Under the pieces are notes generated by a model. That model saw nothing but the letters and a program-made list of their open reading frames with translations, did not search any database and was not told the DNA's origin. A stretch of 64,000 nt of DNA from Desertimonas flava (GTDB lineage: Bacteria; Actinomycetota; Acidimicrobiia; Acidimicrobiales; Ilumatobacteraceae): NCBI RefSeq assembly GCF_003426815.1, contig NZ_QKYK01000008.1, forward strand, positions 62,001 to 126,000. The letters run 5' to 3'. Shown here piece after piece: positions 1-64,000 of the stretch (its first letter is position 1; each line of letters begins with the position of its first letter). Position numbers and translations under genes: made by a program.

Positions 1-86
1 ACGACGGTGCGACGTCGGCGTTCCACCTCGCTCAGGTCGCCGACGTCATGCCAGGTGGACGCCGGAGCAGCGGTCTCGTCAGTCAT
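1..86 (-). CDS. Partial gene start, possible Rieske-type small protein
   Basis: Only the first 28 codons lie in the window; the frame is open at the left edge. The ATG at 86 overlaps the TGA of the upstream ferredoxin gene (ATGA), so it is the third gene of the oxidase-ferredoxin operon. The visible N-terminus contains WHDVGDLSEVERRRR about 12 residues in, which resembles the beginning of Rieske [2Fe-2S] ferredoxins (W-x-DVG-x-L). No cluster ligands are visible in the part shown. The product is therefore a guess; the reading frame itself is well supported by the overlap. Confidence 0.4.
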   Translation of the reverse strand, partial: MTDETAAPASTWHDVGDLSEVERRRRTV

Positions 87-466
87 GCCGTGTCGTCCTC
101 CGACAGCCATCGCTTGGTCAGCCGCTCGCTCGCCGCCGAGGGCAGCGACCGGTCCACGGCCCGCTCGTCGAGCGGCTTCTGGTCCGGATCCCACGTGAGC
201 GCGCAGTCGCCGGAGACGTAGGTCTGGCAGGCGAGGCGCCATCCCTGATCGAGGAGCTCACCCAGGCGATCCCGCTCGCGCCGGCGCGGCGGACTGAGAC
301 TGTCCATCCCCTCGGTGACGTACACCCGGTCGGTGCCGCAGTTGCCGCTCGCGCAACGGAACGGCACGCCGCACTCGTTGCGGATGGCGACGCGGAGCAG
401 GTTGACGTCGTCGCCGTCGGGGAAGTCGACGGCGGCGTTGGTGGTGAGGAACTTGATCGTCGGCAC
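83..466 (-). CDS. [2Fe-2S] ferredoxin-like protein with an altered Cys motif
   Basis: About 127 residues from a GTG at 466, 25 nt after the stop of the diiron-oxidase gene. It begins VPTIKFLTTNAAVDFPDGD, then has the cluster loop NECGVPFRCASGNCGTD and a distal LACQ, the layout of plant-type ferredoxins. It probably passes electrons to the neighbouring oxidase. In the canonical C-x4-C-x2-C-x(n)-C motif the third Cys is Asp here (CASGNC-GT-D). An extra Cys lies six residues before the first and may replace it. No ATG is available in frame, so GTG is chosen; a slightly different start would not touch the domain. The family is likely; whether the cluster is normal is open. Confidence 0.75.
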   Translation of the reverse strand: MPTIKFLTTNAAVDFPDGDDVNLLRVAIRNECGVPFRCASGNCGTDRVYVTEGMDSLSPPRRRERDRLGELLDQGWRLACQTYVSGDCALTWDPDQKPLDERAVDRSLPSAASERLTKRWLSEDDTA

Positions 467-491
467 GGCCGGCGCGTCCGCGACTGCCGGC

Positions 492-1214
492 TCAGCTGGC
501 CGCGGCGGCTTCGAGGTCGGGGGCGACGTACGTGTCGTACAGCGCCTTGGTGTAGGAGAAGCGCATCTCGGCGCCGGCCCGCACGAGGTCGAGGCAACGC
601 TCCTGCAGCTCCGGGGTGTCGGCGTAGTCGAGGACGATCTGGTAACCGCGCTCGCCGTGCACCTCGTCGGACGTGATGTGCAGGTCGAAGAACTCGGCCT
701 CCTCCTCGGTGAAGCCGTAGGTGTCGAGGAGCGGCGGGAGCTGCTTGCGGTAGATGGTCGGCACCTGCGACTCGAGGCCGACGACGAGGGCGGCCGTGGC
801 GACGGCGAAGTGCTCGCGCATGGCGACGGCGTAGCACCAGCCCTGCAGGCCACGGGTGACGGCGTTCATGTTGCGGGGGTCGACGACCCGCTCGCGGGTG
901 GTGCCGCAGGCCTCGGCGAAGCGGATGAGCAGATCGGTGTGGCGGATGTCGGACAGCTCCTCCTCGTACATGTTCTGGAGGAGGAAGTCCTTGGCGTCGG
1001 TGGCGTGGTCGGGGGTGTTGGCGTAGATGTAGCCGAGGTAGTCGGCGAACGGGCCGACGTAGTGGTAATGGTTCTCGGCCCAGCGGGCGAAGTGATGACG
1101 CTGGAGCTCACCGTTCGCCCATGCCAGGCTGAACGATGCGTTCTTGGCCTCACGGCCCTTGATGGCGTCTTCCAGCGCGAGGCGGAAGTCGTCCTTGGAG
1201 AGCAACGCAGACAT
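492..1214 (-). CDS. Heme-oxygenase-like diiron oxidase (PqqC/CADD superfamily)
   Basis: A 240-residue all-helical protein of the iron-containing heme-oxygenase-like oxidase (HDO) superfamily. Candidate metal ligands follow the HDO pattern: Glu in YEEELSDIRH with His92, Glu148 in VGLESQ, and His179/Asp183/His186 in LHITSDEVH. Known members are O2-dependent enzymes that fragment or N-oxygenate amino acids, amines or fatty acids; the substrate here is unknown. ATG at 1214 is chosen because the palindromic operator at 1277-1289 lies just upstream. The ferredoxin gene follows directly and is the natural electron donor. Hydrolase, aldehyde dehydrogenase and peptide-transport genes nearby fit use of an amine or amino-acid derivative (inference). 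Confidence 0.8.
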   Translation of the reverse strand: MSALLSKDDFRLALEDAIKGREAKNASFSLAWANGELQRHHFARWAENHYHYVGPFADYLGYIYANTPDHATDAKDFLLQNMYEEELSDIRHTDLLIRFAEACGTTRERVVDPRNMNAVTRGLQGWCYAVAMREHFAVATAALVVGLESQVPTIYRKQLPPLLDTYGFTEEEAEFFDLHITSDEVHGERGYQIVLDYADTPELQERCLDLVRAGAEMRFSYTKALYDTYVAPDLEAAAAS

Positions 1215-1276
1215 GACGGTGGTCCTTTCGTCGAGCGGCCGGGTCCGGCAGGTCGATCGACCACGCCGGCGCTTTC

Positions 1277-1289
1277 GTATACTGTATAC
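1277..1289. promoter_or_regulatory. Candidate GntR operator 1 in a divergent promoter
   Basis: The odd palindrome GTATACTGTATAC lies between the oxidase gene (leftward) and the NTF2-like gene (rightward). Its right half gives TATACT, a good -10 box, 7 nt before the GTG at 1297, so a bound repressor would block both directions. The same 13-mer recurs with one or two changes at 4443-4455 and, reversed, at 9378-9390. Confidence 0.6.
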
Positions 1290-1302
1290 TTTCTGCGTGG
1301 CG

Positions 1303-1713
1303 ATGCAAGTGGATCTCTCCGTGCGTGATTGGGTGGCGGCCTGGGGCGCCGAGGTGGCGGCCGTCGAGCTGACGGCGGCCCGAGCCCGGTTCGACGATGA
1401 CGTGGTGGGCTTCGGCACCTACGCCGGGGTGGTGCGCGGCATCGACGCCCTGCACGACGACCAGTGGTCGAAGGTGTGGCCGACGATCGCCGACTTCCGG
1501 TTCCTCGTCGACGAGATGGCCACGCTGGTGTCGCCCGACGGCCTCCAGGCCGTAGCCGTGGTGCCGTGGACGTCGACCGGCTTCGACGCCGACGGTGCGG
1601 CGTTCGACCGTCCCGGCCGGGCCACCATCGTGCTGCAACGCGCCGACGCCGAGTCGGCGTGGTCCGGCGTGCACACCCACTTCTCGCTCGTGCCGACGCC
1701 GGCGCGACCGTAG
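1303..1713 (+). CDS. NTF2-like (SnoaL_3-type) protein
   Basis: About 136 residues, a typical length for the SnoaL/NTF2 cone fold. The N-terminal helix WVAAWGAEVAAVEL is followed by strands including VVPWTSTGF, RATIVLQR and a closing WSGVHTHFSLVP, the usual end of SnoaL_3 proteins. Such proteins bind small hydrophobic ligands or act as isomerases or hydrolases; no function can be assigned. A GTG at 1297 in the same frame is an alternative start and would fit leaderless transcription from the TATACT box at 1285-1290. The hydrolase gene downstream is probably co-transcribed. Confidence 0.7.
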   Translation: MQVDLSVRDWVAAWGAEVAAVELTAARARFDDDVVGFGTYAGVVRGIDALHDDQWSKVWPTIADFRFLVDEMATLVSPDGLQAVAVVPWTSTGFDADGAAFDRPGRATIVLQRADAESAWSGVHTHFSLVPTPARP

Positions 1714-1760
1714 GCGCCGACCGGGGGCACGATGTCGGCCAGGGAGACCAGGGACAGCAG

Positions 1761-1787
1761 GAACGCCAGGAACGCCAGGAACGGCAG
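1761..1787 (+). repeat. Three 9-bp tandem units (GAACGCCAG)
   Basis: GAACGCCAG is repeated at 1761, 1770 and 1779 (last copy GAACGGCAG), just before the hydrolase start. Read from an ATG at 1732 it would encode RNARNARNGRD, which looks non-structural and is one reason the later start is preferred for the hydrolase. Confidence 0.7.
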
Positions 1788-1803
1788 GGATGCCGTGGAC
1801 GTG

Positions 1804-3222
1804 ATGGCCGAGCAGTGCACCGGGCGCGGGGCCTCCGGCGTCGTGTGCGCCGCCGCTCCCCTGGCGGCGCAGGCCGGGGCGGCCGCGTTGCGCGACGGAG
1901 GCAACGCCTTCGACGCCGTCGTCGCCGCCGGCCTGGCCGAGACGGTCCTGTTGCCATCGAAGTGCGGCCTCGGCGGCGACCTCGTCGCCATCGCCGTCGT
2001 CGCCGGGGCGGAGTCGCCCACGGCGCTGCTCGCCATCGGAGGCGCACCGGCCGGACTCGCCGCGGTGGCTGCGGACGGAGGGCTGTCCGACACCGGTCCG
2101 ATGTCGGTGGGTCCGCCGGCGGCGCCGCGCGGTCATGCCGCACTGGCCGAGCGCGGGCACCTCGGCTTGCCCCGGCTCACCGCACCGGCCGTCGACCTCG
2201 CTCGGACGGGCTTCCCGTGGGCTGCCGTGAACCATCGCTTGAGCCTCGCCAGCATCGAGTTGCTCCGGCGATGGAACCCCGAGGGCACCGTGTACCTCCC
2301 CGGCGACGCCCCGATCACCCCGGGCACGCTCGTTCGTCTCGACCGGCTCGCCGACGTGCTCGAGGAGTTCGGGCGACGCGGCGGTGGCCTGATGGCCGGA
2401 CCGGTCGGCGACGCCGTCGTGGCGGCCGTCGCCGCTCGTGGCGGCGTGCTGACGGCTGACGACCTCGCCACGGCCCGCGCCGAGTGGGTTCCGTGCGCGT
2501 CGGGCGCGCTCGACGGGCGGACGTTGTGGGCCACACCGGCGCCGACTCACGGTCCGTCGCTGATCGATGCCGTCACCGGTGCCGCCGCCGGCGAGGACAG
2601 CGGCGGCGTGTACCGGCGGGTGCTCCAGGCGATCGGTCGGCGGCGGGCCACGCTCGCCGATCCGTCGGGCACCTCGATCGTCAGTGCCGCGGATCGGGAG
2701 GGCAACGCCGTCGTCGTGATCCATTCGAACTCGTACCCGCGGTTCGGGAGTGGCATCGTGGTCGAGGGCTACGACCTCGTGCTGGCCAACCGGGCCGGCC
2801 GGGGGTTCTCGTCCGACCCCGACCATCCGAACTTCCCGGTCGCCGGCCGCCGACCGGCGACGACACTCCACGCCTGGGCCGTCGCCGACGACGACGGACG
2901 CCCGATGCTCCTCGGCGGCACCCCCGGCGGCGAGAACCAGATGCCCTGGAACGCCCAGATGCTCCAGCAGATCGCCGACGGCGAACGGCGGCCCGGGCAC
3001 CTCGTCACCGCGCCCCGCTGGGAGTGGCTCCCGACCGACGACGGCGTGCGCGTCGAGGATGGTGTCGACGCCGAGACGCTGAGCGCCGTCGCGCCCCGCT
3101 TTGTGTCGGTCCACCGGTGGGGCCTTCCCTCGGCCCAGCAGGTCGTCGCCGTCCCCCGTGACGGTGCGGCCATCGTCGGCGCCGCCGACCCCCGCACCGT
3201 CGGCGCCGCCGTCGGCGTCTGA
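1804..3222 (+). CDS. Gamma-glutamyltransferase-like N-terminal nucleophile hydrolase
   Basis: About 472 residues of the gamma-glutamyltranspeptidase family. The N-terminal part has AAPLAAQAGAAALRDGGNAFDAVVAA and the glycine-rich KCGLGGDLVA typical of the family. The predicted autocatalytic Thr is about residue 290 in DPSGTSIVSAADREGNAV, followed by FGSGIVVEGYDLVLANR. No signal peptide is evident, so it is probably cytosolic. It would hydrolyse or transfer a gamma-glutamyl or similar amide group. ATG at 1804 is chosen; ATG at 1732 would add a repetitive RNARNAR tail. The gene ends 4 bp before a palindromic repeat and faces the MFS gene. Confidence 0.8.
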   Translation: MAEQCTGRGASGVVCAAAPLAAQAGAAALRDGGNAFDAVVAAGLAETVLLPSKCGLGGDLVAIAVVAGAESPTALLAIGGAPAGLAAVAADGGLSDTGPMSVGPPAAPRGHAALAERGHLGLPRLTAPAVDLARTGFPWAAVNHRLSLASIELLRRWNPEGTVYLPGDAPITPGTLVRLDRLADVLEEFGRRGGGLMAGPVGDAVVAAVAARGGVLTADDLATARAEWVPCASGALDGRTLWATPAPTHGPSLIDAVTGAAAGEDSGGVYRRVLQAIGRRRATLADPSGTSIVSAADREGNAVVVIHSNSYPRFGSGIVVEGYDLVLANRAGRGFSSDPDHPNFPVAGRRPATTLHAWAVADDDGRPMLLGGTPGGENQMPWNAQMLQQIADGERRPGHLVTAPRWEWLPTDDGVRVEDGVDAETLSAVAPRFVSVHRWGLPSAQQVVAVPRDGAAIVGAADPRTVGAAVGV

Positions 3223-3226
3223 CTCG

Positions 3227-3267
3227 CGTCGGTAACAGATGGTGCCAGGCACCATCTGTTACCGACG
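3227..3267. repeat. RGTGCC-N-GGCACY palindrome, subfamily B copy 1
   Basis: The left arm GGTAACAGATGGTGCC and its exact complement flank a single central A at 3247. Pairing extends outward to 3227 and 3267, giving 20-bp arms. It sits between two convergent genes. The near-zero loop and lack of a T-run argue against a standard terminator. Confidence 0.9.
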
Positions 3268-3278
3268 GCCGACGGATC

Positions 3279-4439
3279 TCAGTCGGTGGCGGCGACGGCG
3301 CGCACGCGTCGTGGGAGGAGGACGACGAGCAGGAGCGGGCTGACCGACGCGGCCAGCAGCGTCCAGCGCAGGCCGACGGTCTCGCCGATGCGGCCGATGA
3401 GCCAGCCGGCGGCGGCGCCGATGCCGATCTGGGCCGAGCGGAACGCGCCGAGCGACGGCCCGTCGCCGCCGAACTGGTCGACGGCCACGAAGTTGGAGAT
3501 CGGCCCGAGCGAGCTGACCGACCCGGCGAACAGCGCCGCGCACACGTAGGCAGGTGCGCCGGCCGGGAGCAGCACCCAGAGCACGCCGGTGGCGGCGATG
3601 ACGAGGCCCGTGGTGCGCGCGCTGGCGATCGGGCCGCTGCGGTCCATGCCGGCGCCGGACACCAGCTTGGCGACGATCGACAGCACCCGCCCCACGGCGA
3701 GCAGGGCGGCCGCCTGCCCGGCCCGGAGGCCCCACTCGTCGACGGCGAACGTGGTGAGGAACGGGATGGCGCCGTACTGGCACACCGCCGCGATCCCGCC
3801 GATGAACGTGGGCAGGCCGAGAACCGCCTTGCGGGGGAACCGCACGGTGACCGGGTCGCCCGTGGCTGGGGCCAGTCTCAGCGTCAGCGTGGCCACGAAC
3901 GCCGCGCCGGCGAGGCCGGCGGCGCACCAGAACGCCACCCGCCAGCCCTGGGCGGCGCCCAGCGCGCCGAGCAGGGCGGCGACGAGCAGGCCGCCCGAGA
4001 AGGCCACGCCGTAGAGCCCCATCGCCAGGCCCCGTCGCCCGGCACCCGACAGGTAGGGCACGGCCTGGAGACCGGCCGGGAAGTAGAAGCCGGCACCGGC
4101 CCCGAGCAGCACCTGGGCGGCGACGAGCACTCCGAAGCCGTTGGTGATCGCGGCGAGCACGGCACCGGCCACGGTGGCGGCGAGGCCACAGAGCATCAGC
4201 GTTCGGGCCCCGAGCTTGCCGAGCAGGGCGCCGCCGGCGATGTTCGCCACGGCGATCGACAGGGCGAGCAATCCGAAGGCGAGGCCCGACTGCCCTTCGG
4301 AGACGCCGAACTCGGCGCTGATGTCGGGCATCACCGGAGACAGGCCCTGCTCCCCCGCCGTCACGGCGAGGTACGCCAGACAGACCAGGGCGAACGCGGC
4401 CCAGCGCGGTCGGGCGTCGAGAGGCGCAGCCGTCGTCAC
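3279..4439 (-). CDS. MFS transporter
   Basis: About 386 residues with twelve hydrophobic segments, the normal size for a major facilitator. It starts after a short polar tail with RPRWAAFALVCLAYLAV, then GEQGLSPVMPDISAEFGVSEGQSGLAFG and the loop-2 region LLGKLGARTLM. The second half begins near FPRKAVLGLPTFIGG. The substrate is unknown. The GTG at 4439 is chosen because operator 2 (4443-4455) lies immediately upstream; an ATG at 4469 would run through the operator and into the divergent gene. It is probably co-regulated with the divergent dehydrogenase operon and may import or export its substrate. Confidence 0.85.
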   Translation of the reverse strand: MTTAAPLDARPRWAAFALVCLAYLAVTAGEQGLSPVMPDISAEFGVSEGQSGLAFGLLALSIAVANIAGGALLGKLGARTLMLCGLAATVAGAVLAAITNGFGVLVAAQVLLGAGAGFYFPAGLQAVPYLSGAGRRGLAMGLYGVAFSGGLLVAALLGALGAAQGWRVAFWCAAGLAGAAFVATLTLRLAPATGDPVTVRFPRKAVLGLPTFIGGIAAVCQYGAIPFLTTFAVDEWGLRAGQAAALLAVGRVLSIVAKLVSGAGMDRSGPIASARTTGLVIAATGVLWVLLPAGAPAYVCAALFAGSVSSLGPISNFVAVDQFGGDGPSLGAFRSAQIGIGAAAGWLIGRIGETVGLRWTLLAASVSPLLLVVLLPRRVRAVAATD

Positions 4440-4442
4440 TTC

Positions 4443-4455
4443 GGATACTGTATGC
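4443..4455. promoter_or_regulatory. Candidate GntR operator 2
   Basis: GGATACTGTATGC matches operator 1 at 11 of 13 positions and sits between the divergent MFS and OCD genes. It covers the presumed -10 box (GATACT) and the ATG at 4452, so binding would block both genes. Confidence 0.6.
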
Positions 4456-5549
4456 AATTGGTGCTGCATCTCGACGATTCTTCGATCGCGGCCCTGATCG
4501 ACGCCGACGGCGCCGAGCGGGCCGTGTGGAACGCCTTCGCCGCCTGGGGCCGCGGCGAGGCGGCGACCACGCAGCGCAGCCGAGCGACCAGCCCCGGCGG
4601 CATGGCCTCGGCGATGGCCGCCGTGGTCCCGCCCTACTGCGGGGGCAAGGTCTACTCCACGGCGCCCCATCCGGACGGTGGGGCTCCCCGCTTCACGTTC
4701 GTCAACGTGCTGTTCGACACGGCCGGAGCGCTCCTCGCGACGATGGATGGCGGCCTGCTCACCGCCCTGCGCACCCCCGCGATCTCCTCGCTCGCCGTGC
4801 ACCACCTCGCCCGGCCCGGCTCCACGATCGCCGCCGTCATCGGCGCCGGCAACCAGGGTTGGCCACACGTCGAGATGCTCCACCGGGTCCTCCCCGGCCT
4901 CACCGACCTGCGCATCGCGGCGCGACCGGGCTCGGCGGCTGCCGCCCGCCTGACCGCCCGAGCCGTCGCCGCGGGCATCCCGGCTCGCCTCGTCGATCGG
5001 CCGGGCGACGCCGTCGCCGGCGCCCACGTCGTCGTCACGGTGACCAACGCGACGACACCGCTGTTCCCGGCCGACGCGATCGGCGACGACACCCTCGTGT
5101 GCGCCGTCGGCGCCACCAAGTACGACCGTGTCGAGATCCCCGGCGAACTCGTCGCCCGCTGCTCGACGGTCGTGTGCGACGACGTGGCCGGGTCCCGCGT
5201 CGAGTGCGGCGACCTCATCGCCGCCGCCCGCACCGGTCACTTCGACTGGGCGGACGCCGTCGAGCTGCACGCCGTGGCCGCCGGCACGGTCACCCTCCCC
5301 CGGGCGGGCGACGCGCCGGTGCTCTTCGAGAGCCAGGGCGTCGCCGTCGCCGACATCGCCGTGAGCGGCTACGCCTACGACCGCCTGGTCGCCGGCTCGG
5401 TCCACAACGGGACGCCGGGACCCCACACGACCATCCCCACGTTCCCGACCATCGACACCACCACCGTCGACACCACCACCATCGACACCACCACCATCGA
5501 CACCACCACCATCGACACCACCACACCGACCAGGGAGGTCACCACATGA
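4452..5549 (+). CDS. Ornithine cyclodeaminase/mu-crystallin family protein with repetitive tail
   Basis: 365 residues. The family core is intact: GGKVYSTAP, an LLATMDGGLLTALRTPAISSLA segment and the Rossmann dinucleotide motif AAVIGAGNQGWPHVE near residue 135. Such enzymes are NAD(P)-dependent ketimine/imino acid reductases, amino acid dehydrogenases or cyclodeaminases; the exact reaction cannot be read. The last ~30 residues are a pentapeptide repeat (I/V)DTTT from a 15-bp minisatellite, which is not part of the fold. The ATG lies inside operator 2; in-frame GTG at 4461 is an alternative leaderless start. The stop overlaps the next start (ATGA), placing it first in a four-gene operon. Confidence 0.85.
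   Translation: MQLVLHLDDSSIAALIDADGAERAVWNAFAAWGRGEAATTQRSRATSPGGMASAMAAVVPPYCGGKVYSTAPHPDGGAPRFTFVNVLFDTAGALLATMDGGLLTALRTPAISSLAVHHLARPGSTIAAVIGAGNQGWPHVEMLHRVLPGLTDLRIAARPGSAAAARLTARAVAAGIPARLVDRPGDAVAGAHVVVTVTNATTPLFPADAIGDDTLVCAVGATKYDRVEIPGELVARCSTVVCDDVAGSRVECGDLIAAARTGHFDWADAVELHAVAAGTVTLPRAGDAPVLFESQGVAVADIAVSGYAYDRLVAGSVHNGTPGPHTTIPTFPTIDTTTVDTTTIDTTTIDTTTIDTTTPTREVTT
5451..5525 (+). repeat. 15-bp minisatellite, five units
   Basis: Five head-to-tail copies of ATCGACACCACCACC (second copy begins GTC, last ends ACA), exactly in frame at the 3' end of the OCD gene and encoding (I/V)DTTT. Slippage would change the tail length without a frameshift. Confidence 0.95.
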
Positions 5550-6013
5550 TCACGTCGCACCGGCTGTCGCTCGCCGAGGCCGAGATCGCCGTCGACGCCG
5601 CGCTCGCCAAGGCCGACGAGCTCGGCGTCGCGTCCGTCATCTGCGTCTCCGATGCGGCGGGCTGGCCGATCGCCATCAAGCGGCCCGACAACGGCAAGGT
5701 GACCAGCGTGGAGATCGCCATCAACAAGGCGTTCACGGCGGCGTGTCACCGGCGGCCGACGCACACCTACACCAACGCCCAGCCCGGCCAGGAAGCGTTC
5801 GGCATCATGAACATGCACCAGGGCCGCTTCTCGATCTTCGTCGGCGGATGGCCGATCGAGGTCGACGGCGAGGTGGTCGGCGGGATCGGCGTGTCGGGCG
5901 GCCACACGCCCCAGGACATCGCCTGCTGCCAGGCCGGCATCACCGCGCTCATGGAGCACCTCGGCCGCACGCCAGACTTCGCCAAGTGGGACAACTGGGC
6001 GCCCCCCGCATGA
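5546..6013 (+). CDS. GlcG/HbpS-family protein
   Basis: 155 residues, usual length for the GlcG/HbpS (DUF336) family. Characteristic segments are LSLAEAEIAVDAALAKADELG, the middle VEIAINKAFTAAC and the closing DGEVVGGIGVSGGHTPQDIACCQAGI. Members bind haem or cobalamin-like ligands or accompany glycolate and diol oxidation; the role here is unknown. No signal peptide, so cytosolic. It overlaps the OCD gene (ATGA at 5546) and the aldehyde dehydrogenase gene (ATGA at 6010), so the three are translationally coupled. A Shine-Dalgarno GGGAGG precedes the start. Confidence 0.85.
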   Translation: MITSHRLSLAEAEIAVDAALAKADELGVASVICVSDAAGWPIAIKRPDNGKVTSVEIAINKAFTAACHRRPTHTYTNAQPGQEAFGIMNMHQGRFSIFVGGWPIEVDGEVVGGIGVSGGHTPQDIACCQAGITALMEHLGRTPDFAKWDNWAPPA

Positions 6014-7479
6014 CGACGCCGACCACCCTGCCGGCGACGTTCGAGGCGAGCAACATCATCGGCGGCGAGCGCGTCGGCGCGACCGGTGGGGCCACGTTCG
6101 AACGCCGCAACCCGGCCCGATCCAGTGAGCTGGTATCGGTCGCCCCGGCCAGCACTGCCGAGGATGTCCGGGCCGCGGTCGATGCCGCGCTCGACGGCCT
6201 CGCCACGTGGCGTCGCTCGACCCCGACGGCGCGCGCCGATGTGCTGACGCGGGCCTCGCGTCTGCTCGCCGAGCGGACCGGCGACATCGCCGCCGAGATG
6301 GTGGCCGAGGAGGGCAAGCCCCTCGCCGACGCCCGCAACGAGGCCAGCCGGACCCCGAAGAACCTCGAGCTCTACGCCGGCGAGGCCTATCGCCTGACGG
6401 GGGCGACGTTCCCGAGCGACGACACGCCGCTCGTGTACTCGGTGCTCGATCCGGTCGGTGTGGTCGCCGTGATCACGCCGTGGAACTTCCCGCTCAACAT
6501 GGCGTCGCGCAAGATCGCCCCGGCGCTCGCCGCCGGCAACGCCGTCGTCTTCAAGCCCTCGCCGATGACGCCGTGGATGGGCGAACGACTCGCCACGGCG
6601 TTCCTCGACGCCGGCCTGCCACCCGGCGTGCTCAACGTGGTGCACGGCTTCGATGCGGGTGCCCACCTCGTGGCCGACCAGCGCGTCGGCGCGATCACGT
6701 TCACCGGCTCGACCGCCGTCGGCCGGCGCATCCACGACACGGCGCGCCTCGGCCAGCGCCTCCAGTTGGAGCTCGGCGGCAAGAACCCCGTGGTCGTGCT
6801 CGAGGACGCCGACATCGATGCCGCGGCCGACGTGGTGGCACGGTCGTCGTTCTCGCTCACCGGTCAGGCCTGCACGGGCGCCGGACGGATCCTCGTGCAC
6901 GAGTCGATCCACGACCAGCTCGTCGACGCCGTCATCGCCAGGGCCGAGCGCCACGTGCTCGGCGCCGGGGAGACCGAGGGCGTGACGATGGGCCCGCTCA
7001 TCGACGAGAGCGCGCTCGACGCCATGGGTGCCGCGGTGTCCACTGCCGTGGGCGACGGCGCGACCGTCGTCACCGGTGGGCAGCGGGCGGCAGGGACGGG
7101 CCTCGACGACGGCTGGTTCTTCCCACCCACCGTGCTCGTCGACGTCGCCCCCGGCTCGGCTCTGGCGACGCAGGAGGTCTTCGGGCCGGTGATCGGCGTC
7201 GAGCGGATCGGCTCGCTCGACGAGGCGATCGCATCGGCCAACGCTGTCGAGTACGGCCTGTCGGCGGCGATCTGCACCCGATCGCTCACGGCCGCGCAGC
7301 GCTTCGCCGCCGAGGTGGAGGCGGGCATGGTGCGCGTCAACCGGCCGACGGTCGGCGCCGCGTTCAATGCCCCGTTCGGCGGCATCAAGCAGTCGGGGAC
7401 GGCGACGCACCGGGAACAGCTCGGCCCGACGGTGATGGACTTCTACACGGTCAGCCGGACCGTCTGGCTCGGAGGCTGA
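6010..7479 (+). CDS. NAD(P)-dependent aldehyde dehydrogenase
   Basis: 489 residues, standard ALDH superfamily length. It carries PWNFPLN, FTGSTAVGR, the general base Glu254 in LELGGKNP and the nucleophile Cys288 in GQACTGAGRI, followed by QEVFGPV and PFGGIKQSG. It should oxidise an aldehyde to the acid. Within the operon it probably handles an aldehyde produced by the oxidase or the OCD/SDR steps; overall similarity is to succinate-semialdehyde and related dehydrogenases, but specificity cannot be told. The start overlaps the GlcG-like stop and the SDR gene follows after 3 nt. Confidence 0.92.
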   Translation: MTTPTTLPATFEASNIIGGERVGATGGATFERRNPARSSELVSVAPASTAEDVRAAVDAALDGLATWRRSTPTARADVLTRASRLLAERTGDIAAEMVAEEGKPLADARNEASRTPKNLELYAGEAYRLTGATFPSDDTPLVYSVLDPVGVVAVITPWNFPLNMASRKIAPALAAGNAVVFKPSPMTPWMGERLATAFLDAGLPPGVLNVVHGFDAGAHLVADQRVGAITFTGSTAVGRRIHDTARLGQRLQLELGGKNPVVVLEDADIDAAADVVARSSFSLTGQACTGAGRILVHESIHDQLVDAVIARAERHVLGAGETEGVTMGPLIDESALDAMGAAVSTAVGDGATVVTGGQRAAGTGLDDGWFFPPTVLVDVAPGSALATQEVFGPVIGVERIGSLDEAIASANAVEYGLSAAICTRSLTAAQRFAAEVEAGMVRVNRPTVGAAFNAPFGGIKQSGTATHREQLGPTVMDFYTVSRTVWLGG

Positions 7480-7482
7480 TCG

Positions 7483-8250
7483 ATGGATCTCGGACTCACC
7501 GGGGCACGTTGCCTCGTGCTCGGCTCGTCGTCGGGTCTCGGGCTCGCCGTGGCCGGCACGCTGGCGGCGGAGGGGGCGGCGGTCGCCGTCACCAGCCGCA
7601 CCGTCGAGCGGGCGGCTGCGGCGCGCAACACCGCTGGCGCAACGGCCGCGCTGGTCGGCGATCTCACCGAGCCCGGCGCCGGCGAGCGCTTCGTCGCCGA
7701 TGCGGTAGCGGCGCTCGGTGGTCTCGACGTGTGCGTGGTCAACACGGGCGGCGGGACGCCCGGCGGCATCATGGACACGGCCGGTCGCGACGATGCGGCC
7801 TACCACTCGATGCTCCGCCCGGCGCTCGAGGTGGCGAGGGCGGCGGCGCCCCATCTCGCCGCAGGAGGCGGGGGACGACTCGTCTTCCTCACCGCCCGTT
7901 CCGTCGTCGAGGCGTCGCCGGACCTCGCCCTGTCGTCGGTGATGCGCAGCGGCGTCGCCGCGGCGGCGAGATCGCTCGCCATCGAGCTGGCGCCGCAGGT
8001 GCTCGTCAACGTCGTCGTCACCGGTCAGTTCGACACTCCGGCCCTCGAGCGCTTCGAGTCGGCGAAGGCTGCGGCGACCGGGCTCACCCCTGAGGAGGTG
8101 CGGGCCGAGCACGTGGCGGCGACGCCGCTGGGTCGGCTCGGCACGGCCGCCGAGTTCGCCGACGTCGTGGCGTTCTTGTGCTCGGCGCGCAGCTCGTTCG
8201 TGACGGGCAGCGTGGTGCGCGTCGACGGCGGCGCCGTCCGCGGCTTCTGA
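7483..8250 (+). CDS. SDR-family protein lacking the classical catalytic Tyr
   Basis: 255 residues with the Rossmann glycine motif [12 protein letters not shown], a variant NTGGG in place of NNAG, and a C-terminal [14 protein letters not shown]. Where classical SDRs have YxxxK this one reads [11 protein letters not shown], so the Tyr is missing and Lys is Arg. The BKR-like SDR subgroup is known to deviate from the catalytic tetrad in this way. It may be a non-canonical reductase or a binding protein. It is the last gene of the OCD-GlcG-ALDH operon and ends 7 bp before a palindromic repeat. Confidence 0.8.
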
Positions 8251-8257
8251 TCAGATG

Positions 8258-8290
8258 GGTAACAGATGGTGCCGGGCACCATCTGTTACC
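8258..8290. repeat. RGTGCC-N-GGCACY palindrome, subfamily B copy 2
   Basis: Same arms as the copy at 3231 (GGTAACAGATGGTGCC and complement) around a central G at 8274: 33 bp, perfect. It lies between convergent genes and supplies the TAA stop (8286-8288) of the DUF1330 gene. Confidence 0.9.
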
Positions 8291-8594
8291 GGGCGAGGAG
8301 GACGGCGCGCACGGAGGCGGCGCCCTCGCGGAGCGGCTTGAGCGCCAGGTAGTCGGGGCACGTCCAGAACGCCTCGGCGTCGGCGGCCGACGGGAACTCG
8401 ACGAGGTGCCAGCGGCCGTGTGTCGGTGCCCCCTCGAGGGCCCGGCCGGGGACGGCCCGGGCGAGGTAGCGACCGCCGAAGCGTTCGATCAAGGCGGGCA
8501 CGGCTGCCCGGTAGCGGTCGTAGTCGGCGACGGCGTCGGGGCCGGCGTCGGCGTCGACCTCCACCTCGAACACGGCGTACACGGGCTCGGTCAC
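8286..8594 (-). CDS. DUF1330-family small protein
   Basis: 102 residues with the dimeric alpha-beta barrel pattern of DUF1330: VYAVFEVEVDADAG, YDRYRAAVPALIERFGGRYLAR and HLVEFPSAADAEAFWTCPDYLALKPLREGAASVRAVLLA. The family fold resembles small monooxygenases and isomerases; function is unknown. It overlaps the end of the GntR gene (ATGA at 8591-8594), so the two are co-expressed. Its stop codon lies inside a palindromic repeat, so the repeat may have set the present C-terminus. Confidence 0.85.
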   Translation of the reverse strand: MTEPVYAVFEVEVDADAGPDAVADYDRYRAAVPALIERFGGRYLARAVPGRALEGAPTHGRWHLVEFPSAADAEAFWTCPDYLALKPLREGAASVRAVLLAR

Positions 8595-9319
8595 GTCGGC
8601 GCGGCCTCCTCGGCCGCCGCGCTCCGGTCGGCGGCGGTCTCGTAGGCGCCGAGCGCCCTGGTGATGTGTTCGATGCCGAGGCGTTCGGCCGTGGTCGCGT
8701 CACCCGCGGCGATCGCCTCGACGATGTCGGCGTGCTCGGCCCACGACTGGTGTGACCGCTCGCGGATACGCGAGGCGTAGATCCAGCGGATGATGTCGGA
8801 CAGCCGCCCGAGCATCGCCGCCAGCAGTTGGTTGTCGGCTGCCACGGCGAGCGCGCCGTGGAACTCGGTGTTGAGCGCCGGCAACGTCTCCAGGCGCCCG
8901 GCTTCGACGGCCGCCGCACCGCGGCGCACCACGTCGCGCAGCGCGTCGACGTCGGCGGGCGTGGCCCGGAGGGCAGCCAGTCCGGCCACCAGTCCTTCGA
9001 GCGGTCGGCGCACCTCGAACAGGTCGCGGGCGTTGCGGGCGTCGACAGTGGCCACCCGCGCTCCGCGCCGCGGCTCGATGACGACGAAGCCCTCGGTCGA
9101 CAGCGTCCGCAGGGCGTCGCGGATCGGGTTGCGCGAGACGTCGAAGCGGGCGGCGATCTCCTCCTCGACCAGTCGCGCGCCCTGCGGGTACAGCCCGCCG
9201 ATGATCGCCGTGCGGAGCTCGTCGAGCACCGCCTGACCGAGGTTGAGGTGCCGCGACCCGATGGTGTCACGGCGCCAACCGGCACTGCCGTCGGCCGGCC
9301 CCGCAGACCCCGTGCTCAC
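8591..9319 (-). CDS. GntR-family regulator, FCD (FadR-type) subfamily
   Basis: 242 residues. The N-terminal winged helix has VLDELRTAIIGGLYPQGARLVEEEIAARFDVSRNPIRDALRTLSTEGFVVIEPRRGARVA. The C-terminal helical FCD domain carries metal- or ligand-binding residues around NTEFHGALAVAADN and HADIVEAIAAGD. The start is a GTG at 9319, inside the first unit of an 11-bp phased repeat. It is divergent from the ABC importer operon and is the best candidate to bind the 13-bp sites at 1277, 4443 and 9378 (inference). Other FCD regulators sit at 18002 and 40342. Confidence 0.88.
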   Translation of the reverse strand: MSTGSAGPADGSAGWRRDTIGSRHLNLGQAVLDELRTAIIGGLYPQGARLVEEEIAARFDVSRNPIRDALRTLSTEGFVVIEPRRGARVATVDARNARDLFEVRRPLEGLVAGLAALRATPADVDALRDVVRRGAAAVEAGRLETLPALNTEFHGALAVAADNQLLAAMLGRLSDIIRWIYASRIRERSHQSWAEHADIVEAIAAGDATTAERLGIEHITRALGAYETAADRSAAAEEAAPT

Positions 9320-9364
9320 CGTGTGCTCACCGCGCCCTCACCGTTCGCTCACCATTGACTCACC
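9315..9364. repeat. Five CTCACC hexamers at exact 11-bp spacing
   Basis: CTCACC begins at 9315, 9326, 9337, 9348 and 9359 with unrelated 5-bp spacers, so all copies face one side of the helix. The array lies between the GntR start codon and operator 3. It looks like a multi-site regulator platform; it could also be a decayed tandem repeat. Confidence 0.8.
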
Positions 9365-9377
9365 ACTCTTGTGTACT

Positions 9378-9390
9378 GTATACAGTATTC
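9378..9390. promoter_or_regulatory. Candidate GntR operator 3 upstream of the ABC importer
   Basis: GTATACAGTATTC is the reverse complement of GAATACTGTATAC, matching operator 1 at 12 of 13 positions. It lies 122 bp upstream of the solute-binding protein start, inside a larger palindrome TACTGTATACAGTA (9374-9387). Confidence 0.6.
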
Positions 9391-9512
9391 ACCCGGCCGA
9401 AAAGCTACGGAAACACGGTCGTGGGACGCTCTGGGGGTCGTGCGGCGGGCATCTCGCCCGCCGTCCCGTCATTCGCGGCGGCAGCGAGCATCAACACATG
9501 AGGGAGGGGCGC

Positions 9513-11054
9513 ATGCGCTCACGTTGGAGAGTTCGGACCGTACTCGCGGCGGTGGCCGCAGTGGGGGCAACCACGGTCACATCGGTGGGAATCGGGGCTG
9601 CGGGAGCGGCGCCGACACACGTCCAGGCAGCGGTCGAGGGTGCCGAGATCACGATCGCCCTCGGCTCCGAGCCGACCAGCCTCGACCCGCACATCGTCGA
9701 CGACGGCGGCGAGCGGGCGATCAACGACAACATCTACGAGACGCTGCTGACCCGCACCCCGGAGGGCGAGCTCTCCCCCGGCCTGGCCACGGCGCTGCCG
9801 ACGCAGATCGACGACGTCACGTGGGAGTTCACGTTGCGCGAAGGCGTCACGTTCCACAACGGCGAACCGTTCAACGCCGACTCCGTCGTGGCGACGATCG
9901 AGCGCATGGTCGGCCTCGTCGAGCGCGGCGAGACCGACAACAGCGGCTTCTACGCCACGATCACCGGGGCCGAGGCCGTCGACGAGCTGACGGTGCGCAT
10001 CACCACCGACGGGCCCGACGGCGTGCTGCCCGCCCGCATGTACTGGCTCAAGCAGATCCCGGCCAGCGCGGCCGAGGTCGCCGACCTCAGCGACGAACCG
10101 ATCGGCACCGGGCCCTACAAGTTCGACGGCCGCAACCAGGGCGTCGACATCACCATCGTCGTCAACGAGGACTACTGGGGAGAGCCGGGCACGATCGCCA
10201 AGGTCACCTACGAGTTCGTCGACGACAGCGCCACGCGCCTCGCCGGCCTCAAGTCGGGCCGCTACGACCTGATCACCAACCTCGCCCCGCAGGACGTCGA
10301 ACAAGCGCCGGCGTACGCCTCGGTGCAGGGCCAGGAGCACCCGGTCCTCATCCTCGACGCCGACGAGGGCATCACGGCCGATCCCAACGTGCGGCTTGCG
10401 CTCAACCTCGCCGTCGACCGCGAGGCGATCGCCGAGAACACGTTCGGCGGGTTCGCCACTCCCGACAACGGACAGCTGCTGTCGCCGTCGATCGTCGGTC
10501 ACAACGAGAATCTCGAGGTGATCCCCTACGACCCCGACGAGGCCAAGCGCCTCCTCGAGGAGGCCGGAGTCGCCGGTGAGACGATCGAGCTCGTCGGCGA
10601 GTCGGGGCGTTGGCTCAAGGACCGTGAACTGCTCGAGGCGATCGCCGGCTACTGGACCGCCGTCGGTCTCGACGTCCAGCTCGAGATCCTCGAGTTCGGC
10701 GCCTACCTCGACGTGCTGTTCGATCGGGAGAACCGGGCCGACTCGATCTACGTGTCGAGCTCCAACGACCTGCTCGACCCCGACCGCCAGCTGGCCACCT
10801 ACTACGAGGCCGGTGGAGTCGGCTCGTCCAACAGCGACGAGGCCCTCGCTGCGTTGATCGCCGACGGTCGGGCCGAGCTCGACCCCGACGCTCGTGAGGC
10901 CATCTACGAGGAGGCGATGCAGCTCGCCTACGACCAGGCGCTGTTCGTGTGGCTGGTGAACAACGAGGACATCTACGGCCTCGCCGACAACATCTCGTGG
11001 ACGCCACGGGTGGACGCCAAGCTCCTCGTCGTGGAGATGGCTGTCGTCGAGTGA
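9513..11054 (+). CDS. Extracellular solute-binding protein, family 5 (peptide type)
   Basis: 513 residues. It starts with a signal sequence (MRSRWRVR, then an Ala/Val-rich core ending GAAGAAPTHVQA); no lipobox Cys is visible. Family hallmarks are ALGSEPTSLDPHIVDDG, FTLREGVTFHNGEPFNADSVV, GTGPYKF and NVRLALNLAVDREAIAENTFGG. It delivers a peptide, opine or other small organic ligand to the permeases encoded next. ATG at 9513 is chosen for the AGGGAGGGG ribosome site at 9501-9509. The 5' leader contains an 8-bp hairpin (9443-9463). A stem-loop after the gene may favour higher expression than the permeases. Confidence 0.9.
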   Translation: MRSRWRVRTVLAAVAAVGATTVTSVGIGAAGAAPTHVQAAVEGAEITIALGSEPTSLDPHIVDDGGERAINDNIYETLLTRTPEGELSPGLATALPTQIDDVTWEFTLREGVTFHNGEPFNADSVVATIERMVGLVERGETDNSGFYATITGAEAVDELTVRITTDGPDGVLPARMYWLKQIPASAAEVADLSDEPIGTGPYKFDGRNQGVDITIVVNEDYWGEPGTIAKVTYEFVDDSATRLAGLKSGRYDLITNLAPQDVEQAPAYASVQGQEHPVLILDADEGITADPNVRLALNLAVDREAIAENTFGGFATPDNGQLLSPSIVGHNENLEVIPYDPDEAKRLLEEAGVAGETIELVGESGRWLKDRELLEAIAGYWTAVGLDVQLEILEFGAYLDVLFDRENRADSIYVSSSNDLLDPDRQLATYYEAGGVGSSNSDEALAALIADGRAELDPDAREAIYEEAMQLAYDQALFVWLVNNEDIYGLADNISWTPRVDAKLLVVEMAVVE

Positions 11055-11061
11055 TTCGGAT

Positions 11062-11103
11062 CGTGGTCCCGCAGGCGGCAGGGCGCGCCCCTGCGGGACC
11101 ACG
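11062..11103 (+). promoter_or_regulatory. Intercistronic stem-loop
   Basis: A perfect 14-bp stem (11062-11075 with 11090-11103, arm CGTGGTCCCGCAGG) encloses a 14-nt loop, directly after the binding-protein stop and 37 bp before the permease start. With no T-run it is more likely an mRNA-stabilising hairpin that raises binding-protein yield than a full terminator. Confidence 0.7.
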
Positions 11104-11140
11104 GCCGTGCTCGCGGGGAACGAGCTGATGGGACGGAGTC

Positions 11141-12061
11141 ATGGGTAGGTACTTGGGCGAACGCCTCCTCCAGGGGATCATCGTGATCATCGGCGTGAGC
11201 ACGCTCGTGTTCGTGATCACGCGGATGATCGGCGACCCGGTGAACTTCATCCTGCCGCTCTCGGCGTCGCAGGAGCAGCGCGACGAACTGCGCACCGCCC
11301 TCGGCTTCGACCGCTCGATCTTCTCGCAGTTCGGATCCTTCATCGCCGATGCCGTGCGGCTCGACTTCGGCGACTCCACCTACTTCCGCAACACCGACGC
11401 CCTCGACATCGTGTTCCGGTTCTTGCCCAAGACGCTGCAACTGGTCGGCGCCGGCATGGTGGTGGCCCTCCTGGTGTCGGTGCCGCTGGGCGCGATCGCC
11501 GCCCTGCGGCCCGGCAAGCTGCTCGACAAGGCGCTCGTCACACTCAGCCTCATCGGGCTGGCGTCGCCGCAGTTCTTCCTCGGCCAGGTGATCCTGCTGC
11601 TGACGAGCGTGCGCTTCAACCTCGTCCAGTTCGGTAACGGCCCCTGGACGCACCTGATCTTCCCGGCCCTCACGCTCGCCCTGCCGAGCATCGGCCGCCT
11701 CACGATGGTGGTGCGCTCGGCGATGATCGACGAGCTCAACAGCCAGTACGTGAAGGCCGCGACGGCCAAGGGTGTGAGCCGCACGCGCATCGTGGGCGTG
11801 CACGCCCTGCGCAACTCGGCGATCCCGTTCGTCACGCTGTACGGCTGGGAGCTGATCCGGGCGCTCGCCGGCTACACGCTCGTCGTCGAGGCGGTGTTCG
11901 ACTGGCCCGGGCTCGGCGACCTCGCGATCCTCGCCATCAAGGAGCGCGACTTCTACCTGATCCAGACGATCGTCTTCGTCGTCGCCGTGATGGTCGTGAT
12001 CGTCAACATCGCCGTCGACCTCGTCTACAAACTCATCGACCCCAGGGTCCGGCTGGCATGA
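11141..12061 (+). CDS. Peptide-type ABC transporter permease (DppB/OppB-like)
   Basis: 306 residues with about six membrane spans, starting at LLQGIIVIIGVSTLVFVITRMIGDP, the classic DppB/OppB N-terminus. The cytoplasmic EAA loop that contacts the ATPases is YVKAATAKGVSRTRIVGVHALRNSAIPFVTL. It is the second gene of the importer operon and is followed after 10 nt by the partner permease gene. Together they form the inner-membrane channel for the ligand bound by the family-5 protein. Confidence 0.92.
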   Translation: MGRYLGERLLQGIIVIIGVSTLVFVITRMIGDPVNFILPLSASQEQRDELRTALGFDRSIFSQFGSFIADAVRLDFGDSTYFRNTDALDIVFRFLPKTLQLVGAGMVVALLVSVPLGAIAALRPGKLLDKALVTLSLIGLASPQFFLGQVILLLTSVRFNLVQFGNGPWTHLIFPALTLALPSIGRLTMVVRSAMIDELNSQYVKAATAKGVSRTRIVGVHALRNSAIPFVTLYGWELIRALAGYTLVVEAVFDWPGLGDLAILAIKERDFYLIQTIVFVVAVMVVIVNIAVDLVYKLIDPRVRLA

Positions 12062-12071
12062 GGGGGCTCGG

Positions 12072-13073
12072 ATGACCGCCACCGACGAATACTCCGCCCA
12101 TCAGCACGACGTCGACGAGGCGGTGCAGGAGGAGGAGACCCTCGAGGGGCGCCCGTACGAATTGCAGGCGGCGACCCGCGGTCTGTTCGCCGAGCTGCGA
12201 GCCGACCGGGCCGGACTGCTGTCGGCCGTGTTCCTCCTCATCGTCGTCATCGCCGGCTTCAGTGCTCCTCTGCTCGCCCCGTACGGGCCGGTCGAAGGCA
12301 ACCCATCGACGTCGAACATCCCGCCGGTGTGGGACGGCGGCTCGTGGTCGCACGTGCTCGGCACCGACATGCAGGGCTACGACGTGCTCTCCCGGCTCAT
12401 GTACGGATCGCGGACCACGCTGCTCATCGGCCTCGGCGTCGTGGCCATCGCCGGCATCTTCGGCGTCGCCCTCGGCATGCTCGCCGGGTACAAGGGCGGC
12501 CGCGTCGACCGCTGGCTGATGCGCTGGGTCGACGTGCAGGTGGCCTTTCCCGGCCTCCTCATCGCCCTGATCATGATCGCCGTGCTCGGCCCGAGCATGT
12601 CGTCGCTGATCTTCGTGCTCGCCTTCAACGGCTGGATGGTCTACGCCCGCATGACGCGGGGTGTCGTGCTGTCGGCCAAGGAGCGTCTCTACGTGGAGGC
12701 CGCCGAGATGATCGGCTGCAAGCCCCGGCGGGTGATGTTCCGGCACATCCTCCCGAACCTCACGTCCTCGCTCGTCACGCTGGCGGTGCTCGAGTTCGCC
12801 CGCATCATCCTCGCCGAGGCCACGCTGTCGTTCCTCGGCCTCGGTCTGCAGTTCCCCGCGGTGTCGCTCGGCGTGATGGCCAACAGCGGGCGCGACGCCT
12901 TCTTCTCACTTCCCCGCCTCGCCATCATCCCTGGCATCGCCATCACGCTGATCGTGCTCGCCGTCAACTTCCTCGCCTCGTGGCTGCGGGTCGTGTCCGA
13001 CCCGGTCGAGCGCGAGAAGCGCCACGCCGCCGGCGTGGTGTCGTCGGCCGCCGCCACGGCAGGAGACGCGTGA
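12072..13073 (+). CDS. Peptide-type ABC transporter permease (DppC/OppC-like)
   Basis: 333 residues. A polar N-terminal extension of about 50 residues precedes the first span (LLSAVFLLIVVIAGFSAPLLAPYGP), then the DppC hallmark HVLGTDMQGYDVLSRLMYGSRTTLLIG. The EAA loop is YVEAAEMIGCKPRRVMFRHILPNLTSS. It pairs with the preceding DppB-like permease. The stop overlaps the next start (TGATG at 13071-13075), with AGGAG at 13061 as ribosome site. Confidence 0.92.
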   Translation: MTATDEYSAHQHDVDEAVQEEETLEGRPYELQAATRGLFAELRADRAGLLSAVFLLIVVIAGFSAPLLAPYGPVEGNPSTSNIPPVWDGGSWSHVLGTDMQGYDVLSRLMYGSRTTLLIGLGVVAIAGIFGVALGMLAGYKGGRVDRWLMRWVDVQVAFPGLLIALIMIAVLGPSMSSLIFVLAFNGWMVYARMTRGVVLSAKERLYVEAAEMIGCKPRRVMFRHILPNLTSSLVTLAVLEFARIILAEATLSFLGLGLQFPAVSLGVMANSGRDAFFSLPRLAIIPGIAITLIVLAVNFLASWLRVVSDPVEREKRHAAGVVSSAAATAGDA

Positions 13074-14185
13074 TGAACGACATCGACCGCAGTGAGCCGT
13101 TGCTCGAGATCGACCACCTGCGCGTCGACTTCCACTCCCGGCTCGGCACCGTGCACGCCGTACGGGACGTCAGCCTGAACATCGCCAGGGGCGAGACGGT
13201 CGGGCTCGTCGGCGAGTCGGGTTCCGGCAAGAGCGTCACGGCCCAGGCGATCCTCGGCATGATCGAGCTGCCCGGCAAGATCGCCGGCGGCGACGTCCGG
13301 TGGAAGGGTCAGTCGCTCGTCAACGGTCCCGACGTGCGCCAGACGATCGAGCGGGTCCGGGGCAGCGAGATCGCCATGGTGTTCCAGGACCCGATGACGT
13401 CGCTCGACCCGGTGTTCACGATCGGCAGCCAGATGGTCGAGGTGCTCCGGCGGCACCGGTCGATGAGCCGCAAGGAAGCACGCGAGCGCTCGGTCGAGCT
13501 GCTCGACATGGTGGGCATCGCCAACCCTCGCCAGCGTGTCGCCCAGTACCCGTTCGAGATGTCGGGCGGCATGCGCCAGCGCGTGCTCATCGCCATGGCG
13601 CTGGCGTGCGAGCCCGAACTGCTCGTCGCCGACGAGCCGACGACCGCGCTCGACGTGACGATCCAGGCCCAGATCCTCGAGCTCGTCGCCGAGCTCCAGC
13701 AGCGGCTGAAGCTGGCCGTGCTGCTGATCACCCACGATCTCGGCGTCGTCGCCGGGGTGTGCGACCGCGTCGCGGTGATGTACGCCGGCAAGATCATCGA
13801 GGACGCGTCGGCGGCCGATCTCTACGCCGAACCGGCCCATCCGTACTCGGCCGGCCTGTTGCGCTCGACCCCGCGTGTCGACGTGCTGCTCGATCGCCTC
13901 GTCGCCATCGAGGGCGCACCACCCGACCTTCGCCGCCCCCCGAAGGGCTGTGGCTTCGCCGCCCGGTGCACGCTCGTCGAGGCCCGGTGCCGCGCCGAGC
14001 AGCCGGCGCTCGAGATCTTCCGTCCGGCGGAGAGCCCCGAGGCCTCGCCCGGCGATGTCGACCGTTCCGTCGCCTGCTTCCGCGCCGCCGACCTCGTCGA
14101 GGCGGGTCGCAACGCCGCTCAGGCAGTCGACGTCACCGGTGCCGAGGATCCCGCCGCCACGGCCGAGACGACGGTGGCGTCGTGA
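13073..14185 (+). CDS. Oligopeptide ABC transporter ATP-binding protein (DppD-like)
   Basis: 370 residues. Walker A is GESGSGKS, the Q-loop is in [13 protein letters not shown], the signature is SGGMRQR, Walker B is [12 protein letters not shown] and the switch His is in ITHDLG. The C-terminal oligopeptide extension with clustered Cys ([17 protein letters not shown]) is typical of DppD and may bind an Fe-S cluster. About 70 extra Ala/Glu-rich residues follow and look disordered. It overlaps the next gene by GTGA. Confidence 0.93.
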
Positions 14186-15201
14186 CCGCGACCATCGGCA
14201 CCGGCGTTCCCGTCGATCACGACGACGCGCCTGCCGTTGTCGAAGTGGACGACCTCACCGTGCGGTACCCCGTCGGGCGCAGCGGATTCTGGGGGCGTCA
14301 GACCCGTTGGGTGCACGCCGTCGAAGACGTCTCGTTCGCCATCCGGCGGGGCGAGACGCTCGGCCTGGTCGGCGAGTCCGGCTCGGGCAAGACGACCATC
14401 GGCCGCACCGTGCTGCGGCGCATCCCGGTGACGTCCGGGCGCATCCGCTTCCGCGGCGCCGACATCACCACCGTCGGTGGCGAGGAGCTCCGGCGCCTCC
14501 GGCGGCACATGCAGCTCGTCTTCCAGGATCCCTACGCCTCGCTGAACCCGCGTATGTCGGTGCTGCAACTCGTCGCCGAGCCCCTCGTGGTGCACGGGCT
14601 CGCCTCGTCGGTCGACGCGGCACGCGAGGAGGTGGGTGCCCTCCTCGAGCGGTGTGGGCTTCCCGTCGACACCGCCGACCGGCACCCGCACGCCTTCTCC
14701 GGCGGCCAGCGTCAGCGCATCGGCATCGCCCGGGCCCTGGCCCTGCACCCCGACTTCATCGTCGCCGACGAACCGGTGTCGGCACTCGACGTGTCGGTGC
14801 GGGCCCAGGTCGTCAACCTGCTGCAGGATCTGCAAGGCGAGTTCGGGCTGGCCTACCTCTTCATCGCCCACGATCTGTCGGTCGTCCGTCACATCTCGCA
14901 CCGCATCGCCATCCTCTACGCGGGCCGGCTCGTCGAGCTGGCCCCGGCCGACGCGGTGTACGACGAACCGCGTCACCCCTATACAGAGGCGCTTCTGTCG
15001 AGTGTGCCGATCCCCGACCCGCCGATTCAGCGGGCTCGTCAACGCATCGTGCTGCAGGGTGAGATCCCCAACCCGATCGATCCGCCGCCGGGCTGTCGTT
15101 TCCAGACCCGCTGCCCCCTCGTGCAAGATGTCTGTCGGCACGAAACGCCGCCGTTCGTCGAGAAGGCACCCGGTCATTGGGCCGCCTGCCACGTTCGCTG
15201 A
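14182..15201 (+). CDS. Oligopeptide ABC transporter ATP-binding protein (DppF-like)
   Basis: 339 residues from a GTG overlapping the previous stop. Walker [10 protein letters not shown]-loop [14 protein letters not shown], signature FSGGQRQR, Walker [13 protein letters not shown] and IAHDLS are intact. The C-terminal motif [18 protein letters not shown] is the usual DppF Cys cluster. It forms the heterodimeric motor with the DppD-like protein and is the last gene of the five-gene importer operon. Confidence 0.93.
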
Positions 15202-15228
15202 ATCCCCCACTGCCAGGAGTACCAACCG

Positions 15229-16080
15229 ATGACCACCGCCAGACCGACCTCCACCAGCGCGGGCGTCGGCGGCGTGGCCGAGCCGAGCGCTGACGAGGCC
15301 CCGATCCGGCTCGGCGTGATTGCCGTCGTCGGTGTGCTCGCCGGGTTCCTGGCCGGCATGTTCGGCGTGGGCGGCGGCATCCTCATCGTCCCCGGTCTGG
15401 TGATGGGCGCGCGCATGAGCCAACGCCTCGCCCACGGCACGTCGCTCGCCGCGGTCGTGCCGATCTCGATCGCGTCGCTCGCCAGCTACGCGGTCAACGA
15501 CAACGTCGACTGGAACGTCGGCATCTGGTTGGCGATCGGCGCCATCGCCGGCGCGGTGATCGGAACCAAGCTGCTCGACATCCTTCCGCACCGCACGCTC
15601 GGCGTGCTGTTCGCCATCGTCTTGCTGGCCTCGGCCGTGCGGCTGTTCATCGCCACCGATGCCGACGGCCGCACCGGCATGACGGTCGCCATGGCGTTGT
15701 CGCTCGTGCTCGTCGGTCTCGTGACCGGCATCCTCGCGGGGCTGCTCGGTGTGGGCGGCGGCATCGTGATGGTGCCGGCGATGATCCTGCTGTTCAAGGT
15801 GCCACCGGCGATCGCCAAGGGCACCTCGGCGTTCGTGATCATCCCCACCGCGATCATGGGCACGTGGCGCAACCGAGCGAAGCGCAACACGCACCTCAAA
15901 GCGGCGCTTGTCATCGGTTTGGCCGGCATCGTGACGGCGGCGATCGGCGGCGTGATCGCCGACAAGATGAGCGACGACGTGTCGAACATCCTGTTCGCCA
16001 CGCTCTTGACCATCGTGGCCATCCGCCTGCTGTGGCAGCTCTACCGCAGTCGCAGCGCCGCTGCCGCGCCGGCGAAGTGA
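15229..16080 (+). CDS. TauE/SafE-family membrane permease
   Basis: 283 residues made of two homologous halves, each opening with the TauE/SafE glycine motif: FLAGMFGVGGGILIVPGLV (about residue 38) and LAGLLGVGGGIVMVPAMI (about 175). About eight membrane spans are predicted. The family exports or takes up sulfonates, sulfoacetate or other organic anions; the substrate is not known. AGGAG at 15215 is the ribosome site. It lies 27 bp after the ABC operon and may be read from it; a second TauE/SafE gene follows. Confidence 0.9.
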   Translation: MTTARPTSTSAGVGGVAEPSADEAPIRLGVIAVVGVLAGFLAGMFGVGGGILIVPGLVMGARMSQRLAHGTSLAAVVPISIASLASYAVNDNVDWNVGIWLAIGAIAGAVIGTKLLDILPHRTLGVLFAIVLLASAVRLFIATDADGRTGMTVAMALSLVLVGLVTGILAGLLGVGGGIVMVPAMILLFKVPPAIAKGTSAFVIIPTAIMGTWRNRAKRNTHLKAALVIGLAGIVTAAIGGVIADKMSDDVSNILFATLLTIVAIRLLWQLYRSRSAAAAPAK

Positions 16081-16122
16081 CGTCGGCGACGTGGTCGGCG
16101 AGCTGATCGGCGACGGTCCGAG

Positions 16123-16839
16123 GTGACGACGGCCGAGTTCGTCGTCGCCATCCTCGCTGTCGCCGTCGGCGCGCTCGCTCAGGGGTCGATCGGGTTCGGC
16201 TTCGGCACGCTCGCCGCCCCGGTGCTCGCCATCCTCGACGAGGATCTCGTGCCGGGCTCGGTGCTCGTGCTCGGCTTCACGGTCGCCGCGTACGTGGCAT
16301 GGTCGGAGCGGGGCGCACTCGACTGGTTCGGCATACGGTGGGCATTGGTCGGCCGTGTGATCGGCTCCATCGCCGGTGCCTACGCCGTGTCACGACTCTC
16401 GCACAACGCCCTGGCCGTCGTGCTCAGCCTGATCGTGCTCGTCGCCGTGGCGATCAGCGTGTCGGGATGGCACGTCCGGCCATCGCCGTCGACGTTGGTG
16501 AGCGCCGGGGCGCTGTCGGGGGTGATGGGCACGCTCACGTCCGTCGGCGGCCCGCCGATGGCGCTCGTCTACCAGCGCGAGGAGGCAGCCAAGCTGCGCT
16601 CGACGCTCGCCGGGTTCTTCCTGTTCGGCGCCTCGCTCGGCATCTTCACCCTCTTCGTGAGCGGCGAGTTCGGCGGCACGGAGCTCGTCGGCGGGCTGAT
16701 GCTGTTGCCCGGGCTGGTCGGCGGGCTGGTCGTCAGCCGCTTCGCGCACCGCTGGCTCGACCACGGCTGGACACGGCCGACCGTGCTGGCGATGTCGGCC
16801 GCCGCCGCCGTGATCCTCCTCGTCGACGCCGCCACGTAA
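16123..16839 (+). CDS. TauE/SafE-family permease, second copy
   Basis: 238 residues from a GTG preceded by GAGG-like sequence. It has GALAQGSIGFGFGTLAAPVLAI at the N-terminus and GVMGTLTSVGGPPMALVYQ in the second half, the TauE/SafE pattern in a shorter variant. Seven or eight spans are likely. It is diverged from the upstream copy, so it is not a recent duplicate. Its TAA stop (16837-16839) lies inside a palindromic repeat. Confidence 0.87.
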   Translation: MTTAEFVVAILAVAVGALAQGSIGFGFGTLAAPVLAILDEDLVPGSVLVLGFTVAAYVAWSERGALDWFGIRWALVGRVIGSIAGAYAVSRLSHNALAVVLSLIVLVAVAISVSGWHVRPSPSTLVSAGALSGVMGTLTSVGGPPMALVYQREEAAKLRSTLAGFFLFGASLGIFTLFVSGEFGGTELVGGLMLLPGLVGGLVVSRFAHRWLDHGWTRPTVLAMSAAAAVILLVDAAT

Positions 16840-16867
16840 CGGTTGGTGCCTGGCACCAACCGTTACG
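16835..16867. repeat. RGTGCC-N-GGCACY palindrome, subfamily C copy 1
   Basis: Arms CGTAACGGTTGGTGCC and complement around a central T at 16851, 33 bp perfect. It lies between convergent genes and contains the stop codon of the permease gene. Confidence 0.9.
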
Positions 16868-16880
16868 CGCTGGCCGCAGG

Positions 16881-17996
16881 TCAGCCAAGGCGGGCGGGTG
16901 ACAGGTCGTCGGGGGTCACGCCGAGGGCGGTGAGCTCGGCGGGCCAGCTGGTGTCGCCGACGACGGCCGCCGCCGCCGCCGCGAGCGCCGGCGCCGTCTT
17001 GATGCCGGCGCCGCCCTGACCGACGAGCCAGAAGAACCCCGGCGCGTCGGGATCCCATCCGACCGCCGGCGCCCGGTCGGCGGTGAACGTGCGCAGTCCG
17101 GCCCACTCGTGGCGCACGTGCCGGACCTCGAGCGTGGTGGTCTCGGCGAGCATCTCGAGCGCCCAGGCCACGTCCTCCATCTCGGCCCTGGCGTCGACAG
17201 GCTCGCTCGGGTGTTCGTCGGCGGGCGAGATGAGCAACCCGCCGGCCTCGGGCTCGAAGTAGCAGCGCGACGCCACGTCCATCACCAGCGGCCAGGCCGC
17301 CACCGACTCGGGCGCGGGCACCAGGGCCGCCGTGCGGCGCAACGGGCACAGGCCGAGGGGAGCCACCCCGGCGCGGGCGGCGACGACGTCGCCCCAGGCC
17401 CCCGCCGCATTCACCACCACGTCCGCCTCGACGGTGTCGCCACCGGCGGTGAGCTGCCAACCGGAAGCTGTTCGCCGGAGGGACTCGACCTCGGCGCGGC
17501 GGCGGATGTTCGCGCCGCGCTGCCGCGCCCCGGCGGCGTAGGCGGCGAGCAGCGCCGCCACGTCGAGTGACCGGGCATCGGGTTCCCACACTCCCCCGGC
17601 GGTCACCGCACCGGGCCGCAGCTCGGCCAGGACCTCCAGGCATCCCGCGTCGTCCACCCGCCGGGCGGTCGGCGCCACACCCGACGCGGCGATTGCGGCG
17701 ATCTCGTCGAGCGCCGCCTCGTCGCCGTCCCGCCCGATCCACAGCAGCCCGCGGGGCCCGGTGAGCGGGTGCTCGGCAAACCCATCCGGTGGCGACTCGA
17801 GGAACCGCCGGCTGGCTCGGGCCAGTGCGCACATCACGCGGGTGCCCGACGTCTCCGACAGCGTGGCGGCCGAGCGGCCGGTGGCGTGGGCGCCGAGGTC
17901 GGCCTCGGACTCGAGCAGGGTGACGTCGTGATCGGCGGCCAGCGCCCAGGCCGCCGACGTTCCGGCGATCCCGCCCCCGACGATCGCGACCCGCAT
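16881..17996 (-). CDS. FAD-dependent amine/amino-acid oxidoreductase (DAO family)
   Basis: 371 residues. The N-terminal dinucleotide motif VAIVGGGIAGTSAAWALA and the following acidic strand end (TLLESE) bind FAD; GRSAATLSETSG is the DAO-family substrate-side loop. The C-terminus has the second FAD segment FTADRAPAVGWDPDAPGFFWLVGQGGAGIKTAPALA. Glycine/sarcosine oxidase or D-amino acid dehydrogenase activity is likely; specificity cannot be read. The start lies 5 bp after the GntR stop, so the two form an operon and the regulator probably responds to the substrate or product. Confidence 0.88.
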   Translation of the reverse strand: MRVAIVGGGIAGTSAAWALAADHDVTLLESEADLGAHATGRSAATLSETSGTRVMCALARASRRFLESPPDGFAEHPLTGPRGLLWIGRDGDEAALDEIAAIAASGVAPTARRVDDAGCLEVLAELRPGAVTAGGVWEPDARSLDVAALLAAYAAGARQRGANIRRRAEVESLRRTASGWQLTAGGDTVEADVVVNAAGAWGDVVAARAGVAPLGLCPLRRTAALVPAPESVAAWPLVMDVASRCYFEPEAGGLLISPADEHPSEPVDARAEMEDVAWALEMLAETTTLEVRHVRHEWAGLRTFTADRAPAVGWDPDAPGFFWLVGQGGAGIKTAPALAAAAAAVVGDTSWPAELTALGVTPDDLSPARLG

Positions 17997-18001
17997 CGAC
18001 G

Positions 18002-18736
18002 TCAGGCGTCGGTGGGAGCAGCGGTGATCGTGACGGCGGGCGGCGCCGGCACGGCGTCGTCCATGTCGGCGGTGGCGGTGCGCAGGTCGTGAAGCACCGA
18101 GTTCATGTGCCGGCGCGTCGCCTGCTCGGCCGCCTCGGCGTCACCGGCCTCGATGGCGGCCAGGATGTCGATGTGCTCGTGCCAGCCGACGAGGCCGCGG
18201 CGATCGACGAGCCGGCTGAACACCAGCTCGGTCTGGGCCCGCAGCGGCTCGACGGTCGGGCCGAGGTAGCTGTTGCCCGCAGCGTGCTCGACGGCGAGGT
18301 GGAAACTGCGATGGGCCTGGGCGGCCTTGACGATGTCGTTGGCGGCGGTGGCCTCGCGTCCGGTCTCGAACCAGTGGCGGATCTCGGCGAGCTGCTCGTC
18401 CGTGCGCTGCTTGGCGGCCAGCTGGGCGGCGAACGCCTCGAGCACGGCGCGCAGCTCGAGCAGCTCGATGGCCCGCTCGGGCTCGAACGCCACGACGTGG
18501 GCTCCCCGCCGGGGACGCATCTCGACGAGGCCCGTGCTCTCGAGCGCACGCAGCGCCTCGCGGACCGGGTTGCGCGACACGCCGAGCTGTTCGGCAAGAC
18601 GATCCTCGACGAGCCGCTCACCGGGAGCGAGGTCGCCGTTGCGGATCATGGCGCGGATCTCGGCGGCCACCACCTCACGCAGCGTCTGGTGCGACTCTCC
18701 CAACCGGCTCGTGGTCACATCAGAGAGCGTAACCAC
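18002..18736 (-). CDS. GntR-family regulator, FCD subfamily
   Basis: 244 residues. Winged-helix segment AEIRAMIRNGDLAPGERLVEDRLAEQLGVSRNPVREALRALESTGLVEMRPRRGAHVV is followed by an FCD domain with AHRSFHLAVEHAAGN and HEHIDILAAIEAGDAEAA. GTG at 18736 is used; GTG at 18718 is an alternative. A GTATAC-containing site (18763-18775) lies about 27 bp upstream and may be an autoregulatory operator. It likely controls the adjoining oxidase gene. Confidence 0.88.
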   Translation of the reverse strand: MVTLSDVTTSRLGESHQTLREVVAAEIRAMIRNGDLAPGERLVEDRLAEQLGVSRNPVREALRALESTGLVEMRPRRGAHVVAFEPERAIELLELRAVLEAFAAQLAAKQRTDEQLAEIRHWFETGREATAANDIVKAAQAHRSFHLAVEHAAGNSYLGPTVEPLRAQTELVFSRLVDRRGLVGWHEHIDILAAIEAGDAEAAEQATRRHMNSVLHDLRTATADMDDAVPAPPAVTITAAPTDA

Positions 18737-18762
18737 ACGAGCCCATGACCGAACGGCACTCC

Positions 18763-18775
18763 GTATACAAAATCC
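18763..18775. promoter_or_regulatory. GTATACAAAATCC site upstream of GntR
   Basis: This 13-mer differs by one base from GTATGCAAAATCC at 49694-49706 upstream of vanH, and shares GTATAC with operators 1-3. It lies between the gntR start and the end of the acyltransferase gene. Confidence 0.35.
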
Positions 18776-18805
18776 GGTGCGCCGAGCCCTGGGGATGTGG
18801 ATCGC

Positions 18806-19792
18806 TCAGGCATCGGCGTGACGGTCCGCGTAACCCGGGTCGCTCGGCCAGTTGGGCTGGAAGAGATGCCATTGCTCCGGTGCCCGGCGGATGAGGTACT
18901 CGAGCTCGTCGGCGAGGTACTGGGTGATGCGGGCGACGTCCTCGCGCAGCTTGCCGCGGCGTTCGACGGGGATCGGCGGGCGGACCAGGCCGAAGTGGCC
19001 GTTGTAGCGCCGCGTGAAGTACACGGCACACGGCAGAAGCGGGGCGCCGGTGCGGACGGCCAGGGTGGCGGGGCCGCCGGGCAGCGTGGTGCGCTCGCCG
19101 AAGAACTCGACCTCGACGCCACCGCCGGAGATGTCGCGGTCGCTCAGCAGGCAGACGATCTCGTTGTCGCCGAGCGCCCGCAGGATCGCCTTGCCGGCGT
19201 CGGGGCCGAGGGGCACCACGGTCATGCCGAGCTTCGAGCGCAGGTCCCGGAACCAGTCGAACAGCTCGGGCGGCTCGACCTTCTCGACAACGACCGTGGT
19301 GCGGTGCCCGCGCTCGGCGAGCCAGCGACCTGCCCATTCCCAACCGCCGAGGTGCGGCAGGGCGAGGATCACGCCCTTGCCCTGCTCCAGCGCCGGCACG
19401 ACCAACGTTTCGTAACCATCCACCTCCAGGCCGGCGATGACCGTGCGCGCCGGCAGATTGGGCAGGCGCAGGCTCTCGATCCAGTAGCGCGCATAGGAGT
19501 CGAACGACTCCTGCACGGCGTTGCGCAAGCGCCACGACGACCACTGCGGATTGATCCGGCGGAGGTGCCGTTCGAGCATCGCCCGGCGCTCTCGGTTGGC
19601 GAAGCTCGCACCGAACCCGATCGGCGCGGCCAGGCCCTCGGCGAACAACCCCGGCGTGAACCGGGCCAGGAGGGCGCCGGCACGAAAGCCGCCGACGGTC
19701 ATCGCCGCAGCCAGGCGTTCGCGCAGGTCCCGCTCGTCGCTCACTTCTGACCGCACGGACAGCTCGGACGCGTCGGCCGACGCTTCAGCCAC
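18806..19792 (-). CDS. patA: LpxL/HtrB-type acyltransferase, PatA-like (phosphatidylinositol mannoside acylation)
   Basis: 328 residues of the lauroyl-acyltransferase family. The catalytic H-x4-E is in LALPHLGGWEWAGRW, followed by the distal substrate region CLLSDRDISGGGVEVEFFGERTTLPGGPATLAVRTGAPLLP. In mycobacteria the homologue next to pgsA acylates phosphatidylinositol mannosides at the inner leaflet. The same order pgsA-patA is kept here, with an 8-bp overlap (GTG at 19792). The mannosyltransferase pimA that follows in mycobacteria is absent, so the acceptor lipid may differ. Confidence 0.85.
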   Translation of the reverse strand: MAEASADASELSVRSEVSDERDLRERLAAAMTVGGFRAGALLARFTPGLFAEGLAAPIGFGASFANRERRAMLERHLRRINPQWSSWRLRNAVQESFDSYARYWIESLRLPNLPARTVIAGLEVDGYETLVVPALEQGKGVILALPHLGGWEWAGRWLAERGHRTTVVVEKVEPPELFDWFRDLRSKLGMTVVPLGPDAGKAILRALGDNEIVCLLSDRDISGGGVEVEFFGERTTLPGGPATLAVRTGAPLLPCAVYFTRRYNGHFGLVRPPIPVERRGKLREDVARITQYLADELEYLIRRAPEQWHLFQPNWPSDPGYADRHADA

Positions 19793-20474
19793 GGCGACGA
19801 GGCACGCGCGTGTGTCGACCCTCGATGCGCGCCGACCGCCGGCTCTGGCGGCGCGAGCGGCGCTGGTCGATGCGCTCCTGGGTCACCGGAGCGACCGCCG
19901 CCTGCTTCCACACCTTGACGAACCGCTGGCCGGCCGTGATGACGGTGAGCACGAGCATCACCCAGAGCACCGGTACGAGCAGCGGCTCCCACAGCAGGCC
20001 GATGCAGAGCAGCACGACCCGCTCGGCCCGCTCCATGAGTCCGCCCTTGGCGTCGAGCCCGAGCGACTCGGCCTTGGCCCGCTGGTACGAGATGAGCGAC
20101 GAAGAGCCCATGACGGCGAACGCCAGCACGGCGAGCTCGGGCGTCTGGTGGTGGGCGGCCAGGTAGTAGGCGACGCCTCCGAGCAGGACGGTGTCGGTGA
20201 CCCGGTCGACGGTGGAGTCGAAGAAGGCGCCGCGCTGGCTCGACGTCTGTGACGCCTTGGCCAGGGCGCCGTCGAGCAGGTCGGGCAGGGCGGCGAGGAT
20301 GACGAGGATGAGACCGAGCAGGAGGCGGCCCGAGCCGACGGCGAGCGCCGCACCGACACCGATGACGAGTCCGACGATCGTCAGGTGATCGGGGGTGAGA
20401 CCGGTCCGGCGAAGTGCGTTGCCGATGGGCCGCACGGCCTTCTCGATCGGCGCACGGAAGCTGCCGTCGAACAT
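19785..20474 (-). CDS. pgsA: CDP-alcohol phosphatidyltransferase, phosphatidylinositol-phosphate synthase-like
   Basis: 229 residues with about six spans. The CDP-alcohol motif D-x2-D-G-x2-A-x(n)-G-x3-D-x3-D is complete: LPDLLDGALAKASQTSSQ, then RGAFFDSTVDR. The usual Arg after GxxA is Lys here. It would join a CDP-diacylglycerol to inositol phosphate or a related alcohol, the first step of actinobacterial PI synthesis. The C-terminal 35 residues are very Arg-rich. ATG at 20474 is chosen because upstream sequence is not conserved-looking. The downstream acyltransferase gene overlaps it. Confidence 0.87.
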   Translation of the reverse strand: MFDGSFRAPIEKAVRPIGNALRRTGLTPDHLTIVGLVIGVGAALAVGSGRLLLGLILVILAALPDLLDGALAKASQTSSQRGAFFDSTVDRVTDTVLLGGVAYYLAAHHQTPELAVLAFAVMGSSSLISYQRAKAESLGLDAKGGLMERAERVVLLCIGLLWEPLLVPVLWVMLVLTVITAGQRFVKVWKQAAVAPVTQERIDQRRSRRQSRRSARIEGRHTRVPRRRG

Positions 20475-20530
20475 CGGCAAGAGGATAGTGGCCGGCGACC
20501 ACCCTCCGCCGGGAGTGTCAGGATGGATCC

Positions 20531-20824
20531 ATGCCGAAAACGACGCCCGCCGACCTCGCCGTGGCCTTCCGGTCCCTCTCCCGCCGGCTCCGCGAAGCCG
20601 TCGATGCCGCCGAATCGCCACCCGGATCGCTCGTCGGCGAGCTCGATGCACTGGTGGCGCAGGCCGCCACGCTGGTGGGCAGCGCCCCCGACGCCACCGC
20701 CGTGGCCGACGCCATCGAGGCCCGGCCATCGTCCCAATGGGACATCGCCACGCTCGACACCCTCCGTGACCTGGGCGTTTCCGCCGGCTCACTCATCCGG
20801 AGGATCTCGGAGCGCGATTCCTGA
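20531..20824 (+). CDS. Small helical protein of unknown function
   Basis: 97 residues, acidic and Ala-rich, with predicted helices ADLAVAFRSLSRRLREAVDAAE and GSLVGELDALVAQAATLVG and a short end DLGVSAGSLIRRISERDS. No family recognised. It is divergent from pgsA with 56 bp between starts. Codon use (G/C third positions) and an ATG preceded by AGGATGG support a real gene. A strong stem-loop lies downstream. Confidence 0.6.
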   Translation: MPKTTPADLAVAFRSLSRRLREAVDAAESPPGSLVGELDALVAQAATLVGSAPDATAVADAIEARPSSQWDIATLDTLRDLGVSAGSLIRRISERDS

Positions 20825-20956
20825 CCCCGAGTACGACATTCTCATGACAAGTGGAAAGAAGACTGGTCGCTCTGCTTGATGAAGTGGTAACCTTGCATCT
20901 GTTGATAACGCACGACGTTGTCGACACGGCCTACTTCCGCCAGGCCGGTTGTGTCC

Positions 20957-21010
20957 GAGCCGGGCGCGCACCCCATTCCGCCGGGGGGCGTGCCCGGCTC
21001 GTTGACCTTT
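20957..21010 (+). terminator. Stem-loop plus T-tract, candidate terminator
   Basis: GAGCCGGGC (20957-20965) pairs with GCCCGGCTC (20992-21000). Inner C-run and G-run pairing lengthens the stem around an ATTCCGCC loop, and GTTGACCTTTT follows. It would end rightward transcription from 20531-20824 or from a short RNA starting in the A/T-richer stretch 20835-20930. Confidence 0.6.
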
Positions 21011-21050
21011 TCACTCAACGAGCCAGTCGTCCGGTCCCCCCCGGGAGGCG

Positions 21051-21656
21051 TCAGCCCCAGGTCTCTGGGTTGTCCTCGACGAGCTGCTCCACCACGCGAC
21101 CGTCGACGGCGTCGACGAGCACCAGGCCTCGCCGCTGCGGCGGATCCTCGATCGAGTAGCACAGCACCCGCCACGTGGGACGGCTGCGCAGCCCGCGCCA
21201 CACCTGCTGGGCGGAGGCGTGCCCGACGGGGAACCCCAGCGCCTGCTGGGCGGCGACGAGGGCGTCGACCTCCTTCACCGTCATCCTCCACCCAGAGGTG
21301 AAGCAGATCACGGCGGTCACCGTAAGGGCGGCCGCGGCCCACAGCCAGCCCTCGTTGACGAAGGCCCAGGTGTCGTTGGCCAACACGTACAACAGCACGC
21401 AGCCCGCCGCGATGATCAGGTAGAGCAGTCCCGGGATGCGGCGGCGAGAGTTGTCGGGGAACTGGTACGGCCCCACGTAGGCCGAGACGTCGAGGTCCTC
21501 GGGCAGGGCGTCGCGATGGTCGACGCCGGCGTCCGGTCGAGGTGATTCGCTCTCGCTCCGTGCGACTGATTCGCTCTCGCTCCGTGCGACTGATTCGCTC
21601 TCGCTCCGTGCGACTGATTCGCTCTCACTCCGTGCGACTGATTCGCTCTCGCTCAT
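21051..21656 (-). CDS. Membrane protein with N-terminal SESESVAR repeats
   Basis: 201 residues. The first ~38 are four and a half copies of SESESVAR from a 24-bp minisatellite. Two adjacent membrane spans follow (IPGLLYLIIAAGCVLLYVLA and GWLWAAAALTVTAVICFTSGW), then a soluble domain of ~80 residues ending RRGLVLVDAVDGRVVEQLVEDNPETWG. Family not recognised. The ATG at 21656 overlaps the HIT stop (ATGA), so it belongs to the thrS-HIT operon. The charged, phosphorylatable Ser/Glu tail would be cytoplasmic if the spans form a hairpin. Confidence 0.8.
   Translation of the reverse strand: MSESESVARSESESVARSESESVARSESESVARSESESPRPDAGVDHRDALPEDLDVSAYVGPYQFPDNSRRRIPGLLYLIIAAGCVLLYVLANDTWAFVNEGWLWAAAALTVTAVICFTSGWRMTVKEVDALVAAQQALGFPVGHASAQQVWRGLRSRPTWRVLCYSIEDPPQRRGLVLVDAVDGRVVEQLVEDNPETWG
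21543..21656 (-). repeat. 24-bp coding minisatellite, 4.75 units
   Basis: Units start at 21543, 21567, 21591 and 21615, with a partial unit at 21639; only one substitution (G to A in the fourth) separates them. Read leftward each unit encodes SESESVAR. The array includes the start codon of the membrane-protein gene. Confidence 0.95.
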
Positions 21657-22201
21657 GGCTTCTTGAACGCTATCCAGGCGTCGCGGACACGGGCCGCGCT
21701 GTGCCCGATGGCCTCGGGCAGCGTGCGGGTGTCGGCGACGGCGCTCATGAAGTTGGCGTCGCCGCTCCAGCGGGGCACGACGTGCACGTGGAGGTGCTGG
21801 CTGACGCTGCCGCCGGCGGGCTGGCCGAGGTTGATCCCCACGTTCAGGCCCTCGGGCCGGTAGGTCGCCTTGAGGACGCGGACGGCATCGGTGACCGTCG
21901 CCCACAGCTCGGCCGACTCGGCGCCGTCGAGGTCCTCGAGGTCGGGAACCTCACGGTACGGCAGCACGAGGAGATGACCTGACGTGTACGGGAAGGCGTT
22001 CATGATCACGAAGCAGTGCTCCCCCCGATGCACGATGTTGGCCTCCTCGTCGGACATTCCCGAGTGCAGGATCCTCGTGAACACGCTTGCCGCGGCGAGA
22101 TCGGCATCGCCCGCGTCGAGGGCATCGGCGAGGGTGCGGTCGACGCCGTGGCCGGCGACGTAGGCCGCCCGCCACCCGTTCCAGAGTCGATCGAGCGTCA
22201 C
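21653..22201 (-). CDS. HIT-domain nucleotide hydrolase/phosphorylase
   Basis: 182 residues. The HIT triad lies in SQHLHVHVVPRW, with the upstream segment HCFVIMNAFPYTSGHLLVLPYREVPDLEDL characteristic of the actinobacterial HIT protein encoded between thrS and pgsA (Ap4A phosphorylase type in mycobacteria). It probably cleaves diadenosine polyphosphates, which ThrRS-type enzymes can produce. It overlaps thrS by ATGA and the repeat-tailed membrane protein by ATGA. Confidence 0.9.
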   Translation of the reverse strand: MTLDRLWNGWRAAYVAGHGVDRTLADALDAGDADLAAASVFTRILHSGMSDEEANIVHRGEHCFVIMNAFPYTSGHLLVLPYREVPDLEDLDGAESAELWATVTDAVRVLKATYRPEGLNVGINLGQPAGGSVSQHLHVHVVPRWSGDANFMSAVADTRTLPEAIGHSAARVRDAWIAFKKP

Positions 22202-24243
22202 GCCGGCAGAGCGTCGGGGGCGGGGGCGTTGTCGGCGTCGAGGGCCAGGGCGGTGGCCTCGGCCACCTCGTCGGCGAACCGCTTGACGAACACGTCGAGC
22301 GCGACGCCGCGCTCGACCTCTCCCCCGCGCGGGTTCACACCAACGGTGGTCGCGGCGACGTCGTCGTCGCCGACCACGAGCACGTACGGCAGCTTCTCGA
22401 GCTTGGCGGCGCGGATGCGCTTGCCCAGCGGGTCGACGGCGCGAATCACGTCGGCGCGCCCCCCGACCGCCGTGATGCTGCGGGCCACCTGGTCGGCGTA
22501 GCCCTCATGGGCCGACGACACCGGCAGGACGCGCACCTGCACGGGGGCGAGCCACGTGGGGAAGGCACCGGCGAAGTGCTCGAGCAGCACACCGAAGAAG
22601 CGCTCGATCGACCCGAACAGCGCCCGGTGCACCATGATCGGCCGGTGACGCTGGTTGTCGGAGCCGACGTACTCGAGCTCGAACCGCTCGGGATGGTTGA
22701 AGTCGCACTGGATGGTGGACAGCTGCCACGACCGGCCGATCGCGTCGCGGACGTCGACGTCGATCTTGGGACCGTAGAACGCGGCGTCGCCCTCCTTGAT
22801 GGAGTACTCGAAGCCGCGGTCGTCGAGCACCGACCGCAGGGCGTCGGTGGCCGTCTCCCAGATCTCGTCGCTGCCGACGTACTTGTCGGGATCCTTGGTG
22901 GACAGGTTGAACGTGAAGTCCTCGAAGCCGAAGGCCCGCAGCACCGACAGCACGAAGTCGAGCAGCGAGCCGATCTCGCCGGGAAGCTGCTCGGCCGTGC
23001 AGTAGATGTGCGAGTCGTCCTGGGTGAAGCCGCGGATGCGCAGCAGGCCGTGCAGCGTGCCGGCGCGCTCGTAGCGGTACACGGTGCCGAGCTCGAACAG
23101 CCGCAACGGCAGCTCCCGGTAGCTGCGCTGGCGCGACCGGAAGATCAAGCAGTGCATCGGGCAGTTCATCGGCTTCATGTAGTACGTGCCGTTGTCCATC
23201 TCCATCGGCGGGTACATGCCGTCGGCGTACCAGGCGAGGTGACCGCTGGTCTCGTAGAGCGTGGACTTGGTGAGGTGCGGCGTGAAGACGAACTCGTAGC
23301 CGCCGCGCTCGTGGCGCATGCGGCTGTAGTCCTCGATGAGCTTGCGGACGATGCCGCCCTTGGGGTGCCAGACGGCGAGGCCGCCGCCCAGCTCGGACGG
23401 GAAGCTGAGCAGGTCGAGCTCGGTGGCGAGCTTGCGGTGGTCGCGCTTCTCGGCCTCGGCGAGCTGTTCGAGATGGGCCTTGAGGGCCGCATCGGACTCC
23501 CACGCCGTGCCGTAGATGCGCTGCAGCATCGGGCCCTTCTCGTTGCCGCGCCAGTAGGCACCGGCGACCTTCTGCAGGGCGAAGTGGCCGAGCCGGCCGG
23601 TGGACGGCACGTGCGGTCCGCGACACAGGTCGACGAAGTCGACCGGGCCCCCTGGGCCCTGCCCAGACCCGGTGTTGCGGTACACGCTGATCGCTCCCGA
23701 GGAGCCGTCGACCTCGCCCGAGTCGAGCTCGTCGCCACCGCTGCTCACGCGCTCGATGATCTCCACCTTGTAGGGCTGATCGGCGAAGATGCGCAGGGCT
23801 TCGTCGGGGCTCACCTCAGACCGCGTGAACGGCTGGTCGGCGGCGATGATCTCGCGCATGCGGGCCTCGATCACCGCCAGGTCGTCCTCGGAGAACGTCT
23901 TGCCACCGGGAAGGTCGAAGTCGTAGTAGAAGCCGTTCTCGATGGCCGGGCCGATCGAGAACTTGGCGCCCGGGAACAGCTGGGTGACGGCCTGGGCGAG
24001 CACGTGCGCCGTGGAGTGGCGCAGCACATGGCGGCCGGCCTCGGTGTCCTCGGTGACGATGGCGACCTGATCGCCGTCGTGAAGGGGGCGGCCGAGGTCG
24101 ATCTCGTCACCGTTGTCGATCGCGGCGACCGCCGCCTTGGCGAGGCGCTTGCCGATCGACGACGCGACATCGGCGGCGGTGGTTCCCTCGGGGTACTCGC
24201 GAGCCGTTCCGTCGGGCAGCGTGATCGTGATCGTCGAAGGCAT
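22198..24243 (-). CDS. thrS: Threonyl-tRNA synthetase
   Basis: 681 residues, full length. Domains in order: N-terminal TGS (ITITLPDGTAREYPEGTTAADV), editing domain with RHSTAHVLAQAVTQLFPGAKFSIGP, class II core with motif 2 (ELPLRLFELGTVYRYERAGTLHGLLRIRGFTQDDSHIYC) and motif 3 (GSIERFFGVLLEHFAG), and a C-terminal anticodon domain. Zn ligands appear in MNCPMHCLIF and downstream His. The gap to plsC (76 bp) is too short for a T-box leader; it contains CTAGTGGTCT twice (24283 and 24312). Confidence 0.97.
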   Translation of the reverse strand: MPSTITITLPDGTAREYPEGTTAADVASSIGKRLAKAAVAAIDNGDEIDLGRPLHDGDQVAIVTEDTEAGRHVLRHSTAHVLAQAVTQLFPGAKFSIGPAIENGFYYDFDLPGGKTFSEDDLAVIEARMREIIAADQPFTRSEVSPDEALRIFADQPYKVEIIERVSSGGDELDSGEVDGSSGAISVYRNTGSGQGPGGPVDFVDLCRGPHVPSTGRLGHFALQKVAGAYWRGNEKGPMLQRIYGTAWESDAALKAHLEQLAEAEKRDHRKLATELDLLSFPSELGGGLAVWHPKGGIVRKLIEDYSRMRHERGGYEFVFTPHLTKSTLYETSGHLAWYADGMYPPMEMDNGTYYMKPMNCPMHCLIFRSRQRSYRELPLRLFELGTVYRYERAGTLHGLLRIRGFTQDDSHIYCTAEQLPGEIGSLLDFVLSVLRAFGFEDFTFNLSTKDPDKYVGSDEIWETATDALRSVLDDRGFEYSIKEGDAAFYGPKIDVDVRDAIGRSWQLSTIQCDFNHPERFELEYVGSDNQRHRPIMVHRALFGSIERFFGVLLEHFAGAFPTWLAPVQVRVLPVSSAHEGYADQVARSITAVGGRADVIRAVDPLGKRIRAAKLEKLPYVLVVGDDDVAATTVGVNPRGGEVERGVALDVFVKRFADEVAEATALALDADNAPAPDALPA

Positions 24244-24319
24244 ACGCCCGGAAGTCTACGAACGGGTGCGCCGTGGCGAACGCTAGTGGTCTGTCGACTC
24301 GACGACGTCTCCTAGTGGT

Positions 24320-25105
24320 CTAGGCGCTGACGAGCGACGCCGGCGCCGGCGCCGGGTCGCTCCCAGCCGCCTCGGCCTCGGCGACGTCGGTCGACGTGGC
24401 CGGCTGCGCCGTGGGCCGGGTCTCGGCGGCGGCGTCCGACGACTTGCCGGCGTACGTGTTCACGTACTCCTGGCCGGTGAGCTCGCGGATCTCGAACATC
24501 ACCTCGTCGATCATCGACCGCAGCGCACGGTGGCGCTCGGGGCTCTTGGCGTAGCGCTCGGGCTTGATGGGGCGACCCACGGTGATCGAACACGAGCGGA
24601 AGAGCTTGGGGGCCTTGGCGTCGGGCGGCTGGATGGCGTCGGTGCCGACGATGCCCACCGGGAAGATCGGCACGCCCTCCTCCACGGCGAGGCGGGCGGC
24701 GCCGGTGCGGCCCTTGTGCAGCACGCCGTCACGGCTGCGCGTGCCTTCGGGAAAGATGCCGAACAGCTCGCCGCGGCGCAACACCTGGGCGGCGGTGTCG
24801 AGAGCGGCGCGCGAGCGGGACCCACCGCTGCGGTCGATGGGGATCATGCCCATCGCTGGGAAGACGTACTTGGTCTTCCACGAGTCCATGTACTCGGCCT
24901 TGCCGACGAAGCTGATGTTGCGCGGGACGCTGAGCATCAAGAAGGCGGAGTCGAGGAACGAGATGTGGTTCGGACAGAGGATCGCCGGACCCTCGCCCGG
25001 CAGCCGATCGAAGCCCTCGGTCTGGATGTCCCAGAGGCGGCGGGCGACCGGCCCGAGGACGCGACGGGTCCGCTGCTGGGCCAGACCTGCGCCCTCCGCC
25101 TTCAT
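24320..25105 (-). CDS. 1-acyl-glycerol-3-phosphate acyltransferase (PlsC type)
   Basis: 261 residues. The acyltransferase motifs are all present: CPNHISFLDSAF (NHx4D), GMIPIDRSGGSRSRAALD, GIFPEGTRSRDG and VPIFPVGIVGTDAIQPPD. It acylates lysophosphatidate or a related lipid at the inner membrane face. The last ~50 residues are Ala/Thr-rich and probably disordered. It is encoded upstream of thrS and may start the thrS-HIT transcript; CTCACC/CTCACG elements at 11-bp spacing (25112, 25123) precede its start. Confidence 0.9.
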   Translation of the reverse strand: MKAEGAGLAQQRTRRVLGPVARRLWDIQTEGFDRLPGEGPAILCPNHISFLDSAFLMLSVPRNISFVGKAEYMDSWKTKYVFPAMGMIPIDRSGGSRSRAALDTAAQVLRRGELFGIFPEGTRSRDGVLHKGRTGAARLAVEEGVPIFPVGIVGTDAIQPPDAKAPKLFRSCSITVGRPIKPERYAKSPERHRALRSMIDEVMFEIRELTGQEYVNTYAGKSSDAAAETRPTAQPATSTDVAEAEAAGSDPAPAPASLVSA

Positions 25106-25240
25106 CGCGTTCTCACCACGCCCTCACGACGCCCTCTGCATGCGCGCCATGGTACGCCAGCGCCGAGTGCCGTTCGGACCGCCTCTGCGTCGGGCGGATG
25201 AAGCGTTTGTGAAATGTCGCTCGGCCCGCTGACGGCTGCG

Positions 25241-25273
25241 TCTGACGGGAGGTGCCTGGCACCTCCCGTCAGA
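25241..25273. repeat. RGTGCC-N-GGCACY palindrome, subfamily D
   Basis: Arms TCTGACGGGAGGTGCC and complement around a central T at 25257, 33 bp perfect. It lies 3' of katG and upstream of the co-directional plsC gene; the only copy with these outer arms in the window. Confidence 0.9.
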
Positions 25274-25289
25274 TGCGGGGTCTGATCGT

Positions 25290-27542
<2,253 letters not shown>

Positions 27543-27977
27543 TCACGGACGTGCGGCTTCCAGGGCCTGGGCGCAGTCGGGACAGCGCCCCCAGTAGATG
27601 ACCTCGGCCTCGTCGACGATGAAGCCCGAGGCGTCACCGGGGTCGAGGCATGGCGCGCTGCCGACGGCGCAGTCGACGTCGACGGTGCGGCCGCAGTCGC
27701 GGCAGATGAGGTGATGGTGGTTGTCGCCAACGCGGTCCTCGTAGCGTGCGGGCGATCCGGCGGGCTGGATGCGCCGGATCAGGCCGTTGTCGGCGAGGAC
27801 GTTGAGGGCGTCGTAGACCGCCTGGCGCGAGATCGCCCCGAGCTCACCCCGGGCGTCGTCGGCGATGTCCTCGGCGGTGCCGTGGGGGCGTCGCGAGACG
27901 GAGCGCAGGACAGCGAGTCGCTGCGCCGTCACGTGCACACCGTGGCGTCGGAGGAGGCCAACCGGGTCGACGGTCAC
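27543..27977 (-). CDS. furA: Fur-family peroxide/metal regulator (FurA)
   Basis: 144 residues from the GTG at 27977. Winged helix: [61 protein letters not shown]. The metal site [18 protein letters not shown] and a second pair WGRCPDC are complete. ATG at 27986 is in frame but lies inside the -10 box of a good promoter, so the GTG at the predicted transcription start is preferred, as for leaderless mycobacterial furA. It should repress itself and katG and respond to peroxide. Confidence 0.92.
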
Positions 27978-27984
27978 GACTTCC

Positions 27985-28013
27985 ATACTCGGTCCAGTTC
28001 CGGACGGTGTCAA
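27985..28013 (-). promoter_or_regulatory. furA-katG promoter (leaderless)
   Basis: Leftward: TTGACA at 28013-28008, a 17-bp spacer, GAGTAT at 27990-27985. The start point predicted 7-8 nt further falls on the GTG at 27977. Confidence 0.6.
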
Positions 28014-28032
28014 CACCCTGTTCGAGGCTTCG

Positions 28033-28080
28033 CCGACGGATCGTCAGAGGACGATGCCGACGGATCGTCAGAGGACGATG
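28033..28080 (-). repeat. 24-bp perfect duplication at the mshC 3' end
   Basis: The unit at 28057-28080 contains the last mshC codons and stop; an identical copy follows at 28033-28056. It re-creates the C-terminal GIVL-stop downstream of the real stop. Confidence 0.9.
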
Positions 28081-29204
28081 CCGAGCAGGGCGGCGGCGGC
28101 GGCGACCCCGTCGCCGGCGTTGCCCGACGCCGCCGCCTCGTCGATGACGGCGAAGGCGCCCGGCGTGTCGAGGTCGTCGTCGAGACGGGCGCGCACGGCC
28201 TCGACGACGGCGTCGCCCGAGCCGCCGGCCTTGGCCGCCGCCCGCCACCGTTCGAGCTGGGAGAGCGACCGGTCCATCAGGTCGTCGTCCCACTCCCACT
28301 CGGTGCGGTAGTGGTGCCCGATGATGCCGAGGCGGATCGCCGCCGGATCCCACTCCTTGCGGAGGGCGTCGATGAACACGAGGTTGCCGAGGCTCTTCGA
28401 CATCTTTTCGCCGTCCTTGGAGATGAGCGCGGTGTGCATCCAGTGCTGCACGAACGGCTCGCCGGTGGCGGCCTCGGACTGCGCCCGCTCGGACTCGTGG
28501 TGGGGGAAGATCAAGTCGGCCCCACCGCCGTGGAGGTGGATGGTGGAGCCCAGCTCGCGCAGGGCGAGGGCGCTGCACTCGATGTGCCAGCCCGGCCGGC
28601 CCGGCCCCCACAGCGTGTCCCACGACGGCTCGTCGGGGGCCGACGGCTGCCAGAGGACGAAGTCGAGCGGGTCGCGCTTGTTCGGGTTGTCGACGTCGCC
28701 GCCGCGCTCGCGGGCGAACGCCAGCATCTCGTCGCGGCTGTAGTGGCTGACGCTGCCGAACGACTGGAACTTCGAGACGTCGAAGTACACCGAGCCGCCG
28801 GCCTGGTAGGCGTAGCCGCGATCCATCACCATGCCGATGAAGCCGCGGATGTCGGGGATGGCCGACGATGCCCGGGGGCGGGCGGCGATCGGGAGGGCGT
28901 TGAGCGCCTCCATGTCGGCATCGAAACGGGCCTCCTCGGTGGCGGCCAGATCGAGGTAGTGGATGCCGAGCTCACGGGCCTTGGCGAACAGCGGGTCGTC
29001 GATGTCGGTGACGTTGCGCACGCACGTGACGCGGTGGCCGAGGTCGATGAGCCGCCGCTGCAGGACGTCGTAGGCGAGGAACGTCGCGGCGTGGCCGAGG
29101 TGCGTGGCGTCGTACGGCGTGATGCCGCACGTGTACATCAGGACGTGTTCGGGCGGGTCGAACGGGACGACTGCCAGGCGGGCGGTGTCGTAGAGGTGGA
29201 TCAT
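28068..29204 (-). CDS. mshC: Cysteine:glucosaminyl-inositol ligase (mycothiol synthesis)
   Basis: 378 residues of the class I CysRS-like family. YTCGITPYDATHLGHAATFLAYDVLQR contains the Zn-binding Cys and the HIGH-like motif, and is the MshC rather than CysS variant; KMSKSLGN is present. Other zinc ligands are in GWHIECSA and FPHHESERAQSE. It joins cysteine to GlcN-inositol with ATP. It lacks the long CysS anticodon domain, as MshC does. It is encoded directly downstream of an F420 reductase gene (11 bp). Confidence 0.9.
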   Translation of the reverse strand: MIHLYDTARLAVVPFDPPEHVLMYTCGITPYDATHLGHAATFLAYDVLQRRLIDLGHRVTCVRNVTDIDDPLFAKARELGIHYLDLAATEEARFDADMEALNALPIAARPRASSAIPDIRGFIGMVMDRGYAYQAGGSVYFDVSKFQSFGSVSHYSRDEMLAFARERGGDVDNPNKRDPLDFVLWQPSAPDEPSWDTLWGPGRPGWHIECSALALRELGSTIHLHGGGADLIFPHHESERAQSEAATGEPFVQHWMHTALISKDGEKMSKSLGNLVFIDALRKEWDPAAIRLGIIGHHYRTEWEWDDDLMDRSLSQLERWRAAAKAGGSGDAVVEAVRARLDDDLDTPGAFAVIDEAAASGNAGDGVAAAAALLGIVL

Positions 29205-29215
29205 CGGGGGCGATG

Positions 29216-29986
29216 TCAGGCCGAGGCCGGTGACGGGTCCGACGTCGCAACGGCCTTGTCGTCGGCGACCTTGTCGGCGGCGTCCGCCGGCTGCGGCGCG
29301 GTCTCAGGCGGCGGCGTCTTGGCCCGCGGGTCACGCTTGATGCCGGTGAGCTTGGGTGCCACGCGGGCCTTGTACCGCACGTTCAGTTGCAACAGCACGG
29401 CGGTGAACGCCTCGATGGCCGTGGCGTTCGACAGCTCGCCGGCGTCGAGCGGGCGGCAGCCCGGGATGTCCGAGACGATGGCCGAGATCCGCTCGACGGC
29501 GTCCGCGTCGTCGCCGCAGATCAGCACGTCGGAGTCGATCGGCTCGCCGAGGTTGCCGAGCTCCTTGGCCGGCAGATGGTGGAACGCGGCGACCACCCGG
29601 CAGCCGGGCACCGCCGCCTGCACGTGGGCCGCGACCGACCCGCGCGGCGGGACGAGCGGCTGGAACTCGTGGCCCACCCGGACGAGGGCGTTGGCCATCG
29701 ACACGACGATCTTGCCCCGCAGCGCCGATTCGTGCTCCTGGGCGGTGGTGGCCGCCGAGTCCCAGGGTGTGGCGATGACGACGATGTCGCAGTCGGCGGC
29801 CGCCACGTTGTCGCCGAAGTGCAGCTTGTCGCTGAGCGTCGGGAAGCGCTCGACCAGCGAGTCGACGGCCTCCATGGCGCGGTACTTCGATCGAGAGCCG
29901 ATGACCGCGTCGTAGCCGATGCTCGCCAGACGAGCGGCGAGCCCGCTGCCGGCCGGACCGGTGCCACCAAGAATGCCGATGCGCAT
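29216..29986 (-). CDS. F420H2:NADP oxidoreductase-like protein
   Basis: 256 residues. N-terminal RIGILGGTGPAGSGLAARLASIGYDAVIGSRSKYRAMEAV binds NADP, with the SRSK phosphate site. VVIATPWDSAATTAQEHESALRGKIVVSMANALVR and AFHHLPAKELGNLGEPIDSDVLICGDD are typical of the NpdG/Fno family, which moves hydride between NADPH and coenzyme F420. The C-terminal 40 residues are low-complexity. Presence of this gene implies the organism makes F420. Confidence 0.88.
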   Translation of the reverse strand: MRIGILGGTGPAGSGLAARLASIGYDAVIGSRSKYRAMEAVDSLVERFPTLSDKLHFGDNVAAADCDIVVIATPWDSAATTAQEHESALRGKIVVSMANALVRVGHEFQPLVPPRGSVAAHVQAAVPGCRVVAAFHHLPAKELGNLGEPIDSDVLICGDDADAVERISAIVSDIPGCRPLDAGELSNATAIEAFTAVLLQLNVRYKARVAPKLTGIKRDPRAKTPPPETAPQPADAADKVADDKAVATSDPSPASA

Positions 29987-30050
29987 GGGCTGAGCTTTGC
30001 AGACGCAAGGACCCGAATCCCGATCGTCTTGGTCAGGTGCCGTCCAGGTA

Positions 30051-30081
30051 CTCCGAGATAGTGCCAGGCACTATCTCGGAG
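30051..30081. repeat. RGTGCC-N-GGCACY palindrome, subfamily A copy 1
   Basis: Arms CTCCGAGATAGTGCC and complement around a central A at 30066. It lies between the 5' ends of divergent genes (F420 reductase and enoyl reductase), a position where a terminator would make no sense. Confidence 0.9.
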
Positions 30082-30110
30082 CGGTGGGCCGGCGACTAGC
30101 GTCGGCGCCC

Positions 30111-30965
30111 ATGACCGGGCTGCTGGCTGGCAAGAAGATCGTGATCACCGGGGTGCTCACCGACGCCTCGATCGCCTTCTCGACGGCGCGCATCGCCATC
30201 GAGGAGGGCGCCGACGTCGTGCTCACCGGGGCCGGGCGGGCCCTCAGCCTCACCCAGCGCACGGCCCGCAAGCTGCCGGGCGGCGCCGACATCCCGGTGC
30301 TCGAGCTCGACGTCACCGTGCCCGAGCACCTCACCGCGGTCCGCGAGGATCTGGCGTCGCGCTGGGGCCGCGTCGACGGCGTGCTGCACTCGATCGGCTT
30401 CGCGCCGCAGTCGCTGCTCGGTGACGACTTCATGGGCGCGACGTGGGAGGACGTGTCGGTCGCCCTGCACATCTCCACCTACTCGCTCAAGGCGCTGGCC
30501 GATGCCTTCGTGCCGCTGATGACCGAGGGTGGTTCGTTCGTCGGCCTCGACTTCGACAACTCGGTCACGTTCCCCGCCTACAACTGGATGGGCGTGGCCA
30601 AGTCGGCGCTGCAGAGCCTCAGCCGCTACCTCGCTCGCGAGCTCGGTCCCAAGGGCATCCGCTGCAACCTCGTCGCCGCCGGGCCGATCCGCACGATGGC
30701 GGCCAAGAGCATCCCTGGATTCTCGCTGTTCGAGGACATCTGGGACGGCCGGGCGCCGCTCGGCTGGGACATCAACGACCCGACGCCGGTCGGCAAGGCC
30801 TGCGTGGCACTGCTGTCGGACTGGTTCCCGGCCACGACCGGCGAGATCGTCCACGTCGACGGCGGCTTCCACTCGACGGGCGCCGCCGGGACACCTGCCG
30901 CCGTCGCCGATCTGGCCGCCCACGCGGCCGATTCCGCCGCCGCGGGCGACTCCGCGGCATCCTGA
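30111..30965 (+). CDS. fabI: Enoyl-[acyl-carrier-protein] reductase (InhA/FabI type)
   Basis: 284 residues. N-terminal GKKIVITGVLTDASIAFSTARIAIEEGADVVLTG is the FabI/InhA NADH motif; the active site is YNWMGVAKSALQSLSRYLARELG (Tyr-x6-Lys). GPIRTMAAKSIPGFSLFEDIWDGRAPLGW matches the InhA substrate loop. It reduces the trans-2-enoyl thioester at the end of each fatty acid elongation cycle. An Ala-rich tail of about 20 residues is added. The start is 30 bp after a palindromic repeat. Confidence 0.92.
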   Translation: MTGLLAGKKIVITGVLTDASIAFSTARIAIEEGADVVLTGAGRALSLTQRTARKLPGGADIPVLELDVTVPEHLTAVREDLASRWGRVDGVLHSIGFAPQSLLGDDFMGATWEDVSVALHISTYSLKALADAFVPLMTEGGSFVGLDFDNSVTFPAYNWMGVAKSALQSLSRYLARELGPKGIRCNLVAAGPIRTMAAKSIPGFSLFEDIWDGRAPLGWDINDPTPVGKACVALLSDWFPATTGEIVHVDGGFHSTGAAGTPAAVADLAAHAADSAAAGDSAAS

Positions 30966-30992
30966 ACACGTGAACCGACGAGACGTGCGGCG

Positions 30993-33017
<2,025 letters not shown>

Positions 33018-33079
33018 TCCCGACCCCCCGCTCGTCATACCGTCGAAACCCGGCTAGCGTCGGTCGTGGAGGGCGCGCC

Positions 33080-33733
33080 ATGACCACCGACACCTCGACA
33101 CGTACCGACGGCGAGCGAGTTCCCCGGCGCCAGGCCGACAAGTTCGCCGAACGCCGGCGCCAGCTGGCCGAGTCGGCGCTCGCCACGCTGTCCGAGCTGG
33201 GCTATGCCCGCACGAGCCTGCGCGACATCGCCTATCACTCGGGCTTCACCCACGGCGTCCTGCACTACTACTTCCGGGACAAGGCCGACCTGATCGCCCA
33301 GGGCGTGCGCCAGTACAACGAGCGGTGCGTCACCCGTTACGACGACATCCTGGCCACCGCCACCACCGCCGACGAGCTGCGCGAGGGCTTCGCCCTGCGC
33401 ATGGCCGACACGCTCCTCAACGAGACCGAACAGCACCGCTTGTGGATCGATCTGCGCACGCAGAGCCTGTTCGACCCGTCGTTCCGCGACGCGATCGTCG
33501 AGATCGACGCCGCCCTCGAGCAGATGATCTGGAAGATCCTCACGCGCTACGCCGAGCTCGACGGCATGACCCTGGCCGTGTCGCCGCCGTTCGCCTACGC
33601 CCTGTTCGACGGCATCTTCCAGATGGCCCTCGTCAGCCACATCGGCGGCGACGAGAACGCCACCGACACGATGACCGGCCAGATCAACACGGCCCTCGCC
33701 CTCCTCAAAGCCGGCGCCGGCGTCACCGTCTGA
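33080..33733 (+). CDS. TetR-family regulator
   Basis: 217 residues. The HTH is ALATLSELGYARTSLRDIAYHSGFTHGVLHYYFRDKADLIAQGV. The C-terminal helical ligand domain has no recognisable specificity. ATG at 33080 is chosen because GGAGGG (33067-33072) precedes it. The neighbour to the left is the DUF255 gene; the aromatic operon ends head-on to the right, so it might regulate either, or a distant target. Confidence 0.88.
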   Translation: MTTDTSTRTDGERVPRRQADKFAERRRQLAESALATLSELGYARTSLRDIAYHSGFTHGVLHYYFRDKADLIAQGVRQYNERCVTRYDDILATATTADELREGFALRMADTLLNETEQHRLWIDLRTQSLFDPSFRDAIVEIDAALEQMIWKILTRYAELDGMTLAVSPPFAYALFDGIFQMALVSHIGGDENATDTMTGQINTALALLKAGAGVTV

Positions 33734-33754
33734 CCCCTGACGCGATCCGACCGG

Positions 33755-34654
33755 TCAGAGGAGGCCGGCGCGGTCGAGGACGGCGTCGAGGCGGCGAGCG
33801 ACGTCGTCGGTCGCCGGCATCATCGGGAGGCGGTGCTCGTTGTTGGGCAGCACGCCGAGGCGGCACATCATGTACTTCACCGGGATCGGGTTGGTGTCGT
33901 AGAACACCGCCCGGTTCAGCTCGAACAGCTCCTGGTGCAGCTTACGGGCCTCGGCGAACGTGCCGGACACGACGCTCTCGTAGAGGGCGACGATCTTGTG
34001 CGGCACGATGTTGGCGACGGCGTTGACCATGCCGCTGGCACCGAGGGCGAGCATCGGGTAGCTGAGCTCCTCGAGGCCAACGTGCACCCGGAACTCCGGG
34101 CCGAACCGCACGAGCGCTTCGGTGACCAGGCCGAGGTCGGCGACGGCGTGCTTCATGCCGACGAGGTTCGGGGCGGCGTCGACGATGGCGGCGAGCGTGT
34201 CGATGTCGACACCGACGGCGGCGCGGCCGGGGATGTGGTACACGAGCACCGGGATGTCGACGCGTCCGGCGACGTCGGTGAAGTAGGCGACGAGGCCGCG
34301 CGCCGGCGGGCGGATGTAGTAGGGCGTCACGACGAGCACGGCGTCGGCACCGGCGGCCGCGGCGTGCGTGGTGAGCTCGACGGTCTCGGCGTGCGACTGG
34401 TTGCCGGTGGCGACCACCACCTGGCAGCGACCGGCGGCCGCGGCGATGGCGGTCTCGGCGAGGGCCTTGCGTTCGTCGAGGGTGAGGACGCTCGGTTCGC
34501 CGGTGGTACCGCACACGACGACGCCGTGGCTGCCGGCGTCGACGTGCCACTCGACGAGGCGGCCGTACGTGTCGAGGTCGACGGCGCCGTCGCGGAAGGG
34601 CGTGACGAGTGGAGGCAGCGAACCGCGCAGCGCGGCAGGAGCGAGCGGGATCAT
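33755..34654 (-). CDS. DapA/N-acetylneuraminate-lyase family aldolase
   Basis: 299 residues, class I pyruvate aldolase family. The pyruvate-carboxylate loop is GTTGEPSVL (Thr50-Thr51); the Schiff-base Lys168 is in LVGMKHAVADLG and the proton-relay Tyr139 is in LVYHIPGR. It is the last gene of a six-gene catabolic operon with ring dioxygenases, not near lysine genes. A pyruvate-releasing or pyruvate-adding step in aromatic breakdown is therefore more likely than dihydrodipicolinate synthesis (inference). The start overlaps the bicupin stop (ATGA). Confidence 0.85.
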   Translation of the reverse strand: MIPLAPAALRGSLPPLVTPFRDGAVDLDTYGRLVEWHVDAGSHGVVVCGTTGEPSVLTLDERKALAETAIAAAAGRCQVVVATGNQSHAETVELTTHAAAAGADAVLVVTPYYIRPPARGLVAYFTDVAGRVDIPVLVYHIPGRAAVGVDIDTLAAIVDAAPNLVGMKHAVADLGLVTEALVRFGPEFRVHVGLEELSYPMLALGASGMVNAVANIVPHKIVALYESVVSGTFAEARKLHQELFELNRAVFYDTNPIPVKYMMCRLGVLPNNEHRLPMMPATDDVARRLDAVLDRAGLL

Positions 34655-35811
34655 CCGCCGGCCGTTCCGACGGTCGCCGGCCGAAGCGCGCGATTGGTGG
34701 CGAAGCCGTCCTCGCTGCCCAGCACGCGTGGCGGGTGCTTGAGGTTCTCCTGCCAGAGCAGCGACTCCATGGCGATGTTGAGCGGCTGGTCCTGGATGGT
34801 CAGCTCGTAGACACGGTCGCCGTCGTCGGAGGCGTGGTGGTGGATCATCCAGCCCGGTGCGGTGAGCATCAGGTCACCGGCGCCCCACTCGTAGCGCTTG
34901 CCGCCGACGCGGCTCCAGCCGCTGCCGTGGAAGAAGTAGTTGATCGCCGCCGACACGTGCCGGTGGGGCCGGTCGACGATGCTCGGCGGGCGGATGGTGA
35001 TGGTGGCGAAGAACGACGGCGTGGTGCCGTTGGTGCGTCCGGTCAGCGGGTTGTACAGGAGGTACAGGCGGCGTCCGATGTAGGTGTCGCCGAGCGCCTC
35101 GAGCTGGTCGAGGTGGGACTTCACGCCCTCCCAGGGCCACACCAGCGCAGGTGACGGCAGCGACGGCGGGTTGATCAGTGTCTCGTAGGGCATCAGCATC
35201 GCCCGGTCGGCGAGCTCGAACGTGCCGAACGGGCTAGTGCGCCGAGCATCGCCAGCCTCGTCGGCCGCGTCGGCCGCGTCGTCCTCCGACGCGCCGTCCG
35301 GAAATGCGTCGGGCCGCGCCTCGGGCATCTCGGCGAGGTCCTCGACGAGATGCACGTTCATCTTCTCGAGCAGCGGGGCGTTGGAATAGGTGAAGCGCAC
35401 GAACGGCTCGTCGCCGGTGTTGGTCACCGTGTAGGGCCGCCACGACGGGTGGTTCCACGCGTCGTAGCGGCCGACGTCGTGGACGGTGTCGCCGATGCGC
35501 ACACGGCCGGTGCCGGCGATGGCGAACCCCACCTGCGTCGACGTGTGGCGCCTCGGCGTGGTGGACTCGCCGGGGAGCAACACGTCGAGCGAGACGCGGA
35601 TGCCGGGGGCCAGTGAGGGCGACGACTCGGGTGCCCGGGGATGGGTGAACAGTGACGAGCGGCGCCCGTCGGCGGGGCGCTCGATGTCGCAGAGCCGGGC
35701 GATCTCGGCGGCGATCTCGTCGCCGCGGAAGATGACCGGCTGCCAGTAGTCGGGCTCGCCCGGTGCGGGCGCGCCGCTGACGTCGGTGAAGAACGGGCGG
35801 GGGTCGCTCAT
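34651..35811 (-). CDS. Bicupin dioxygenase-like protein (gentisate dioxygenase type)
   Basis: 386 residues with two cupin domains. The N-terminal cupin has TTPRRHTSTQVGFAIAGTGRVRIGDTVHDVGRYDAWNHP; the C-terminal one has DRPHRHVSAAINYFFHGSGWSRVGGKRYEWGAGDLMLTAPGWMIHHHAS. In gentisate and salicylate 1,2-dioxygenases one cupin binds Fe(II) by a three-His motif and cleaves the ring; here the C-terminal domain has the better His set. An acidic linker of about 30 residues separates the domains. It overlaps both neighbours by ATGA. Confidence 0.82.
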   Translation of the reverse strand: MSDPRPFFTDVSGAPAPGEPDYWQPVIFRGDEIAAEIARLCDIERPADGRRSSLFTHPRAPESSPSLAPGIRVSLDVLLPGESTTPRRHTSTQVGFAIAGTGRVRIGDTVHDVGRYDAWNHPSWRPYTVTNTGDEPFVRFTYSNAPLLEKMNVHLVEDLAEMPEARPDAFPDGASEDDAADAADEAGDARRTSPFGTFELADRAMLMPYETLINPPSLPSPALVWPWEGVKSHLDQLEALGDTYIGRRLYLLYNPLTGRTNGTTPSFFATITIRPPSIVDRPHRHVSAAINYFFHGSGWSRVGGKRYEWGAGDLMLTAPGWMIHHHASDDGDRVYELTIQDQPLNIAMESLLWQENLKHPPRVLGSEDGFATNRALRPATVGTAGG

Positions 35812-36797
35812 GCCGCGCCTCCGACGAGCTGCTGGAACAGTCGTGGCGCGGCCTTGACCGGCGACGGGAACGGTCGCCCGCCACCGGCGGCTCGCACCCG
35901 CTCCAGCACCAGCGCGCCGACAGCCACGTCAGCCAGGCCCGAGCCCATCGCCTTGAACACCGACACGCCGGCCGGCCGGGCGGCGCCGCTCGCGACGACG
36001 GCCGACAGCGGCACGACGTCGTCGGCGAAATCGAGCTCGGCCGACAGCGTGGTGGCGGCCGCCGGGCTGTCGGACACGACGAGCGACGCCACCTTCACCA
36101 CCGACGGGGCGAGCTCACGCCGTTCCGGGGTGATCGCGCCGATGGCGTTGACGTGGGCGTCGGCGATGAGCACCGAGTTGTCGAGTACCGCGTCGGTGGC
36201 CCGCGTGGCGGTCGTGACGACGCCGGCGCCGTCGGCGGCCTCGGCGACCGAGCGGCAGTCCACGACGTGCACGCCGGGCAGGCGTTCGGCGACGGTGTGG
36301 CAGAAGCGCTGGCGGTTCTCGGCCGTGGGGCTGAACGCGCGCACCTCGCGGAGCGGCCGCACCGCGGCGACGGCGGCCACCTGGGCCAGGGCCTGCTTGC
36401 CGGTCCCGACGATGGCCAGCACGTCGGCCGACGGCGGGGCCATGGCGTCGGTGGCGACGGCGGACACCGACGCCGTGCGCAACTGGCCGAGGGCGAAGGC
36501 CTCGACGACGGCGAGCAGCGTGCCGGCCGCGGAATCCCAGAGCACGAGCAGCGGGGACGCCCCGCCCGGGGTGTGGGCCCACGTCTTGGTGCCGGTGATG
36601 CCACCGGTCACGCCGCCGAGCGCGTGCAGGGTGGCCTCTCCCCCGCCGGCCGCACCGTCGACGCCGTACGTGACGGCCGTCTTCTCCAGCGTCACGGCTT
36701 CGGGTGCGGCGAACGCCGCGTGCACGGCGGCGCGGGTGTCGGTGAGATCGACCGCGGCAGCGACGTCGGCCTCGGTGATCCAGAGAGGATCGCTCAT
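35808..36797 (-). CDS. Ornithine cyclodeaminase/mu-crystallin family dehydrogenase
   Basis: 329 residues. The Rossmann motif is VLAIVGTGKQALAQVAAVAAVRPLREV; TYGVDGAAGGGEATLHALGG and HVNAIGAITPERRELAP are typical family segments. It is only distantly similar to the OCD protein at 4452. In this operon it may reduce an imine or oxidise an amino or hydroxy acid released from the aromatic substrate. ATGA overlaps at both ends indicate fixed stoichiometry with the neighbours. Confidence 0.83.
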   Translation of the reverse strand: MSDPLWITEADVAAAVDLTDTRAAVHAAFAAPEAVTLEKTAVTYGVDGAAGGGEATLHALGGVTGGITGTKTWAHTPGGASPLLVLWDSAAGTLLAVVEAFALGQLRTASVSAVATDAMAPPSADVLAIVGTGKQALAQVAAVAAVRPLREVRAFSPTAENRQRFCHTVAERLPGVHVVDCRSVAEAADGAGVVTTATRATDAVLDNSVLIADAHVNAIGAITPERRELAPSVVKVASLVVSDSPAAATTLSAELDFADDVVPLSAVVASGAARPAGVSVFKAMGSGLADVAVGALVLERVRAAGGGRPFPSPVKAAPRLFQQLVGGAA

Positions 36798-37393
36798 CGT
36801 TGGGAGACTCCTTCGTCAGCGAAGATCGACGGGACGGGTGGCTGCAGGCGGCAGGCGGCCGAGACGACGGCGTGGGCGACGAAGCGGCCGGTGAGCAGGG
36901 CGACGCCGGATGCGGTGGCGTCGTCGGACGCGGCAACGAGCGCGTCGAGGGCTTCGGCCGCGAGGTCCTGCGGTCCCGAGATAGTGCCAGGCACTATCTC
37001 GGGAGCACCCCGTAGCGCGTCGCAGGCGGCGAGCACGAAGCGCTGTGTGGCGACGACCACCGGCGGGGCGTCGAGCGTCTCGGGGTCGAGGCGTTCGATC
37101 GCCGCCACCCACTCGGCGCCGAGGCCGAGGGCGACGGCGAGCCGTTCGTGCTGGTGCCGCTCGTAGGTGTTGTCGAGACGCGTGGCGGCGGTGAGGGCCA
37201 CCGTCTCGGCCAGCTCGGGGCCGAGCGACCGCTTCAGCGACTCCGTGAAGGCATCGAAGTGGACGAGCGCCTCGGGCTGGTGCGCCATGTGGGTGAAGAA
37301 GCCGCCCAGATACCCGAGGCGCTCGTACCGGGCCCGCAGCGCGTCCTGGAGGGGCTCGGCCAGGTCGTCGAAGGCGATCGGTGTGATGGTCAC
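36794..37393 (-). CDS. Carboxymuconolactone-decarboxylase-like protein carrying a palindromic insert
   Basis: 199 residues from a GTG at 37393. It resembles the AhpD/CMD-like helical family: YERLGYLGGFFTHMAHQPEALVHFDAFTESLKRSLGPELAETVALTAATRLDNTYERHQHERLAVALG. No CxxC pair is present, so peroxidase activity is unlikely. The segment APEIVPGTISGPQ near residue 135 is encoded by a 31-bp subfamily A palindrome inside the gene. The frame stays open and the downstream helices continue normally, so the protein is probably still made. It overlaps the OCD gene and the beta-subunit gene. Confidence 0.78.
   Translation of the reverse strand: MTITPIAFDDLAEPLQDALRARYERLGYLGGFFTHMAHQPEALVHFDAFTESLKRSLGPELAETVALTAATRLDNTYERHQHERLAVALGLGAEWVAAIERLDPETLDAPPVVVATQRFVLAACDALRGAPEIVPGTISGPQDLAAEALDALVAASDDATASGVALLTGRFVAHAVVSAACRLQPPVPSIFADEGVSQR
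36974..37004. repeat. RGTGCC-N-GGCACY palindrome, subfamily A copy 2, inside a gene
   Basis: Arms TCCCGAGATAGTGCC and complement around the central base at 36989. It lies wholly within the CMD-like coding sequence and adds EIVPGTIS in frame. Confidence 0.92.
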
Positions 37394-37902
37394 AGCAGCG
37401 CCGCCATCGACGTGGGAACGAGCCCGGCGTCGTAGATCGCCCGCTTGCCGGCGAAGCGCAGCCCGGCCGCGGTGACGACGACGATGTCGTCGTAGGTGCC
37501 GGCGCATTGGACGCGCGTGTCGGCGCCCTCGATCGTCTCGAGGAGCAGGAAGCTCGCCGTCGTCTCGAGCCGGTCACCAGTGCCGCCACCGACGGGTCGC
37601 ACGGCGGTGATCACGTGGCGAGTGATCCGCCGGGCGAGGAACTGCGTGGTGACGAGGGCGTCCACGCGGTCGGCGAGCATGCCGCGGCTCTCGCAGCGGA
37701 TCGTGGCCAGGGGCAGGCCGCGTTCGACGTTCTCGAGGGGCACCACCACGTAGCTGGCGTCGTCGATGAACAGGTCGAGCCAGGCGGCGTGATCACCGGC
37801 GTCGAGCGCGGCGGCGTAGTCGTCGTAGAGGGCGCGCACCTCCTCGGCGTCGAACGTCCCCCAGGGCACCCTCGCCCGCACCTTCCCGCTCACGTCGATC
37901 AC
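37390..37902 (-). CDS. Aromatic-ring-hydroxylating dioxygenase beta subunit
   Basis: 170 residues, a normal small-subunit length. NTF2-like fold: VRALYDDYAAALDAGDHAAWLDLFIDDASYVVVPLENVERGLPLATIRCESRGMLADRVDAL, then RRITRHVITAVRPV and FAGKRAIYDAGLVPTS. It structurally supports the Rieske alpha subunit encoded directly upstream (overlap of four bases at 37899-37902). GTG at 37902 is chosen for that overlap. Confidence 0.88.
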   Translation of the reverse strand: MIDVSGKVRARVPWGTFDAEEVRALYDDYAAALDAGDHAAWLDLFIDDASYVVVPLENVERGLPLATIRCESRGMLADRVDALVTTQFLARRITRHVITAVRPVGGGTGDRLETTASFLLLETIEGADTRVQCAGTYDDIVVVTAAGLRFAGKRAIYDAGLVPTSMAALL

Positions 37903-39137
37903 AGTCCCATCACGTGCCGGTAGTGAGCGTAGAAGGCCCGGATCGCCACCTCGGTCACCATGTGTTCGGTGTCGTCGAGGTCGGCGCCGCCCATGTCGAG
38001 CAGGGCGTCGTGATCCTCGCCGGCCTCGGCGCCGATCTGGGCCAGCCGCATCACCTCGCTGTCGTCGATCGACACCAGCCCGGCCGGCCCCATCAGGTTG
38101 GCCTGGCGCAGGCGGCGGGTGTGCATGGCCTCGTCGTCGTCGGCGTAGCCGAAGTACGTCCAGTGCAGCTCGAAGTTGCCGACGCCGCGCGGCACGAGCT
38201 GACGCATCGCCAGTGTGTTGGACTGCTGCTGCACGATGAGGTTGGGCCAGACCGTCTGCATCACGACCGTGGCGCTGCCGGGGAACTCGCGCACCGGGTC
38301 GAGGAGTCTGGGGTCGCGTAGCTCGAGGTCGTGCTGGACGCGGGCGATGTCGTCGGTGCCGACGACGGCGCGCTGTTCGGACCGCTGCGACACCAGCACC
38401 GAGTGCTGGCCGGTGGGGTCCATCTGCGTCTTCGACGGGTTGTCGGCGCGGAACAGACCGAACGTGACGAGGAAGACGTGCAGCAGGCTGGCGTGGTACG
38501 GGTCCTTGATGTTCTCGAACATCAGCTTCCAGTTCGCCGGCACGGTCTGGCGCTGGTAGCCGAGCACGCGCAGCGGTCGGCCGTCGAAGACGCGGTCGAA
38601 CCAACCGATGTTCGTCGTGCCGAGGTACTCCTCGAACGGCGGCGTCTCCGCGCTTCGGGTGGCGAAGACCACGCCGTGGCGTTCCGTGACCCGCAGCTGT
38701 TCGAGCCCGTGGGCGCTGTTGTCGAAGTCGGCGGGCATGCCACCGTGGCCACCGACGCCCTTCTTGAAGGGGATGCCGAGCAACCGGCCGTCCGATGCGT
38801 AGCTCCACTGGTGGTACGGGCAGGTGAACGTCGTGGCGTTGCCGGCGGCCTGATGGCAGAAGGCGACGCCGCGATGGGCGCACCGGTTGACGAGCACGTG
38901 GATCTCCCCGCGACGCGATCGCGTGACGATCACCGGGAGCTCGCCGACGCTCGTGCGGACGAAGTCACCCGGCTCGGGGATCTCGGCGCTGAGGGCCACG
39001 TAGTTCCACGACGGCCCGGAGAAGATGAGGTCGAGCTCGCGCTGGTAGAGATCGGCGTCGGTGTACACCCAGTACGGGACGCGGGTCGTCAGCGAGGACG
39101 GCCACGACCCGGCAAGTTCTGCTGTCGGGAAACTCAT
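37899..39137 (-). CDS. Rieske aromatic-ring-hydroxylating dioxygenase alpha subunit
   Basis: 412 residues. The Rieske cluster ligands are CAH (NRCAHRGVAFC) and CPYH (TTFTCPYHQWSY), 17 residues apart. The mononuclear Fe(II) site is NIKDPYHASLLHVF (D-x2-H-x4-H). Substrates of this family are typically salicylate, anthranilate, benzoate or similar acids. First gene of the operon 33755-39137. No reductase or ferredoxin gene is in the operon, so electron donors must come from elsewhere, possibly from the ferredoxin genes at the left edge. Confidence 0.92.
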   Translation of the reverse strand: MSFPTAELAGSWPSSLTTRVPYWVYTDADLYQRELDLIFSGPSWNYVALSAEIPEPGDFVRTSVGELPVIVTRSRRGEIHVLVNRCAHRGVAFCHQAAGNATTFTCPYHQWSYASDGRLLGIPFKKGVGGHGGMPADFDNSAHGLEQLRVTERHGVVFATRSAETPPFEEYLGTTNIGWFDRVFDGRPLRVLGYQRQTVPANWKLMFENIKDPYHASLLHVFLVTFGLFRADNPSKTQMDPTGQHSVLVSQRSEQRAVVGTDDIARVQHDLELRDPRLLDPVREFPGSATVVMQTVWPNLIVQQQSNTLAMRQLVPRGVGNFELHWTYFGYADDDEAMHTRRLRQANLMGPAGLVSIDDSEVMRLAQIGAEAGEDHDALLDMGGADLDDTEHMVTEVAIRAFYAHYRHVMGL

Positions 39138-39201
39138 TCTGGGCTCGAAGGTACTACACGGGCCTCGCAGAATCGACTCCCAGGGCGCGCCGACGCGACT
39201 C

Positions 39202-39239
39202 ACGGTTGGTGCCCGGCACCAACCGTTACCAACCGTGAG
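39202..39239. repeat. RGTGCC-N-GGCACY palindrome, subfamily C copy 2, with an extra arm
   Basis: ACGGTTGGTGCC and its complement surround a central C at 39214 (39202-39226). A second right arm ACCAACCGTGAG follows at 39228-39239 and complements CTCACGGTTGGT on the left. Two alternative hairpins can form, suggesting a rearranged or partly duplicated copy. Confidence 0.85.
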
Positions 39240-39258
39240 GTCCTCGGTTCAGCCGATG

Positions 39259-40287
39259 TCAGCCGAGTCCGGCGGCGCCGGCGTAGGCGGGCAGCGCCGG
39301 CTGGCCGCCGAGATGGCAGTAGAGGACCCGGCTGCCCGCCGGGATCTCGCCGCTGCGCACCATGCCGATCAGCCCGGCCATCGACTTGCCTTCGTACACC
39401 GGGTCGGTGAGCATCCCCTCGGTGCGGGCGGCGAGATGGATCGCCTCGATCGTCGTGTCGTCGGGGATCCCGTACGCCGGCCCGGCGTATCCCGGCACCA
39501 CCACGATCTCGCCGGTTTCGAGCTGGCGGCCCACGCCGATCGTGTCGGCCGTCGAACGGGCGATGCGCGCCACCTGCTCCGTCGTCTGCTCGAGTGTCGC
39601 CGACGCGTCGATGCCGATCACGCGGCGATCGCGCCCGTCGCGGCGGTCCTCGAGGGCGAAGCCGGCGATCATCCCGGCGTGGCTCGACCCGGTCACGGTG
39701 CACACGATCACGTGGTCGAAGAAGACGCCGAGCTGCGCCTCCTGCTCGGCGACCTCGACGGCCCAGTTGGCAAAGCCGAGGCCGCCCAGCGGATGGTCGG
39801 AGGCGCCGGCGGGGATGGCGTACGGCTTGCCGCCGGCGTCCTCGACCGATGCGATGGCCGCCTTCCAGCTGTCACGGATGCCGATGTCGAACCCGGAGCT
39901 GTCGATGCGTACGTCGCCGCCCATGATGCGCGTCAGCTGGATGTTGCCGACCTGGTCGTACAAAGGGTCGGGCCACTCGACCCAGTGCTCCTGGACGGTC
40001 ACGCAGCCGAGGCCGAGGTGGCGGGCGACGCCGGTGACCTGCCGGGTGTGGTTGGACTGGATGCCGCCGATGGAGACGAGCGTGTCGCAGCCCGTGGCCA
40101 GCGCCTCGGCGACGAGGTACTCGAGCTTGCGGACCTTGTTGCCCCCGAAGGCGATGCCCGAGTTGCAGTCCTCCCGCTTGGCCCAGATCTCGACGCCGCC
40201 GCCGAGGGCCGCCGACAGCCGCGGCAAGGGGTGGACGGGCGACGGGCCGAACAGCAACGGGTGGCGCGGGAAGTCAGACAGTTCCAT
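39259..40287 (-). CDS. acdS: 1-aminocyclopropane-1-carboxylate deaminase
   Basis: 342 residues. The PLP Lys is residue 51 in [31 protein letters not shown] binds phosphate; Tyr298-Glu299 in VYEGKSM matches the catalytic Tyr/Glu pair that separates true ACC deaminases from D-cysteine desulfhydrases. It opens the cyclopropane ring to 2-oxobutyrate and ammonia. A GntR gene is divergent, with a strong palindrome 3 bp upstream of the start codon. Confidence 0.9.
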
Positions 40288-40289
40288 CG

Positions 40290-40309
40290 GGTGCAATATA
40301 TTGCATACC
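40290..40309. promoter_or_regulatory. Operator palindrome between acdS and GntR
   Basis: TGCAATATATTGCA (40292-40305) is a perfect 14-bp palindrome, flanked by GG and TACC. It lies 3 bp upstream of the acdS ATG and about 35 bp upstream of the regulator gene. Read leftward it begins GGTATGCA, the half-site seen in the other GntR-type sites of the window. Confidence 0.65.
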
Positions 40310-40341
40310 GGAGTGCGTGAGACAAGACGGCGGCGGGCAAG

Positions 40342-41007
40342 ATGGGGGCGATGCCGATCCCCACGGACTCCCCCGCCCTGGACCGCGGCCTGCTGCGCGA
40401 CGACGTCTACCGGCGCCTGCGTGACGCCATCATCGACGGTACGTTCGGCCCTGGCGAGCAGCTGCGCGACCTGGAGGTGGCCGAGTGGCTCGGCGTCAGC
40501 CGCACGCCCGTTCGCGAGGCGCTGCTGCGCCTCGCCCAGGCCGGGCTCGTCATCGCCCAGCCGGGCCGCTCCACCATCGTCGCCCCGCTCGATCAGCGGG
40601 CCTGCCGTGAAGCCCGCGACGTGGTCGCCGCGATGCACGAGCTCGCCGTGCACGAAGCCGTGCCGTCGATGACCACGGCCGACGTCGACGAGATGCGCGC
40701 CGCCAACGAGCGCTTCGAGCGGGCCATCGAGCGCGGCGACGTCGATGCCGCCCTGCGCGCCGACGACGAGCTGCACGCCGTGCCGGTGACGATCGCCGCC
40801 AACCGGGCGTTGAGCGCCGTGCTCGACCAGTTCTCTCCCCTGGTGCGCCGGGCCGAGCGTCTGCGCTTCGCGTCGAGCCACGCACGCGAGTCCGTCGTGC
40901 GCCACGCCGAGCTGATCCGCCTCTGCGCGGCAGGTGACGCCGCCAAGGCATCGGCGCTCGCCTTCGACACGTTCTACGGCCTGTCATCCGAGGGTGGGGA
41001 CGACTGA
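40342..41007 (+). CDS. GntR-family regulator (FCD), likely acdS regulator
   Basis: 221 residues. [68 protein letters not shown] domain: [41 protein letters not shown] and [16 protein letters not shown]. Divergent arrangement with acdS and the shared palindrome make it the probable ACC-deaminase regulator. ATG at 40351 is an alternative start but its G-run is too close for a ribosome site. Confidence 0.88.
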
Positions 41008-41059
41008 TCGACGACGACCGATCGCCGACTGATCGGCCCGGGCGGGATCCGCCGGCGCC

Positions 41060-42043
41060 CTACAGCCCGGCGAGGAACTCGAGCAGGGCGGCGTTCACCT
41101 CGGCCGGGCACTCCTGCTGGACCCAGTGGCCGGCGCCGTCGAGCAGCACCGACCCGCGATGGTCGGCGAGCCAGCCGTCCATCTTGCGCACCGGCGTGAT
41201 GGTGAGTACGGGGTCGGCCGTTCCGCCGATGAAGAACGACGGCACCGACACGCCGACGCCGGCGAGATGCGGCGTGAGCTCCCAGTTGCGGTCGAAGTTG
41301 CGATACCAGTTGAGGCCGCCGGTGAACCCGGTGCGCCGGAACGTGTCGGCATACACGGCGACCTCCTCCTCGGTGATCCAGTCCGGCAACTCGTCGGGCT
41401 CGATCATCCGCTCCACGAAGCCGCGACCGTCGTCGGCCGACGGATCGAACGACTCCCCCTCGGGCGCTGACGCCGCCCGCTGCACACCGCTCGGGGCGAA
41501 CAGCCGCCGCATCGTCGTGGCCGGATCGGCGTCGAGGTCGGCGTCGGCCACACCCGGTTCCTGGAAGTACACGATGTAGAAGAACGAGCCGGCGAAGCGT
41601 TCACGCATCAGGCCGATCGGCGGCGCCAGCGCCCGCCGCTGGAACGGCACGCTCAGCGCGGCCACCCCACGCAGCCGCGAGGGATGCAGCAGGCTCAACT
41701 GCCAGACGACCATGGCGCCCCAGTCGTGGCCGATGAACACGGCCTGGGCGTCGGGGCCGTCGATGGCGTCGACGAGGCCGACGAGGTCGTCGGTGAGGTG
41801 GAAGATGTCGTAGTCGGCGATCGCCTCGGGGCGGCTCGATTCCCCGTAGCCACGCATGTCGGGGGCGACGACGTGGTAGCCGGCGGCGGCCAGCGGGGCG
41901 ATCTGGTGCCGCCACGAGTAGCTCAGTTCGGGGAAGCCGTGCACGAGCACCACCAGCGGTCCGTCGGCCGGCCCGGCCTCGCGCACGAACAGCTCGACGC
42001 CGTTCGTGGCGATCGTCCGTGTCCGTTGCTCGCTGTCGCCCAT
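41060..42043 (-). CDS. Alpha/beta hydrolase, epoxide-hydrolase type
   Basis: 327 residues. HGFPELSYSWRHQIAPLAAAGYHVVAPDMRGYGESSRP holds the oxyanion HGxP motif; the nucleophile Asp is in FIGHDWGAMVVW and the His is in GAGHWVQQECP. The Asp nucleophile and cap domain (FRRTGFTGGLNWYRNFDRNW, with a lid Tyr) point to soluble epoxide hydrolase. It is the last gene of a short run with the cupin gene upstream, overlapping by one base (TGATG at 42041-42045). Confidence 0.9.
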   Translation of the reverse strand: MGDSEQRTRTIATNGVELFVREAGPADGPLVVLVHGFPELSYSWRHQIAPLAAAGYHVVAPDMRGYGESSRPEAIADYDIFHLTDDLVGLVDAIDGPDAQAVFIGHDWGAMVVWQLSLLHPSRLRGVAALSVPFQRRALAPPIGLMRERFAGSFFYIVYFQEPGVADADLDADPATTMRRLFAPSGVQRAASAPEGESFDPSADDGRGFVERMIEPDELPDWITEEEVAVYADTFRRTGFTGGLNWYRNFDRNWELTPHLAGVGVSVPSFFIGGTADPVLTITPVRKMDGWLADHRGSVLLDGAGHWVQQECPAEVNAALLEFLAGL

Positions 42044-42480
42044 CAGTCCTCCTCGTCGCCCGGCGCCCATCCTGGCGGCGCCAGTTCGAACGACTCGAAG
42101 CGGAACGGCGGCGCCACCGTGCAGCCGACCAGCGAGAACCCCGCCGCGCCCCCGGGGAGCGGCGTGGCCGCCTGCCAGGCGCTCGCCGGCACGATGAGCT
42201 GCGGCCGCTCCCCCGCCGCCACGTCGGTGCCGAGGACGTCCCGTCGCACGCCGACCCCGTCGTCGGAGATCGCCAGCTCGAGCGGGTCGCCGAGAGAGAA
42301 GTGCCAGATCTCCACGCCGCCGTGCACGCGGTGCCAGTGCGATCGCTCGCCGGACTCGAGCAGGAACCAGATCGCCGTGCTCGCCTCGTCTCGCCACGTC
42401 TCCGCGTACCAGCCACCCTCGGGGTGCGGCTCGAGTCCGAGCAGTTCGATCAGAGCGGCGGCATCCGGTGTGTGGCTCAT
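42043..42480 (-). CDS. Cupin_5 (DUF985) protein
   Basis: 145 residues. Typical DUF985 elements are LIELLGLEPHPEGGWYAETWR, TAIWFLLESGERSHWHRVHGGVEIWHFSLGDPLEL, QLIVPASAWQAATPL and FSLVGCTVAPPFRFESFELA. Single cupin barrel, probably metal-binding; function unknown. ATG at 42480 is chosen because sequence further upstream is not family-like. It is coupled to the epoxide hydrolase gene. Confidence 0.88.
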   Translation of the reverse strand: MSHTPDAAALIELLGLEPHPEGGWYAETWRDEASTAIWFLLESGERSHWHRVHGGVEIWHFSLGDPLELAISDDGVGVRRDVLGTDVAAGERPQLIVPASAWQAATPLPGGAAGFSLVGCTVAPPFRFESFELAPPGWAPGDEED

Positions 42481-42505
42481 CGCTCCCGAGCCTGCCACCC
42501 GCGGC

Positions 42506-43072
42506 TCACGTGAGGCTGAACAACAGGCGGTCGAACAACCGGGCAGCCTCGTCGACGGCCTGGCGGTCGCCGGTGACGAGCACGTCGAGCAACAGACCAC
42601 GGCTCGCCGCCACGGCGAGGCGGGCGGCCGCGGGTGCGTCGTCGGGCTTCACGCCGAGGCGCCCGAGCAGCTCGGTCACACCGGGCAGCCAGCCGTCGAC
42701 GAGGTCCTCGCGCAGCGTGGTGGCGTACGCCCGGCCGACGGCTGCGTGGGCCGACAGCTCGAAGAACAGCACCCCGAACCGCTGGGCGACCTCGACGAGG
42801 GTGTCCCAGTAGCGGGCCGAGAGCTGCCGGGCATCGACGGGCCCGCCGGCGTCGGCGCCGGCGAACACCTCGGCGAGGGCGGCGCGTTGGGACGCCTCCA
42901 CCGCCCGCACGACCTCGGCGAGCAAGCCCTCGCGGGAACCGAAGTGGTGCAGCAGCATCCGATGGCTCGTGCCGACCGCGGCGGCGATCTCGCGCAGGCT
43001 GGCGTCGGCCACGCCGTTGGCAGCCAGGTGATCGACGACCTTCGCGAGCAACCGCTCGCGAGCCGTGGTCAC
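42506..43072 (-). CDS. TetR-family regulator
   Basis: 188 residues. HTH: HLAANGVADASLREIAAAVGTSHRMLLHHFGSREGLLAEVVRAVE. The GTG start at 43072 overlaps the stop of the SRPBCC gene, so both are transcribed from the promoter at 43491-43506. The inverted repeat there suits a TetR operator, so autoregulation is likely. Confidence 0.88.
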   Translation of the reverse strand: MTTARERLLAKVVDHLAANGVADASLREIAAAVGTSHRMLLHHFGSREGLLAEVVRAVEASQRAALAEVFAGADAGGPVDARQLSARYWDTLVEVAQRFGVLFFELSAHAAVGRAYATTLREDLVDGWLPGVTELLGRLGVKPDDAPAAARLAVAASRGLLLDVLVTGDRQAVDEAARLFDRLLFSLT

Positions 43073-43491
43073 GTGGCCGACTCGGCGCGGCGTTTGAGGC
43101 CGGCGGCCTCGGTCGCGAGGTAGCGCTTAGTGAGCCGCGAGGTGACCAGGCCGATCAGCACGCCGAGTGGGCCTCGCTGATCGAGCGCCGCCGTGACGCG
43201 GCACGAGTCCGGACCGGTCTCTTCCACCACGTGGATGCCCGTGGTCCGCACGCCCGGCGCCCTGCTCACCCACTCGAACCGCCGGCCCTCGTCCAGCTCG
43301 GTCACCTCCCACTCGGCCACCGGCAGTCGGGGCTGCCTGATGCGCGCCCGGGCCCCCATGCGGAGCGGCCCGTCCAGCAGCTCCACGCTCGTCACGGTGT
43401 CCGTCCACTCCGGCCATCGCTCGACGTCCCGGTAGATCGACCAGGCGGTCGCCGCCGGCGCCGCCACGTCCTGGACTGCTTCGAACCTCAT
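43069..43491 (-). CDS. SRPBCC (START-like) lipid/ligand-binding protein
   Basis: 140 residues of the polyketide cyclase/START fold: VQDVAAPAATAWSIYRDVERWPEWTDTVTSVELLDGPLRMGARARIRQPRLPVAEWEV, then a C-terminal helix VTSRLTKRYLATEAAGLKRRAE. It binds a hydrophobic ligand; no enzymatic residues are evident. The ATG at 43491 coincides with the edge of the TGTACC-N4-GGTACA operator, so transcripts should be nearly leaderless. It is first of a two-gene operon with TetR. Confidence 0.82.
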   Translation of the reverse strand: MRFEAVQDVAAPAATAWSIYRDVERWPEWTDTVTSVELLDGPLRMGARARIRQPRLPVAEWEVTELDEGRRFEWVSRAPGVRTTGIHVVEETGPDSCRVTAALDQRGPLGVLIGLVTSRLTKRYLATEAAGLKRRAESAT

Positions 43492-43506
43492 GTACCAAAT
43501 GGTACA
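43491..43506. promoter_or_regulatory. TetR-type operator TGTACC-N4-GGTACA
   Basis: An inverted repeat of two 6-bp arms around AAAT, immediately upstream of and touching the SRPBCC start codon. Its spacing is typical for TetR dimers; the regulator is encoded in the same operon. Confidence 0.6.
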
Positions 43507-43532
43507 CGCTGCTCCGGCCGAACACCTTCGAT

Positions 43533-44480
43533 ATGGTCCGCCCGGTGAACGTGCTGCTCCACTACAACGCCGGTCCCCGACTGCGAGACGTGCTCGACGA
43601 GGAGTCGACGGACGGCGTGCGGGTGACGTGGACGCCCGAGGGTGACGACGACGCATGGTTCCGGGCGATGGCGACGGCCGAGACGCTGCTGCACGTGCTC
43701 GAGCCGGTGACGGCCGAGGCGATGGACGCCGCACCCAACCTGCAGCTGATCCAGAAGCTCGGCGTGGGCGTGAACACCATCGACCTCGACGCCGCCCGGG
43801 CCCGCGGCATCGCCGTGGCCAACCTGCCCGGGTCGAACGCCATCGCCGTGGCCGAGCACACGCTCGGCCTGCTGCTCGCCGTCCTGCGCCGGGTGCCGGC
43901 GTTCGACCGCGAGGTGCGCGCCGGCACCGGTTGGCCGCTCGCTGCGGAGATCCCCGACGGTCTCGGCGAGGTGGCCGGCCGGGTGGTCGGCCTCGTCGGC
44001 TACGGGGCGATCGCCCAGCGCTTCGGCAGCTATGTGGCGGCGATGGGCGCCACGGTCGTGCACCACCGTCGCTCGGAAGGCCCGGACTCGGTCTCGCTCG
44101 ACGAGCTGCTCGCCGTGGCCGATGTGGTGTCGGTGCACCTGCCGCTCACCGACGAGACACGCAACCTGCTCGACGCCCGCCGCCTCGGCGTGATGCGTCC
44201 CGGCGCCGTCCTTCTCAACACCGGCCGCGGCGGCGTCGTCGACGAGCAGGCGTTGGCCGATCTGCTTCGTTCGGGCCATCTCGCCGGTGCCGGCATCGAC
44301 GTGTTCGAGCAGGAGCCGATCGACATCCCGACCAACCCGCTCGTCGGCCTCGACAACGTCGTGCTCAGCCCCCACGTGGCCTGGCTCACCGCCGACACGC
44401 TCGCGCGATCCATCCGCCTCGGCGTGGCCAACGCCCGCCTCGTCGCCCGCGGCCAGGAGCCCGAACACCGCGTCGCCTGA
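43533..44480 (+). CDS. D-2-hydroxyacid dehydrogenase
   Basis: 315 residues. NAD-binding motif VVGLVGYGAIAQRFGSYVAAMGA; catalytic Arg in LLNTGRGGVVDEQAL, Glu in IDVFEQEPID and His in LSPHVAWLTADT. It interconverts a 2-oxoacid and a D-2-hydroxyacid. It is similar in family to the vanH gene at 49777 but not closely related. The ATG at 43533 is used; GTG at 43545 is possible. It ends 1 bp before a subfamily A palindrome. Confidence 0.88.
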   Translation: MVRPVNVLLHYNAGPRLRDVLDEESTDGVRVTWTPEGDDDAWFRAMATAETLLHVLEPVTAEAMDAAPNLQLIQKLGVGVNTIDLDAARARGIAVANLPGSNAIAVAEHTLGLLLAVLRRVPAFDREVRAGTGWPLAAEIPDGLGEVAGRVVGLVGYGAIAQRFGSYVAAMGATVVHHRRSEGPDSVSLDELLAVADVVSVHLPLTDETRNLLDARRLGVMRPGAVLLNTGRGGVVDEQALADLLRSGHLAGAGIDVFEQEPIDIPTNPLVGLDNVVLSPHVAWLTADTLARSIRLGVANARLVARGQEPEHRVA

Positions 44481-44481
44481 C

Positions 44482-44512
44482 GCCCGAGATAGTGCCAGGC
44501 ACTATCTCGGGC
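44482..44512. repeat. RGTGCC-N-GGCACY palindrome, subfamily A copy 3, left of the RAYT
   Basis: Arms GCCCGAGATAGTGCC and complement around a central A at 44497. It lies 28 bp before the transposase start and with the copy at 45355 brackets the gene. Confidence 0.93.
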
Positions 44513-44540
44513 CGTCACACCCCATCGTCATGATGGCGGC

Positions 44541-45395
44541 ATGCCCCGTCCACCTCGCCTCGACGCGGCCGGCGTGTACCACGTGATGAACCGGGGAGCC
44601 GCCCGCCAGACCATCTTCAACACCAGGAACGACGGCCACCGCTTCCTCGCCCTCGTCGACCAGGCCTCCGAGCGGTTCGAGGTGAGCGTCCTCGCCTACT
44701 GCCTGATGACGAACCACTACCACTTGCTGCTCCGCGTCCCCGACGGCGTGCTCTCGGCGTTCATGCACCTCGTCGGGTCTCGGTACACGCGGCACTTCAA
44801 CGACGCCGTCGGACGAGACGGACCCCTACTCCGGGCTCGCTTCCACTCGCTCCACGTGGACTCCGAGGAGTACATGATTTGCGCCGGGCGGTACATCCAT
44901 CGCAACCCCCTCGACATCCGTCCCCAAGTCGCGCTCGACACGTATCGCTGGTCGAGCTACCAGCAGTACGTCGGGCGGGCCCTGCCACCGCGCTGGCTGT
45001 CGACCAGCGAGTTGCTGGCAGCTACCAGCGGCAGCCGGCCTGAGTATCGAAGACTGGTCGAGGGCGACGCCGGTGCGACGCCGTCGATCGGCTGGGCGAT
45101 TGACGTGGCCATGATGGAATGCGGCGACGCCCCGTTCATCGCTCGCCCCCACGCCCGCCGCACGCTGCAGGTCGCGATGCTGGCCCTGGCGTCCGGTGCG
45201 CTGCAGGCGCAGCTCGAGCAGGAGTTGGCCTTCGCCCGCCCCGACGTCCGCGAGGCTGCGGTCGAACGGGTCCTGCGTCGCATCGAGTCAGAGCCGGATC
45301 TGGCAGTCGTCGCCGAACGAGCCCGCACCCTCGCCAGTGTCGGGCAGGCGGCTTCCGAGATAGTGCCTGGCACTATCTCGGCAGCGCTCCACTAG
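44541..45395 (+). CDS. REP-associated tyrosine transposase (Y1_Tnp family)
   Basis: 284 residues. N-terminal PRLDAAGVYHVMNRGAARQTIF is the RAYT opening; the HUH metal motif is CLMTNHYHLLLRV (His59 and His61), and the catalytic Tyr118 lies in CAGRYIHRNPLDI. The domain nicks and rejoins single-stranded DNA at hairpins. A C-terminal region of ~130 residues follows. The last residues EIVPGTISAALH are encoded by the right-hand palindrome, so the element ends inside the gene. It is probably the enzyme that moved the subfamily A repeats in this window; the other subfamilies may need other RAYTs. Confidence 0.92.
   Translation: MPRPPRLDAAGVYHVMNRGAARQTIFNTRNDGHRFLALVDQASERFEVSVLAYCLMTNHYHLLLRVPDGVLSAFMHLVGSRYTRHFNDAVGRDGPLLRARFHSLHVDSEEYMICAGRYIHRNPLDIRPQVALDTYRWSSYQQYVGRALPPRWLSTSELLAATSGSRPEYRRLVEGDAGATPSIGWAIDVAMMECGDAPFIARPHARRTLQVAMLALASGALQAQLEQELAFARPDVREAAVERVLRRIESEPDLAVVAERARTLASVGQAASEIVPGTISAALH
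45355..45381. repeat. RGTGCC-N-GGCACY palindrome, subfamily A copy 4, in the RAYT 3' end
   Basis: Arms CCGAGATAGTGCC and complement around a central T at 45368, 27 bp. It encodes EIVPGTIS near the RAYT C-terminus; the stop codon lies 12 bp beyond. Confidence 0.93.
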
Positions 45396-45562
45396 TTTCG
45401 CCGGGACCGAGACCCTCAGGACCAGCGACCGTTGCCGCGTGGAGCCCCCGCCGGACGTGTTGCCCAGGCTGGCACCCGGACGACCACCCGCGTGGAGTAG
45501 GGGTTCGGAAGCCATCGGGAATCACCGGAAACAGCCCATGGTGCATCTAGGATCGATCGACC

Positions 45563-47800
45563 ATGGCATCGCAGGGGGGACGACGTGTACGCCGGGCCGT
45601 GCGGCTCGACGAGCGCTCGGCCATCGCCGTGGCCCTCGCCGGCGGCATCGTTGCCGCCTTCTCCGACGTCGATCCCACGGGTGACCGCGTCGTCGGCCGC
45701 ATCCTCGTCGGCCTTGCCGTGGCCACCGTGTCGTGGGCCGCGGCGTCGGCGCCCTGGTGGGCGGTGGCCGGTGCCACCGGGATCGCCGCTGTCGCAGTCA
45801 TCGACCCGACACTCACCATCATCGGCGCCGTCGGTTTCGTCGCCTCCCTGTGGGTGGGGGTCCGCAAGCGGGACCTCGCCGTGGTTCGCGCCGGCTGCGC
45901 CGCGCTGGCGCTCAACCTCCTGGCCCGCTCCGAGCTCGAAGGCTTCCACGGGGCGTCGGCCGTCATCGGCATCGCCACGGGCTGCGCGCTGTTCGTCTTC
46001 GGCATCCGCCGGCGCAGGCGCCAGACCCGCAAGCTGGCGTGGGGCATCGTCGGCGGCGCCGCCGTGCTCGCCACGCTGGCGATCATCGGCTTCGGCCTCG
46101 GCGCCGTGCGGGCCAGGGCGATGCTGACCGACGGCGAACGTCTCGCTCGCGACGGCATCGACCAGTTGGGCCGGGGCGAGTTCGCGGAGGCGGCGGTCAG
46201 CTTCACCACCGCCGGCGAGGTGTTCACCAGGGCCAGCAACGAGCTGGACCGCCCGTGGGCCCGACCGTCCCAGGTGGTGCCCGTCGTCGCTCAGAACGCC
46301 GGCGCGGTCTCGGACCTGGCTGAGGTTGCCGGGCGCACGTCGACGCAACTGGGCGAGGCGTTGGCCGAGATCGACCCCGAACAGCTGCGCCTCGTCGACG
46401 GACGTTTCGACTTGGCCGCCATCGAGGCCGTGGCCGCGCCGCTCGAGGCGGTGCAGGCCAGCATCGACGAGCTCGACGCGACGATCGACGGCTCCGACTC
46501 CCCGTGGTTGGTGGCCCCGGTCCGCGACCGCCTCAGCCTGCTGGGCGAGGACATCGACGAGAACGCCGAGCAGCTCGACAACGCAGTCACCACGGCGCGC
46601 CTCGCCCCGCAGCTGCTCGGCGGCGACGGCACGCGCCACTACCTCATCATGTTCACCACCCCCGCCGAGGCCCGCGGCCTGGGTGGCTTCATGGGCAACT
46701 TCGCCGAGCTCACCGTCGACGACGGCCGCCTCACCGTGAGCCGCTTCGGCCGCACCACCGAGCTCAACCTCGGCGGCGCCGACCCGACCGCCCGCCGCAT
46801 CACCGGCCCCGAGGACTGGGTGGCCCAGTGGGGCCGCTACGGCTTCGTCGACGACGCCGGCACCACCGGATCGGTGCCGTGGTCGAACATCACGATGTCG
46901 CCCGACTTCCCGGCGACGGCGCAGGTGGTCGCCGAGCTCTACCCGCAGAGCGGCGGCCGTCCGATCGACGGGGTGTTCGCCATGGACCCCTACGTGCTGT
47001 CGGTGCTGCTCGGCTTCACGGGACCGGTGAGCATCGACGCGACCGCCACGGAGCTGAATGCCGACAACGTCGTCGAGTTCCTCCTCGAGTCGCAGTACGA
47101 GATCGACGATCGAGCGGAGCGCGTCGACCTCCTCGCCGCCGTCTCCCAGGTGACGATCGACCGCCTGCTGTCGGGTGGTCTACCCAGTCCGGTGCAGATG
47201 GCCAGCGGTCTGGGTCCCGTGGTCGAGCAGGGTCGCCTCGTCGGCTGGGCGGCGAACGACGACGAGCAGGCGTTGTTCACGCAGATCGGGCTCGCCGGCG
47301 GACTGCCCGAACTGAACGGCGGCGACGGGCTCGCCCTGGTGGTCAACAACGCGGCCGCCAACAAGCTCGACGTGTACCTCGATCGGTCGGTCACCTACGA
47401 CGTCACGTTCGACCCGGCGACCGGCCAGGTGACGGGCACGGCGACGGTCGTGCTCACCAACACCGCCCCGGCAGGGGGCCTGCCCGACGTCGTCCTCGGC
47501 AACGCACTGGAGCTTCCTCTCGGCACGAGCCGCTCGTTGGTGTCGCTGTACTCCGGGCTGACGATCGGCGCGGCCACCCGCGACGGCGCGCCGGTGTCCT
47601 ACGACGCGGGCCTCGACGGTGAGTGGTCGACCGCTCGCCAGCAGGTGACGCTCGCCCCCGGGGCGTCCACCACGCTGACGTTCGAGATCACCGGCCAGAT
47701 CGAGGACCCCGCCGACGGCTACCGGATCGCCACCCGTGAGCAGCCGATGGTGATCCCCCAGACGACGACGATCACCGTCAACGGCGCGCCCGTGAGCTGA
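45563..47800 (+). CDS. DUF4012-family membrane-anchored protein
   Basis: 745 residues. Five or six membrane spans in the first ~190 residues (for example SAIAVALAGGIVAAF and GIVGGAAVLATLAIIGFGLGAV), then a large extracytoplasmic part. The DUF4012 hallmarks are LAPQLLGGDGTRHYLIMFTTPAEARGLGGFMGNFAELTVDDGRL and SPDFPATAQVVAELYPQSGGRPIDGVFAMDPYVLSVLLGFTGPV. These proteins are often encoded with surface-polysaccharide genes; function unknown. The N-terminal multi-span region is more than the usual single anchor. The 167 bp upstream contain no other gene. Confidence 0.88.
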   Translation: MASQGGRRVRRAVRLDERSAIAVALAGGIVAAFSDVDPTGDRVVGRILVGLAVATVSWAAASAPWWAVAGATGIAAVAVIDPTLTIIGAVGFVASLWVGVRKRDLAVVRAGCAALALNLLARSELEGFHGASAVIGIATGCALFVFGIRRRRRQTRKLAWGIVGGAAVLATLAIIGFGLGAVRARAMLTDGERLARDGIDQLGRGEFAEAAVSFTTAGEVFTRASNELDRPWARPSQVVPVVAQNAGAVSDLAEVAGRTSTQLGEALAEIDPEQLRLVDGRFDLAAIEAVAAPLEAVQASIDELDATIDGSDSPWLVAPVRDRLSLLGEDIDENAEQLDNAVTTARLAPQLLGGDGTRHYLIMFTTPAEARGLGGFMGNFAELTVDDGRLTVSRFGRTTELNLGGADPTARRITGPEDWVAQWGRYGFVDDAGTTGSVPWSNITMSPDFPATAQVVAELYPQSGGRPIDGVFAMDPYVLSVLLGFTGPVSIDATATELNADNVVEFLLESQYEIDDRAERVDLLAAVSQVTIDRLLSGGLPSPVQMASGLGPVVEQGRLVGWAANDDEQALFTQIGLAGGLPELNGGDGLALVVNNAAANKLDVYLDRSVTYDVTFDPATGQVTGTATVVLTNTAPAGGLPDVVLGNALELPLGTSRSLVSLYSGLTIGAATRDGAPVSYDAGLDGEWSTARQQVTLAPGASTTLTFEITGQIEDPADGYRIATREQPMVIPQTTTITVNGAPVS

Positions 47801-47806
47801 TCCCTG

Positions 47807-48925
47807 TCAACCACTGGCTGTCGCCGCTGGCAGACGCACGGTCACCCGCAAGCCACCGGACGGCCGGGCGGCGAGCGTGAGGGTCCCGTCGTGCGCCTGG
47901 GTGATGCTCTTGACGATGGCCAGACCGAGTCCGACGCCGGTGTGCCCGGTGCGGACGCGCTCGCTGCCCCGCTGGAACGGCTCGACGAGGCGGGAGACGA
48001 GCTGCGGCGCCAGCTCCGCTCCGGTGTTCTCCACGGTCAGCTCCACGGCATCGGCGTCGGCCCGCGTGGTCACCCACACCCGGCCTGATTCGGGCAGGTT
48101 GTGCACGATGGCGTTGTGGACGATGTTCGTCGTCGTCTGCAGCAGCAGCGGGTGCGAGCCGACGGTCGGCGTCACGTCGCCGGAGGTCTCGATGGTGAGA
48201 CCCCGTTCCTCGGCGAGCGGCAAGAGGGTCTCGGCGGCTTCCTCGGCGATCAGCGAGAGGTCGACGGGCTCGCGGGTGAACGACCGCTGGTCGGCGCGGC
48301 TGAGCAGGAGGAGCGCTTCGGTCAGGTCGATGGCGCGGGCGTTGACGGCGAGCAGTCGGTCGACGAGCACGCCGGTGTTGCATGATGGATCGTCGCGAGC
48401 GACGTCGAGGAGGGCCTTGGTGATGGCCAGCGGCGTGCGCAGTTCGTGCGAGGCGTTGGCCGCAAATCGCTGCTGCTCGGCGACGTGGGCCTCGAGCCGG
48501 GCGAGCATGGCGTCGAAGCTGTCGGCGAGCTCGCGGAACTCGTCGTTGCGACCCTCCAGCTCGACCCGGTGCGAGAGCGAGCCCGTCGCCGCCAGACGGG
48601 TGGCCTTGGTGATCTGGCGCAGCGGGGCCAGCATGCGGCCCGCCAGCAGCCATCCGCCGACGAGGCCGAGCACCAGCAGCACGGCCAGCACGATCGACGC
48701 CTTCGGAACGAACGCGTCGAGCAGGTCGGAGCGGCTGGGACTGCGCAGGACGGGCACCGGGCTGGCGCCGGGAGCGACCACCTCGAACCCCTCCCTCGGA
48801 TCCGGGACATAGCGCAGGAGGAAGACCCACACGACGGCGAGCAGGCCGGCGGCGACCGCCATGACGACGCCGGCATAGCTGAGGGTGAGCTTGAGGCGGA
48901 CGCTGAGCCCCGGCGACCGTTCCAC
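47807..48925 (-). CDS. vanS: VanS-like sensor histidine kinase
   Basis: 372 residues from a GTG 2 bp after the vanR stop. Order: short N-terminus PGLSVRLKLTLSYAGVV, first span, short extracytoplasmic loop (residues ~35-70), second span LVLGLVGGWLLAG, HAMP, HisKA with ASHELRTPLAITKALL, and HATPase with NIVHNAIVHN and GVGLGLAIV. The short sensor loop and the motif LKLTLSYAG..VVWVFLLRYVP recall streptomycete VanS (from memory). It should sense a glycopeptide or cell-wall stress and phosphorylate VanR. Confidence 0.85.
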   Translation of the reverse strand: MERSPGLSVRLKLTLSYAGVVMAVAAGLLAVVWVFLLRYVPDPREGFEVVAPGASPVPVLRSPSRSDLLDAFVPKASIVLAVLLVLGLVGGWLLAGRMLAPLRQITKATRLAATGSLSHRVELEGRNDEFRELADSFDAMLARLEAHVAEQQRFAANASHELRTPLAITKALLDVARDDPSCNTGVLVDRLLAVNARAIDLTEALLLLSRADQRSFTREPVDLSLIAEEAAETLLPLAEERGLTIETSGDVTPTVGSHPLLLQTTTNIVHNAIVHNLPESGRVWVTTRADADAVELTVENTGAELAPQLVSRLVEPFQRGSERVRTGHTGVGLGLAIVKSITQAHDGTLTLAARPSGGLRVTVRLPAATASG

Positions 48926-48927
48926 CG

Positions 48928-49641
48928 TCAGCTTCCTTCGCCCGCGCCGCCTCCCGAGATAGTGCCTGGCACTATCTCGGGGCTTACGTCGATGCGGTAG
49001 CCGACGCCCGGCACGGTGGCGATCAGCCAGGGCTCGCCGAGCCGCTTGCGCAGCGCCGACACGGTGATGCGCACGGCGTTGGTGAACGGGTCGGCGTTCT
49101 CGTCCCACCCACGCTCGAGCAACTCCTCGGCGCTGACCACGCCGCCCTCGGCTTCGACCAGCACCTCGAGCACGGCGAACTGCTTGCGTGTGAGGGCGAC
49201 GTAGCGGCCGTCCCGGTACACCTCGCGGCGGAACGGATCGACGCGCAGGCCGGCGATCTCCCGCACCGGCGGACGGCGGTGGGCGCGGCGACGATCGAGG
49301 GCGCGGAGGCGCAGTACGAGCTCGCGCAGCTCGAACGGCTTGGTGAGGTAGTCGTCGGCGCCGAGCTCGAAGCCCGACACCTTGTCGTCGAGCCGGTCGG
49401 CAGCGGTGAGCATGAGGATCGGGATGCCGCTCCCCGAGGCGACGATGTGCTGGGCGATCTCATCTCCCGACGGCCCGGGAACGTCGCGGTCGAGCACGGC
49501 GATGTCGTACGCGTTGACGTCGAGCAACCCGAGCGCGGCGTCGCCGTCGCCGGCGATGTCGGCGGCGATCGCCTCGAGGCGCAGACCGTCGCGGACCGCT
49601 TCGGCCAGCAACGGCTCGTCCTCGACAATCAACACACGCAT
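48928..49641 (-). CDS. vanR: VanR-like OmpR-family response regulator with palindrome-derived tail
   Basis: 237 residues. Receiver domain MRVLIVEDEPLLAEAVRDGL with phospho-Asp in IAVLDRDVPG and Lys in YLTKPFELRELVLRLRAL. The OmpR winged helix ends RKQFAVLEVLVEAEGGVVSAEELLERGWDENADPFTNAVRITVSALRKRLGEPWLIATVPGVGYRID. The normal family end is here; the extra VSPEIVPGTISGGGAGEGS is encoded by a subfamily A palindrome and the sequence after it. It is divergent from vanHAX, which it should activate. Confidence 0.88.
   Translation of the reverse strand: MRVLIVEDEPLLAEAVRDGLRLEAIAADIAGDGDAALGLLDVNAYDIAVLDRDVPGPSGDEIAQHIVASGSGIPILMLTAADRLDDKVSGFELGADDYLTKPFELRELVLRLRALDRRRAHRRPPVREIAGLRVDPFRREVYRDGRYVALTRKQFAVLEVLVEAEGGVVSAEELLERGWDENADPFTNAVRITVSALRKRLGEPWLIATVPGVGYRIDVSPEIVPGTISGGGAGEGS
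48953..48981. repeat. RGTGCC-N-GGCACY palindrome, subfamily A copy 5, in the vanR 3' end
   Basis: Arms CCCGAGATAGTGCC and complement around a central T at 48967, 29 bp. It lies between the conserved vanR domain and its stop, 28 bp before the vanS start. Confidence 0.93.
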
Positions 49642-49693
49642 GGATTCGACAGTAGGAGTCGCACCCACCGTATGGGGGGTCGCCTATTGCGGG

Positions 49694-49706
49694 CGTATGC
49701 AAAATC
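49694..49706. promoter_or_regulatory. GTATGCAAAATCC site in the vanR/vanH divergent region
   Basis: It lies 71 bp before the vanH GTG, in the 135-bp space between vanR and vanH that must hold the VanR-regulated promoter. It differs by one base from the site at 18763-18775. No clear VanR direct-repeat box was recognised. Confidence 0.35.
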
Positions 49707-49776
49707 CGCGACGCCGGCGCAACACGGCGGCCGTCTGACTGGCCGCCATGAACGACGGCGACCGAATGGCGATCAC

Positions 49777-50754
49777 GTGACGGCTGCGACTGGCATCACC
49801 GCCTACGGCTGCGCGCCCGACGAGGCGGCGCTGTTCCGGGAGTTGGCCACCGAGCTCGACGTCGAGGTGACGATGACGGCCGAGCCGGTGAAGTTCACCA
49901 ACGTCGCCCTGGCCGCCGGCAACCGGTGCATCAGCGTGGGCCACAAGTCGCGCATCGCCGGGCCGACGCTGGCGGCGCTTCGCGAGGTCGGTGTGCGCTA
50001 CATCTCCACGCGCAGCAGCGGCCACGACCACCTCGACACCAGCTGTGCCGCCGGCCTCGGCATCGAGGTGGGCAACGTGCACTACTCCCCCGACAGCGTC
50101 GCCGACTTCACGCTGATGTTGATGCTGATGGCCCTACGCAACGCCCGATCGATCCTCCACCGCGCCGAGCAGCACGACTTCCGGCTCGACGAGGCCCGCG
50201 GCCGGGAGCTCCGGGACATGACGGTGGGCGTCGTCGGCACCGGGCGCATCGGCAGCGCCGTGATCGATCGCCTGCGCGGCTTCGGTTGCGCCGTGCTCGC
50301 CCACGACCGCCACCCCACCTCGCCGGCCACCCACGTCGGTCTCGACGAGCTGTTGCGGCGTAGCGACGTGGTGACCCTGCACACGCCGCTCGACGCGAGC
50401 ACGGTTCATCTTCTCGACCGCAAGCGCCTGGCGACGATGAAGCCCGGCGCCTACGTGGTGAACACCGGGCGAGGAGCCCTCATCGACACCGAGGCACTCG
50501 CCGACGCGCTCGAGAGCGGCCGGCTGGGCGGTGCGGCACTGGACGTGCTGGAGGGCGAAGAGGGCGTGTTCTACGTCGACTGCCGCCAGACCACGGTCGA
50601 GCGCAGCCTGCTGACCAGGCTGCAGTCGCTGCCCAACGTGGTGGTCACGCCGCACACCGCCTACTACACCGAGCGGGCGCTGCGCGACACCGTCACCAAC
50701 TCCATCGTCAACTGCTTGAACTTCGAGAGGGACCACGCAGCATGGGCAAGCTGA
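49777..50754 (+). CDS. vanH: VanH-type D-lactate dehydrogenase
   Basis: 325 residues from a GTG. NAD motif VGVVGTGRIGSAVIDRLRGFG; catalytic Arg in VVNTGRGALIDTEALADALES, Glu in ALDVLEGEEGVFYVDCR (the VanH/LdhA-type EGE.G.F segment) and His in VVTPHTAYYTERAL. It reduces pyruvate to D-lactate for the ligase. Its last 13 bases overlap vanA. No in-frame ATG exists near the start. Confidence 0.93.
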   Translation: MTAATGITAYGCAPDEAALFRELATELDVEVTMTAEPVKFTNVALAAGNRCISVGHKSRIAGPTLAALREVGVRYISTRSSGHDHLDTSCAAGLGIEVGNVHYSPDSVADFTLMLMLMALRNARSILHRAEQHDFRLDEARGRELRDMTVGVVGTGRIGSAVIDRLRGFGCAVLAHDRHPTSPATHVGLDELLRRSDVVTLHTPLDASTVHLLDRKRLATMKPGAYVVNTGRGALIDTEALADALESGRLGGAALDVLEGEEGVFYVDCRQTTVERSLLTRLQSLPNVVVTPHTAYYTERALRDTVTNSIVNCLNFERDHAAWAS

Positions 50755-51773
50755 ACCTGGCCGTCATCTTCGGCGGCACGTGCGAGGAGCATCCGATCTC
50801 GGTGAAGTCGGCACGAGAGGTCGCCGAGGCCATCGACCGCGACCGCTACGAGCCGTTCTTCATCGGCATCACACGCGACGGGGTCTGGAAGCTGTGCGAC
50901 GAGCCCGGCGACGACTGGGAGCACGGCGACGGTCCGCTCGTGGTCGTGTCGCCCGACCGGAGCACGCATGGCGTGGTCGTGCACGACGGGAGCCGTTCGA
51001 CCACGATCCGCATCGACGTCGTCTTCCCGGTTCTCCACGGCCGCTTCGGTGAGGACGGCGCCGTGCAGGGCCTGCTCGAGATGTCGGGCATCCCCTACGT
51101 CGGTTGCGACATCCAGAGCTCGGCGTTGTGCATGGACAAGTCGCTCACCAACCTCGTCGTCGGCAGCGCCGGCATCCCGACGCCGAACTTCCGGACGGTG
51201 ACGCCGACCGAGCCGATCGATCCCGACGGCTTCGCCTATCCGGTGTTCGTCAAACCGGCCCGCTCGGGCTCGTCGTTCGGCGTGACCCGAGTGGAGACGA
51301 AGGAGGAGCTGGCGGAGGCGATCGAGGTGGCGGGCAAGTTCGACTCGAAGGTGATGATCGAGGAGGCGGTGGTCGGCACCGAGGTCGGGTGCGCGATCCT
51401 CGGCAACGGGAGCGAGCTGTTCGCCGGCGAGGTGGACGAGGTCCGCCTGTCGCACGGGTTCTTCCGGATCCATCAGGAGGCCGAGCCCGAGACCGGTTCG
51501 GAGAACTCCACGTTCGTCGTCCCCGCCGACATCCCGGCCCAGGCACGCGAGCGGGTGCGGGAGACGGCCATGTCGATCTACCGCGCCCTCGGCTGCCGGG
51601 GACTCGCCCGCGTCGACCTGTTCCTCACCGACGACGGCACCCTCGTGCTCAACGAGGTGAACACGCTGCCCGGCCTCACCTCCTACAGCCGCTACCCACG
51701 GATGATGGCGGCCGCCGGCCTGTCGCTCGGCGACGTGATCGACCGCGTCGTGACCCTGGCGTTGCAGGGCTGA
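50742..51773 (+). CDS. vanA: VanA-type D-alanine--D-lactate ligase
   Basis: 343 residues, ATP-grasp. GGTCEEHPISVKSA and LEMSGIPYVGCDIQSSALCMDKSLTN are family motifs. The decisive omega-loop is HGFFRIHQEAEPETGSENST with His at position 244, the residue that makes VanA/VanB ligases prefer D-lactate; D-Ala ligases have Tyr-Lys there. It makes D-Ala-D-Lac, which replaces the glycopeptide target. AGAGG at 50727 is the ribosome site. vanX follows after 5 bp. Confidence 0.95.
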   Translation: MGKLNLAVIFGGTCEEHPISVKSAREVAEAIDRDRYEPFFIGITRDGVWKLCDEPGDDWEHGDGPLVVVSPDRSTHGVVVHDGSRSTTIRIDVVFPVLHGRFGEDGAVQGLLEMSGIPYVGCDIQSSALCMDKSLTNLVVGSAGIPTPNFRTVTPTEPIDPDGFAYPVFVKPARSGSSFGVTRVETKEELAEAIEVAGKFDSKVMIEEAVVGTEVGCAILGNGSELFAGEVDEVRLSHGFFRIHQEAEPETGSENSTFVVPADIPAQARERVRETAMSIYRALGCRGLARVDLFLTDDGTLVLNEVNTLPGLTSYSRYPRMMAAAGLSLGDVIDRVVTLALQG

Positions 51774-51778
51774 GCGAC

Positions 51779-52435
51779 ATGCACGACGACTTCGCCTTTC
51801 TGGACGAGGTGGTGCCCGGAGTGCGCTGGGACGCCAAGTACGCCACGTGGGACAACTTCACCGGAGGCCCGGTGGAGGGCTACCTGGCCAACCGCATCAT
51901 GGGCACCAGGGCGTTGTGCGTGGCGCTGGCCGACGCCCGGGATCTGGCCGCGACGATGGGACTCGGCCTGCTCGTGTGGGACGGCTACCGCCCGCAGCGG
52001 GCAGTCGACTGCTTCGTCCGCTGGTCGAAGCAGCCCGAGGATGGCCGGACCAAGCATCGTCACTATCCCCACATCGACCGCTGCGAGATGTTCGAGCAGG
52101 GCTACGTGGCCACCAAGTCGGCGCACAGCCGCGGCAGCACCGTCGACCTGACGCTCTTCGACCTGGAGACCGGCGATCTCGTACCGATGGGAGGCGGCTT
52201 CGACCTGATGGACACGAGCTCCCATCACGGCGCCAAGGGCATCACCCGGGATGCAGCAAGAGGTCGCCGCCAGCTCCGGGCGATCATGGAAGCCTCGGGA
52301 TTCGACGCCTATCCCCTCGAGTGGTGGCACTACACCCTCAGCGACGAGCCCTACCCGGACACCTACTTCGACTTCCCGGTCGACTCCCCGATCGCGTCCG
52401 CGGTGTACGCCGCAACCGCGGTCAGATGGCGATGA
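51779..52435 (+). CDS. vanX: VanX D-Ala-D-Ala dipeptidase
   Basis: 218 residues. All catalytic residues fall at canonical VanX numbers: Arg71 in DGYRPQRAV, His116 and Asp123 in SAHSRGSTVDLTL, Glu181 and His184 in LEWWHYTL. It is a cytosolic zinc enzyme that removes D-Ala-D-Ala so that only D-Ala-D-Lac is incorporated. It completes a vanHAX set. The last 14 bases overlap the convergent DUF222 gene. Confidence 0.96.
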   Translation: MHDDFAFLDEVVPGVRWDAKYATWDNFTGGPVEGYLANRIMGTRALCVALADARDLAATMGLGLLVWDGYRPQRAVDCFVRWSKQPEDGRTKHRHYPHIDRCEMFEQGYVATKSAHSRGSTVDLTLFDLETGDLVPMGGGFDLMDTSSHHGAKGITRDAARGRRQLRAIMEASGFDAYPLEWWHYTLSDEPYPDTYFDFPVDSPIASAVYAATAVRWR

Positions 52436-53981
52436 CCTCGGAGCCGTCGGTGCGGTAGAGGTGGAAGGTGCCCGAGGCGTCACGACGCGTGCGGTAGCCG
52501 CCGATCTTGAACAGGTTGTGCCTGGCACACATCGGACCTGAATTGCTGGGCGCGGTCGCACCACCCTCACTGCGGGGAATCGTGTGGTCGATCTGTCGTG
52601 GAGCACGCCCGCAGCCGGGCCAGATACATCGATGGCTGCCGTCGATGGCAGCTTGCAGGAAGGCCGCCTCCCGAGCGGACCCGGTGAACAGCGCGTTGCG
52701 CTTGCCGAGGTCGATGAGCACGCCCTGGCCGTCGATGACGACACGGCGCACCCTGAAGAGAAGGGCGGCGACCACAGCGTCGGCGGGGTCGACCGGTGTG
52801 CCGCGTGTGGTTCGGCACATCGACGGCCGTCCGGTGGACGATCGGGGGGCGGCCAGTGCCGCGGCGACCGCGGCCGTGATCCACTGCTCGGCCTCGGTGG
52901 GAGCCGGTGGAACGGCGCTGGAATCGTCCGCGTCGACGCCGGGATCTCCGGAGTCGACCTGATCTCCGGCGAGATCGAGGCGGATCGAGCCCACGTGCTC
53001 GCTGAGCGTCGGGCCGGCCGCGCCGAGCGAGTCGTCGACCGGCCCACGCATCGTGGCCGCGCTGCGGTGCCGATGCAACGGATCGAGCAGGTTGAGCAAC
53101 TGCTCTTCGAATGTCTCCTGGTCGATGACGATGTCGACGGTGACCTTGATGGGCGACCCGTTCAGCGGTGCGGAGGCAGCGGCCTCGAACAGCTTGAGGA
53201 GGGCGTCGCCGCGCCGCTGCTGCGGCGTTCGCGGCAAGCGGGAGGGACTCCAGTCGTCGCCGTCGGTGGCCTTGGCCTGGTCGACGTCGTAGCGGTACTC
53301 GGCGTCGAGGAACGCCTCGAAGATCTGCTGCGCGATCTCGGCCTGCACCCCATAGAGCTGGCCGCGCAGCAGCGTGACCTCACCGACCGTCAGGAAGCGG
53401 ACATCGCGATGGCTGTGCGACTCGTCGCGGTCGCGATGACCGCCGTCCTGATCGGTGAGGCGCGCCCAGTCGTCGATGTCGAGGGCGAACTCCTTGAACG
53501 GCTTGGTGGCTGCCGCCCACAACGCGACATCGATGTTGTCGGCGAACTCGCGGGAGATGCGGCGGTTAGACCACACCTGGGCCAGCTTGTTGGCGTGGGC
53601 CAGGCTGATGTGGCCCGATGCCAGCGCCTCGGCGACCTGTGGGAACTCACGACCGAGCCGCCCGACCCTGTGGGCTCGCACGACGTCGTCGGGATGCGTA
53701 CGGACACCCGCCCGCATCCACGACTTGGCGTCGGCATGACCGTCGACGTGGTAGAGACCTCGGCGCTCGACGGCGGCCACGACCGCGGCCGAAGCGTGCC
53801 CGGCCGCCCGCACGGCCCGCTCGATGTTCTGCACCACATCGATCAACTCTCGGTTCGTGCCGCAATCGGCCAACCGCTCGATCCGCGCGGTGACCCCTGA
53901 CATGAACTCGTCGACCAGCGCGCCGAGCTCCGCCGTCAACGACCCCGTCGGGGTGTCGGTGGTGGTGCTCGAAGCGGACAT
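52422..53981 (-). CDS. DUF222-HNH endonuclease-type protein (13E12 family)
   Basis: 519 residues. The DUF222 helical region includes LADCGTNRELIDVVQNIERAVRAAGHASAAVVAAVERRGLYHVDGHADAKSWMRAG. The C-terminal HNH has CIWPGCGRAPRQIDHTIPRSEGGATAPSNSGPMCARHNLFK with zinc-type Cys pairs. Such genes are multi-copy in actinobacteria, and the mycobacterial 13E12 type is linked to DNA damage. The ATG at 53981 lies 6 bp downstream of a CATACT box, so a leaderless transcript is expected. Confidence 0.9.
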   Translation of the reverse strand: MSASSTTTDTPTGSLTAELGALVDEFMSGVTARIERLADCGTNRELIDVVQNIERAVRAAGHASAAVVAAVERRGLYHVDGHADAKSWMRAGVRTHPDDVVRAHRVGRLGREFPQVAEALASGHISLAHANKLAQVWSNRRISREFADNIDVALWAAATKPFKEFALDIDDWARLTDQDGGHRDRDESHSHRDVRFLTVGEVTLLRGQLYGVQAEIAQQIFEAFLDAEYRYDVDQAKATDGDDWSPSRLPRTPQQRRGDALLKLFEAAASAPLNGSPIKVTVDIVIDQETFEEQLLNLLDPLHRHRSAATMRGPVDDSLGAAGPTLSEHVGSIRLDLAGDQVDSGDPGVDADDSSAVPPAPTEAEQWITAAVAAALAAPRSSTGRPSMCRTTRGTPVDPADAVVAALLFRVRRVVIDGQGVLIDLGKRNALFTGSAREAAFLQAAIDGSHRCIWPGCGRAPRQIDHTIPRSEGGATAPSNSGPMCARHNLFKIGGYRTRRDASGTFHLYRTDGSEVIAI

Positions 53982-54017
53982 GAGACCAGTATGACGATCC
54001 CCTGTTACAGGGTTTCC
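53982..54017 (-). promoter_or_regulatory. DUF222-HNH promoter with CCCTGTTACAGGG palindrome
   Basis: Read leftward: GGAAAC, the palindrome (54012-54000), then TCATACTGG (53994-53986) and ATG at 53981. The same arrangement with identical spacing occurs at 55289-55324. It resembles a damage-inducible or ECF-type promoter. Confidence 0.6.
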
Positions 54018-54083
54018 GACGGTCCCGCAACGCTCTGACCAGGTGCGACGCGAACGGGGCTCCGAAGGGCGCACACGCGACGT

Positions 54084-55190
54084 TCAGGCAACGGCCACCT
54101 CGTGCAGCCGACGCAGCCGGACCAGCGCCCGGTGACCGGGGATGGAGAACGTGACGTAGCCGTGCCCGGCGGCCTGGATGGCCCCGGCGTCGATGAGCCG
54201 CCGGCGGTAGACGCCGGCGTGGGTGATGCTGAGTCCGAGGCGGGCCGCGACCTCGCTGGTGCTGCTGGCCGCCTCGTCGACGGCCATCGCCTCGAGGTAT
54301 CGCTGGGCGGCCGGCGACACGGCGAGCTCGCGCAGTCCGACCACGCCCTCGAGCAGCTCGCGCTCGCAGCGCGGCAAGGCGTCCCGGACCGCGGCCTCGT
54401 CGATGTCCCCGTCGCCGCTCGATCGCCACGACCAGTAGCCCACCAACTGCAGCATGTAGGGATACCCGGCCGTCGCAGCGACGGCGAGGTCGAGGGCGGC
54501 CGAGCTGAAGCCGCCGCCTTCGAGCGCGGCCGTCCGCTGCAGGCCCACCCGGACGGCGCTGGCCGAGAGCTCGTCGATGCGCGGCTTGGTGCAGCGGCGC
54601 AGAAAGGTGGCGAGGTCGTCGACGTCGGCGACGGGCAGCCCGGCCACCACGATGGCCACCGGGCGGTCCTCGCGGATGAGGTGCTGGATGGCGTTGCCGA
54701 GATGAGCGACCTCGGATCGTGGCGCCGTGTGGATCTCGTCGACGGTGACGAGCACGCCCGCCGCCGCAGCTCCGCGACGATCGAGCACCCTGGCGATCGC
54801 ATCCCTGAGGAGCGGGGAGCCCCGCTCGCCGGCGGCGAACTCGATGGACGCGCCGACCACGGGCGTGGTGATACCGGCGGCCTGCACACGGCGACGCGGT
54901 TGGGCGCGCTCATCGGCCTGGGTCAGCAAGCGCCTCGCCACCCGCTCGGCGAGCGACCCGGGCGACTGCGCGTCCTCCTGCACCACCAACCATCCGGCAT
55001 GGGCGGCGAGATCCTGGATCTCGTTGAGCAAGACCGTCTTCCCGCTCCCCCTCGGCGCCCGCAGCCACGTGGTCCGGTGCGGGTCGAGCACAGAACCGAA
55101 CGCCGCGCCGATCTCTCCCAGCACCTCTTCGCGACCGACGAGAATCCGCGGCGACGTGCCGAACCCGGGCGTGAAGGGGTTGGCCGCCAT
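54084..55190 (-). CDS. AAA-family ATPase with C-terminal winged helix
   Basis: 368 residues. N-terminal NPFTPGFGTSPRILVGREEVLGEIGAAF, Walker A RAPRGSGKTVLLNE, Walker B VLVTVDEIHTA and sensor VAIVVAGLP, in the manner of STAND/Orc1-like ATPases. The C-terminus is a winged helix STSEVAARLGLSITHAGVYRRRLIDAGAIQAAGHGYVTFSIPGHRALV. Function unknown; similar proteins bind DNA. Its promoter region has the inverted repeat GTTATA-N14-TATAAC (55203-55228). A 32-codon reading frame just upstream ends at its start codon. Confidence 0.85.
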   Translation of the reverse strand: MAANPFTPGFGTSPRILVGREEVLGEIGAAFGSVLDPHRTTWLRAPRGSGKTVLLNEIQDLAAHAGWLVVQEDAQSPGSLAERVARRLLTQADERAQPRRRVQAAGITTPVVGASIEFAAGERGSPLLRDAIARVLDRRGAAAAGVLVTVDEIHTAPRSEVAHLGNAIQHLIREDRPVAIVVAGLPVADVDDLATFLRRCTKPRIDELSASAVRVGLQRTAALEGGGFSSAALDLAVAATAGYPYMLQLVGYWSWRSSGDGDIDEAAVRDALPRCERELLEGVVGLRELAVSPAAQRYLEAMAVDEAASSTSEVAARLGLSITHAGVYRRRLIDAGAIQAAGHGYVTFSIPGHRALVRLRRLHEVAVA

Positions 55191-55288
55191 CAGTGCACCT
55201 TGTTATAAGTACGGCCCGCGATATAACGAAGTACAAGGCGAGACCGGTCGACGGCAACGGCGACGACGGGGAATCGGGCGCTGGGCAT
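55190..55288 (-). CDS. Possible 32-residue upstream peptide coupled to the AAA gene
   Basis: ATG at 55288 follows a copy of the DUF222-type promoter at exactly the same distance as in that gene. The frame reads MPSARFPVVAVAVDRSRLVLRY and so on to TGA, which shares one base with the AAA ATG (TGATG). It could be a coupling or leader peptide, or a remnant left by duplication of the DUF222 promoter and first codons. The peptide itself resembles nothing known. Confidence 0.4.
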   Translation of the reverse strand: MPSARFPVVAVAVDRSRLVLRYIAGRTYNKVH

Positions 55289-55324
55289 GTGGCCAGTATG
55301 AACAAGCCCTGTCACTGGGTTTCC
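55289..55324 (-). promoter_or_regulatory. Second copy of the DUF222-type promoter
   Basis: CCAGTATGA (55293-55301), a 5-bp gap, CCCTGTCACTGGG (55307-55319) and GTTTCC repeat the layout of 53986-54017 base for base in spacing. It faces the AAA ATPase gene. Confidence 0.6.
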
Positions 55325-55404
55325 AGGCCGCCCTCGACGCCGCGACCAGGACGAAGCGTCGCGCGAATCGTGCCGGCCGCGCGCGGTCCGACCGGCGCCC
55401 GCCG

Positions 55405-55752
55405 TCAGGATGCGCGAGGCCGCTGCCAGTCGACCGACACCTGGCCCCCGTTCATCACGTACTCGGTCCAGATGACGCCGTTCCAGTAGCGAGCCTCGTG
55501 GCGGCCGGCGGGATCAGTCATCCATCCGGCGGGTGCGGCCCGCGGCGTCGCCGCTGGCAGCTTGACGTTGGCCGGCTCCACGGTGACGGGCAATCGAACC
55601 GCCGACGCGGCGACGGCGGACTTGACCGGCCACACGGGCACCCCGGTCGGCGCCCAGTCGGCGCCGTCTGCGCCGGACGGGCCGCTCGTCTCCTGGTTCG
55701 ACCTGGCGCTGCGACCGAACACGCTCCGGGTCAGGTTGGCGAGAGCTCCCAT
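55405..55752 (-). CDS. DUF2510-domain protein
   Basis: 115 residues. The C-terminal half holds a DUF2510 motif, PAGWMTDPAGRHEARYWNGVIWTEYV, usually found beside membrane domains in actinobacteria. The N-terminal half (LANLTRSVFGRSARSNQETSGPSGADG) is low-complexity with no membrane span, so it may be a soluble stand-alone adaptor. It ends 100 bp upstream of the promoter copy at 55289. Confidence 0.75.
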   Translation of the reverse strand: MGALANLTRSVFGRSARSNQETSGPSGADGADWAPTGVPVWPVKSAVAASAVRLPVTVEPANVKLPAATPRAAPAGWMTDPAGRHEARYWNGVIWTEYVMNGGQVSVDWQRPRAS

Positions 55753-56238
55753 CGGTCAGCCCTCCTCGAGCGTCGTCACCACGCCCTGCGTCTGATGCCG
55801 TCGTGGTCGGGACCGTTCGTCATCACGCCATCCCCGTCGACCATCGCACCGATCGCCGCCATGTCCGGAACACTGCGCGAACCGCGCAACAAGGCCGCCT
55901 CGAGTGGTCTCCGCCGTCACCGCCATCACCATCCTTCCGGCCGAGGCTCCGCCGCGCTCGACCGCCCGCGATCGTAGACATCCTCGACGGCGACGTCACA
56001 TGCGACCGACGTTCCCGTCACCAGATGACCTGATGCGGCGCCGACCCAGCGGCCCAACCGTCTCGCGACGCTCATCCGGATCGCCGCGAACGGGTACCGG
56101 TCTGGCTACTGTGACGATCGAAGCTGCGACGCCGCTCGAACCAGGGTGGGCCTTCCGGAACAGGGCCGACGTGGTGTTCAAAGCGTCCATTCCGATGATC
56201 GTGGTGGTCATGACGACAAGAGATTCCGAGGGTGTCAG
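55753..56238. other. 486-bp region without a convincing gene
   Basis: Short open frames on both strands lack family features or a ribosome site. The stretch probably holds promoters for the DUF2510 gene (leftward) and the polysaccharide genes (rightward), for example around TGGCTACTGTGACG near 56102-56115. Confidence 0.6.
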
Positions 56239-57363
56239 GTGACGAGGGTGTACCTGAGCGCCCCCGACGTGGGCCCGCTGGAGCGCGACTACTTGCTGCG
56301 CGCCTTCGACAGCGGCTGGATCGCCCCCGCCGGCCCCGACCTGACGGCGTTCGAGTCGGACATCGCAGCGATCACCGGCTGGCCGGGTGCGGTGGCCCTC
56401 TCCAGCGGCACGGCAGCGCTCCACCTCGCCCTCCTCGGCTGCGGTGTCGGACCCGGCGACGACGTGCTGGTGTCGACGTTCACGTTCGCCGCCTCCGCCA
56501 ACGCCATCAATTACTGCGGCGCCAACCCCGTGTTCGTCGACAGCGACGCGACCTCGTGGAACATGAGCGCGGCGCTGCTCGCCGAGGCGATCGACCGTGG
56601 TCGCCGCGCCGGTCGCCTGCCAAAGGCAGCGGTGGTCGTCGATCTCTACGGCCAGACCGCCGACTACGACGCCATCGCGCCGCTGCTCGCCGAGCACGGC
56701 ATCGCCCTCATCGAGGACGCCGCCGAGGCCCTCGGCGCCACGTACAAGGATCGCCCGGCCGGCGCCCTCGGTGACGTGGGGGTGTTCTCGTTCAACGGCA
56801 ACAAGATCATGACCACGAGCGGCGGCGGCGTGTTCGTCAGTCCCGACGCCGACGCCGCCGACCGGGTGCGCTACCTGGCCACGCAGGCCCGCCAGCCCGC
56901 CGTGCACTATGAGCACACCGACATCGGCTTCAACTACCGGCTGAGCAACCTGCTCGCCGCCCTCGGCCGGGCTCAGTTGGAGCGACTCCCGCAGATGTCG
57001 AAGCGCCGGCTGGAGATCAATCAGCAGTACCGCGACGTCCTCTCCGACGTCGACGGTCTGACGTTCATGCCGGTGCCTGAGTGGAGTGGCTGGAACGGAT
57101 GGCTCACCTGCGTCGTGCTCGACGACACAACGACACGCGACGCCATCGTCGCCGCCCTCGACGCCGCCGACATCGAAAGCCGCCCACTGTGGAAGCCGAT
57201 GCACCTCCAGCCCGTCTTCGCCGGCGCGCCCGTCGTCGAAGACGGCACCAGCCAGGATCTGTTCGAGCACGGTCTGTGCCTCCCCAGCGGAAGCATCCTC
57301 AGCGAGAGCGACGTCGCCCGCGTCGCCGACATCGTCGCGTCGACCGTCAGGTCTCGCCCATGA
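56239..57363 (+). CDS. DegT/DnrJ/EryC1 (PglE-like) sugar aminotransferase
   Basis: 374 residues from a GTG. Family segments: LSAPDVGPLERDYLLRAFDSGWIAPAGPDLTAFE, ALSSGTAALHLALLGCGVGPGDDVLVSTFTFAASANAI, VDLYGQTADYDAI and the PLP Lys in FSFNGNKIMTTSGGGVFV. It transfers an amino group to a keto-sugar nucleotide. With the sugar transferase (57347) and acetyltransferase (58007) it matches a bacillosamine-type set (PglE, PglC, PglD). The 3' end overlaps the convergent transferase gene by 17 bp. Confidence 0.9.
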   Translation: MTRVYLSAPDVGPLERDYLLRAFDSGWIAPAGPDLTAFESDIAAITGWPGAVALSSGTAALHLALLGCGVGPGDDVLVSTFTFAASANAINYCGANPVFVDSDATSWNMSAALLAEAIDRGRRAGRLPKAAVVVDLYGQTADYDAIAPLLAEHGIALIEDAAEALGATYKDRPAGALGDVGVFSFNGNKIMTTSGGGVFVSPDADAADRVRYLATQARQPAVHYEHTDIGFNYRLSNLLAALGRAQLERLPQMSKRRLEINQQYRDVLSDVDGLTFMPVPEWSGWNGWLTCVVLDDTTTRDAIVAALDAADIESRPLWKPMHLQPVFAGAPVVEDGTSQDLFEHGLCLPSGSILSESDVARVADIVASTVRSRP

Positions 57364-57985
57364 ACTCCGGCATCGTCGCATGGCCGTCGGCACTCACGCC
57401 GTCTCGCCGCACGACCGACATGACCGTCCGCGCCAGGATGCGGATGTCGAGCCACACCGATGCGTTGTCCACGTACCACACGTCGAGGGCCAGCTTCTCC
57501 GGCCAGCTCAGCGCGTTGCGTCCGCTGACCTGTGCCCAGCCGGTGATGCCTGGCTTCACGTCCAGCCGGCGGCGCTGCTCTGCGCTGTACCGCTCGACGT
57601 ACTTCATCGGCAGCGGACGGGGACCAACCAGGCTCATGTCCCCCTTCAACACCGACCACAGCTGCGGCAACTCGTCCAGGCTCAACGATCGCAGCCTCGA
57701 ACCGAGCGGCGTCAGCCGATCGGCATCCGGCAACAGCTCACCGTCACTCCCCCGCTCGTCCGTCATCGTTCGGAATTTGGGCACCACAATCGCCACGCCG
57801 CCGCGTCCCGCCCGCTCCTGGCGCAGCACCACGGGCCGACCAAGTCGTAGGCGAACGGCTGCGGCAACGAATCCAGCGAACGGCGAGAAGACAATCAGGC
57901 TGAGCACGGCGCCAGCGACATCGACCGTGCGCTTCGCCGCTCGACCCACCAGACGCGGTTCACGTGCCTCACGTGTCTCACGCAT
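57347..57985 (-). CDS. Initiating sugar-phosphate transferase (PglC-like)
   Basis: 212 residues. One reentrant hydrophobic segment (TVDVAGAVLSLIVFSPFAGFVAAAV), then RQERAGRGGVAIVVPKFRTM, SLDELPQLWSVLKGDMSLVGPRPL and GITGWAQVSGRNALSW, the bacterial sugar transferase family. It attaches the first sugar phosphate to undecaprenyl phosphate. ATG at 57985 is preferred; GTG at 57994 is possible. It is transcribed opposite to both neighbours. Confidence 0.92.
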   Translation of the reverse strand: MRETREAREPRLVGRAAKRTVDVAGAVLSLIVFSPFAGFVAAAVRLRLGRPVVLRQERAGRGGVAIVVPKFRTMTDERGSDGELLPDADRLTPLGSRLRSLSLDELPQLWSVLKGDMSLVGPRPLPMKYVERYSAEQRRRLDVKPGITGWAQVSGRNALSWPEKLALDVWYVDNASVWLDIRILARTVMSVVRRDGVSADGHATMPEFMGET

Positions 57986-58006
57986 GGTCCGCACAGTACG
58001 ACCGGC

Positions 58007-58654
58007 ATGAGATCCCCGACCACATCAGGTCCCATAATCATCGTCGGAGCCGGCGGATTCGGGCGAGAAGTCCTCGACATCGTCGAGGCCATCAACGTCA
58101 GCGGCGGGGACATCGACTTCCTCGGATTCGTCGACGACGGCGACGTCGACGAGGGGCTGTTGCACCGTCGGAGCTCCAAGCTCCTTGGGCCGTCGTCGAT
58201 CGTCGTTCACCTCGCAGCCAAGTACGTGATCGGGATCGGTAGCGGAGAGATCCGCCGAAGGCTGGCGACCGAGTTCGACTCACTCGGCGCTGAAGCAGCA
58301 ATCTTGGTGCATCCGGCGGCCACGATCGGCGGCGACTCCCACCTCTCCCCCGGCTGCATCGTCGCCGCCGGTGCTCGCGTCACCACCAACATCCGGCTCG
58401 GACGCCACACCCAACTGCACGTGAACTCCACCGTCGGTCACGACTCGACCCTGAGCGACTTCGTATCCGTCTACCCCGGTGCCACGGTGAGCGGAAACGT
58501 CACGTTGGCGCACGGCGTGACGATAGGTACCGGTGCCAACGTGTTGCCGGGTAGGTCGGTCGGAGCCAGCTCGATGGTCGGCGCCGGTGCCGTCGTAACC
58601 CGAGATGTCGAGCCAGATTCAACCGTCGTCGGCTCACCGGCGCGATGCCTATGA
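58007..58654 (+). CDS. Sugar O/N-acetyltransferase, PglD/NeuD-like
   Basis: 215 residues. N-terminal PIIIVGAGGFGREVLDIVEAIN is the PglD/NeuD nucleotide-sugar site; the C-terminal left-handed beta-helix has repeated hexapeptides (HPAATIGGDSHLSPGCIVAAGARVTTNIRLGRHTQLHVNSTVGHDSTLSD), with the catalytic His in NSTVGHDS. It acetylates the amino sugar made by the aminotransferase. The start lies 21 bp from the divergent transferase start. Confidence 0.9.
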   Translation: MRSPTTSGPIIIVGAGGFGREVLDIVEAINVSGGDIDFLGFVDDGDVDEGLLHRRSSKLLGPSSIVVHLAAKYVIGIGSGEIRRRLATEFDSLGAEAAILVHPAATIGGDSHLSPGCIVAAGARVTTNIRLGRHTQLHVNSTVGHDSTLSDFVSVYPGATVSGNVTLAHGVTIGTGANVLPGRSVGASSMVGAGAVVTRDVEPDSTVVGSPARCL

Positions 58655-58691
58655 GTTCGAATCGACGAGCGGCCTGGACAGTTGGTGATCG

Positions 58692-59960
58692 ATGAGAATC
58701 ACCATGATCACCCAGTGGTGGCCCCCTGAACCGGCAAACGTCGTCGGGGCGCTCGGGGCCGAACTCGGCCGACGTGGTCACGACGTCGACGTTGTGACCG
58801 GGTTTCCCAACTATCCGATGGGTGTGGTCTTCGACGGGTATCGCCAGCGCCTCCGTGACGTGAGCGACAGATCCGCTGGCGTCCGGACGATACGAGTGCC
58901 CCTGTTCCCCAGCCATGACCAGTCGGCCGTGAAACGGGCAGCGAACTACCTCAGCTTCGCGGCGAGCGCTTCCGCGATCGGTCTCGCATCGGCACATCGA
59001 CCGGATGTTGCGTACGTCTACCACCCGCCGATGACGTCTGCTTGGCCCGCGCAGCTACAACGCCTCGTGCGAGGAACACCTTTCGTTCTCCACATCCAAG
59101 ATCTCTGGCCGGAGAGCGTTCTCGAAGCAGAGATGGTTCGGAACTCCAGCGGGCAACGCCTCCTCCGGGCGGCACTCGATCGGGCGTGTCATTCCGCGTA
59201 CCGGGCCGCGGCGCACATCGTCGTTCTGTCCGAAGGCTTCAAGCGCCTCCTCGTGGAGCGTGGCGTGCCGTCGTCGAAGATCTCGGTCGTGTTCAACTGG
59301 GCAGACGAGGCCGTCTTCGCACCAAGGACAGCCGACCGGAGTGTGCGCGATGGACTGGCGCCGATCGACCAGCCACTCGCCTTGTACGCGGGCAACCTCG
59401 GCGACTACCAGAACCTCGAGGTCGTCGTCGAGGCGGCGTCGAGATTCGGCTCTCGACTTCACCTACTCCTGATTGGCGAAGGCATCGCGCGGGAACGGCT
59501 CGAATTGCTCGTGAAACACTGCGGTGCTCACAACATCACGATCGTGCCGAGGGTGCCACCGGAGCAGATGCCGCCGATCCTCGCCGCGGCGGATGTGCAC
59601 ATTGTCTCTTTGAAGGACCTGTCGTTCTTCCGGGCAACCATTCCGGGCAAGACTCAAGTGGCGATGGCCTCAGCCAAGCCGCTGATCATGGGCGTCCGAG
59701 GCGATGCTGCCGAGCTGGTGTCACGGGCCGACGCCGGTTGGACCTGCGAGCCGACCGTCGGCGGCTTCGTCGCGGCCTTCGAGCAATTCGTCGCCTCATC
59801 CCAGCACGAGCTCATCGCCCGTGGTGAGCGTGCGCGAGCGTTCTACGAGCGAGAACTCTCGCTGAGTGCCGGGGTGTCCGCGATCGAGGACGTTCTCGAC
59901 GGCGCACGGTGGCAAGGCCGATTGACGCTGACCGCACCCAAACACGAAGGAGCGCAGTGA
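58692..59960 (+). CDS. GT4 glycosyltransferase, WbuB-like
   Basis: 422 residues. N-terminal ITMITQWWPPEPANVVGALGAELGRRGHDVDVVTGFPNYP and VLHIQDLWPESVLEAEM, with the nucleotide-sugar site IPGKTQVAMASAKPLIMG near residue 320. WbuB-type enzymes transfer N-acetyl-L-fucosamine, and here the gene lies directly before capEFG, which make its donor. The stop overlaps capE by GTGA. Confidence 0.9.
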   Translation: MRITMITQWWPPEPANVVGALGAELGRRGHDVDVVTGFPNYPMGVVFDGYRQRLRDVSDRSAGVRTIRVPLFPSHDQSAVKRAANYLSFAASASAIGLASAHRPDVAYVYHPPMTSAWPAQLQRLVRGTPFVLHIQDLWPESVLEAEMVRNSSGQRLLRAALDRACHSAYRAAAHIVVLSEGFKRLLVERGVPSSKISVVFNWADEAVFAPRTADRSVRDGLAPIDQPLALYAGNLGDYQNLEVVVEAASRFGSRLHLLLIGEGIARERLELLVKHCGAHNITIVPRVPPEQMPPILAAADVHIVSLKDLSFFRATIPGKTQVAMASAKPLIMGVRGDAAELVSRADAGWTCEPTVGGFVAAFEQFVASSQHELIARGERARAFYERELSLSAGVSAIEDVLDGARWQGRLTLTAPKHEGAQ

Positions 59961-61018
59961 ACCCGATCGTTGACCCGGCAGTTCTGCCGCACCCTGACCC
60001 CGGGATGTCCGGGGTCGTGCTCATCACTGGGGGCACAGGTTCGTTCGGCAACACAGTGGTACGGGATCTCCTCGGGACGGATGTCGCGGAGGTCCGCGTT
60101 CTCAGCCGTGACGAAGCGAAGCAGGATGACCTGCGGCGGTCGGTTCGAGACAAGCGCCTTCGCTGCTTCCTCGGCGACGTTCGCGACAGGCCCAGCGTCA
60201 CCGAGGCGATGCGAGGCGTCGACTACGTCTTCCACGCAGCTGCGCTGAAGCAGGTGCCCAGCTGTGAGTTCTTCCCGTTGCAGGCCGTGCAGACCAACGT
60301 GCAGGGAAGCGATCACGTCGTTCACGCGGCCGCCGAGGCGGGGGCGCAGTCAGTCGTGGCACTGAGCACGGACAAGGCGGTGTATCCCATCAACGCCATG
60401 GGCATCTCGAAGGCGATGATGGAGAAGGTCGTGCAGGCCTTCGCACGCAACAACCCGGGCTCCGGCACGATTGCGTCGATCACGCGCTACGGCAACGTGA
60501 TGTACTCACGAGGATCGGTGATCCCGGTCTTCGTCGATCAGGCAAAGCGCGGCCTACCGCTCACGGTCACCAACCCCCACATGACCCGCTTTCTGATGTC
60601 GCTCGACGAATCGGTCTCGTTGGTGAAGTACGCCTTCACCAATGCGCAACCGGGCGACCTATTCGTGCGGAAGGCGCCGGCGAGCACGGTGGAGGTACTC
60701 GCCAGGGCTGTCGCCAGTCTCTTCGGCAACGACGACCCGAAGCTGAATGTCCTCGGGGCACGGCACGGAGAGAAGCTCTTCGAGTCACTCCTGGGGCGGG
60801 AGGAGCGAGCACGCGCCATCGACGAAGGCGACTACTTCCGCGTCCCACTCGACGCACGTGGCCTGGAATACGAGCTCTTCTTCGAAGAGGGCACGGGTGA
60901 AGACATCGAGATCGCCGACTTCAACTCGCACAACGCCGACCGCCTCGATGTCGAGGCGGTCAAGGAGCTGTTGGTGACCGTCCCCGCGGTCCGCGCTGAA
61001 CTGGAGCACTACGGATGA
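59957..61018 (+). CDS. capE: UDP-GlcNAc 4,6-dehydratase/5-epimerase (CapE/FnlA/WbjB)
   Basis: 353 residues from a GTG in the overlap. SDR motif LITGGTGSFGNTVVRDLL, then HAAALKQVPSCEFFPLQAVQTNVQG and STDKAVYPINAMGISKAMMEK, where Met replaces the usual Tyr before Lys, as known for this inverting group. The C-terminal extension NADRLDVEAVKELL is typical of CapE. First step from UDP-GlcNAc to UDP-FucNAc. Overlaps capF by ATGA. Confidence 0.93.
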   Translation: MNPIVDPAVLPHPDPGMSGVVLITGGTGSFGNTVVRDLLGTDVAEVRVLSRDEAKQDDLRRSVRDKRLRCFLGDVRDRPSVTEAMRGVDYVFHAAALKQVPSCEFFPLQAVQTNVQGSDHVVHAAAEAGAQSVVALSTDKAVYPINAMGISKAMMEKVVQAFARNNPGSGTIASITRYGNVMYSRGSVIPVFVDQAKRGLPLTVTNPHMTRFLMSLDESVSLVKYAFTNAQPGDLFVRKAPASTVEVLARAVASLFGNDDPKLNVLGARHGEKLFESLLGREERARAIDEGDYFRVPLDARGLEYELFFEEGTGEDIEIADFNSHNADRLDVEAVKELLVTVPAVRAELEHYG

Positions 61019-62139
61019 AGGCGGTCATCACAGGTGGGTATGGCTTTCTCGGATGGCACCTCGCCGCGCGGCTCGTGGCACTCGCCGGAGCAACTCCGGT
61101 GCGCCTCGACAGTGCTCAATTCAACGATGTCGAGCAACTCCGCGCCGCCATCGAGCGGTCCGACGTGGTCTTCCATATCGCCGGCGTCAACCGGGCGAGC
61201 TCAGACGAGGACGTCGAGACCGGCAACCAACGACTCGCCCAGAAGCTCTCCGACGCGATTCTGAGTGTCGGCAAACCTCTCCACGTCGTGTTCGCGAACT
61301 CGATCCAGTCGTCGCTCGACAATCCCTACGGGCGCGGCAAGGCCGCCGCGGCACAGATGCTTGCCGACACCACCACCAAGTGTGGTGGGACGTTCGCCGA
61401 TGTCGTCCTTCCCAATCTCTTCGGCGAACACGGACGGCCCGACTACAACTCGTTCGTTGCCACTTTCGCGTCGCGCATCGCGAAGGGTGAGACTCCGACA
61501 GTGATCGAGGACCGCGAGGTGCCGCTGCTGCACGTCCAGCAGGCGGCCCGAGCCCTCATCGAGGCGGCCGATAGACGCGTCGATGGCCGCACGGAACCCT
61601 CAGCCGCATCGGCCACGGTCACGGAAGTGCTGGACAAGCTCAAGCACTTCGACGAGCTCTACCGCACCGGCGAGATTCCGGAGATTGCCGAGCCGTTCGA
61701 TCTCGACCTGTTCAACACCTATCGCTCGTACGTCTTCCCGGAGCGATTCCCCATCCGTCCCACCGTTCACGCCGACGCCCGCGGGGCACTCTTCGAGACG
61801 ATCCGCTTCCACGGCGGCCGTTGCCAGGCCTACGCCTCCACCACAGTTCCCGGAGCGACGCGCGGGGAGCACTACCACCTGCACAAGGTCGAGCGCTTCG
61901 TCGTCCTGAAAGGTGAAGCGGAGATCGGCTTCCGCCGCCTCCTCCACGACGACGTGATCACCTTCAGAGTGAGCGGTGACGAGCCGGTGATCCTCGACAT
62001 GCCCACGCTCTGGGTGCACAACCTCCGCAACGTCGGGAGCGGCGAGCTGATCACCTGGTTCTGGTCAGACCAGCTCCTCGACCCGTCCAACCCCGACCAG
62101 TACTACGACACCGTGTGTCCAGGAGAACAGACCGAATGA
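61015..62139 (+). CDS. capF: Bifunctional reductase/epimerase (CapF/FnlB/WbjC)
   Basis: 374 residues. N-terminal SDR domain (AVITGGYGFLGWHLAARLVAL, then SIQSSLDNPYGRGKAAAAQ with YxxxK) and a C-terminal cupin (GGRCQAYASTTVPGATRGEHYHLHKVERFVVLKGEAEIGFRR) that binds zinc. It epimerises C3 and reduces C4 of the CapE product to UDP-N-acetyl-6-deoxy-L-talosamine. Overlaps capG by ATGA. Confidence 0.93.
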   Translation: MKAVITGGYGFLGWHLAARLVALAGATPVRLDSAQFNDVEQLRAAIERSDVVFHIAGVNRASSDEDVETGNQRLAQKLSDAILSVGKPLHVVFANSIQSSLDNPYGRGKAAAAQMLADTTTKCGGTFADVVLPNLFGEHGRPDYNSFVATFASRIAKGETPTVIEDREVPLLHVQQAARALIEAADRRVDGRTEPSAASATVTEVLDKLKHFDELYRTGEIPEIAEPFDLDLFNTYRSYVFPERFPIRPTVHADARGALFETIRFHGGRCQAYASTTVPGATRGEHYHLHKVERFVVLKGEAEIGFRRLLHDDVITFRVSGDEPVILDMPTLWVHNLRNVGSGELITWFWSDQLLDPSNPDQYYDTVCPGEQTE

Positions 62140-63248
62140 AAGTCGTCACCGTCGTCGGGACGCGGCCCGAGATCATCCGTCTCGCCGCCACCATCAAGCG
62201 CTTCGACGCAACCTTCGAGCACGTCCTCGTGCACACCGGCCAGAACTGGGACCACCAGCTCAATCAGGTGTTCTTCGACGAGCTCGGTCTTCGCAGGCCC
62301 GATCACTACCTCAACGTGGATACGTCGTCACTCGGTCACGTCCTCGGCGAGACGCTGATCAAGACCGAGGAGGTGCTTCGTCTCGAGCAGCCGGATGCCT
62401 TCGTCGTCCTCGGCGACACGAACAGTGCGATCTCCTCCGTGATCGCCAAGCGGATGCACATCCCCGTGTATCACCTCGAGGCCGGGAACCGCTCATTCGA
62501 TGAGAACGTGCCAGAGGAGACAAACCGCCGCCTCGTCGACCACGTCGCCGACTTCAACCTCGTCTACACCGAACACGCACGGCGCAACCTGCTCGCCGAG
62601 GGCCTCCACCCCCGCCGGATCGTCCTCATCGGCTCCCCGCTGCGCGAGGTGCTCGAGATGTACCGGCCTCAGATCGACGCCTCAACCGTCCTTGAGCGGC
62701 TCGGACTTACTGCGAACAGCTACTTCCTCGTCAGCGCCCATCGAGAGGAGAACGTCGACTCACCGAACCGCCTCGCACAGCTGGTAGAGGTCCTCGAGGC
62801 AGTCGCTGCCGAGTGGCGGCTGCCCGTGCTTGTTTCGACTCACCCACGTACGCGACAGCGCCTGCGTCAGCATCGCATCGCCACGGGCGGCAACATTATG
62901 CTCCATGAGCCATTCGGTTTCTTCGATTACAATCGACTCCAACTCAGCGCAAAGGTCGTCCTGTCCGACTCCGGGTCGATCTCAGAAGAGTCGGCAATTG
63001 TCGGCTTTCGTGCCATCACGCTGCGGGGCTCGATTGAACGCCCGGAAGCGCTCGAAGCTGGCACAATCATTATGACGGATCTTAATGTTGCCGAAACGCT
63101 GGCCGCAATTGAGCGCGAAGATACTCAACAGTCATCGAGCATGCCGTTTGAATATCAGATTCTGAATACCTCGCAAAGGGTCGTGTCCTACATGATGTCG
63201 ACAGCTGGCCGACACGCTGACTGGTCCGGAATCCGCGAACCACATTAG
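62136..63248 (+). CDS. capG: UDP-L-TalNAc 2-epimerase (CapG/FnlC/WbjD)
   Basis: 370 residues of the non-hydrolysing UDP-GlcNAc 2-epimerase family: VVGTRPEIIRLAATIKRF, VVLGDTNSAISSVIAKR, YHLEAGNRSFDENVPEETNRRLVDH, SAHREENVDSPNR and LSDSGSISEESAIVGF. It gives UDP-N-acetyl-L-fucosamine. The last ~120 codons have clearly lower GC and more A/T third positions than the rest. The stop overlaps the convergent glycosyltransferase stop. Confidence 0.93.
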   Translation: MKVVTVVGTRPEIIRLAATIKRFDATFEHVLVHTGQNWDHQLNQVFFDELGLRRPDHYLNVDTSSLGHVLGETLIKTEEVLRLEQPDAFVVLGDTNSAISSVIAKRMHIPVYHLEAGNRSFDENVPEETNRRLVDHVADFNLVYTEHARRNLLAEGLHPRRIVLIGSPLREVLEMYRPQIDASTVLERLGLTANSYFLVSAHREENVDSPNRLAQLVEVLEAVAAEWRLPVLVSTHPRTRQRLRQHRIATGGNIMLHEPFGFFDYNRLQLSAKVVLSDSGSISEESAIVGFRAITLRGSIERPEALEAGTIIMTDLNVAETLAAIEREDTQQSSSMPFEYQILNTSQRVVSYMMSTAGRHADWSGIREPH

Positions 63249-64000
63249 CCGAACAGCTCTGTGCTCCACGGCGGGGCGGGCCGAGCTGCGTCGCCATCGG
63301 CGTGATCCAGGATCGCCAGAAGGTATTGAGCACCGGCGTCACCGCCGAGACATGTCGCCCAGTCTCGCAAATCGGCCCGCGCGTCAAGAGTCAATTTGCC
63401 AGAAGCCACGACTCGCCGCAACGCGATACCTAGAGCTGAGGCGTCGCCAGAAGGAAAGACACCTCCGTATCCGCTCGCAGCCACGACGCCCGACGAACCA
63501 CAGCGGTCGGAGCAGATGGCCGGCGTTCCCACCAAGAGTGCCTCTGAAACGACGGCACCCCAGCCGTCATACAAGCTAGGAAGCACGAGTACGTCAACGG
63601 AGCGAAGGAACCCAGGTACCGCCTTCTGTGGAAGCCTGCCGATCCAGCGGACACGCTCTCCCAGCAGGCGCCTGGCCTCGGAGCGCAGAGATTCCTCCAT
63701 CGGTCCAACTCCGACGACACTTAGTTCAACGCCATCATCACCAAGCTTCGCCAGACTCTCCAAAAGCAACGTCAAATTCTTCCGTTTAATGAGCTGCCCG
63801 ACGAACCCGATCCTGAAGGCAGAGTCGCCATCCAGCCCGTCACCTCCCGGCAGCTCTCCAATCGTCGGCAAGAAGTATGAGAACTCATAGATGCGGCAGG
63901 TCGGCTCGCCCAGGCCGGCGAGCCACTTCCCCGTGTTTCTACCGATCGCGAGTGTACCCTGCGTCACGCCCCGCATCCTCGAGAGCTTCCAACGATAAAT
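63245..64000 (-). CDS. GT4 glycosyltransferase, 5' end outside the window
   Basis: About 251 residues visible; the frame is open at 64000. The nucleotide-binding half is present: AFRIGFVGQLIKRKNLTLLLESLAKLGDDGVELSVVGVGPMEESLRSEARRLLGERVRWIGRLPQKAVPGFLRSVDVLVLPSLYDGWGAVVSEALLVGTPAICSD, with the E-x7-E region near DGWGAVVSEALLVG. Acceptor unknown. Its codons are less GC-rich than the rest of the window. Confidence 0.88.
   Translation of the reverse strand: MYRWKLSRMRGVTQGTLAIGRNTGKWLAGLGEPTCRIYEFSYFLPTIGELPGGDGLDGDSAFRIGFVGQLIKRKNLTLLLESLAKLGDDGVELSVVGVGPMEESLRSEARRLLGERVRWIGRLPQKAVPGFLRSVDVLVLPSLYDGWGAVVSEALLVGTPAICSDRCGSSGVVAASGYGGVFPSGDASALGIALRRVVASGKLTLDARADLRDWATCLGGDAGAQYLLAILDHADGDAARPAPPWSTELFG

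Follow-up and report, generated by a model that had tools for sequence, protein, structure and literature searches.

The genome of Desertimonas flava contains three families of short dispersed hairpins, two of which, families A and B, are probably REP-like non-autonomous elements served by single-copy Y1 transposases of the TIRYT type. One of these transposases, RAYT1, is encoded in the window, the stretch of 64,000 nucleotides analysed here, which forms part of contig C72; the other, RAYT2, is encoded at the edge of contig C8. The assembly comprises 6.22 Mb in 73 contigs and is 96.6% complete. The argument draws on the families and the near identity of their copies, the complementarity of the hairpin arms, their position relative to genes, the pairing, seen in three genomes, of hairpins and transposase genes, a copy restricted to one lineage at a conserved junction, and intact catalytic-type residues, all of which are observed.

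Ten odd palindromes of the form RGTGCC-N-GGCACY had been described in the window in an initial annotation, and all ten are present where it placed them, each position marking the first base of a perfect arm. The arms are perfect over 12-20 bp, and reading the ten copies bears out the claim that the centre base varies between A, G, T and C. Shuffled versions of the window hold 0.03 such sites on average and at most 1 (100 shuffles). Five copies belong to family A, two to family B and three to family C. Two of the family A copies accompany the transposase gene: one lies upstream of it (44482-44512, minus strand), with an arm of 15 and centre base A on the strand of the gene, and the other lies inside the frame just before the stop codon (45355-45381, plus strand), with an arm of 13 and centre base T. 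A third lies between two divergent genes (30051-30081, minus strand), a fourth inside a predicted frame with no Pfam match (36974-37004, minus strand) and a fifth at 48953-48981 (plus strand). Both family B copies (3227-3267 and 8258-8290, minus strand) and one family C copy (16835-16867, plus strand) occupy convergent junctions. The remaining two are a C-like palindrome with a divergent arm sequence (25241-25273, plus strand) and a family C copy followed by a further partial arm (39202-39226, plus strand). The frame that surrounds the fourth A copy (36794-37393, minus strand) is perhaps a gene that was hit, or perhaps a false frame.

The palindrome search of the whole genome that had been proposed alongside the ten copies returned 145 places, as against 5 for a reversed-pattern control. 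The earlier estimate of about one copy per 6 kb is thus true of the window, whereas the genome-wide mean is about one per 43 kb. The window makes up 1% of the genome yet holds 10 of the 145 copies, and families A, B and C are all dense at contig positions 65-111 kb. Local hopping around RAYT1 was considered as a source of the three extra A copies within 15 kb of the gene (Poisson p 0.0015), but the distance was chosen post hoc in a stretch dense in all three families, and the figure is suggestive only.

Of the 145 copies, 135 were read with their flanks, the other ten being absent from the two T-centred searches. Sorting by nearest consensus assigned 51 of them to family A (CCGAGATAGTGCC-T-GGCACTATCTCGG), 36 to family B (GTAACAGATGGTGCC-T-GGCACCATCTGTTAC) and 48 to family C, which groups more loosely around CGTTACGGTTGGTGCC-T-GGCACCAACCGTAACG. 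Copies vary little within A and B, with 46 of the 51 A copies exact over 27 nt and 28 of the 36 B copies exact over 31 nt; four of the copies sorted to A fit poorly, with 4 to 7 differences. Family C is diverse, and only 19 of its 48 copies are exact to one of six variants. In the stretches read, an exact A arm always belongs to a whole palindrome (93 of 93), as does an exact B arm in 63 of 65 cases; these stretches were chosen around palindromes, however, and isolated halves elsewhere could be missed. Among 130 T- or A-centred places in this genome only two pairs lie within 300 bp of each other, both in direct orientation. At one locus (L028:2062 and 2092) two A copies lie 30 bp apart as a direct repeat and share bases where they meet, which may represent an intermediate or the product of slippage. 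At another (L055:2080-2120) a whole B copy directly follows a degenerate left half of A that runs up to its centre, and at a third (L079:2050-2360) a unit of about 234 bp is duplicated in tandem, each unit carrying a family C palindrome, with a truncated third arm between them.

Copies are concentrated behind genes. According to a simple gene caller of our own, run on the stretches read (about 92% coding), 62 of the 135 copies lie in convergent spacers, 54 in tandem and 8 in divergent junctions, and 11 in or over a predicted frame, while convergent spacers account for 7.7 of the 47.1 kb of intergenic DNA in these stretches. A stop codon is found no more than 40 nt from the centre in 96 of the 135 copies; 28% of the intergenic bases of these stretches are as close. 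Whether the centre base (T or A) keeps a fixed orientation to transcription was also examined, and the idea was set aside, as the split in tandem junctions is 31 to 22, with no clear bias. When four single copies were folded as single-stranded DNA they gave near-perfect hairpins (z -7.6 to -9.9).

Stable stems concentrated in convergent spacers and close behind stop codons are what would be expected if the hairpins were host parts, either transcription terminators or stabilisers of mRNA 3' ends, with only an incidental link to a transposase. This explanation is nevertheless improbable. A run of T follows the hairpin in none of 270 strand tails, although control positions in this GC-rich genome have one in only 1 of 270. 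Nor does a convergent spacer usually need a hairpin, for a stem of at least 8 bp is found in only 4 of 33 convergent spacers without a copy (one of these being a core-like GTGCCGGGCAC hairpin) and in 1 of 33 when shuffled. A role as host parts would also leave unexplained the identity of dozens of copies, their restriction to a lineage and the pairing of families with transposases. Later use of the hairpins by the host may still have followed their spread. One convergent spacer without a copy (L033, from about 4620) holds an unrelated perfect stem of 23 bp, perhaps a single-copy terminator or a member of another hairpin family.

RAYT1 (44541-45395, plus strand) is a protein of 284 aa that belongs to the Y1 transposase superfamily, PF01797. 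It scores 40.7 bits against that profile (Pfam gathering score 23) and has both the HUH motif, as HYH at residues 59-61, and a single catalytic-type tyrosine, Y118, within RYIHRNP. H59, H61 and Y118 are invariant in an alignment of 14 sequences, and both transposase genes of the genome keep the invariant residues. The best NCBIfam family is NF047646 (REP-associated tyrosine transposase), which all 14 homologues scanned match (E up to 0.001), RAYT1 itself scoring 52 bits, below the curated cut-off of 80. The sole sequence match in a profile search of the PDB is the REP transposase of E. coli, 4er8 (E 0.006). The predicted model has a mean pLDDT of 83.6, with high confidence in the catalytic core and lower confidence in the helical C-terminal part; its best fold match is again 4er8, in which the E. 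coli enzyme is bound to a REP hairpin, followed by the IS608 and ISDra2 transposases.

The gene thus lies between the A copies at 44482-44512 and 45355-45381, in agreement with the original description of a Y1-type RAYT flanked by two subfamily A palindromes. The assembly contains exactly two PF01797 matches (E up to 0.001), RAYT1 and RAYT2, each in single copy; they are 52% identical and are sisters in the tree (support 100/99). RAYT2 has a full family B palindrome just past its stop codon and a B right arm ahead of its start. The inverted repeats at the gene ends, of 27 nt for RAYT1 and 17 nt for RAYT2, agree with the flank arrangement of TIRYTs and TIRtrons. Between palindrome and start codon both genes share a box, GTCACACCCCATCGTCA (44514-44530, plus strand; L017:124-140 for RAYT2), of which looser versions occur in some relatives; it is promoter-like by position, possibly belonging to a nearly leaderless mRNA. 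No transposase for family C was found in this assembly, and family C resembles the second hairpin type of a relative, G053. Mobilisation of the window's palindromes by RAYT1, as first proposed for the subfamily A copies, would therefore apply to the five A copies at most, while two of the ten match the second transposase and three belong to the family with no transposase in the assembly.

The pairing of one hairpin family with one transposase recurs in other genomes. G053 has two RAYT-like genes, each with its own hairpins, the outer stem being GTTACC/GGTAAC in one and CGTAACGG...GGTGCC in the other; the 19 copies read there comprise 13 hairpins of the first type, 5 of the second, of which 2 adjoin the gene, and 1 that fits neither. 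In G066, which has a single homologue with the hairpin tip CGTGCCTGGCAC, there are 44 places as against 0 in the reversed-pattern control, and 29 of 30 distinct copies that were read agree on both sides with the 15-nt arm of this hairpin, to within 3 differences. This agreement raises confidence in the proposed link between hairpins and transposases. An apparent mismatch in G066, where only 2 of 13 copies resembled the gene's own hairpin, was discarded once it was seen that the pattern demanded R before GTGCC where the hairpin has C, the right pattern giving the 44 places. A single fixed tip pattern thus undercounts such families. The G066 hairpins are clustered, 31 of the 44 lying on contigs C138, C169 and C75 (L375-L379, L390-L401), one of which bears the transposase gene, and some lie about 30 bp apart as inverted or direct pairs.

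Across 120 genomes compared for copies of RGTGCCTGGCACY, a set that includes the genome itself and is drawn from outside its genus in all other cases, a RAYT1 homologue is present in 6 of the 7 with at least 9 copies and in 9 of the remaining 113 (Fisher p 9e-6, with the threshold of 9 set after the counts were seen). Equal frequency of the palindromes in genomes lacking RAYTs, which had been named at the outset as evidence against the link, is thus not what is found overall; the exception is G074, which has 9 copies and no PF01797 match. Two further genomes, G015 and G016, have 34 copies each, and the homologue is only 132 aa long in the former and broken in the latter. Palindromes with no detectable transposase, namely family C, those of G074 and those of G015 and G016 with their short or broken genes, count against the preferred explanation. 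At 10 of 24 homologue loci (of 26, two short fragments being left out) the gene has, within 80 bp, a perfect palindrome of odd length whose arms measure 9 or more, and the arms differ from gene to gene. G015 also has seven inverted hairpin pairs 32-62 bp apart, in which the first centre base is A and the second is T in six and G in one (L239, L240, L242, L243, L245, L251, L254); they resemble REPINs, or transposase elements with an internal deletion. Folded as single-stranded DNA, one such pair is less striking than the single copies (z -3.6).

Such observations raise the question of whether the hairpins are relics, spread by an ancestral transposase whose present descendants have been domesticated and have ceased to move them. 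In favour of this, neither transposase gene occurs more than once, and family C and several relatives have copies with no intact transposase. The near uniformity of families A and B points instead to recent spread, however, and both genes keep the residues that are invariant in the alignment; a relic state is improbable.

Changes in the arms come in pairs, such that complementarity is kept while the sequence shifts. It is very improbable that the palindromes are bound as double-stranded DNA by a nucleoid protein or a dimeric regulator and border transposase genes by chance: the sites are almost perfectly symmetric save for one centre base, but a dimer site would conserve sequence rather than pairing, whereas the arms here differ strongly across families with self-complementarity kept and, within a family, change in matching pairs, copies lie behind genes more than before them, and the unpaired internal stretches found in many stems of G015 and G053 fit hairpins.

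In the mechanism proposed for families A and B, a single-stranded copy would fold back on itself to form a hairpin whose tip is the conserved GTGCC-W-GGCAC, and the cognate transposase would recognise this tip together with the family-specific arm. The single-stranded DNA would then be cut and rejoined via Y118, and the copy would land at a new site. Copies would persist mainly just behind stop codons because dense coding sequence would be intolerant of them, and the palindromes beside each transposase gene would be its own terminal repeats. We infer binding, cutting and mobility, as well as the reason for the location at gene ends, from the arrangement of the copies and genes.

Lineage-specific presence is seen for the A copy at 30051-30081, which is adjoined by an F420-dependent oxidoreductase-domain gene and a FabI-like gene. 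An empty orthologous site had been called for as evidence of insertion, and the junction between this divergent pair is empty in 26 of 26 relatives. These are drawn from the best 30 of 44 places, the genome itself and three in which the pair is otherwise arranged or a neighbour is missing having been left out. The core is present in none of the 26; odd palindromes there have arms of at most 4 in 25, and the remaining relative, with a far longer spacer, shows an unrelated arm of 7. The copy is therefore lineage-specific at the resolution of the gene junction rather than of the base, since the relatives include no genome of the same genus. Behind ilvE, where this genome has a family B copy, neither the core nor an odd palindrome with an arm above 8 was found in 29 relatives (best 30 places, with L366 at a contig end), but the neighbouring gene is conserved in none of them, so the absence is only partly informative. 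Synteny is likewise not conserved around RAYT1, the 2-hydroxyacid dehydrogenase gene standing beside the DUF4012 gene in 0 of 29 other loci.

The constant arms do not account for the whole stem. In A and B the positions beyond the constant arms vary, with no conserved foot resembling GTAG, yet they tend to pair. Family A has 2.66 extra contiguous flank pairs beyond the constant arm, as against 0.84 when flanks are exchanged between copies; the corresponding figures are 2.39 and 1.06 for family B and 1.23 and 0.62 for family C (permutation p <=0.0004 in each). Copies with three or more such pairs show 9 different foot triplets in A, 9 in B and 6 in C. The second foot pair, taken within classes of the first, is still significant in A and B and not in C.

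The foot pairing could in part derive from inherited sub-families. Insertion into existing terminator hairpins was rejected as a general source, because convergent spacers without a copy seldom have stems (4 of 33 with a stem of at least 8 bp). A tentative suggestion, rather unlikely but worth naming, is that the foot pairs reflect the chemistry of insertion, the target being picked by pairing with nucleotides at the foot of the hairpin, or one flank being copied by fold-back. If this were true, it would constitute a step of site choice or repair with no counterpart met in the REP and IS200-type literature surveyed. Other candidate sources are selection for stem length and template-switch correction of quasi-palindromes.

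Perfect palindromes at the gene flanks are not a trait of the wider transposase group, a possibility that was abandoned when only 4 of the best 80 of 557 confirmed places in named genomes proved to have them (arms of at least 10, loop 0-5). Their rarity there and the lack of a conserved GTAG-like foot in A and B are also counted against the proposed explanation. Instead, a repeat of at least 12 nt shared from flank to flank is found in 74 of the 101 homologues with enough flank (of 104), as opposed to 2 of 91 comparisons in the control. The 74 include a few frames that are short or broken (L147, L163). The longest shared repeat is inverted in 65 of the 74, and 48 have GGTCA or TGACC within a shared repeat, for example as GGGGTCAGGTCT, GGGGTCAAATCT or GGGGTCAGACCCC. 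In the present genome the palindromic tip stands at the place of this terminal inverted repeat (TIR) motif of the homologues. A tree was built from the 95 of 104 proteins that passed a length filter, none of them named by subclass, and 11 of the 12 that have a perfect palindrome of odd length (arms 11 or longer) fall in a single clade of 29, with support 96/97, which consists largely of relatives and of Acidimicrobiales metagenome genomes.

Acidimicrobia stand outside the Actinobacteridae in the older taxonomy. A 2018 survey in BMC Genomics (PMC6006769), the available text of which reports only subclass 1.1 (IS200-type genes) in the Actinobacteridae, therefore has no direct bearing on the present host in that respect. 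In the same text, subclass 2.1 of TnpAY1 is said probably to correspond to TIRYT. RAYT1 shares with that subclass, as there described, a long Y1 protein, an NH[YF]H motif (here NHYH) and a motif of the Y[IV]HLNP type (here YIHRNP). Subclass 2.1 is also characterised there by a C-terminal HTH (Bac_DnaA_C, HTH_23 or HTH_28); a weak Bac_DnaA_C match is seen in 3 of 14 homologues (E up to 0.05, best 0.0009), and RAYT1 has no Pfam HTH match. The available part of the survey reports no REP-like sequences for subclasses 2.1 and 2.3, in contrast to the many perfect hairpins that accompany such proteins here.

TIRYTs and TIRtrons were named by Di Nocera et al. (2013; PMC3733652), in the available text of which they are RAYT-like tyrosine transposases flanked by long inverted repeats that lack GTAG. 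Some of these TIRs are described there as wholly or partly self-complementary and as forming moderate repeat families, and S. maltophilia is given as a case of a genome whose two TIRYT genes have two TIR families; the terms 'actinobacteria' and 'actinomycet-' do not occur in the main text. The motif GGGGWSAS reported there for some TIRs, not all, differs from the tip RGTGCC-W-GGCACY found here, and the flank motif GGGGTC-A-GACCCC of TIRYT / subclass 2.1 proteins occupies the place that RGTGCC-A-GGCACY has here. The TIR of RAYT1 reads AGTGCCAG rather than GGGGWSAS, and GGGGTCAG or GGTGTCAG takes its place in some relatives of its clade. Unlike the families in the available text of that paper, perfect hairpins of the present kind reach 145 places in one genome.

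With canonical REP/RAYT systems, REPtrons and REPINs, as far as the available texts describe them (PMC2817692; NAR 2021, PMC8266576), the present system shares dispersed intergenic hairpins, a transposase flanked by its own family and one family per transposase. High copy number and mostly extragenic position agree with canonical REPs as well. It differs from these in lacking a GT(A/G)G (or CGTC) foot and in having a perfect stem of 12-20 bp with a three-base tip. REPINs are mobile as inverted pairs, whereas copies in this genome are nearly all single. The Y1 fold is shared with IS200/IS605 elements (IS608, ISDra2; Foldseek E about 1e-4), which likewise have hairpins at their ends, but here there is one copy of each transposase gene, and it is the hairpins that are dispersed and not a whole element. 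The REP/RAYT label first given to the locus is thus apt in that a RAYT-like gene has its own palindrome family, but less so in that the GTAG foot is missing and the protein resembles those of TIRYTs and subclass 2.1. What is seen resembles REP-like amplification linked to a TIRYT-type transposase, rather than a canonical GTAG RAYT. The available text of Nunvar (2010; PMC2817692) places REP-linked RAYTs only in gammaproteobacteria, and a study of palindromes across bacteria and archaea (PMC12306157) includes Acidimicrobium in a table, with neither RAYT nor transposase mentioned in its main text as available. Among the matches listed in searches of the open-access literature there is no description of the present family or of an actinobacterial family of this form, in keeping with the initial suggestion that such a family may not have been described.

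REP/RAYT systems are a rare case in which a transposase is seemingly kept by its host to handle short hairpins, and the literature surveyed on them is concerned mostly with Proteobacteria and with the GTAG type. The genome of D. flava offers two transposases together with two clean, near-uniform and distinguishable hairpin families of a little-studied type that lacks GTAG.
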